Below are positions 1-35,227 of a stretch of DNA of 35,227 bases, one piece after another. Below the pieces are notes generated by a model, which worked only from the letters and a program-made list of their open reading frames with translations, did no database searches and was not told the DNA's origin. Source of the stretch: Longimicrobiaceae bacterium (GTDB lineage Bacteria > Gemmatimonadota > Gemmatimonadetes > Longimicrobiales > Longimicrobiaceae); NCBI GenBank assembly GCA_035696245.1, contig DASRQW010000493.1, positions 1 to 35,227 on the forward strand. Direction: 5' to 3'. Every line of letters starts with the position of its first letter. Within the stretch, counting starts at the first letter, position 1. The translations under genes were made by a program, and so were the position numbers.

Positions 1-62
1 GGGGGAGGGGAGCTGGATCACGGTAGCGGAAAGACTTGCGTCGTAGGGTGGATGCGAAGCGG

Positions 63-84
63 ACCGCGGATCGGAATCCGCGGT
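63..84 (-). terminator. Hairpin downstream of the UMF1 permease gene
   Basis: A perfect 9-bp stem (ACCGCGGAT / ATCCGCGGT) with a 4-nt loop lies about 30 nt beyond the stop codon of the minus-strand permease. No T-run follows on the minus strand, so a role as terminator is inferred from position and symmetry only. Confidence 0.4.
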
Positions 85-115
85 TCGGTGGGCATCTCAC
101 GTTGCCCTGGACCGA

Positions 116-1462
116 TTAGGCCAGGTCGGGGCCTTCCCACTTGCGGGGGGCGTCGTTCACGGGGCGGAGGATGAAGTAGGCGGCGAAGATCATCAGCATC
201 AGGACGAGGACGGAGATGCCCTGGCCTACGGCGGGCTTCATGCCCAGGCGCTGGATGGTGAACCACGTCGTCGCGGCCCACACGAGCGGGCCGGTGATGG
301 CGGAGAAGCGGCCGACCATGCCGTACAGGCCGTAGAACTCGCCGATGCGCGCGGGTGGGGTCAGGCGCAGCATGTACGGCCGGTCCGCCGCCCACACGCC
401 GCCCAAGCAGAAGCCCGCGGCGGCGGCGACCAGGAAGAGCGTCCACAGCGGCAGGCCCAGGATGCCCACCGCGCCCGCCCCGGCGAAGATCGCCATCCAG
501 CAGAGCAGCACCGCGGTGAGCGTGCGCTTGGGGCCCAGGCGGTCCGTCATCCATCCCCAGAAGAAGCCGCCCACGATGGCGAAGGCGATGGCGACGGCCA
601 TGATCTTGGGCGCTTTCGCCTGCCCGTCGGCCTCGCTGAGGCCGGTGCTGACGGCCACGTTCACCGTGTACAGCACCATGATGCTGATCACGGTGTTGAT
701 GGAGTCCGTGTAGAAGATGCGGCCCACGAGGAACCGCAGCAGCCCCGGGTAGCGCCCGCCCGAGCGCAGCGTGCGGATGGTCTCGCGCGTGGACTCCACC
801 GCCATGGCCGGGGTGATGGGGCGCGGGTTGGGGTTGCCGCGCTCGCGCATCCAGAAGAAGCAGGGCAGGGCGAAGAGCAGGAAGGCGCCGCCGATGGCGG
901 TGAAGAGCACCGGCTTCGGCTGGTCGCGCAGCAGGTAGCCCAGCCCGAGGGCCACGAACGAGCCCAGGTAGCCCAGCCCCACGCCGATGCCGCCGATCTT
1001 GCCGCGCGTCTCCTCGGTGCTCACCTCGGGCAGCAGCGCGTCGTAGAACTGGAGGCCGGCCTGGTAGGCGATGTTGGCGACGATGAAGAAGACGGCGGTG
1101 AGCGTGAACCCGGCCCGCGCGAGCAGCGCCGTGAAGAAGACGCACACCAGCGTGCTCACCACCAGGAACGGCATGCGGCGCCGCGCGCGGTCGGTCATGG
1201 CGCCCAGCAGCGGCGACAGCACGAAGATGAACGCCATGGAGATGCCGGTGATCACGCCGTACGACGCGTCCGCACGCTGGGGGCCCACCTGCTCGCGCAC
1301 CCAGAGCGAGAAGTACACCGAGATCACACCCATGCTGAAGATGGTGTTCGCCAGGTCGTAGAGCCACCAGCCCGCCACCGCGCGCCGGGTGATGACGTGC
1401 GGCGGGCGATGAGGCGTTTCCGGCAGCGCCTCGGCGGGCGGGATGTCGTTCTCCAGCTTCAT
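116..1462 (-). CDS. UMF1/Atg22-like MFS permease
   Basis: Polytopic inner-membrane transporter of 448 residues, consistent with a 12-helix major facilitator. Near the N-terminus the motif WWLYDLANTIFS is typical of the UMF1 family (bacterial relatives of yeast Atg22), and the loop after the second helix pair carries a GAMTDRARRR motif equivalent to the MFS G-x-x-x-D-R-x-G-R signature. A second copy, MTDRLGPKR, lies in the C-terminal half, as expected from the internal duplication. An AGAGGA ribosome-binding site precedes the ATG. The acyltransferase gene lies 78 bp upstream on the same strand, so co-transcription is possible. The substrate cannot be read from sequence; Atg22 exports amino acids from the vacuole, but bacterial members are largely uncharacterised. 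Confidence 0.88.
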   Translation of the reverse strand: MKLENDIPPAEALPETPHRPPHVITRRAVAGWWLYDLANTIFSMGVISVYFSLWVREQVGPQRADASYGVITGISMAFIFVLSPLLGAMTDRARRRMPFLVVSTLVCVFFTALLARAGFTLTAVFFIVANIAYQAGLQFYDALLPEVSTEETRGKIGGIGVGLGYLGSFVALGLGYLLRDQPKPVLFTAIGGAFLLFALPCFFWMRERGNPNPRPITPAMAVESTRETIRTLRSGGRYPGLLRFLVGRIFYTDSINTVISIMVLYTVNVAVSTGLSEADGQAKAPKIMAVAIAFAIVGGFFWGWMTDRLGPKRTLTAVLLCWMAIFAGAGAVGILGLPLWTLFLVAAAAGFCLGGVWAADRPYMLRLTPPARIGEFYGLYGMVGRFSAITGPLVWAATTWFTIQRLGMKPAVGQGISVLVLMLMIFAAYFILRPVNDAPRKWEGPDLA

Positions 1463-1540
1463 GCGCGGTCCTCTCGGATCGGGGAAGTCGGGGGGGATGC
1501 TGTGCGGCCGGGAGATGCGCGGCGGGCGGGCCCTCGCGCG

Positions 1541-2851
1541 TCAGGCGGTGGCGTGTTCGCGAAGCGCGCCGATGCGCACGGCCAGGTCGCGCTGGCGCTG
1601 GCGGAGCGCGAGGATGGTCTCGCGGCGGCGGGCGCGCAGGAAAAAGCGCCTCGCCTCGCCCGTGGCGCGCTCCCAGCGGTCCGCGACGAGCACGGTGACG
1701 AAGGCGACGGCGGGGAGCGCCACGAGAGCGGCGAGGCCGGCGATCCAGCCCCAGCGCCACGCGGCGAGCCCGGCCAGCAGCAGCGTCCACGCGACGTGGA
1801 AGATGCCGCCCATCAGCAGCTTGTACGTGGCGCGCACGTCGCGCTCCGGCCTCGCGCGTGCCTCCGCGACGCCGGTGAGGCGGTACGGCAGGTAGAAGAG
1901 GACGATGCCGATCGCGGCGGCCGGCGCGCCCAGCAGGAAGAACGCGAGCTGCCGGAAGACCCACGCGGCGGCGACCTTCGCGTCCGGCCCGGCGAGCTGG
2001 TCCGGCCGCATGCCCAGCACGCGCAGCAGCCGCCCGTGCGCACGCACGTCGCGCGCGAGGTCGGTCCAGTCCCCGCCGCCGCGGGCGCGCAGGTCCGCCA
2101 GCCGCCCGGTGATCTCGCGGATGCCGGCGACGCGGCGCGCGGGCGAGGGATCGGCCGCGTGCTCGGCGGCGAATACGGCCTCGGCCGTCTCCACGAGCGG
2201 CGCGTCTTCCCAGCGGGCGAGGTTGACGGTGACGTCGTGCAGCGCCTCGTCGATGCGGCGGGTCAGCTCGCGCACCGCATCTACGTCATCTTCACCCGCG
2301 TGCGCCAGGTCGTCCCACTCGACCAAGCTGCCGACGAGCGCGAACGCGTCGGAGCGGAACGTCTCCTTCTCCGGAAGCGAGAGGCCGACGGGGACGATGG
2401 GGAACGCGCCGCCCAGCAGCTGCGCCGCGCCCAGGGCGATGCGCGCGGCGCCCGTCTTGAGCGGCACGAGCGCGGGCTCGCTGTGGCTGGTGCCCTCGGG
2501 GAAGATGCCGACTGCGGCGCCCGCCGCCAGTGCGTCGTGCACGGCGCGGAAGGTGTTCTCGTTCTGGCCCATCGCCGCGGGATCGTCGGTCTTGCGGTAC
2601 ACGGGGATGGAGCCGGAGCCGCGGATCAGCCAGCCCACGAGCGCGTCGGTGAAGAGCGGCGCCTTCGCCAGGAACCGCACCGGCCGCCGCGCGACGGACA
2701 CGACCATCGCCGGGTCGAGCAGCGAGTTCGGGTGGTTCGCCACCAGCAACGCCGGTCCGCGCTCCGGCACGCGCTGGCCTCCCGCCTCGAAGCGGTAGAA
2801 GACGCGCAGCGCGAGCGCGGATACCTGCGAGAAGACGGGGAGAAGCCACAC
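1541..2851 (-). CDS. PlsC-type lysophospholipid/glycerol-phosphate acyltransferase
   Basis: Membrane-associated acyltransferase expected to acylate glycerol-3-phosphate or a lysophospholipid. The catalytic block reads ANHPNSLLDP, followed by FPEGTSHSEP, the glycerol-phosphate binding motif of the PlsC/GPAT superfamily. His and Asp of the first block are separated by five residues instead of the usual four, as I recall for yeast Gpt2/Sct1-like relatives. The C-terminal half adds hydrophobic segments (AWVFRQLAFFLLGAPAAAI; LLLAGLAAWRWGWIAGL) and a basic coiled tail. The start is uncertain: the frame is open upstream to 3352, overlapping the divergent hydrolase gene. I chose GTG at 2851, just before the first hydrophobic segment; ATG at 2995 is the alternative and would add 48 Pro/Arg-rich residues. 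Confidence 0.82.
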   Translation of the reverse strand: MWLLPVFSQVSALALRVFYRFEAGGQRVPERGPALLVANHPNSLLDPAMVVSVARRPVRFLAKAPLFTDALVGWLIRGSGSIPVYRKTDDPAAMGQNENTFRAVHDALAAGAAVGIFPEGTSHSEPALVPLKTGAARIALGAAQLLGGAFPIVPVGLSLPEKETFRSDAFALVGSLVEWDDLAHAGEDDVDAVRELTRRIDEALHDVTVNLARWEDAPLVETAEAVFAAEHAADPSPARRVAGIREITGRLADLRARGGGDWTDLARDVRAHGRLLRVLGMRPDQLAGPDAKVAAAWVFRQLAFFLLGAPAAAIGIVLFYLPYRLTGVAEARARPERDVRATYKLLMGGIFHVAWTLLLAGLAAWRWGWIAGLAALVALPAVAFVTVLVADRWERATGEARRFFLRARRRETILALRQRQRDLAVRIGALREHATA

Positions 2852-2882
2852 GGTCGGGGAGGGGGGGCCGGGTCGCGTCGTT

Positions 2883-2945
2883 GGCGCGCCAGGGATCGGC
2901 GCGCCGGAGAGGGTGCCGGGAATATCGCCGCCGCCATGGCGGCGG
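2883..2945. repeat. Palindromes in the divergent intergenic region
   Basis: Two GGCGCGCC palindromes (2883-2890 and 2898-2905) and an 18-bp perfect palindrome centred on CCATGG (2928-2945) lie between the acyltransferase and the hydrolase. They would form hairpins in the leader of the acyltransferase transcript. No convincing promoter was found in the 290-bp gap. Confidence 0.4.
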
Positions 2946-3140
2946 GGAAGAGGCTGCGCCGGCCGACGGCCCTCCGACGACAGGAAGATGCGCATCCTCT
3001 TCGTCCGGATTGGGGCGAAGCACGGTTGCGCTTTCGACGCCAAGCCGAGACGCGGCGGGCTTGTCGCACCTCTGCGCGCGGACGATCTTCCGCCGGTGAC
3101 GCCGCGGGGGCATGCGGCTGGCGGACACACGGGAAGCCCA

Positions 3141-4211
3141 ATGACCCACATCTCCTTCACGCCCCGCCCGTTCCAGCCCGCCTGGTGGCTTCGCGGCGCC
3201 CACGCGCAGACGGTCGCGGGCCGCTTCCTGCGGCACATGCCCGCGCCCGCATTCCGCCGCGAGCGCGTGGAGACGCCGGACGGCGACTTCATCGACCTCG
3301 ACTTCGCGGACGTGCCGGGCGCCGGGCCGCATTCGCCGCTGGCCGTCGTCATCCACGGGCTGGAGGGCAGCGGCGCGTCGGCCTACGTGGTCGAGACGTG
3401 CCGCCAGCTCGCTGAGCGGGGGATTCGCGGCGTGGCGATGAACTTCCGCTCGTGCAGCGGCGAGCCCAACCGCACCGCGCGCTTCTACCACGCGGGCGAC
3501 ACGGCGGACCTCGCGCTCGTGCTCGACCTCCTAGCCGAGCGTTTTCCAGCGGCGCCCATCGGCGCCGCCGGCTTCTCGCTGGGCGCCAACGTGCTGCTCA
3601 AGTATCTCGGCGAGCGTGGCGAGGATGCGCGCGGCCGAGTCCGGGCCGCGGTCGCCGTCTCGGTCCCGTTCGACCTCTCGGCGGGCGCGGACCACCTGGA
3701 GGCCAGCGCGGTGGGACGCTTCTACACGTCCGTCTTCCTGCGCTCGTTGCGCGACAAGTTCGACGCCAAGGGCGGGATGATGGACGGCACGTGCGACGCG
3801 GGCCGGGTGCGCGCCGCACGCAGCTTCCGCGATTTCGACGATGCGGCGACGGCGCGGCTGCACGGCTTCACCGGCGCGGACCACTACTACGCGCAGTCCA
3901 GCTCCGCCCGCTTCGTCGCCGCCGTTCGGGTGCCCACGCTCATCCTGCACTCCGCGGACGACCCGTTCCTCCCCGCGAGCGCCATCCCCCGCGACGCGAT
4001 CCGCGCGAATCCGCACGTCGCCGCCGCCATCACCGACCACGGCGGCCACGTCGGCTTCATCGCCGGCAGCCCGTGGCGCCCGGACTTCTGGGCCGAGTCC
4101 GAAGCCGCCCGGTTCCTCGCGCAGCATCTACCATCGGGCGATTCGGTAGATGCGCATCTACCGGCCGATCCGCTCGACGCCGGTGCGCGGATGATGGAAG
4201 TCGCGGAGTAG
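3141..4211 (+). CDS. YheT-type alpha/beta-fold hydrolase
   Basis: Cytoplasmic alpha/beta hydrolase of 356 residues. The N-terminus FQPAWWLRGAHAQTV is the signature opening of the YheT (COG0429) family. The oxyanion region is HGLEGSG, the nucleophile elbow is GFSLGAN (Ser about 146), the acidic residue is in SADDPFLP (about 273) and the catalytic His is in HGGHVGF (about 303). ATG 3141 was chosen because it opens the conserved domain and is preceded by GGGAAG; the frame is open upstream to 2913. The last 25 residues or so are encoded by a stretch containing three copies of the local CATCTACC repeat motif and look like a non-conserved extension. The substrate is unknown; YheT relatives are putative esterases. 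Confidence 0.88.
   Translation: MTHISFTPRPFQPAWWLRGAHAQTVAGRFLRHMPAPAFRRERVETPDGDFIDLDFADVPGAGPHSPLAVVIHGLEGSGASAYVVETCRQLAERGIRGVAMNFRSCSGEPNRTARFYHAGDTADLALVLDLLAERFPAAPIGAAGFSLGANVLLKYLGERGEDARGRVRAAVAVSVPFDLSAGADHLEASAVGRFYTSVFLRSLRDKFDAKGGMMDGTCDAGRVRAARSFRDFDDAATARLHGFTGADHYYAQSSSARFVAAVRVPTLILHSADDPFLPASAIPRDAIRANPHVAAAITDHGGHVGFIAGSPWRPDFWAESEAARFLAQHLPSGDSVDAHLPADPLDAGARMMEVAE
4122..4166. repeat. Cluster of CATCTACC-type motifs inside the hydrolase 3' end
   Basis: CATCTACC and GGTAGATG form an 8-bp inverted pair separated by about 12 nt, followed by a third copy (CATCTACCGG). The same motif recurs in many intergenic gaps of the window. Here it lies within the terminal codons of a gene. 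Confidence 0.5.
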
Positions 4212-4234
4212 GCAAGGGATTCGCAGGGGCAGGG

Positions 4235-4290
4235 CTGGCGGTTGAAACCGCGGCAACACCTGCGCAAAGTCCGCCTTCGCGGACTAACTG
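4235..4290 (+). repeat. Two-hairpin repeat R1, copy 1
   Basis: This repeat of about 55 bp has two hairpins: GCGGTT-GA-AACCGC, then AGTCCGC-CTTC-GCGGACT. Related copies lie at 12618-12673, 12814-12868 and, inverted, at 19138-19188. It occupies the gap between the hydrolase and the DUF155 gene (4212-4427). Confidence 0.8.
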
Positions 4291-4336
4291 CGAGAGATAG
4301 CCGGGCTGAAGCTGCGACGCACGACGATGCTCCGCC

Positions 4337-4408
4337 AACCCTCTCCCACGCTGTCGTGGGGGAGGGTCGTCGAGCCCGAGCGAGGCGGGGAGGGGGCGCC
4401 CTTCCGCT
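4337..4408 (+). repeat. GC-rich repeat R2, copy 1
   Basis: A CAACCCTCTCCCAC / GTGGGGGAGGGT imperfect palindrome followed by a GAGCCCGAGCGAGGCGGGGA tail. It lies 46 bp after R1 copy 1, the same order and nearly the same spacing as at 12618-12780. Other R2 copies are at 12718-12780, within 13110-13168, within 18912-18970, and at 29013-29075. Confidence 0.7.
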
Positions 4409-4427
4409 ATCCACCACACATCTCCCG

Positions 4428-5588
4428 ATGCCGGATTCCGAGCAGGCGAGCACCGATCAGCCCCCAATCGCGCCCGACACCGCGGCCGCCGCGTTGGTGA
4501 TCGTGCGCGCGGCGACGGTGCGCGTGATCCGCATCTTCGACGTGGCGGAAGAGGTGGACCTGGCGGCGGTGGAGAAGCTGCTGGCCGGGCGCGCGTCGGT
4601 GGCGCGCATCCGCCTGTCGCGCGTGGAGCCCAAGGCCATCGCCTTCGACGATCCGCCCGTGGTCACCGACCTGCTGGCGAGCGCGCTGGACGTGCGGGGC
4701 GAACGAGCGGAGACGCGGGCGACGGCACGGATCCACGCCTTCGGCATCGTGTCGCTCTCCATCGAGGTGGCGCTGCCGCACGCGATGGAGTGGCCGCGCT
4801 TCGAGACCTTCGCGCGCGAGGCCGAGCGCGAGGCGGCGGCGCTTCCGTTCTGGCGCACGGCGCTGGACGACCTGCTCCGCGCGCTGGCGCCCGCGCTCGA
4901 CCAGCCCACGCCCACGCGCATGGAGGAGGACTACGCCATCGTCACCGTGCGCGACCTCCGGGCGCCGGTGCGCGCGTCGGCGCTGGCCACGGCCGTGGAC
5001 CTCGTCCCGCTCCTCACGCACGACGCCCGGCCGCTCAGCGAGGCCGCCCGCCGCGACGTGCTGCGCCACGCGCTGTCGTACTACGAGGACGACCTGGTGG
5101 TGCTGAGCTGGGAGCGCGCGCTGGTGGTGGAGCCGCAGCCGGACGACGACGTCTCGGACGTGCTGGAGGTCGCCAACGCGCAGCTGCTGGAGCTGCGCTA
5201 CTACGACGCGCTGCTGGACCGCGAGCTGCCGCGCATGTACCGGCTGGCCGCCGCCGTGCGCCGCCGCACCGCGCTGCGCCAGAACCGCTTCGCCAGCGCC
5301 GCCAACCAGATGCGCGGCCTGGTGGCCGAGGTCACGCAGATCACCGAGAAGGTGGACAACGCCATCAAGGTCACCGACGACGTGTACCTGGCGCGCGTGT
5401 ACGGCGCCGCATTGGAGCAGTTCCGCATGCGCTTCTGGACGGGCTCCATAGACCGCAAGCTGTCGCTGATCCGCGACACCTACACGGCTCTGTACGACGA
5501 GGCCGTCGCCACGCGGGCGGAGTGGATGGAGACGGCCATCCTGCTGCTCATCCTGCTGGAGGTCGTGGTGGCACTGATCCGGCACTGA
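4428..5588 (+). CDS. RMD1/YagE family (DUF155) membrane-anchored protein
   Basis: Protein of 386 residues matching the DUF155 family, whose eukaryotic members RMD1/RMND1 are mitochondrial and support mitochondrial translation; bacterial function is not established. The family core SYYEDDLVVLSWERALVV lies about residue 215, followed by a long charged helical region (LLELRYYDALLDRELPRMY). One transmembrane helix sits at the extreme C-terminus (AILLLILLEVVVALI), so the bulk of the protein should be cytoplasmic, tail-anchored. The start at ATG 4428 is chosen after the R1/R2 repeats; the frame is open upstream only through repeat sequence, and no good Shine-Dalgarno is visible. The HD-domain gene follows after 79 bp. 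Confidence 0.82.
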   Translation: MPDSEQASTDQPPIAPDTAAAALVIVRAATVRVIRIFDVAEEVDLAAVEKLLAGRASVARIRLSRVEPKAIAFDDPPVVTDLLASALDVRGERAETRATARIHAFGIVSLSIEVALPHAMEWPRFETFAREAEREAAALPFWRTALDDLLRALAPALDQPTPTRMEEDYAIVTVRDLRAPVRASALATAVDLVPLLTHDARPLSEAARRDVLRHALSYYEDDLVVLSWERALVVEPQPDDDVSDVLEVANAQLLELRYYDALLDRELPRMYRLAAAVRRRTALRQNRFASAANQMRGLVAEVTQITEKVDNAIKVTDDVYLARVYGAALEQFRMRFWTGSIDRKLSLIRDTYTALYDEAVATRAEWMETAILLLILLEVVVALIRH

Positions 5589-5667
5589 CGGGCGGGCGGA
5601 TCGCGCGCCGTGGGGTACGAAGAGACGGACGAAGGACGAGAACGGACCAGAACGGGAGACGGACGGA

Positions 5668-6516
5668 ATGTCGGAAGTGCTTACACCGGAAGAATATCGC
5701 GCGGAGTTCGGGCGCACCGTGGCCGAGCGGTTCGCCAACCGCCTCACGCTGAACGTGCCCAGCCGCGGCAACAAGAAGGTGGAGAAGCTGATCGGGCTGA
5801 TCAACGCGGACGAGGAGCTGTACGCGCTGTGGCTGGCGGCCAACGTGAACGCCGTGGAGCGGCTGGGGATGACCGACCACGGCCCCGTGCACGTGAAGAT
5901 CGTGATGAACATCGCCGTCAAGCTGCTGCGCGTGCTCACCGAGCACGGCGTGGCGCCCGGCGTGGTCACCAACTACGGCATGGGGAACGACGACGCCGAG
6001 GTGGTGGTGATCCTCGCCGCGCTGCTGCACGACACGGGCATGTCCATCCACCGCAGCGACCACGAGGGCTTCTCGCTCTTCGTGGCGCAGGGGAAGATCA
6101 AGGAGCTGCTGGCGGAGCTGTACGATGTGCCCACCGCCACCGTGCTGCGCAGCGAGGTTCTGCACGCCATCATCGCCCACCGCTCCGGCGGCAAGCCGCT
6201 CACCGTGGAGGCCGGCGTGGTGCGCGTGGCCGATGCGCTGGACATGGCCAAGGGCCGCTCGCGCATCCCGTTCGCACAGGGCTCCACCAGCATCCACTCC
6301 ATCTCCGCCGCGGCCATCGAGGGCGTGACCATCGAGGCGGGCACGGCCAAGCCGGTGCGCCTGCGCATCGAGATGTCCAACTCCGCCGGCGTCTTCCAGC
6401 TGGACCAGCTCTTCCGCGAGAAGCTGAAGGGCAGCGGCCTGGAGCCCTACGTAGAGGTGGAAGCCCATATCGAAGGCGAGGCCGAGAAGCGCCTCCTCAC
6501 CAGCTTCCACCTGTAG
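5668..6516 (+). CDS. HD-domain phosphohydrolase
   Basis: Soluble 282-residue protein with a complete-looking HD metal site: His in DHGPVHVKIV (71/75), the HD pair in ALLHDTGMS (121-122), His171 in IIAHRSGG and Asp in RVADALD (189-192). HD proteins of this kind hydrolyse phosphate esters of nucleotides or related compounds; the exact substrate cannot be told. The C-terminal third (FQLDQLFREKLKGSGLEPY) is not part of the HD core. ATG 5668 is preceded by GGGAGACGG. The putative molybdenum-carrier gene follows after 11 bp, so they probably share a transcript. Confidence 0.85.
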   Translation: MSEVLTPEEYRAEFGRTVAERFANRLTLNVPSRGNKKVEKLIGLINADEELYALWLAANVNAVERLGMTDHGPVHVKIVMNIAVKLLRVLTEHGVAPGVVTNYGMGNDDAEVVVILAALLHDTGMSIHRSDHEGFSLFVAQGKIKELLAELYDVPTATVLRSEVLHAIIAHRSGGKPLTVEAGVVRVADALDMAKGRSRIPFAQGSTSIHSISAAAIEGVTIEAGTAKPVRLRIEMSNSAGVFQLDQLFREKLKGSGLEPYVEVEAHIEGEAEKRLLTSFHL

Positions 6517-6527
6517 ATGGCCGGCTG

Positions 6528-7007
6528 ATGGAAGCGGTGCTGCCGGTGCACGCCCGCGTCATCGTCTCCGGCGGGCAGACGGGCGTGGACCGCGCGGCGC
6601 TGGACGTGGCGATGGAGCTCGGATACGGAGTCGGCGGCTGGTGCCCGGCCGGACGCCTGGCGGAAGATGGACCCATCGACCCGCGCTATCCGCTTCGTGA
6701 GACGCCGTCGGCCGACGCTGCGCAGCGGACGGAGTGGAACGTGCGGGATGCGGACGGGACGGCGGTCCTGGTATCCGATGCGGCGAGCGCGGGGACGGAC
6801 CTCACCGTGGCGACCGTGCGGCGGCTGGGAAAGCCGCTCTACCTGTGGCACGTGGGCTCGCCGGCGGACGTGGGCGCCTTTCGCCGCCGGATGCAGGTAT
6901 ACCGCGTGCGGACGTTGAACGTCGCCGGCCCGCGCGAGAGCGAGTCGCCCGGCATCTACGCCGCCGCATCCGCGCTGCTCCGCGAGTTGCTGGCGCCCGC
7001 GGGGTGA
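6528..7007 (+). CDS. Putative molybdenum-carrier-like Rossmann protein
   Basis: Small soluble protein of 159 residues. It opens with VIVSGGQTGVDRAALDVAME and continues GGWCPAGRLAEDGPIDPRYPL, the two blocks that define the family labelled putative molybdenum carrier (Pfam MoCo_carrier), related to the LOG/DprA-like nucleotide-binding fold. The family name comes from structural similarity to a molybdenum cofactor carrier, and the biochemical role is not firmly known. ATG 6528 lies 11 bp after the HD gene stop, which supports translational coupling. No other molybdenum cofactor gene is visible in the window. Confidence 0.78.
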   Translation: MEAVLPVHARVIVSGGQTGVDRAALDVAMELGYGVGGWCPAGRLAEDGPIDPRYPLRETPSADAAQRTEWNVRDADGTAVLVSDAASAGTDLTVATVRRLGKPLYLWHVGSPADVGAFRRRMQVYRVRTLNVAGPRESESPGIYAAASALLRELLAPAG

Positions 7008-7181
7008 CGCGTCGCCGTGCGGTTGGGCGGGGACGGCGGTTGTCGGTAGATGTCGGGGTGCCGATTGGCGGAGGATGCGGGGAGGCTGAGACGCAGACGA
7101 GATGAGGATCGTCGGGGCGTTGATTCGGTCGGCGGGGGCGGCGGGGGAAGATTGGCGGAGACCTTCAGCGGTGAGGCGGCG

Positions 7182-7667
7182 ATGGATGGACCGCGAGACG
7201 TTCCGGTGCCGGACCGGCGGGTGAACCGGATGACGCGCGAGCAGCTGCGGGAGACGACGGGCGTGGACGTTCTGCCCGGCGTGGTGAGCCCCGCAGAGCT
7301 GCACGACAGCCTCCGTGCGCACTATCCCGCCGAGCTGCGCGGCACCGAGACCGCCGCCGAGGTGCTGGTGGACGTGGCGCTCGGCTCCGACGGCGAGGTG
7401 GAGCGCGTGGCCGCCGTGGAGCCCGGGCCGGACACGGACGTCCACATGGTACGCGTCGTGGAGGGCCACGTGATCCAGGCGCCGCCCGTGCCGGAAGAGC
7501 ACCGCCCGCTCTTCGCCGCCGCCGCCCGCGACGCGCTCCGGGAGGTGCAGTTCACGCCCGCCCGGCGCGACGGCGAGAACGTGCCCTTCACCCTCCGCAT
7601 GCATGTCCACTTCCGCCCGGCGTGGGGCGCCGCGCCACCTGCCGAGCACGACAGCTCCGACGGATAG
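7182..7667 (+). CDS. TonB C-terminal-domain-like protein without membrane anchor
   Basis: 161-residue protein. The C-terminal 90 residues resemble a TonB_C domain: a VLVDVALGSDGEVERVAAV strand-turn-strand, then ALREVQFTPARRDGENVPF and FTLRMHVHF. Typical TonB proteins have an N-terminal transmembrane helix and a Pro-rich linker; neither is present, even if the frame is extended upstream to 7050. ATG 7182 is chosen because GTGAGG precedes it and the upstream extension is low-complexity Arg/Gly. It may be a stand-alone TonB_C domain or a periplasmic protein whose signal is not recognisable. The function is not assigned. Confidence 0.65.
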   Translation: MDGPRDVPVPDRRVNRMTREQLRETTGVDVLPGVVSPAELHDSLRAHYPAELRGTETAAEVLVDVALGSDGEVERVAAVEPGPDTDVHMVRVVEGHVIQAPPVPEEHRPLFAAAARDALREVQFTPARRDGENVPFTLRMHVHFRPAWGAAPPAEHDSSDG

Positions 7668-7890
7668 GCATCATCACCGCGTCCGTCATCCACCGATCCC
7701 GGCGAGCTGATCCGCTGGAAGCACAGGCACGCCTTTCCGCACCACTTTCCGGCCCCCGCATCTACTCGCCCGGTCTCTCCGACCGAACGGCCGGCATGCT
7801 CAAAGCTCTTGCTCACCGGCCGGTCGATCGATCATCCTCCTCGGAGGTTCGGATTCGTCTCGTGTGCCCACCCGACCATGCGCGAGGTGA

Positions 7891-10218
<2,328 letters not shown>

Positions 10219-10239
10219 CCCCAGCGAAAGAGAACGAGC

Positions 10240-10551
10240 GTGGCTTCGGCAATGATGCTTCAGGTGGGCGGCGGCGGCTCCGCGTGGGTCTCGGTGGTGC
10301 CGCTCGTGATCATGGTGGCCATCTTCTACCTGCTCGTCTTCGTGCCCCAGGCGCGGCAGCGGAAGGCGCACCGGAAGATGGTCTCGTCGCTGTCCAAGGG
10401 CGACCAGGTGGTCACGCTGGGCGGCCTGATCGGTGAGGTGGTGAGCGTGCGCGACGACGTGGTCACGGTGCGCACCGGGCAGGCCGTGGTGGCCGTGGAG
10501 CGCGAGCGGATCGCGCGGCGCACGGGCGGCCCGGCCGCCGCGAAGAAGTAG
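10240..10551 (+). CDS. yajC: Preprotein translocase accessory subunit YajC
   Basis: 103-residue inner-membrane protein, partner of SecD-SecF in protein export. It has one N-terminal transmembrane helix (VVPLVIMVAIFYLLVFVPQ) and the typical YajC continuation RQRKAHRKMVSSLSKGDQVV, then TLGGLIGEVVSV. The GTG at 10240 is used because AAAGAGAA lies just upstream; ATG 10252 is an in-frame alternative. secD and secF are not downstream here; def follows after 19 bp instead. Confidence 0.93.
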   Translation: MASAMMLQVGGGGSAWVSVVPLVIMVAIFYLLVFVPQARQRKAHRKMVSSLSKGDQVVTLGGLIGEVVSVRDDVVTVRTGQAVVAVERERIARRTGGPAAAKK

Positions 10552-10570
10552 CACGGGAGATATTCCGACG

Positions 10571-11065
10571 ATGGCAAAGCTGAAGATCGCGGAGCTGGGC
10601 GAGGACGTCCTCCGGCGCCGCGCCGACGAGGTGCCCGGCCCGGATGCCGAGCTGGACAGGCTGATCGACGACATGTTCGAGACGATGTACGACGCGGGCG
10701 GCATCGGCCTGGCCGCGCCGCAGATCGGCGTGTCGCGGCGCGTGATCGTGGTGGACGTGAAGGAGGAGGGCAGCGAGCCCTTCGTGCTCCTCAACCCGCG
10801 CATCGTGGAGAAGAGCGAGCGGCGCGAGAAGGGCGAGGAGGGCTGCCTGAGCATCCCCGGCATCTCCGGCGTGGTGGACCGGCCGGCCGAGATCGTGGTC
10901 GAGGGCCTGGACCGCGCGGGCAAGCCCGTGCGGATGGAGGCCGGCGAGCTGCTGGCGCGCTGCCTCCAGCACGAGGTCGACCACCTGGACGGCGTGCTGT
11001 TCATCGACCATCTCGGCCCCTTGAAGCGGAACATGCTGCTCAAGAAGTGGAAGAAGCGCACGTGA
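10571..11065 (+). CDS. def: Peptide deformylase
   Basis: Removes the N-formyl group from nascent proteins. All three catalytic blocks are present: GGIGLAAPQIG (43-53), EEGCLSIPG (Cys92, metal ligand) and QHEVDHLDG (His134, Glu135, His138). Length 164 is normal. A GGGAGA site precedes ATG 10571. Its stop overlaps the fmt GTG start in the sequence GTGA, so the formylating and deformylating enzymes are translationally coupled. Confidence 0.97.
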   Translation: MAKLKIAELGEDVLRRRADEVPGPDAELDRLIDDMFETMYDAGGIGLAAPQIGVSRRVIVVDVKEEGSEPFVLLNPRIVEKSERREKGEEGCLSIPGISGVVDRPAEIVVEGLDRAGKPVRMEAGELLARCLQHEVDHLDGVLFIDHLGPLKRNMLLKKWKKRT

Positions 11066-12006
11066 GGGTGCTCTTCTGGGGGACGCCGGAGTTCTCCATC
11101 CCCGCCCTGCGCGCGCTGGGCGAGGAGGGGCACGACGTGGTGGGCGTCGTCACGCAGCCCGACCGGCCGGCCGGTCGCGGGCGCGGCGTGCACATGTCCC
11201 CCGTGAAGCAGGACGCCATCGCCGAGGGCATCCCCGTGCTGCAGCCGGAGAAGGCGCGCGGCGACGAGTTCATGGCGCAGGTCCGCGCGCTCCAGCCGGA
11301 CGTCTCGGTCGTCGTGGCGTACGGGCAGATCCTGAAGCCCGAGGTGCTGGCGCTGCCGCGGCTGGGGTCGCTCAACATCCACGCTTCGCTGCTGCCGGAG
11401 CTGCGCGGCGCGGCGCCCATCCAGTGGGCCATCCTGCGCGGGCACGAGCAGTCCGGCGTCACCATCATGCGCATGGAGGCGGGGCTGGACAGCGGCCCCA
11501 TGCTGCTGCGCGTGGAGGAGCCCATCCGCGAGGACGAGTCGTCGAGCGAGCTTGCCGCGCGCCTGGCGGAGATCGGGGCCGAGGCGCTGGTGGAGACGCT
11601 GGCGATGCTGGAGGACGGCGAGGTCCAGGAGATCCCGCAGGACCTCGCCCTCGCCACGTACGCACCCAAGCTGAACCGCGAGACGGCGCGCATCGACTGG
11701 ACGCGCACCGCGGCCGAGGTCGCGCTGTGGATGCGCGGCATGGACGACGTGCCCGGCGCGTGGAGCACGCTCGGAGCCAAGGGCCCGGTCAAGCTCTTCC
11801 GCCCCCGCGTCGAATCGTCTTCGGGAGATGCGGAGCCGGGGACGGTGATCGAGGCCGACGCGGAGGCCGGCGTGCTGGTCGCCACGGGCGAGGGCGCGGT
11901 GCGCGTGCGCGAGGTGCAGCCGCCGGGCAAGCGCCGCATGGGCGCGGGCGAGTGGGTGCGCGGCCGCGGCGTCGCCGCCGGGGAGCGCTTTGGAGACGCC
12001 GCCTAG
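11062..12006 (+). CDS. fmt: Methionyl-tRNA formyltransferase
   Basis: Formylates initiator Met-tRNA using 10-formyl-tetrahydrofolate. It opens VRVLFWGTPEFSIPALRAL, carries the conserved HASLLPELRGAAPIQWA catalytic/folate block and a C-terminal OB-like domain (LFRPRVES onward, ending AAGERFGDAA). GTG 11062 overlaps the def stop by 4 nt and gives 314 residues; GTG 11047 is an alternative five codons upstream. The gene overlaps the following TenI/ThiE-like gene by 17 nt. Confidence 0.96.
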   Translation: MRVLFWGTPEFSIPALRALGEEGHDVVGVVTQPDRPAGRGRGVHMSPVKQDAIAEGIPVLQPEKARGDEFMAQVRALQPDVSVVVAYGQILKPEVLALPRLGSLNIHASLLPELRGAAPIQWAILRGHEQSGVTIMRMEAGLDSGPMLLRVEEPIREDESSSELAARLAEIGAEALVETLAMLEDGEVQEIPQDLALATYAPKLNRETARIDWTRTAAEVALWMRGMDDVPGAWSTLGAKGPVKLFRPRVESSSGDAEPGTVIEADAEAGVLVATGEGAVRVREVQPPGKRRMGAGEWVRGRGVAAGERFGDAA

Positions 12007-12628
12007 GCCCGTCCCCCCGCTCCACGCCGTCACCGACGACGCGGTCCTCGCGCGCCCGGACTTCCTCTCCGCCGCGCGGAGGGTGATCGAAGCGGGTGGC
12101 CCGCGCCTCGCGCTCCACCTGCGCGGCCCCGCGGCGAGCGGACGGGAGATGCACCGCCTCGCATCTTCCCTCGCCGCCGCCGCGAACGATGCGGGCGCGA
12201 CCCTGATCGTGAACGACCGCGTGGACGTGGCGCTCGCGGCCGGCGCGCACGGCGTGCAGATCGGCGCGCGCGGGCTGCTTCCGGGAGATGCACGGCGGCT
12301 GGTGGGAGATGCGCGGCTGCTCGGCGTCTCCGTCCACTCCGCGGCCGAGGCGGAAGCGGCGGTGGATGCACGGCCGGACTTCTTTCTCGCCGGTACGGTG
12401 TACCAGACCGCGTCGCATTCCGGGAAGCCGGCGGATGGCCTGCAAGCCATCTCCCGTCTCGCGCCCTTCGCCGTCCCGCTGATCGCCATCGGCGGCATCA
12501 CGCCGGAGCGCGTGCCGGCCGTGCTCGCCGCGGAAGCCACGGGCATCGCCGCGATCCGCGGCATCTGGGATGCGGCGGACGAGGGGGAGGCGGTTCGGAA
12601 GTACCTGGCGAGGCTGCCTGGCGGTTGA
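11990..12628 (+). CDS. tenI: TenI-like thiazole tautomerase (ThiE-family fold)
   Basis: 212-residue TIM-barrel protein of the ThiE/TenI family. Features resemble Bacillus TenI: LGVSVHSAAEA (the His equivalent to the TenI active-site His), VYQTASHSGKPADGL and IAIGGITPERVPAVLAAEATGIAAIRGI. Residues expected in ThiE are missing: the QLREK-like phosphate motif reads HLRGP, and the TPTK loop reads TASH. TenI aromatises the ThiG product, which fits thiS and thiG downstream. Many pipelines would call this thiamine-phosphate synthase, and that remains possible. The TTG start at 11990 follows GGGGAG and overlaps fmt. The final codons and TGA stop lie inside an R1 repeat (12618-12673). Confidence 0.75.
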   Translation: METPPRPVPPLHAVTDDAVLARPDFLSAARRVIEAGGPRLALHLRGPAASGREMHRLASSLAAAANDAGATLIVNDRVDVALAAGAHGVQIGARGLLPGDARRLVGDARLLGVSVHSAAEAEAAVDARPDFFLAGTVYQTASHSGKPADGLQAISRLAPFAVPLIAIGGITPERVPAVLAAEATGIAAIRGIWDAADEGEAVRKYLARLPGG

Positions 12629-12673
12629 ACCCGCAGCAACGACTGCGCAAAGTCGGCCTACGGGGACTAACCC
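12618..12673 (+). repeat. Two-hairpin repeat R1, copy 2
   Basis: Degenerate copy: first hairpin GCGGTTGAACCCGC with one mismatch, second stem reduced to AGTC/GACT. It overlaps the end of the preceding gene, and the TGA at 12626-12628 is part of the repeat. Confidence 0.75.
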
Positions 12674-12717
12674 CGAGGCTTCCATCGGTGATGAGGTTCG
12701 GGCACGCAGCGAAGCCC

Positions 12718-12780
12718 CAACCCTCTCCCGCTTGCGGGGGAGGGTGCGAGCCTAAGCGAGCGGGAGGGGGCGCTTCCGCT
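12718..12780 (+). repeat. GC-rich repeat R2, copy 2
   Basis: CAACCCTCTCCCGC / GCGGGGGAGGGT palindrome followed by an AAGCGAGCGGGAGGGGGCGC tail ending CTTCCGCT, closely matching 4337-4408. It lies 45 bp after R1 copy 2. Confidence 0.75.
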
Positions 12781-12813
12781 GCGACGAGAGGCCGGTTCGC
12801 AGGCAGCTTCTGC

Positions 12814-12868
12814 CTGGCGGTTGAAACCGCGGCAACGACTGCGCAAAGTCCGCCTTCGCGGACTAACG
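12814..12868 (+). repeat. Two-hairpin repeat R1, copy 3
   Basis: Near-identical to copy 1 at 4235, with both hairpins intact. The 555-bp gap 12629-13183 holds R1 copies 2 and 3, R2, R3 and the 160-bp inverted-repeat arm. I see no gene in it. Confidence 0.8.
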
Positions 12869-12921
12869 GCGCGGTGGGGAGTTCGGTGCGGCGCCTGGCT
12901 CCTGCGCATGCGGAAGGGCGT

Positions 12922-12947
12922 CGGATGCGATGAATCGCACCCCTACA
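12922..12947 (+). repeat. 26-bp palindromic-core repeat R3, copy 1
   Basis: CGGA + TGCGATGAATCGCA + CCCCTACA. The core has 6-bp inverted arms TGCGAT/ATCGCA. It differs by one base from the copies at 21858 and 29585. Confidence 0.85.
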
Positions 12948-13009
12948 CATCCGGGCTGCTTCGCGGTGTTTGAGGAAGTCGCGGCAGCGACCTTCGACCA
13001 TGCGGCGGC

Positions 13010-13168
13010 GCTGCTCGACCCGCCCATCCGCAGCGCGCAGCGCGAGTCGCCAGCGCAGCAGGGGCGAGGGGCAACGCTCGACTCATACCATGCCTCGGCG
13101 GCGCCAATGGCGTGCCTTCCCCCGCTTGCGGGGGAGGGCAGGCGAGCCTTGCGAGCCGGGTGAGGGCC
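13010..13168 (+). repeat. Left arm of a long inverted repeat
   Basis: About 160 bp. It matches the reverse complement of 18912-19072 at both ends: GCTGCTCGACCC and CAGCGCGCAGCGCGAGTC on one side, the CCTTCCCCCGCTTGCGGGGG block and CGAGCCGGGTGAGGGCC on the other, with a diverged middle. It stops 15 bp before the thiS start codon. Confidence 0.8.
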
Positions 13169-13183
13169 CTTTCAGGAGCACCA

Positions 13184-13402
13184 ATGCCGAACGATACCCT
13201 GGTCCCCGTCCGCATCAACGGCGACCTTCGCGACATCCCCGCCGGCCTCACGGTCGCCGGGCTGCTCGGCCACCTAGACCTCCATCCGCGGATGGTCGTC
13301 GTCGAGCGCAACGGCGAGATCCTGCGCCGCGACGCGCTGGAATCCACGTCCGTCGACGCCGGCGACTCGCTGGAGCTGGTGCACTTCGTCGGCGGCGGCT
13401 GA
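13184..13402 (+). CDS. thiS: Sulfur carrier protein ThiS
   Basis: 72-residue ubiquitin-like protein that carries the thiocarboxylate sulfur for the thiazole ring of thiamin. It has the expected VRINGDLRDIPAGLTVAGLL N-terminal strand, ERNGEILRRD, and the obligatory Gly-Gly C-terminus (VHFVGGG, one extra Gly). AGGAG is 5 nt before ATG 13184. The frame is open upstream, but that part is repeat sequence. thiG follows after a 225-bp gap. No ThiF or ThiO/ThiH gene is in the window. Confidence 0.92.
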   Translation: MPNDTLVPVRINGDLRDIPAGLTVAGLLGHLDLHPRMVVVERNGEILRRDALESTSVDAGDSLELVHFVGGG

Positions 13403-13417
13403 TCGGCGGAGACGCCG

Positions 13418-13547
13418 CGCATCTACCGATCGGCTGAGGTGCCGCGCATCTACAGTGAAGATGTATGACGTCGATGGAGACGAGCCGGGTTTTGCGAGAT
13501 GTGGGACGACGAGAAGCACTGCATCTACCGATGTGTTCGGGAGATGC
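13418..13547. repeat. CATCTACCGA-type motif cluster between thiS and thiG
   Basis: CGCATCTACCGAT near 13420, CGCATCTACAG near 13446, then GCATCTACCGAT and TCGGGAGATGC (13520-13547) as a near-inverted pair. No TPP riboswitch motif is visible in this gap. Confidence 0.5.
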
Positions 13548-13627
13548 GGGGCGATGAAGTGACCGGGCCGCCGCGGCGGACGGATGGAAGAGACGTGCAA
13601 CGCGGCGCGGGCCGCACGGAGGGATAG

Positions 13628-14437
13628 ATGACCGAGATCGCGATGGTGCCGGAGGTGGACGCGGGCGACGAGCCGCTGGTGATCGCGGGGCGCACCATGC
13701 GCTCGCGGCTGCTGGTGGGCACGGGCAAGTACCGCGACAACGAGCAGATGGTGCAGGCCATCGAGGCCAGCGGTGCCGAGGTGGTGACCGTGGCCGTGCG
13801 CCGCGTGGACCTGGACCGAACCAAGGAGGAGGGCGTCCTCTTCCACCTGGACCCCGAGCGCTACCTGCTGCTCCCCAACACCGCCGGCTGCTACACGGCC
13901 GAGGACGCGATCCGCTACTCGCGCCTGGCGCGCGCCGCCGGCTTCACCGACTGGGTGAAGCTGGAGGTGATCGGCGACCAGGAGACGCTGCTGCCGGACG
14001 CCGAGGCGACGCTGAAGGCCGCGCGGGAGCTGGTGGCGGACGGCTTCAAGGTCCTCGCCTACACCAACGACGACCTCATCACCGCGCTGCGGCTGGAGGA
14101 CGCGGGCTGCGCGGCGGTGATGCCGCTCGCCTCGCCCATCGGCAGCGGATTGGGGCTGGTCAACCCGTTCAACATCCGCACGATCAAGTCGCGCCTGAAG
14201 GTGCCCGTGATCGTCGATGCCGGCGTGGGCACGGCGTCGGACGCGGCGGTCACGATGGAGCAGGGCGTGGACGGCATCCTGATGAACACCGCGCTGGCCG
14301 AGGCGCAGGAGCCGGTGCGAATGGCGCGCGCCATGGCTCTGGCGACCGAGGCCGGGCGGCTGGCGTACCTGGCCGGCCGCATGCCGCGCCGCGAGCGCGC
14401 GGTGCCCAGCAGCCCCCGCCGCGGGATGCTGGATTGA
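13628..14437 (+). CDS. thiG: Thiazole synthase
   Basis: Forms the thiamin thiazole from deoxyxylulose 5-phosphate, an imine and ThiS-thiocarboxylate. It opens with [17 protein letters not shown], carries the Schiff-base Lys111 in [12 protein letters not shown], the phosphate-binding [15 protein letters not shown] and [14 protein letters not shown]. Length 269 is normal. GAGGG precedes ATG 13628. rsmB begins 16 bp after the stop, so the thiazole genes appear to head the downstream operon. Confidence 0.95.
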
Positions 14438-14453
14438 GCCGGAAGCCGCGCTC

Positions 14454-15767
14454 GTGAACGGACGGGTCACCCCCTCGCGCCGCGCCGCGCTGGACGTGCT
14501 GCGCCGCGTTCGCGCAGGCGAGCTGGCAGACCGCGCGCTCGACCAGGCCACCGGGCGCCTGGACCCGCGCGACCACGGCTTCACCCAGGAGCTGGTGTAC
14601 GGCACATTCCGCCTGCGCGGGCGGCTGGACCACCTGCTCGGCGGGCTGGTGAAGGGCGGCACGGCGGCGCTGGAGCCGGACGTGCTGGACGTGCTGCGCC
14701 TGGGCGCCTACCAGCTCCTGGAGATGGGCGGCGTCCCGGCCTACGCCGCCATCTCGCAGTCGGTCGATCTCGTGCGCATCGCGGGCTCGCCCAAGGCGGC
14801 GGGGCTGGTGAACGGCGTGCTCCAGAACCTCCAGCGCCGCGGCGACACCATCCCCGTACCCGACGCGGAGCAGGCCCCGGGCGACTACCTGTCCACCTGG
14901 GGCTCGCACCCGCGCTGGCTGGTCGACCGGTGGATCGGCAGATGGGGCGCGGAGGCCACGCGCTCGCTGGTGGATGCGGACAACACGCGTCCGGAGCTGT
15001 ACCTGCGCCCGCTCGGCATCTCCGTGGCGGAGGCGGTGGAACGGCTCGCGGCGGCGGGAATCGGCGCGGAGCCGGTCGCCTTCTCGCCCGATTCGTTGCG
15101 CGTGCTGCCGCCTGCGAGCGCCGCCGACGCGCTGGCCGCGGTCCCCGCGGTGGTGCAGGACCCCGCCGCGGCGCTCGTCGTGCGCTACGCCGCGGTGCCC
15201 GCGGGCGCGACGGTGCTCGACCTGTGCGCGGCGCCGGGCGGCAAGGCGTTCGGCCTCGCGTCCACCGCGGACCACGTCGTCGCGGCGGACAACTCGTACC
15301 GCCGCCTGGCGCGCGTGCGCGAGAACGCGCGGCGGCTGGACGCCGCGCACCGGGTGCGCGCCGTCGTCTCCGACGCTCGAAACCCCGCCTTCCGCCCGGC
15401 GGACGCGGTGCTGCTGGACGCGCCGTGCACGGGCACCGGCACCTTCCGCCGCCACCCGGACGGCCGCTGGCGCGTGGGCGAGGGCGATCTGGATGCGCTG
15501 GCGAAGCTCCAGGCGGAGCTGCTGGACGCCGCGGCGCCGCTGGTGCGCGGCGGCGGGCTGCTGGTGTACTCCACGTGCTCGCTGGAAGGGGAGGAGAACG
15601 AGGTGCAGATCGACGCCTTTCTCGGCCGTCACCCCGAGTTCTCCATCGAACCCCCGAACGATGCGGTGGATGCGGAGCTGCTGGACGACGCGGGCCGCCT
15701 CTCGGTGCTGCCGCAGCGGCAGGGCGTGGACGGTGCCTTCGCCGCGCGCCTGCGGAGGACGGCGTGA
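14454..15767 (+). CDS. rsmB: 16S rRNA m5C967 methyltransferase
   Basis: Two-domain enzyme of 437 residues that methylates cytosine 967 of 16S rRNA. Residues 1-135 or so form the NusB-like RNA-binding domain (ALDVLRRVRAGELADRAL; QELVYGTFRLRGRLDHLL). The SAM domain has VLDLCAAPGGKAF, DAPCTGTGTFRRHPDGRW and YSTCSLEGEENE, with the two family cysteines (PC and TC). GTG 14454 has GGAAG upstream. Its TGA overlaps the next gene's GTG (GTGA). rsmB next to def-fmt is a widespread order; here thiazole genes intervene. Confidence 0.93.
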   Translation: MNGRVTPSRRAALDVLRRVRAGELADRALDQATGRLDPRDHGFTQELVYGTFRLRGRLDHLLGGLVKGGTAALEPDVLDVLRLGAYQLLEMGGVPAYAAISQSVDLVRIAGSPKAAGLVNGVLQNLQRRGDTIPVPDAEQAPGDYLSTWGSHPRWLVDRWIGRWGAEATRSLVDADNTRPELYLRPLGISVAEAVERLAAAGIGAEPVAFSPDSLRVLPPASAADALAAVPAVVQDPAAALVVRYAAVPAGATVLDLCAAPGGKAFGLASTADHVVAADNSYRRLARVRENARRLDAAHRVRAVVSDARNPAFRPADAVLLDAPCTGTGTFRRHPDGRWRVGEGDLDALAKLQAELLDAAAPLVRGGGLLVYSTCSLEGEENEVQIDAFLGRHPEFSIEPPNDAVDAELLDDAGRLSVLPQRQGVDGAFAARLRRTA

Positions 15768-16636
15768 AGCCGGAGACGGTGAGGCGTCCACGCCCCGCGG
15801 CATCCGCCCTGCGCGTCCCGGCGGCGTCCGGCAGCCGCCGCGGGCGTATCGCGAAGCTCATCCTGGCGGTCATCGCCGGAAGCTTCGTGCTCGGCTACCT
15901 GGCCGTGACGCTGCTCTTCTTCCCCGGCTTCGGGCGCGACGCGATCGTCACGGTGCCCGACCTGCGCGGCCGTCCGTATGCCGAGGCGCGGGGGATGACG
16001 GACCACCTGGGCCTGGTGATCGCGCGCGGCACCGCGCTCCCGAACCCGCGGATCCCCGCGGGCGCCGTGCTGGCGCAGGAGCCCATGCCGGGGCAGGAGG
16101 TCACGCGCGGCGGGGCGGTGCACGTCATCCTCAGCGCGGGCCCCGTGAAGCGTCGCGTTCCGTCCATCGACGGGATGGACGTGGACGACGCCACGGCGCT
16201 GCTCCGGAAGTTCGGCTTCACGGTCCGCATCGTCCGCGTCGTGAACCCCGCGTACGAAGGCAGGGTGCTGGCGATCCGCCCCGCCGCCGGGGCCGAGGTG
16301 CCGCTGCCCGCGTTCGCGGACCTGACGGTGAGCGCCGGCCCGCCCAAGATCCTCGCCCCCAGCATCCTGGGCCTGCCGCTGGACGCGGCCGCGGCGAAGC
16401 TGGACGAATCCGGGCTGGAGCTGGGCCGCGTGCAGTACGACCCCGCGTCGGCCGCGCCGCTGGGCAGCGTGGCGTCGCAGCGGCCCGAGGCGGGCGACAG
16501 CATCCGCCAGGGCGGATCGGTGGGGGTGACGGTCTCGGGCAGCGCGCCCATCCAGGCCGTGCCGGTGCCGGCGGACTCGTCGCAGCCGCCCGTGCCGGTC
16601 GCGGCGGCACCGACGGCCCCGCCTCCGGCGAAGTAG
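15764..16636 (+). CDS. PASTA-domain membrane protein
   Basis: 290 residues: a basic N-terminus, one transmembrane helix (ILAVIAGSFVLGYLAVTLLF, about 30-50), then three PASTA repeats (beginning VTVPDLRGRPYAEARG, VPSIDGMDVDDATALL and APSILGLPLDAAAAKL) and an Ala/Pro-rich tail. PASTA domains bind peptidoglycan fragments and usually sit on Ser/Thr kinases or PBPs; no kinase or transpeptidase domain is present here. The GTG start overlaps the rsmB stop by 4 nt. A role in sensing or organising cell wall is inferred from the domain only. Confidence 0.9.
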   Translation: MKPETVRRPRPAASALRVPAASGSRRGRIAKLILAVIAGSFVLGYLAVTLLFFPGFGRDAIVTVPDLRGRPYAEARGMTDHLGLVIARGTALPNPRIPAGAVLAQEPMPGQEVTRGGAVHVILSAGPVKRRVPSIDGMDVDDATALLRKFGFTVRIVRVVNPAYEGRVLAIRPAAGAEVPLPAFADLTVSAGPPKILAPSILGLPLDAAAAKLDESGLELGRVQYDPASAAPLGSVASQRPEAGDSIRQGGSVGVTVSGSAPIQAVPVPADSSQPPVPVAAAPTAPPPAK

Positions 16637-16677
16637 CTGGCGGCGGGCTCTACATCTACGGAAGACGGACGAGACAG

Positions 16678-17238
16678 ATGGCGGAATCGCGCAGGCAGTG
16701 GATCATCGTGGGAGCCATCGTGCTCGTGCTCGCCGCGCTCATCGGAGCGGGGTGGACGATGCGCGGCCGCTTCGTGCCGGTGGACGTGGGCAGCCCTGCG
16801 CCCGACTTCGCCGTGCGCGACATGCAGGGGCGGCAGGTGAAGCTTTCCGATCTGCGCGGGCAGGTGGTGCTGCTGAACGTGTGGGCCACGTGGTGCGGAC
16901 CGTGCCGCGAGGAGATGCCCTCCATGCAGCGCCTCTACACGAAGCTCGCGCCGGAGGGGCTGCACGTGGTCGCGGTCAGCATCGACGCCACGGGCGCGTC
17001 GGCCGGCAGCGCGGAGCATCCGGGCGGCGACGTGGGGGCGTTCGTGCGGCAGTTCGGGCTCACCTTCCCGGTCTGGCTCGATCCCGAGGGCGAGACGAGC
17101 CGCCTGTATCGCACGACCGGTGTGCCGGAGTCGTTCGTGATCGACCGCGACGGCAGCATCGTGAAGAAGGTGATCGGGGCGACGGAGTGGGACACGCCCG
17201 ACAAGGTCGACCTCGTCCGCCGGCTGCTGAAGGAGTGA
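16678..17238 (+). CDS. TlpA/ResA-type thiol-disulfide oxidoreductase
   Basis: Membrane-anchored thioredoxin-fold protein of 186 residues with an N-terminal helix (WIIVGAIVLVLAALIGAGW) placing the catalytic domain outside the cytoplasm. Motifs: GSPAPDFAVRDMQGRQVKLS, the active site WATWCGPCREEMPSM (Cys73, Cys76), and TTGVPESFVIDRDGSIVKK with the cis-Pro region. Such proteins reduce apocytochromes or other extracytoplasmic thiols; no cytochrome c gene is nearby. The stop overlaps the next start (GTGA). Confidence 0.92.
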   Translation: MAESRRQWIIVGAIVLVLAALIGAGWTMRGRFVPVDVGSPAPDFAVRDMQGRQVKLSDLRGQVVLLNVWATWCGPCREEMPSMQRLYTKLAPEGLHVVAVSIDATGASAGSAEHPGGDVGAFVRQFGLTFPVWLDPEGETSRLYRTTGVPESFVIDRDGSIVKKVIGATEWDTPDKVDLVRRLLKE

Positions 17239-17873
17239 GCGGCCGCCTCTCGTTCCGGCGCCTGGCGGCGAACTGGGAGCTGAAGCTGGCCGCCCTGGCG
17301 ATGGCCGTGGTTCTATGGGCCGTGGCCAGCGCCGAGCAGGACGCGTCGTGGTGGCTGCCCGTGCGCGTGGAGGCGGTGGTGCGCGACCCCGGCTACGAGC
17401 TGGTGGGCGAGCCCGTGCCGTCCACCGTCCGCGTGCGCTTCGCGGGGCCGCGGCACGAACTGTGGAACCTGGGCCTGCGCCCGCCCGCGCTGGTGATGGA
17501 GGTCCACGAGGTGGGGGGCAGCGGCCTCTACCGCCTCTCTCCGCAGATGGTTCGCCTGCCCGAGCGCCTGGCCGCCGACCCGCGCCTCGTCCGTCCCGAG
17601 GCGGTGAACCCCGCCGTGGTGCGGCTCGACGTCCGCCCCCTGGCGGGGCATCCGTCCGGCACGCGGACCGGACCAGTGCCGGCCGGGGAGTCGCGGGCGG
17701 ACACCGCGTACGCGGGCGCACGCGCGAGCCTTCCGATCGGCTCCGCGGCGGGAGATTCGCAGATCGCGAATCCGTCGGACTCCGCGCATCTCCCGATCGT
17801 GCGGCGCGATTCGGCCGCCCCAGCATCTCCCGTCCGGCCCGCGCGGATCGATTCGGCGAGGGAACGGCCGTGA
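17235..17873 (+). CDS. YbbR/CdaR-like membrane protein
   Basis: 212 residues: basic start, one helix (LKLAALAMAVVLWAVAS), then YbbR-like beta segments (VRVEAVVRDPGYELVGEPVP; VRVRFAGPRHELWNLGL). CdaR proteins of this type regulate the diadenylate cyclase CdaA in Firmicutes, but no cyclase gene is in this window. The last 65 residues or so are low-complexity and contain CATCTCCCGA-type repeat motifs (17750-17830), so they are probably a non-conserved extension. GTG starts join it to tlpA upstream and tsaD downstream by 4-nt overlaps. Confidence 0.78.
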   Translation: MSGRLSFRRLAANWELKLAALAMAVVLWAVASAEQDASWWLPVRVEAVVRDPGYELVGEPVPSTVRVRFAGPRHELWNLGLRPPALVMEVHEVGGSGLYRLSPQMVRLPERLAADPRLVRPEAVNPAVVRLDVRPLAGHPSGTRTGPVPAGESRADTAYAGARASLPIGSAAGDSQIANPSDSAHLPIVRRDSAAPASPVRPARIDSARERP

Positions 17874-18931
17874 GCACGGCGCCGCTGGTGCTGGGCATCG
17901 AGAGCTCGTGCGACGAGACGTCGGCCGCCGTGCTGCGGGGCGAGACGGAGCTGCTGGGGCACGTGATCTTCACGCAGGACGTACACCGGCTGTACGGCGG
18001 CGTGGTGCCGGAGCTGGCGTCGCGCGCGCACCTGCGCACGGTGGACGACGTGGTCGCGGGTGCGCTGCGCGAGGCGGGCGTGACGCTGGACGACGTCGCC
18101 GTCGTGGGCGTGACGGCCGGGCCGGGGCTGATCGGCGCCCTCTTGGTGGGCGTGGCGTGGGCGAAGGCGGCGGCGTGGGCGGCGGGGAAGCCCGTCGTGG
18201 GCGTGCACCACATGGAGGCGCACCTGTTCGCCGCGCAGCTGGAGCACCCGGCCGCGAAGCCGCCGTTCATCGGCCTGCTCGTCTCCGGCGGGCACACCAT
18301 GCTGCTGTGGGTGCCCGCGTGGGGCGAGTACCACCTGCTGGGCGCCACGCGCGACGACGCGAGCGGCGAGGCGTTCGACAAGGCGGCGAAGATCCTGGGT
18401 CTGCCGTACCCCGGCGGCCCGGCCATCCAGCGCGCGGCGGCGGACGGCGACCCGAAGCGGCACCGCCTGCCGCGGCCGCTGCTCACCCGAGCGCAGCGGC
18501 CGGGCGAGCGCGACTTCTACGACATGTCCTTCAGCGGACTGAAGACGGCGCTGCGGGTGAAGGTGCGCGACCTGGAAGGGCAGGGGATCGACCTCGCGCC
18601 CGAGGTGCCTCACCTCGCCGCGGCGTTCCAGGATGCCGTGGTGGATGTGCTCGCGACGAAGACGATGCGGGCCGTGAAGGAGACGCGGTGCACGCGCGTC
18701 GTCCTCGGCGGCGGCGTCGCCAACAGCCGCGCCCTGCGCGACGAGCTGAAGCGCCGCCTCGGCCCCGGCGGCGAGCTGTACCATCCATCGCCCCGGCTGG
18801 CGACGGACAACGGCGCCATGATCGCCCGCGCCGCGCTCTTCCACCACGAGCGCGGCGAGACGGCGGGGCTGGACCTGAACGCGCGGGCGGATCTGCCGTT
18901 TCCGGGGCTGCGGCCCTCACCCGGCTCGTAA
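17870..18931 (+). CDS. tsaD: tRNA N6-threonylcarbamoyladenosine transferase subunit TsaD
   Basis: Catalytic subunit that transfers threonylcarbamoyl to A37 of ANN-decoding tRNAs. Motifs: LGIESSCDETSAAVL at the N-terminus, PGLIGALLVG, HHMEAHLFA (metal-binding His pair), LVSGGHT, DDASGEAFDKAAKILGL, and VVLGGGVANSRALRD. Length 353 is normal. GTG 17870 follows GAGGGA and overlaps the ybbR stop. The last residues (RPSPGS) and the TAA stop are encoded by the right arm of the long inverted repeat. TsaB, TsaE and TsaC are not in the window. Confidence 0.96.
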   Translation: MSTAPLVLGIESSCDETSAAVLRGETELLGHVIFTQDVHRLYGGVVPELASRAHLRTVDDVVAGALREAGVTLDDVAVVGVTAGPGLIGALLVGVAWAKAAAWAAGKPVVGVHHMEAHLFAAQLEHPAAKPPFIGLLVSGGHTMLLWVPAWGEYHLLGATRDDASGEAFDKAAKILGLPYPGGPAIQRAAADGDPKRHRLPRPLLTRAQRPGERDFYDMSFSGLKTALRVKVRDLEGQGIDLAPEVPHLAAAFQDAVVDVLATKTMRAVKETRCTRVVLGGGVANSRALRDELKRRLGPGGELYHPSPRLATDNGAMIARAALFHHERGETAGLDLNARADLPFPGLRPSPGS

Positions 18932-19072
18932 AACTCGCCTGCCCTCCCCCGCAAGCGGGGGAAGGAACGGCGGCGGAGCATGCTGGGAACTCCGCGGTCT
19001 ACGGTAGCGTCCGCGCTGCCGGATCGGTGGCGGACTCGCGCTGCGCGCTGCGGGAGGGGTGGGTCGAGCAGC
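18912..19072 (-). repeat. Right arm of a long inverted repeat
   Basis: Reverse-complement relative of 13010-13168, about 160 bp. It begins inside the tsaD coding region and supplies its stop codon. The rest of the gap 18932-19345 holds an inverted R1 copy and no recognisable gene. Confidence 0.8.
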
Positions 19073-19137
19073 ATCGTCGGCACGGCTGGCGAACGGTTGC
19101 CATGGTAGATTCCGGCGCGCGATGGTGCTACGGCAGC

Positions 19138-19188
19138 AGCCCGCGCAGGCGGGCTTCGTGCCGTCGTAGCCCGCGGCTTTAGCCGCCC
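19138..19188 (-). repeat. Two-hairpin repeat R1, copy 4 (inverted, with compensatory changes)
   Basis: Read on the plus strand: AGCCCGC-GCAG-GCGGGCT, then GCGGCT-TT-AGCCGC. It aligns over its length with the reverse complement of copies 1 and 3 (AGTCCGC-GAAG-GCGGACT; GCGGTT-TC-AACCGC). Stem and loop lengths are identical. A T-A pair has become C-G in each stem. Confidence 0.75.
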
Positions 19189-19345
19189 GGGCGATGCGGC
19201 GGCGACGCACCATCTCGAAACGGGCTGACTGGCCGAGTGCCCGGCTGTTCATCTCCCGAAACGCCGAACGGTTCACGTGGTACGCAAGTAGCATGGACAC
19301 GGCGGGTCCGTCCGCCATTCGCCAGAGAACGCCCACGGTCCCGGC

Positions 19346-20221
19346 TTGATCACGCTCCTCCACGTCTCGGACATCCACTTCGGCCCGCCGTTCGTTCCCA
19401 AGGTGGGCGAGGCGGTCCTGAAGTTCGCGCAGCGCCTCCGGCCGGACGCGGTTGTCGCGAGCGGCGACTACACGCAGCGGGCGAAGCCGGCGCAGTTCGC
19501 CGCCGCGCGCGAGTTCCTGGACCGCTTCCCGCCGGTGCCGTTGGTGGTGACGCCCGGGAACCACGACATCGCCATGTACCGCGTGTGGGAGCGCTTCTTC
19601 TCGCCCTACGCGCTGTACAAGGAGCACATCAGCGAGGAGCTGGACAGCGTCTTGCGGCTGCCCGAGGCGGTGATCGTGGCGCTCAACTCCACGGCGCCCA
19701 GGCGCGCGCTGGTGAACGGCCGCATCAGCCGCTGGCAGCTGGACTTGGCCCGCGAGGCGTTCGAGGGCGTGCCGGACGACGTGCTGCGCATCGTGGTGGC
19801 GCACCATCACTTCGCGCCGCCGCCGGACTTCGAGGGCGGCGACGTGATGCCCAAGGCCAAGCGTGCGCTCGACGCCTTCACCCGCATGCGCGTGGACGTG
19901 GTGATGGGCGGGCACCTGCACCGCAGCTACATCGGCAACTCGCTGGACGTGTACGCCGGCGAGGACCGCGAGCACGGCATCCTGATCGTGCAGAGCGGAA
20001 CGTCCACGTCGCGGCGCGGGCGGGCGCGCGAGCGGGAGAAGAACTCGTTCAACGTGCTGCGGCTGGACCGCGCCGCCATCGGCGTCACGCAGTACATGTA
20101 CTTCGACGACGTGGGCGACTTCGTGCCCACCGGCCGCCACGCTTACTTCCGCCGCGGCCGCCCGGCCGACGGGGTGGGCGCCGGGGCGCTCCAGGCCGTC
20201 TTCACCGATCCCACGGAGTAG
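19346..20221 (+). CDS. Calcineurin-like metallophosphoesterase
   Basis: 291-residue enzyme with the full dinuclear-metal motif set: HVSDIHFG, SGDYTQRA (usual GDLT reads GDYT), VTPGNHDIAM, VVAHHHFAPP and MGGHLHRSYIG. The overall pattern resembles the CpdA/Icc class of cyclic-nucleotide phosphodiesterases, but UDP-diacylglucosamine or other phosphoester substrates cannot be excluded. The TTG start at 19346 opens directly on the first motif; no good Shine-Dalgarno is seen. It is the first gene of a compact set: the next gene starts 6 bp after its stop. Confidence 0.88.
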   Translation: MITLLHVSDIHFGPPFVPKVGEAVLKFAQRLRPDAVVASGDYTQRAKPAQFAAAREFLDRFPPVPLVVTPGNHDIAMYRVWERFFSPYALYKEHISEELDSVLRLPEAVIVALNSTAPRRALVNGRISRWQLDLAREAFEGVPDDVLRIVVAHHHFAPPPDFEGGDVMPKAKRALDAFTRMRVDVVMGGHLHRSYIGNSLDVYAGEDREHGILIVQSGTSTSRRGRAREREKNSFNVLRLDRAAIGVTQYMYFDDVGDFVPTGRHAYFRRGRPADGVGAGALQAVFTDPTE

Positions 20222-20227
20222 CGCCAG

Positions 20228-20440
20228 ATGGCCACGTTCGACTACCGACGCAGGCTGCCGCTCAAGGACCAGGTCCCGGCCCTGGGCGCGGGTCTGGCCG
20301 TGGGCGCGGTGGCGTTCTACATCGCCCGCGTGTTCCTGCAGCGCACGCCGCTGGTGCTCACGCGCGAGATCGTGCCGGAGAGCGGCATTCCCCCGCAGCC
20401 GCAGCCGCGCCCCAAGGTGGGCCGGCCGGCAGCGGACTGA
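20228..20440 (+). CDS. Small one-helix membrane protein
   Basis: 70 residues, not recognised. A charged N-terminus (DYRRRLPLKDQ) is followed by a hydrophobic helix (ALGAGLAVGAVAFYIARVFL, about 18-37) and a Pro-rich tail (IPPQPQPRPKVGRP). It is separated by 6 bp from each neighbour, which supports a real gene translated with the phosphoesterase and the AsmA-like protein. It could be an accessory subunit of either; no direct evidence. Confidence 0.6.
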   Translation: MATFDYRRRLPLKDQVPALGAGLAVGAVAFYIARVFLQRTPLVLTREIVPESGIPPQPQPRPKVGRPAAD

Positions 20441-20446
20441 GGCGGC

Positions 20447-21793
20447 GTGGCCAGGCAGTCGCCGTGGCTGCGCCGCTCCGTGTGGGCGGTCGCGGGGCTC
20501 CTCATCGGGGTGGTCCTGGGGATCGCCGTGGTCCTGGTGGGCTCCCGGACGAACTACGGCCACAAGAAGATCCTCAACCTCACCCTGCGCGCCCTGGGCA
20601 AGAGCGTGCAGGGCACGCTCACGGTGGGCCGCATCAGCGGAAACCTGCTCACCGGCGCGCGGCTGTACGACGTGCAGCTACGCGACCTGAAGAAGCAGCC
20701 TTTCGTGCTGGCCGACAGCGCCGACCTGACGTACGACGTGCGCACGCTGCTCAGCCCGCGCATCGTGATCCGCAAGGCGGTGCTGTACAACGGGCGCGTG
20801 TACGCCAGCAAGATGCCGGGCGACTCCCTGTGGAACTATCAGGCGATCTTCGCCGACACCACGGTGCCCGACACCACCGACAGGGTGGACCGCGTGACGC
20901 TGCTGGACAGCGTGCGCCTGGTGAACGTGGACGCCCACCTGGTGATCCCGTGGACGCCCACCAAGGGCCTCTCCCCGCGCGCCCGCCGCGCCCAGATCGC
21001 GGACGTGCTGTCGGACTCCGCGCTGACGCCGGTGAAGCGGGCGCGCGGCGGCTACACGCGTGCGATGAACTTCGTGGGGCTCAACGGCCGCCTCGCCGGC
21101 ATCCGGTTCGCACCGGGCACGGAGGCGGGCTCGTTCTTCCACATCGACTCGCTGGGCGGGCGGGCGCAGGTGTTCCGCGACACCTTCGCCATCAAGCGCG
21201 TGACCGGGCGCCTCGCGCTTCTCTCGGATCACGTGGAGTTCGACGCGCCGCGGGTGGACCTGGCGCACTCGCAGCTCTCCACCGCCGGCGTGGTGCGCTT
21301 CCCGCCCAACGGCGCGGACATCCTGTACGACATCCTCTTCGTGAGCAAGCAGGTGTCGTTCGGCGACCTGCGCTGGATCTACCCGCGCTTCCCGCGCACC
21401 GCCACGGGCGCCCTGACGCTCAAGGTGGAGTCGCGGCCCGAGGGGCTGCTCTTCCTCGCGCAGCACGCGCGGGTGCAGGCGCCGGGAACGCGCATCACGG
21501 GCGACTTCGGCGTGATCCTGGGCGACACCGTCCGCTTCACCGACGTGAACCTCAAGGCCGATCCGCTGCGCGTCGCCACCATCGAGGCCATGCTGCCCAC
21601 GCAGCTCCCCGTGGTCGGCCTCCACATCGGCAGCGCCGTCATCCGCGGCTCGGGCGTCCGCGCCCCGGCCCGCGCCGCGGCCTCCGCGGACACGACGGCG
21701 CGCCGCCGCACGAACACCACGGCGAGCGCCACCGGTGCGCGAACGGGATCGACCCGCGCCGCGCCCGCGAAAGCCGTGGCCGGCCGGCAATAG
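20447..21793 (+). CDS. AsmA/TamB-like protein, short form
   Basis: 448 residues with an N-terminal signal-anchor (VWAVAGLLIGVVLGIAVVLV) followed by the hallmark TamB/AsmA opening VGRISGNLLTGARLYDVQLR and repeated beta-rich segments (SPRIVIRKAVLYNGRVY; GALTLKVESRPEG). The AsmA superfamily forms periplasmic lipid-transport grooves between the membranes. TamB itself is much longer; the C-terminal DUF490 region is absent. The protein ends in an Ala/Thr/Arg-rich tail followed by a good terminator, so it looks like a naturally short member, not a frameshift. The GTG start at 20447 is 6 bp after the small membrane protein. Confidence 0.72.
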   Translation: MARQSPWLRRSVWAVAGLLIGVVLGIAVVLVGSRTNYGHKKILNLTLRALGKSVQGTLTVGRISGNLLTGARLYDVQLRDLKKQPFVLADSADLTYDVRTLLSPRIVIRKAVLYNGRVYASKMPGDSLWNYQAIFADTTVPDTTDRVDRVTLLDSVRLVNVDAHLVIPWTPTKGLSPRARRAQIADVLSDSALTPVKRARGGYTRAMNFVGLNGRLAGIRFAPGTEAGSFFHIDSLGGRAQVFRDTFAIKRVTGRLALLSDHVEFDAPRVDLAHSQLSTAGVVRFPPNGADILYDILFVSKQVSFGDLRWIYPRFPRTATGALTLKVESRPEGLLFLAQHARVQAPGTRITGDFGVILGDTVRFTDVNLKADPLRVATIEAMLPTQLPVVGLHIGSAVIRGSGVRAPARAAASADTTARRRTNTTASATGARTGSTRAAPAKAVAGRQ

Positions 21794-21818
21794 ACTCGGG
21801 AAGCGATCAAAAGCGAGA

Positions 21819-21848
21819 AAGGCTGCCCGAGCATCGGCAGCCTTCTTC
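21819..21848 (+). terminator. Intrinsic terminator after the AsmA-like gene
   Basis: AAGGCTGCC, 8-nt loop, GGCAGCCTT, then CTT: a 9-bp stem including two closing A-T pairs. It lies 26 nt after the stop codon and is the clearest rho-independent terminator in the window. Confidence 0.8.
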
Positions 21849-21857
21849 GCATGTCGT

Positions 21858-21883
21858 TGTAGGGGTGCGATTTATCGCATCCG
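21858..21883 (-). repeat. 26-bp palindromic-core repeat R3, copy 2
   Basis: Reverse complement of the copy at 29585-29610, with core TGCGATTTATCGCA on the plus strand. It lies 10 bp beyond the terminator. The rest of the gap to 22132 shows no gene or structure I recognise. Confidence 0.85.
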
Positions 21884-22132
21884 CCCTCCCCGCCTGGACC
21901 GCATCCCCCGAAATCACAGCGATCTTCCGGCAGCAGTCTGCGCAGCCGTTCTGCCTTCGTCGCCGAGAGTGTACGCGCCAGGGGGATGCAACCGCCGTGA
22001 TCTCCGATCCAACGCTCCGACGTTCACGGCGAACCAACTTGGCGTGCCGATAGTCCCCGCCGTAGCCTCCGCTCCCTCGCTTCCTGCCGTCGCCGCGTGC
22101 TCCCTCGGCGCCCCTTCACCATACAACTCCGC

Positions 22133-22666
22133 TCACCCGTCGCGCCCGCGGACGAACGAGTGCATCACCGCGTCGTGCACCTGGGCGTGGAGGATGAGGC
22201 GATTCCGCAGCAGCCCCTCGCGCGTGGCGCCGGCCTTCGCGGCTACGGCCAGGCTGCGCTCGTTCCCCGCAGCGACCACCACCTCCAGCCGCTCGAAGTC
22301 CGTCTGCTCGAACGCCCAGCGCACGAGGAGGCGCGTAGCAGTGGAGGCGATCCCACGTCCCACCGCCGACGCTCGCACCCAGTAGCCGAGGTTCGCGCGG
22401 CGGTTCGCCCCGTCGATGTCGTTCAGCCCACAGGCACCCAGGAACCGCCCGTCGCGGCCGACGATGACGAACTCGAACTGCGCGCGCGAGCGGAACGCGT
22501 TCACCTGCATCTGCACCCACGCGCGCGCCTCTTCCGGCGTGTACGCGGGCGTGCACCACGGCATCCACGGATACATGCTGTCGATGGACTCCACGGCGGC
22601 CTCGAACAGCGCATCGGCGTCTTCGACTTCGTAGGCTCGGATGGCGATAGTGGGCTCGATGTGCAT
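22133..22666 (-). CDS. GNAT acetyltransferase, RimJ/RimL type
   Basis: 177-residue cytoplasmic N-acetyltransferase. It begins IAIRAYEVEDADALFEAA; the substrate region has SMYPWMPW; GACGLNDIDGANRRANLGYW matches the RimJ/RimL core; the acetyl-CoA loop is VGRGIASTATRLL (V-G-x-G-x-A); and it ends with the typical AAKAGATREGLLRN block. ATG 22666 opens the conserved domain; ATG 22738 would add 24 unrelated residues. The substrate could be a ribosomal protein, peptide or small molecule and is not predictable. Confidence 0.88.
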   Translation of the reverse strand: MHIEPTIAIRAYEVEDADALFEAAVESIDSMYPWMPWCTPAYTPEEARAWVQMQVNAFRSRAQFEFVIVGRDGRFLGACGLNDIDGANRRANLGYWVRASAVGRGIASTATRLLVRWAFEQTDFERLEVVVAAGNERSLAVAAKAGATREGLLRNRLILHAQVHDAVMHSFVRGRDG

Positions 22667-22953
22667 GCGGGTTGGTGAGCGGAATGAGGCGTGGCGTGGA
22701 GTGTAGATGTAGGCGAGGCGGCGGCGGGAAGGAAGCATTTTCTACGGACACCGCCAATGTCGACCGCGCGCGCCGAATCATCACTGGACCGGTACGAGAT
22801 CGCCGAGCCAGCCGGTGCCGCCGCAGCATCGATGCTCGCCGTCGAGCGTTTTCGTGCGGACGGCGCGGGAGCACACGTAGGTGCTCCCCTCCCGCGAGGT
22901 TGGAGCGGAGCCGGATGCATCGAATCTGCGGAGATGGTGCGGCACCTCAAACG

Positions 22954-22988
22954 GAAGCGCCCGCGAGCGGCTGGCTCGCGGGCGCTTC
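22954..22988 (-). terminator. Long GC-rich hairpin after the pyrophosphatase gene
   Basis: A perfect 14-bp stem (GAAGCGCCCGCGAG / CTCGCGGGCGCTTC) with a 7-nt loop lies 45 bp beyond the stop of the minus-strand pyrophosphatase. It is followed on the minus strand by CGTTTG, a weak T-tract. The gap 22667-23032 holds nothing else recognised. Confidence 0.6.
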
Positions 22989-23032
22989 GTGTGCCCATCT
23001 CCCGTGCGGCGAACGAATCCGCCGCGGCGTGC

Positions 23033-25315
<2,283 letters not shown>

Positions 25316-25450
25316 GACCACGGATGTGGGTGAGCGGAAAAGAAACGCGCGGCACCCGCGCGCGCATCCGGGCCGCGTTCGGCGGCGTGGAGGCGCGCGG
25401 TGCCGGCGACCCGGCAAAAGACTGCGTAATGTAAGGGCAGGAAGCGGATC

Positions 25451-25481
25451 GGGCGAGGGCACGTTCCGCATGCCCTCGCCC
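25451..25481. other. Hairpin in the hppA upstream gap
   Basis: An 11-bp stem GGGCGAGGGCA / TGCCCTCGCCC with a 9-nt loop lies 136 bp upstream of the hppA start. It may be part of the hppA leader or a second terminator for the permease gene. The gap 25316-25867 otherwise holds GC-rich sequence and CATCTACCGA/GGGAGATG motifs near 25787 and 25849; no promoter could be fixed. Confidence 0.4.
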
Positions 25482-25807
25482 GTTCGGCTGGGCGGCCGCC
25501 CCCGTGGGGAGCCCGCCCGCCCCGCGCGCCCGTGGGCCCACTTACGGGCCGCCCTCGCGCGCGGGGACAGGATCGCGCTCCGGCGCCGAAAAAGCAAGTG
25601 GCTCGGTATCCGCCACCCGCTCCGTGCGACCTCCGCCGGCTGGCTCCATCGCTCGGCGGTGCACCGCTCATCGACCGATCCGGATCCGAACGCACGGCGG
25701 CGACGTAGGCCGGATCCCGCGTTCTGCCGACGACATCCACTTACGCATCGCCGCATCTTCGTCGTCATCCCCGTCCTGTCGGGAGATGAGGGGCGGGCCG
25801 GAAGAGA

Positions 25808-25842
25808 ATCGGGCGGGACACGCGATGCGTGCCCCGCCCGAT
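25808..25842 (-). terminator. Terminator of the APC permease gene
   Basis: The stem ATCGGGCGGG...CCCGCCCGAT, extended by CACGC/GCGTG with one mismatch, lies 26 bp beyond the permease stop. On the minus strand it is followed by TCTCTTCC. Confidence 0.6.
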
Positions 25843-25867
25843 CAACTTCCATCTACCGACCCTGCGG

Positions 25868-27472
25868 CTAGCTGTCCGCGTCGTCGGTGTACGTGGGACG
25901 CGACGGCTCGTCGGCCTGGTTGCCGATGGTGTGGCCGGTGCGCTGCAGGACGCTGTGCTTGCGGCTGTACATGAAGTAGATCACGAGGCCGATGACGAGC
26001 CAGACGATGAGGCGTAGCCAGGTGTCGCCCGGCAGGCCCGCCATCATGGCGAAGCAGATCAGGATGCCCAGGATGGGCACCACCGGCACCAGCGGCGTCT
26101 TGAACGGGCGCTCGCGGTTGGGCTCCTTCACGCGCAGGTACCACACGCCGGCGCAGACGATCACGAAGGCCAGCAGCGTTCCGATGGACACCAGCTCGCC
26201 CAGCAGCGCCAGCGGCACCGTGCCCGCCACGATCGCGCAGATGGCGCCCGTGAGGATGGTGGAGATGTACGGGGTGCGGAAGCGCGGGTGAAGCTTGCCG
26301 AAGGTCGCGGGCAGCAGCCCGTCGCGCGCCATCGAGTAGAAGATGCGCGGCTGGCTCATGAGCATCACCAGCATCACCGAGCTGAGGCCGGCGATGACGC
26401 CGATCTTGACCAGCGTGGCCAGGAAGTGCAGGCCCATGACCTCGATGCCCACCGCTACCGGCTCGGCCACATTTAGCTGGCTGTACGGCACCAGCGCGGT
26501 GAGGATGCCGGAGACCAGGATGTACAGCACGGTGCAGATCGCAAGCGAGCCCAGGATGCCGATGGGCATGTCGCGCTGGGGGTTCTTGGCCTCCTGCGCC
26601 GTGGTGCTCACCGCGTCGAAGCCGATGTAGGCGAAGAAGATCACGCCCGCCGCCCGCAGCACGCCGCTCCATCCGTACTTGCCGAACTCGCCGCCCTCGT
26701 TGGGGGGGATGAACGGCGACCAGTTCTTGTGGACCAGGTCAGGGTGGCCGAACAGGTACCACAGGCCGCACCCGATGAAGGTGAAGACCACGGCCACCTT
26801 GATGAACACGGCCACGTTGTTGAAGCTGGCGGACTCCTTGATGCCCACCACTAGCAGCACCGTCACCAGGGCGATGGCGACCGCAGCCACCAGGTTGAAC
26901 ACGCCCAGGGCGTGCGGCAGCGAGGCGATGTCCACACCCGTCTTGCCCAGCGACTCGGTGAGCTCCGGGGTGACCTGCTGCCACGCCTTGGTCTCGGGGT
27001 TCAGCACCAGGTGCGTGCCCGGGGCGTTGTACCACTGCGGGGGGATGGGGATGCCGAAGTCGCGCAGCAGCGATGCCAGCCAGCCCGACCAGCCCACCGC
27101 CACCGTGGCCGCGCCGAACAGGTACTCCAGGATCAGGTCCCACCCGATGATCCACGCGATCAGCTCGCCCAGCGTTGCGTAGCCGTACGTGTACGCGCTG
27201 CCGGCAATCGGGATCATGGCCGCGAACTCGGCGTAGCACAGCCCCGCGAAGGCGCAGCCCAGGCCCGCGATGATGATCGAGATCACGATGCCGGGGCCGG
27301 CGTAGGCCGCCGCTGCGTGCCCGATCAGCACGAAGATGCCGGTGCCGATGATGGCGCCGACGCCAAGCGAGACCAGGTTCACCGCGGTGAGCGCGCGCTT
27401 CATGCTGTGCTCGCCCTCGGTGAATGCATCGGCGCGCAGCTCGTCGATCGACTTACGAGCGAACAGGTTCAC
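25868..27472 (-). CDS. APC-superfamily amino acid permease, cationic type
   Basis: 534-residue polytopic transporter. It opens NLVSLGVGAIIGTGIFVLIG, the APC helix-1 motif with the substrate-binding GIG-like break, followed by CYAEFAAMIPIAGSAYTY and FFAYIGFDAVSTTAQEAKNPQRDMP, typical of CAT/YfnA-like cationic or general amino acid permeases. The C-terminus is a short charged tail. The GTG start at 27472 is supported by AAGGAG 6 nt upstream. The gene is monocistronic, with its own promoter candidate and terminator. The substrate is unknown; arginine would fit the nearby speA but is speculation. Confidence 0.92.
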   Translation of the reverse strand: MNLFARKSIDELRADAFTEGEHSMKRALTAVNLVSLGVGAIIGTGIFVLIGHAAAAYAGPGIVISIIIAGLGCAFAGLCYAEFAAMIPIAGSAYTYGYATLGELIAWIIGWDLILEYLFGAATVAVGWSGWLASLLRDFGIPIPPQWYNAPGTHLVLNPETKAWQQVTPELTESLGKTGVDIASLPHALGVFNLVAAVAIALVTVLLVVGIKESASFNNVAVFIKVAVVFTFIGCGLWYLFGHPDLVHKNWSPFIPPNEGGEFGKYGWSGVLRAAGVIFFAYIGFDAVSTTAQEAKNPQRDMPIGILGSLAICTVLYILVSGILTALVPYSQLNVAEPVAVGIEVMGLHFLATLVKIGVIAGLSSVMLVMLMSQPRIFYSMARDGLLPATFGKLHPRFRTPYISTILTGAICAIVAGTVPLALLGELVSIGTLLAFVIVCAGVWYLRVKEPNRERPFKTPLVPVVPILGILICFAMMAGLPGDTWLRLIVWLVIGLVIYFMYSRKHSVLQRTGHTIGNQADEPSRPTYTDDADS

Positions 27473-27634
27473 AGCGTCTCCTTGGGGAAGAAGAGGGATG
27501 GGCCGCCCCGGAGCGGAGCGGAGGTGTAAAGCGAGGTACGGCCGGCGCGGAGGGCAGGCGCCCTCCCTGGCGGCCGGGTTCTGCGGGCGCCGCGCGTGTG
27601 GCGCGCGGACCCGCGCGATCGTTGCGGTGCAGCG

Positions 27635-27663
27635 ACGCTACAGGCTTTTCGCCTTTGCCGCAA
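27635..27663 (-). promoter_or_regulatory. Candidate promoter for the APC permease
   Basis: On the minus strand, TTGCGG (27663-27658), 17-bp spacer, TAGCGT (27640-27635), in the most AT-rich part of the 488-bp gap 27473-27960. The rest of the gap shows no gene. Confidence 0.3.
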
Positions 27664-27960
27664 GGTTTCTGGCCGCGCGCACGTTCGGACGTCCGTACGC
27701 GTGGCATGCCCGTGCAGCGTATCCCCGTGCGAATTCGCCCGGGTGGGCTGTGCTCGTGGGGAAGCGGGCAATCTAACCCGGGGCAGTACGAAGTCAACGG
27801 CGTGTGGCGCATTCCGTCGCGTTCCGCGCGTGCGGGCCCCCGCTGCGCCGCGGCCGCGATTGCGCCCCGCCCCGCGACGATGTACGATGCGCGTTTCCCC
27901 CGGACGCACGGCGGCACCCGCCCGCCGCGCGCCCGCGCCACCGCCGCCCCGCGCACGCGT

Positions 27961-28980
27961 ATGACCGAGCTGCTCGCCATTCCCGAACTCCGCGCCCAGG
28001 CGCTGCGCCGCGTGCTCTCGCCCCTGCTGGCCGCGCGCCACGTGGTGCTCACCACCCACGTGGGCGCCGACGGCGACGGCAGCGGCTCGGAGGCGGCGGT
28101 GGCGGCGTGGCTGGAGGGGCGCGGCGGCCGCGTCTCCATCGTCAACCCCACGCCGTTCCCGGAGAGCTTCCGCTTCCTGCTGCACCGGCACGACGTGGTG
28201 GCCGACCTGGGGACGGACGCGGCGCGCGAGGCGCTGGCCGGCGCGGACCTCTTCCTCGTGCTCGACACCAGCGAGCCCAAGCGCGTGGGCGACCTGGCGC
28301 CCTGCCTGCCGCATGACAGGACGGTGGTGGTCGACCACCACCCCGCCGGCCGTGCGGTCGTGGGCGCGCTCGCCGTGCAGGACGCCGAGGCGGCGGCCAC
28401 GGGCGAGCTGGTGTTCGACATGGTGACGCTCGCGGGCGACGAGCTGACGCCCCAGATCGCGCTGGGGGCGTACGTGGCGCTGGTGAGCGACACAGGCAGC
28501 TTCCGCTACGGCAACACCACGCCGCGGGTGCACGCCATCGCGGCCGACCTGATGTCGCGCGGCATCGACCCGGAGGACGTGTACCGGCGGCTGTTCGCGA
28601 CGGCGCCGCGGCGGCGGCTCGACCTGCTGCGCGACGCGCTGGGGTCGCTGGAGACGGACGAGGTGGTGCCTCTCGCGTGGATGACGGTCACGGGCGAGAC
28701 CGCCCGCCGCTACGGCGCCACGGCCGAGGACTTCGACGGGCTGATCGAGCACGTGCGGTCCATCGAGGGCACGGAGGTGGCGCTGCTCTTCCGCGAGACG
28801 GACGACGGGCAGACCAAGATCTCCTTCCGCTCGAACGGCGAGGCGGACGTGAACCGGCTGGCGCGGGAGTTCGGCGGCGGGGGGCACGTGAAGGCCGCGG
28901 GCGCGCTCGTGCCCGGACGCGCAGCGGATGTCGCGCCGCGCGTGATCGACGCGGCTCGGGGAGCGCTCATCGGGGCGTGA
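27961..28980 (+). CDS. DHH-family phosphoesterase, NrnA-like (nanoRNase/pAp phosphatase)
   Basis: 339 residues with DHH and DHHA1 domains. Motifs: THVGADGDGSGSEAAV (first metal motif), LVLDTSEPKRVGDL, VVVDHHPAG (the DHH motif), ALVSDTGSFRYGNT, and the C-terminal FGGGGHVKAAGA of DHHA1. The size and order match NrnA, which degrades short oligoribonucleotides and 3'-phosphoadenosine 5'-phosphate in the cytoplasm. ATG 27961 opens the domain; the open frame upstream is not conserved-looking. No obvious Shine-Dalgarno. Confidence 0.88.
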   Translation: MTELLAIPELRAQALRRVLSPLLAARHVVLTTHVGADGDGSGSEAAVAAWLEGRGGRVSIVNPTPFPESFRFLLHRHDVVADLGTDAAREALAGADLFLVLDTSEPKRVGDLAPCLPHDRTVVVDHHPAGRAVVGALAVQDAEAAATGELVFDMVTLAGDELTPQIALGAYVALVSDTGSFRYGNTTPRVHAIAADLMSRGIDPEDVYRRLFATAPRRRLDLLRDALGSLETDEVVPLAWMTVTGETARRYGATAEDFDGLIEHVRSIEGTEVALLFRETDDGQTKISFRSNGEADVNRLAREFGGGGHVKAAGALVPGRAADVAPRVIDAARGALIGA

Positions 28981-29012
28981 TGGTCAGCGGCTCGGGAGAT
29001 GTGCGCTGATAC

Positions 29013-29075
29013 GGGCCCTCACCCGGCGGCCTGAGAGCCGCCACCCTCTCCCACAAACTGCGTGGGAGAGGGAAC
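29013..29075 (+). repeat. GC-rich repeat R2, variant
   Basis: GGGCCCTCACCCGGC followed by a GGCGGC-CTGAGA-GCCGCC hairpin and CCCTCTCCCAC-AAACTGC-GTGGGAGAGGG. The first block is shared with the arms of the 160-bp inverted repeat. The gap 28981-29625 contains this, CATCTACCGA-like motifs, a 9-bp-stem hairpin (29449-29481) and R3. I see no gene in it. Confidence 0.65.
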
Positions 29076-29448
29076 GTACTGCGGTTCGACGTGGGCCGAT
29101 GCGCTGTTGCTCGGTTGAACAGCGGGGGTGATCGGGTGTAAGCGGTAGCGCAGCCGTGGCTTGCGTCCCGTACTTCGCCGATGGAGCGCGGATGCCGCGA
29201 CGGGCGTTTGGTCGCGTGTCGTGAGGTGCGGCAGCGGTAAGTATCGGTTTTTCTCCGGGGAGGGCGAACTGGGGTCCCGGGTCTTCCGTAGATGGAAGAT
29301 GGCGGGACCGTCGTGTTTCCATCGACGGAATCTGCCGGAGGGAGTGGAGGGTTGGGCGGCGTCACATCCACCTGCTCCACCCATGGCGGCGGTTCGGGAG
29401 AGATGGAAGCGGCGAGGCGCGAATCAAGCGCGGGGTGGTGGAACGATG

Positions 29449-29481
29449 AGCGGGCCGCCTCCCGAGTGGAGACGGCCCGCT
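29449..29481 (-). terminator. Possible terminator of speA
   Basis: A 9-bp stem AGCGGGCCG / CGGCCCGCT with a 15-nt loop lies about 145 bp beyond the speA stop on the minus strand, with only modest T content after it. Its strand assignment is uncertain. Confidence 0.3.
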
Positions 29482-29584
29482 GTTCATCTACCGAAATTCC
29501 TGCCATACATCTTCCGAATCCGACCCGATCATCTGCGGGCTGCCTGATCGCGCGGGTCGGCGAGTCTGCGCGGGCGGAGAGTGG

Positions 29585-29610
29585 CGGATGCGATAAATCG
29601 CACCCCTACA
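29585..29610 (+). repeat. 26-bp palindromic-core repeat R3, copy 3
   Basis: CGGA + TGCGATAAATCGCA + CCCCTACA, the consensus form, 15 bp from the speA stop codon. Confidence 0.85.
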
Positions 29611-29625
29611 ACAAGATGCGTGGGT

Positions 29626-31566
<1,941 letters not shown>

Positions 31567-31643
31567 CTCGGTCGCTCTCTCGTGGTGAATGGGGTCCGAA
31601 TCTGCGGCCTCGGGCCCGCGCGCGAAAGGCCCGGCGGCGCGGC

Positions 31644-31673
31644 TTGATCGCGCTGGGGGCGTGGCGCTACCTT
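31644..31673 (+). promoter_or_regulatory. Candidate promoter for the cyclodeaminase-like gene
   Basis: TTGATC (31644-31649), 18-bp spacer, TACCTT (31668-31673), within the divergent gap shared with speA. The leader would be about 40 nt, without a visible Shine-Dalgarno. Confidence 0.3.
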
Positions 31674-31717
31674 GCGGCACTCGCGCGCCGCCGCCTTCCC
31701 CGGACCCTCCGCACTCC

Positions 31718-32893
31718 ATGTATCGCCGTCCCGACTTCAGCCAGCCCCGCTTCGCCGACGCTCCCGACGCCCGCTGGGAGGCCGCCCCGGCGGACGGCGT
31801 GCTACCGGAGGGCTTCTTCAGCACGACGAACCTGCCCACGTACGTGCGCGTGGCGGGCGAGTGGAAGCTGCCGCGCGACCCGCGCATGGACTCGGCGCTG
31901 GTGCTGGACGCGGACGGCGTGCCGCGCGTGCTGGAAGCCCGCTACGTGAAGGCGGGCCAGCCCGTGGCCATGGGGTTCGCCGAGGACGGCAGGGGCGGCA
32001 TCTTCGTCCACTCCACCGGGCTCGTGGGCGACCCGGACATGGGCCCCGAGGGCGAGTTCAAGTTCATGTCCAGCGAGGTCAGCCGCGAGAAGCCCACCGA
32101 CTACGGCGAGATGGCGCGCATCCTGGTAGAGGAGCGCGTCCGCGGCGGCCACTTCGTGTGGGTCGTGGGCCCCGCCGTGCTGCACTCGCGCGGACGCGAC
32201 ACGCTGGCGTGGTTCGTCCAGAATGGCTACGTGGGCGTGCTGTTCGGCGGCAACGCGGTGGCGGTGCACGACATCGAGGCCGCCACGCTGGGCACCACGC
32301 TGGGCATGAACAACCGCGGCGTGCCCATGGAGGGTGGCCACGCGTTCCACATGCGCGCCATCAACCGGGTACGCAAGGCGGGGTCCATACGGGCGGCGGT
32401 GGAGCAGGGCATCATCACCGGTGGCATCATGCACTCGCTGGTCACGTGCGGGGTGCCGTTCGTGCTCGCCGGCTCCATCCGCGACGACGGGCCGCTGCCG
32501 GACACCATCACGGACGCGATCCGCTGCCAGGAGGTGATGAAGGAGCACACGCGGCGCGCCACGGGCGTGATGATGATCGCCACCGCGCTGCACTCCATCG
32601 CCACGGGCAACATGCTGCCGTCGTACGCGTGGAACGAGGAGACGGGGGATGTGCGGCCGCTCACGACCATCTGCGTGGACTCGTCGGAGTTCGTGGTCAG
32701 CAAGCTCAAGGACCGCGGCACGCACCAGGCGTTCGGCGTGATCACCAACGCGCAGGACTTCCTTCACGTGCTCCGCTTCTACGTGGAGCAGGAGGCCGAT
32801 CGGTTCGCGGCCGACCAGCGCACTTCGTCCGGTGCAGCTTCGTCCGATTCGGTTTCGGCGGATGTGCGGCCCGCGACTTCGGTTTCGGCGTAG
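31718..32893 (+). CDS. Ornithine cyclodeaminase-like protein (TIGR00300/ArgZ C-terminal type)
   Basis: 391-residue soluble protein. It resembles the LOR/SDH-region family found as the C-terminal half of cyanobacterial ArgZ/AgrE and as archaeal NAD-dependent ornithine cyclodeaminases: FSTTNLPTYVRVAGEW at the N-terminus, GGHFVWVVGPAVLHS, GYVGVLFGGNAVAVHDIEAA (Rossmann-type), GVPFVLAGSIRDDGPLPD and TTICVDSSEFVVSKLKDRG. The N-terminal arginine dihydrolase domain of ArgZ is absent. If active it would turn ornithine into proline and ammonia. ATG 31718 opens the domain. The last 25 residues are Ser/Ala-rich. The assignment is by recall of family motifs, not a search. Confidence 0.75.
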   Translation: MYRRPDFSQPRFADAPDARWEAAPADGVLPEGFFSTTNLPTYVRVAGEWKLPRDPRMDSALVLDADGVPRVLEARYVKAGQPVAMGFAEDGRGGIFVHSTGLVGDPDMGPEGEFKFMSSEVSREKPTDYGEMARILVEERVRGGHFVWVVGPAVLHSRGRDTLAWFVQNGYVGVLFGGNAVAVHDIEAATLGTTLGMNNRGVPMEGGHAFHMRAINRVRKAGSIRAAVEQGIITGGIMHSLVTCGVPFVLAGSIRDDGPLPDTITDAIRCQEVMKEHTRRATGVMMIATALHSIATGNMLPSYAWNEETGDVRPLTTICVDSSEFVVSKLKDRGTHQAFGVITNAQDFLHVLRFYVEQEADRFAADQRTSSGAASSDSVSADVRPATSVSA

Positions 32894-32987
32894 CGGGTGG
32901 ATCGACCCGCGTGGGGGGAGCCGGGCTGCGGCCTACCCCTCGCGGAATCTCGGCTCCGCGTTGGCTGAGAGAGTTGGCTTAGCCGAG
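32893..32987 (+). other. Hairpins after the cyclodeaminase-like gene
   Basis: GCGGGT-GGATCG-ACCCGC starts at the stop codon (32893-32910). A larger CTCGGCT...AGCCGAG stem (32949-32987) encloses two TTGGCT direct repeats. Either may end the transcript before the toxin-antitoxin pair. Confidence 0.4.
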
Positions 32988-33104
32988 TCTCGCACGACCG
33001 ATCTTCATCTCTCCAGCAAGTCGTCAGCGTCGGAGCCGGATACCGGAGCCCTGGGCGGGTGGCATGCCGCGTCCCGCAGACTGTTCGCATTTATCGGAAT
33101 CGGA

Positions 33105-33110
33105 TATATT
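33105..33110 (+). promoter_or_regulatory. Strong -10 element before the toxin gene
   Basis: TATATT in an AT-rich island unlike the surrounding GC-rich DNA. No good -35 hexamer is present (CTGTTC at 18 bp). It lies only 3 bp before ATG 33113, so transcripts from it would be leaderless or start a later codon. Confidence 0.35.
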
Positions 33111-33112
33111 TT

Positions 33113-33487
33113 ATGGGCGCTGGTGAAAAACGGTTGGAATGGATGGGTGCTTCGCTGGCCGACGTTACGGCATTTCCTGGAGCGGCGCGGCAGGAAGCGG
33201 GCTATCAGCTCGGGCGCGTTCAGCTCGGTGGGATGCCGACGGACTTCAAGCCGATGCCTGACGTCGGTAGCGGGACATACGAGATCCGCATTCGGGTCGA
33301 TGAAGGCGGGACCGTTCAATATCGGGTTCTGTTCGTTGCCAAGTTCGAAGAGGCGATTTACGTCCTGCACGCATTCCAGAAGACCACCGAAACCACGAGC
33401 AAGCGGCACAAGGAAGTGGCCGCGGCGCGGTACGGCGAAGTGCTGCAGCTTCGTCGCGAGCTCGCCCAGAGAAAAGGATCGAGGTGA
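33113..33487 (+). CDS. HigB/Gp49-like toxin of a type II toxin-antitoxin pair
   Basis: 124-residue RelE-superfamily protein. The pattern LEWMGASLADVTAFPGAAR, QEAGYQLGRVQLGG, YEIRIRV, YRVLFVAKFEEAIYVLHAFQ and a C-terminal basic helix is the phage-derived Gp49/HigB family, whose members cleave mRNA on the ribosome. ATG 33113 gives the family-normal N-terminus, though a -10 element lies immediately upstream. Its stop overlaps the antitoxin's GTG start (GTGA). Sequence is clearly more AT-rich than the flanks, consistent with horizontal acquisition. Confidence 0.88.
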   Translation: MGAGEKRLEWMGASLADVTAFPGAARQEAGYQLGRVQLGGMPTDFKPMPDVGSGTYEIRIRVDEGGTVQYRVLFVAKFEEAIYVLHAFQKTTETTSKRHKEVAAARYGEVLQLRRELAQRKGSR

Positions 33488-33783
33488 TCATGCCTATTAC
33501 GCACACGACCCCCGCCGGTGGAAACGTATTCGCCGACATCGGCTTCTCCGAAGCCGAGGCCGAGAACCTGAAGATTCGATCGCTGCTGATGATGCAAATT
33601 GAGAAGCTCATCGAAACACGGGGATTGAAGCAGGCGGAAGCGGCGGAGCTCTTCGGTGTGACACAGCCACGTATCAGCGAGCTCACGCGCGGGCGCATCG
33701 GGCAGTTTAGCATCGATGCGCTTGTGAACATGCTGTCGCACGCGGGTTTTCACGTAGAGGTGAACGTCCCTGCGCTCGCGTAA
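33484..33783 (+). CDS. HigA-like XRE-family antitoxin
   Basis: 99-residue DNA-binding protein with a helix-turn-helix (LKQAEAAELFGVTQPRISEL) and the following RGRIGQFSIDALVNML, the HTH_37 subtype usually paired with Gp49-like toxins. It should neutralise the toxin and repress the operon. GTG 33484 overlaps the toxin stop; ATG 33490 is an alternative start with GAGGTG close upstream. Toxin-first order is characteristic of HigBA. Confidence 0.9.
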   Translation: MIMPITHTTPAGGNVFADIGFSEAEAENLKIRSLLMMQIEKLIETRGLKQAEAAELFGVTQPRISELTRGRIGQFSIDALVNMLSHAGFHVEVNVPALA

Positions 33784-33819
33784 ATCGAACCGCGAACTGC
33801 CGCAGCGTCGGGTTCAGCG

Positions 33820-34230
33820 ATGAACGCGCATCTCGGCGCCGCGCTGGCGGCGCTCGGCGAACGGGTGCCCGTGGAACGCGTGGATGGCGTGTGGCTCTTT
33901 CCGGCGCGGCAGATCGGGGAGCGCGAGAGCGGGCTGGCGGTGCTGTCGCTGTTCGCGGGCGACGGCGACGCGGGGCGGCGGGAGCTGTTCACGCTCCAGT
34001 ACGAGGCCGAGCGGCTGAAGGGCGGGAAGACGAAGCGGACGGACACGCTGACCGAGCAGGGCGCCGTGCCCGAGGACCGCGTGGGCCGCATCATCGACGG
34101 CGTGGTGCGGCGGCTGGGCGGGGAAGCCGACGTGCCGGACATGCGCGAGGTGGCGGGCGACGCGGGCCGGTGGGCCGGGCTGCTTAAAGAGCTGGGCGTC
34201 GAATCGGTTGACTCCGGTAGTCGAGAATGA
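33820..34230 (+). CDS. Orphan soluble protein upstream of fur
   Basis: 136 residues, family not recognised. It is acidic and mixed alpha/beta in appearance (VPVERVDGVWLFPARQIGER; LAVLSLFAGDGDAGRRELFTLQYE) with no membrane segment or metal motif. Base composition has returned to the GC-rich host level. ATG 33820 is the first start after the antitoxin gene, with no clear ribosome-binding site. Its last codons and TGA stop overlap the Fur box and the promoter of the next gene, so it probably belongs to a separate transcript. Confidence 0.6.
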   Translation: MNAHLGAALAALGERVPVERVDGVWLFPARQIGERESGLAVLSLFAGDGDAGRRELFTLQYEAERLKGGKTKRTDTLTEQGAVPEDRVGRIIDGVVRRLGGEADVPDMREVAGDAGRWAGLLKELGVESVDSGSRE

Positions 34231-34237
34231 TTATCGT
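34208..34237 (+). promoter_or_regulatory. Promoter of the Fur-family gene
   Basis: TTGACT (34208-34213) is a near-consensus -35. TTATCG at 17 bp or TATCGT at 18 bp serves as -10 (34231-34237). It overlaps the Fur box and lies within the end of the upstream ORF. Confidence 0.5.
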
Positions 34238-34241
34238 TGGG
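34223..34241 (+). promoter_or_regulatory. Fur box (operator)
   Basis: GAGAATGATTATCGTTGGG matches the 19-bp Fur consensus at 13 of 19 positions by my count, best in the left two thirds. It covers the -10 of the promoter directly before the Fur-family gene, 51 bp from its ATG. Confidence 0.55.
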
Positions 34242-34291
34242 GACGCAACGGGCGCATCGTCCGGCACGCGCACCGGCAGAGGGAACCCGCC

Positions 34292-34804
34292 ATGTCCGTC
34301 ATCGACACCGAAGCTCCGTCCACGTCTCCGTACCTGAACCTCTTCCGGCGCTACCTGCGCCAGCAGGGGCTTCCCATCACCCAGCAGCGCGAGGTGGTGG
34401 CCGACGTGGTGTTCACCTCTTCCGAGCACCTTTCGGTGGAGGAGATCGAGGCGCGGCTCAAGGAGAAGGGCGAGCGCATCGGCAAGGCCACCATCTATCG
34501 CACCATGGAGATCCTGGTGCGCAGCGGGCTGGTGGAGGACCACGACTTCGGCGACGGCTTCAAGCGGTACGAGCACCTGTTCGGGCAGCAGCCTCTGCAC
34601 GAGCACCTGATCTGCACCAGCTGCCGCAAGGTGGTGGAGTTCCGCAGCCGCGACGTGCTGCGCGTGCAGGACCAGGTGAGCAAGCAGCACGGCTTCCTGC
34701 CCACTCGCCACCGCCTAGAGATCTACGGCATCTGCGCGGACTGCCAGCAGGCCGGCGCCACCGCGCCCCGCCAGGGCCTCGCCTGCCCGGCGATGTCGTT
34801 CTAG
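34292..34804 (+). CDS. fur: Fur-family metal-dependent repressor
   Basis: 170-residue regulator. The winged helix includes ITQQREVVADVVFTSSEHLS and the recognition helix RIGKATIYRTMEILVRSGLV; the metal-binding domain has PLHEHLICTSCRKVVEF (His-x-His and the first CxxC) and a second CxxC in ICADCQQ, as in structural-zinc Fur proteins. Whether it senses iron, zinc or peroxide (PerR) cannot be settled, but the Fur box upstream favours iron-type recognition and autoregulation. ATG 34292 is preceded by AGAGGGA. The tail GATAPRQGLACPAMSF is an unconserved-looking extension. Confidence 0.9.
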   Translation: MSVIDTEAPSTSPYLNLFRRYLRQQGLPITQQREVVADVVFTSSEHLSVEEIEARLKEKGERIGKATIYRTMEILVRSGLVEDHDFGDGFKRYEHLFGQQPLHEHLICTSCRKVVEFRSRDVLRVQDQVSKQHGFLPTRHRLEIYGICADCQQAGATAPRQGLACPAMSF

Positions 34805-34827
34805 CTGCGCGAACCTCCGCGGCATCA

Positions 34828-34859
34828 GCGAGCCCGTCCGGCATGCCGGACGGGCTCGC
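34828..34859 (+). terminator. Perfect 32-bp palindrome after fur
   Basis: GCGAGCCCGTCCGGCA and its exact reverse complement abut with no spacer, 23 bp after the fur stop. Position and symmetry suggest a terminator, although the following sequence has few T residues. Confidence 0.65.
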
Positions 34860-35060
34860 GCTGCTTGCGGCCGCCGCGCGTCGGCCGGCATTTCGTGGGG
34901 GGTAGCTGCGGGTGCCGCACATCTACCGATGATCGATGCTGAACGTTGCGTGGCCGGCCGTTCATCGACCGTGATTCTTTGCACATGAACCCGGCCTCCG
35001 CGCTGGAGCATCGGAGCGGATGTGCCTCGCTGTCGGGAGATGGGTAGCGTGCCGAGAGCG

Positions 35061-35086
35061 CGGATGCGATAAATCGCACCCTTACA
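35061..35086 (+). repeat. 26-bp palindromic-core repeat R3, copy 4
   Basis: CGGA + TGCGATAAATCGCA + CCCTTACA, one base different from the consensus. The region 34860-35227 also holds CATCTACCGAT (34921) and TCGGGAGATGGG (35033) motifs. I see no gene in it. Confidence 0.85.
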
Positions 35087-35227
35087 AATGGATAGACGAG
35101 CGAGATTGGCGGGAGGGTTGACGGGTTGAATAGGTTCCGGGGGCGGAGATGGGCGGCTGCAGTGCGGTCGCCTTCGCTTGACCCCATGTGCCGCCAGGGG
35201 TAAACTTTCGCGATTCGAGCTTGTGAC

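Follow-up and report, generated by a model that had tools for sequence, protein, structure and literature searches.

A short repeat made of two hairpins (R1) recurs in the window, that is, the whole 35,227-nt stretch of DNA that was analysed, in copies whose stems differ by paired base changes; the question raised by this locus is what the pairing is kept for and how such copies came to be scattered.

Architecture of R1 in the window

Four R1 copies were found in the window with a sequence-only HMM. Read directly, two of them on the plus strand (4238-4285 and 12817-12864) consist of GCGGTT-GA-AACCGC, a 16-nt spacer and AGTCCGC-CTTC-GCGGACT, and the copy on the minus strand (19186-19138) consists of GCGGCT-AA-AGCCGC (hairpin 1, 19186-19173), a 17-nt spacer and AGCCCGC-CTGC-GCGGGCT (hairpin 2, 19155-19138). 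The sequence-only reading, which had placed the first two copies at 4235 and 12814 and had noted that one T-A pair is replaced by C-G in each stem of the inverted copy, with stem and loop lengths kept, is borne out; the replacements fall on pair 5 of hairpin 1 and pair 3 of hairpin 2, the loop bases differ as well, and the spacer is longer by one base. Both plus-strand copies belong to subfamily A; the one at 4238-4285 carries a GTTG-type tag in the spacer, on the opposite strand, and follows by 26 bp the end (4211) of an alpha/beta-hydrolase-like ORF. The minus-strand copy is a member of subfamily B, with a GTAG tag on the plus strand about three bases before the hairpin-1 stem.

The fourth copy (12621-12668, plus strand) had been described, at 12618, as degenerate, and indeed one pair is broken in its hairpin 1 and two in its hairpin 2, which fits an old, decaying insertion. 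The TGA stop of a thiamine-monophosphate-synthase-like ORF (11990-12628) is contributed by hairpin 1 of this copy, the ORF overlapping the repeat at 12621-12628; the next gene, thiG (13628-14437), follows after about 1 kb rich in repeats. Two further dispersed palindromic repeats are present in the window, one with the core CCCTCCCCCGCTTGCGGGGGAGGG (12716-12745, 13111-13168 and 18912-18969, the two 58-nt copies being 93% complementary), the other, TGTAGGGGTGCGATTTATCGCATCCGC, in both orientations (12915-12947, 21848-21911, 29578-29620 and 35033-35087). A motif like TTTCGGGAGATGAACAGCCG is found 20-80 bp from many R1 copies (19240-19265 on the minus strand, and the upstream flanks of L018, L029, L032 and L034); possibly it is another repeat or a favoured neighbourhood for insertion.

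Copy number and dispersal

A pattern in which the variable pair positions were left free matched 109 R1 copies in the 5.65-Mb genome, and a broader pattern matched 121; the reversed controls gave none in either case, and the copy number, at least 121, is far beyond chance. The sequence-only HMM, which is blind to pairing, recovered 94 copies in 846 kb, a sample made up of 60 stretches plus the window, its contigs having been chosen as already known holders of copies. The copies fall into subfamilies A, B and C, of which B and C carry GTAG 2-3 nt from the stem and A carries GTTG. Hybrids between A and B are present and one architecture runs throughout; the idea that the copies might stem from two unrelated sequence families, raised at the outset as a possible refutation, was therefore rejected.

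Sets of 10 and of 7 R1 copies share identical 48-mers; of the 94 dispersed copies in the 846 kb, 10 have the 48-mer of the copy at 12817-12864. The boundary of the repeat is sharp, a few bases outside the hairpins, and beyond it the flanks of identical copies are unrelated; conservation that stops so abruptly is what dispersed insertions would show. Longer homologous flanks (GAATCGGTGCGGCC...CCGATGGTCCGAATCGCTTCGGCGAGAC) are common to a subset of subfamily B (L051, L059, L060, L063 and L064), which suggests a larger composite element.

Close neighbours are few: among the 94 copies five pairs lie within 500 bp of each other, two of the five inverted, and for this reason what moves is likely to be one two-hairpin unit by itself, in contrast to REPINs. 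The same dispersal bears on the idea that R1 is a CRISPR-like direct repeat or an attachment site, for which a match of hairpin 2 to Rfam CRISPR-DR28 might speak (29 bits, below the cut-off of 35); the copies are dispersed singly, and no regular array was seen among them. Given a match this weak and copies this dispersed, a CRISPR repeat was rejected, and the chance left to this explanation is negligible.

Covariation and the reason for pairing

Covariation among copies of this genome was assessed with 59 unique copies and 48 columns by a G-test with average-product correction and a tree-based null, in an implementation of our own that is R-scape in style and not R-scape itself. Stem pairs took ranks 1-3 among the 1,128 column pairs, an outcome in favour of the covariation that the sequence-only reading had put up for checking. 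For pair 6 of hairpin 2 no null value as high arose in 60 simulations; pair 5 of hairpin 1 reached E = 0.03 and pair 3 of hairpin 2 E = 0.12, where E refers to the full set of 1,128 pairs and would be much smaller if only the 13 pairs of the proposed structure were counted. At the three stem positions that vary most, three or four pair types occur (pair 5 of hairpin 1 is found as T-A, C-G, G-C and A-T), and across families some stem positions are invariant and others take all four pairs. When transposase flanks (see below) and four types from this genome were combined, 99.4% of cells were paired in the resulting 24 sequences, a figure somewhat favoured by a choice made by eye for the 6-bp/7-bp format, with double changes at 7 of the 13 pairs; the covariation score was 0.426 versus 0.142 in shuffles, none of 500 of which reached it.

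The proposal of selection on a folded RNA or an extruded DNA structure thus stands as far as conserved pairing is concerned; its RNA half, read as a host element, probably does not. A structured short RNA or 3'-UTR element of the host, whose fold the double changes preserve, would account for two stable hairpins and for the position of the copies, 74 of 83 of which (about 89%) lie outside ORFs called with a crude ORF caller, often near gene ends. However, the orientation of neighbouring genes is mixed (downstream 24 same and 15 opposite, upstream 13 same and 20 opposite), and the stem mismatches in copies of this genome (4 G-T, 5 A-C, 10 other) betray no preference for wobble pairs on either strand. 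Neither a terminator nor a promoter was found at the 4.2-kb copy, the sole copy scanned, no Rfam family matched at gathering score within the window, and the flanking of transposase genes described below would be left unexplained; a host RNA is thus highly improbable. As the mismatches lack strand bias and the copies lack a consistent orientation to genes, a role in single-stranded DNA, as the substrate of a transposase, is a likelier reason for the conserved pairing than a host RNA. For the most part the double changes tell apart inherited subfamilies of an element that is dispersed, and do not reflect recurrent substitution at a single host locus.

A transposase gene between inverted copies

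A single Y1/HUH transposase gene (Y1_Tnp) was found in the genome, at G000:C310:5071-5412 on the minus strand (locus L069); it sits between inverted two-hairpin copies at C310:4904-4951 (plus) and 5466-5513 (minus), the stems of which add further pair types (GCGGGT/ACCCGC and AGCCCAC/GTGGGCT). Hairpin 2 of subfamily A (AGTCCGC) is without a match in these flanks; either the enzyme of subfamily A has been lost, or it is unassembled, or the present transposase acts more broadly. The protein matches Pfam Y1_Tnp, and its sequence relatives with solved structures include ISHp608 and other IS200/IS605-type transposases. The NCBIfam IS200 model scores above its cut-off and REP_Tyr_transpos below (19.9 versus 80). 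By its motifs, and not by the published HMMs, the enzyme can be assigned to TnpA_Y1 subclass 1.2; DHVH, WQ and Y---Q--HH are found in the transposases compared here, the last in 95 of 101 proteins examined for motifs.

In the 2018 classification (PMC6006769) subclass 1.2 is listed with "no" under REP, as close to IS200/IS605 transposases and without IS properties. Only repeats with a paired stem of 7-20 nt and with GTAG or GTGG could pass the REP screen in that study; hairpin 1, at 6 bp, and the GTTG tags would fail it, which may explain why R1-type repeats were missed.

Co-distribution of genes and repeats

Among 21 genomes of the family, 13 contain a Y1_Tnp gene, and all of these contain the R1-type repeat in 6-243 copies; of the eight without the gene, six lack the repeat as well. 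The remaining two, G005 and G009, hold repeats but no Y1_Tnp gene was found in their incomplete assemblies (72% and 86% complete). Co-occurrence of gene and repeat (Fisher p = 5e-4) and the relation between their numbers (Spearman 0.71) were both calculated over the 21 genomes with kinship ignored.

The variants match, too. The hairpin-2 variant AAGCCTCCCTNCGGAGGCT of locus L080 has 48 occurrences in G006, the genome of L080, three in G014 and none in the other 19 genomes. The hairpin-1 variant of L081 and L095 is present in 25 copies in G014 and 55 in G015, their own genomes; elsewhere there are 30 copies in G011 (same genus), three in G010, two in G002 and none in the rest. The 30 copies in G011 are unlike the flanks of the two transposase genes detected there. 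Hence, the two flank variants tested occur almost only with the matching transposase or in close kin; an association of transposases with repeat variants of their own was found in these two cases, subfamily A of the present genome being an exception.

REPs of E. coli have roles as gyrase or nucleoid-protein sites or as stabilisers of mRNA 3' ends. R1 could be put to similar, BIME-like use by its host, transposition being only historical; besides such roles being on record, the intergenic preference of the copies and the presence of one transposase gene against at least 121 repeats would agree with this. The sets of identical 48-mers (10 and 7) and the transposase-matched variants argue instead for fairly recent spread, and host roles and transposition do not exclude each other; as an account of R1, host use with transposition confined to the past appears unlikely.

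Flanks of related transposase genes

The arrangement at L069 is common. Significant inverted flanks were present at 83 of 108 Y1 loci (28 from the family and 80 from named genomes of other groups) versus one of 193 control spans, and no such flank was detected at the other 25 loci; within the family the proportion is 27 of 28. The flanks are mostly of two-hairpin design with different stem sequences, two perfect hairpins being found in 53 of the 83 inverted flanks versus 3 of 415 shuffled sequences. By phylum, as taken from record titles, inverted flanks occur at 28 of 35 loci in Cyanobacteria, 10 of 21 in Chloroflexota, 5 of 6 in Armatimonadota, 3 of 3 in Planctomycetota and 3 of 4 in Verrucomicrobiota, with others besides. 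The published entry for subclass 1.2, no REP or terminal hairpins, is contradicted by these 83 loci. Of 12 cyanobacterial genomes tested, 9 contain dispersed hairpin-1-type units (the search made no demand on hairpin 2) that show the same paired changes; the hairpin-1 half of the cyanobacterial elements may be among the GTAG families known in filamentous cyanobacteria (PMC3733652). At L083 (G002:C676) the transposase locus has nested inverted two-hairpin repeats of two types on each side.

At L084 the left and right flanks of the gene carry different perfect stems, as would be expected if quasi-palindrome correction, that is, template switching during replication, perfected palindromes without selection for function; the paired changes could then arise in one step. 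Such correction gives no account of why the palindromes flank transposase genes and vary with them, nor of invariant stem positions beside positions that take all four pairs, and is an improbable explanation.

Proposed mechanism and meaning

Taken together, the evidence points, with a probability of roughly 0.85, to R1 as a miniature mobile element of REP-like type that a Y1 transposase probably spreads in trans and likely recognises through hairpins in single-stranded DNA. The unit would be one of about 50-60 bp, with two different hairpins, a 16-17 nt spacer and a GTAG/GTTG tag on one strand, and its mover is probably the HUH/Y1 single-strand transposase (TnpA_Y1) encoded at L069. Recognition most likely takes place when the DNA is single-stranded, for instance in the lagging-strand template; by analogy to TnpA_REP and IS200/IS605 (PMC8266576, PMC3116915), the strand would be cut beside the hairpins, guided by the tag, and the unit reinserted, presumably as one two-hairpin unit and not as an inverted doublet. 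In function, the hairpins may correspond to the two ends, left and right, of an IS200/IS605 element. Once a stem is unpaired, the copy would no longer be mobilised and would decay, so that stems stay paired as their sequence drifts.

A wider reading, for which the odds seem about even, is that class-1 Y1 transposases of subclass 1.2 form a multi-phylum system (Gemmatimonadota, Cyanobacteria, Chloroflexota, Armatimonadota and others) by which asymmetric two-hairpin elements are spread, one unit, carrying both "ends", being the smallest complete substrate for single-strand transposition. R1 would provide a probable substrate for an HUH transposase subclass that the published classification leaves without one, and dozens of enzyme/repeat pairs whose stem base pairs, loops and tag change in concert offer a natural experiment on specificity. 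It also bears on the minimal mobile unit of REP systems, which here is apparently a single two-hairpin element and not an inverted doublet.

Comparison with known systems

No relevant open-access literature was found on the R1 sequence or on repeats in Longimicrobium-type bacteria, and the comparison is with systems from elsewhere. IS200/IS605 elements (IS608, ISDra2) provide the transposases of solved structure closest by sequence and likewise have hairpins at their ends; unlike them, one Y1 gene here faces at least 121 short non-coding copies, the ends are long inverted repeats, and multiple near-identical copies of the transposase gene, by which an IS is recognised, are lacking in this genome with its one Y1 gene. 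TnpA_Y1 subclass 1.2 (Quentin et al. 2018, PMC6006769) agrees in its motifs (DH[IV]H, WQ, Y---Q--HH), its length of about 148 aa, its low copy number and its frequency in Cyanobacteria, whereas most such genes studied here have inverted, usually two-hairpin flanks.

TIRYTs and TIRtrons (PMC3733652) share with R1 a Y1 gene within inverted repeats, some of them double palindromes, and repeats elsewhere in some genomes; most TIRYTs, however, belong to subclass 2.1 with a C-terminal HTH domain (PMC6006769), unlike the short class-1 protein of R1. The REPINs of Pseudomonas (PMC3116915) are short non-autonomous units with compensatory changes, too, and their mover is probably a RAYT. In a REPIN one REP is present as an inverted doublet, and singlets are decayed remnants; single R1 units, in contrast, include many identical, apparently young copies, with two inverted neighbouring pairs among 94.

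The closest likeness is to GTAG-tagged REPs and REPtrons (TnpA_REP/RAYT; PMC3733652, PMC6006769, PMC8266576), which are high-copy, mostly intergenic palindromes with covarying stems and a 5' tetranucleotide tag near one hairpin, and in which a Y1 transposase gene between inverted copies is matched by repeats in the genome. The definition of a REPtron also includes cleavage of single-stranded REP DNA at a dinucleotide by the cognate transposase. R1 differs from REPs in that its unit has two different hairpins at a fixed short spacing, the tag of subfamily A is GTTG where REPs are defined by GT[AG]G 0-2 nt from the hairpin foot, and the hairpin-1 stem has 6 bp where the published screen needs 7; its transposase is of class 1 (Y---Q--HH) and not, as in REPtrons, of class 2 (Y---NP). 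With these differences, the R1 system is a variant within the REP/REPtron kind.
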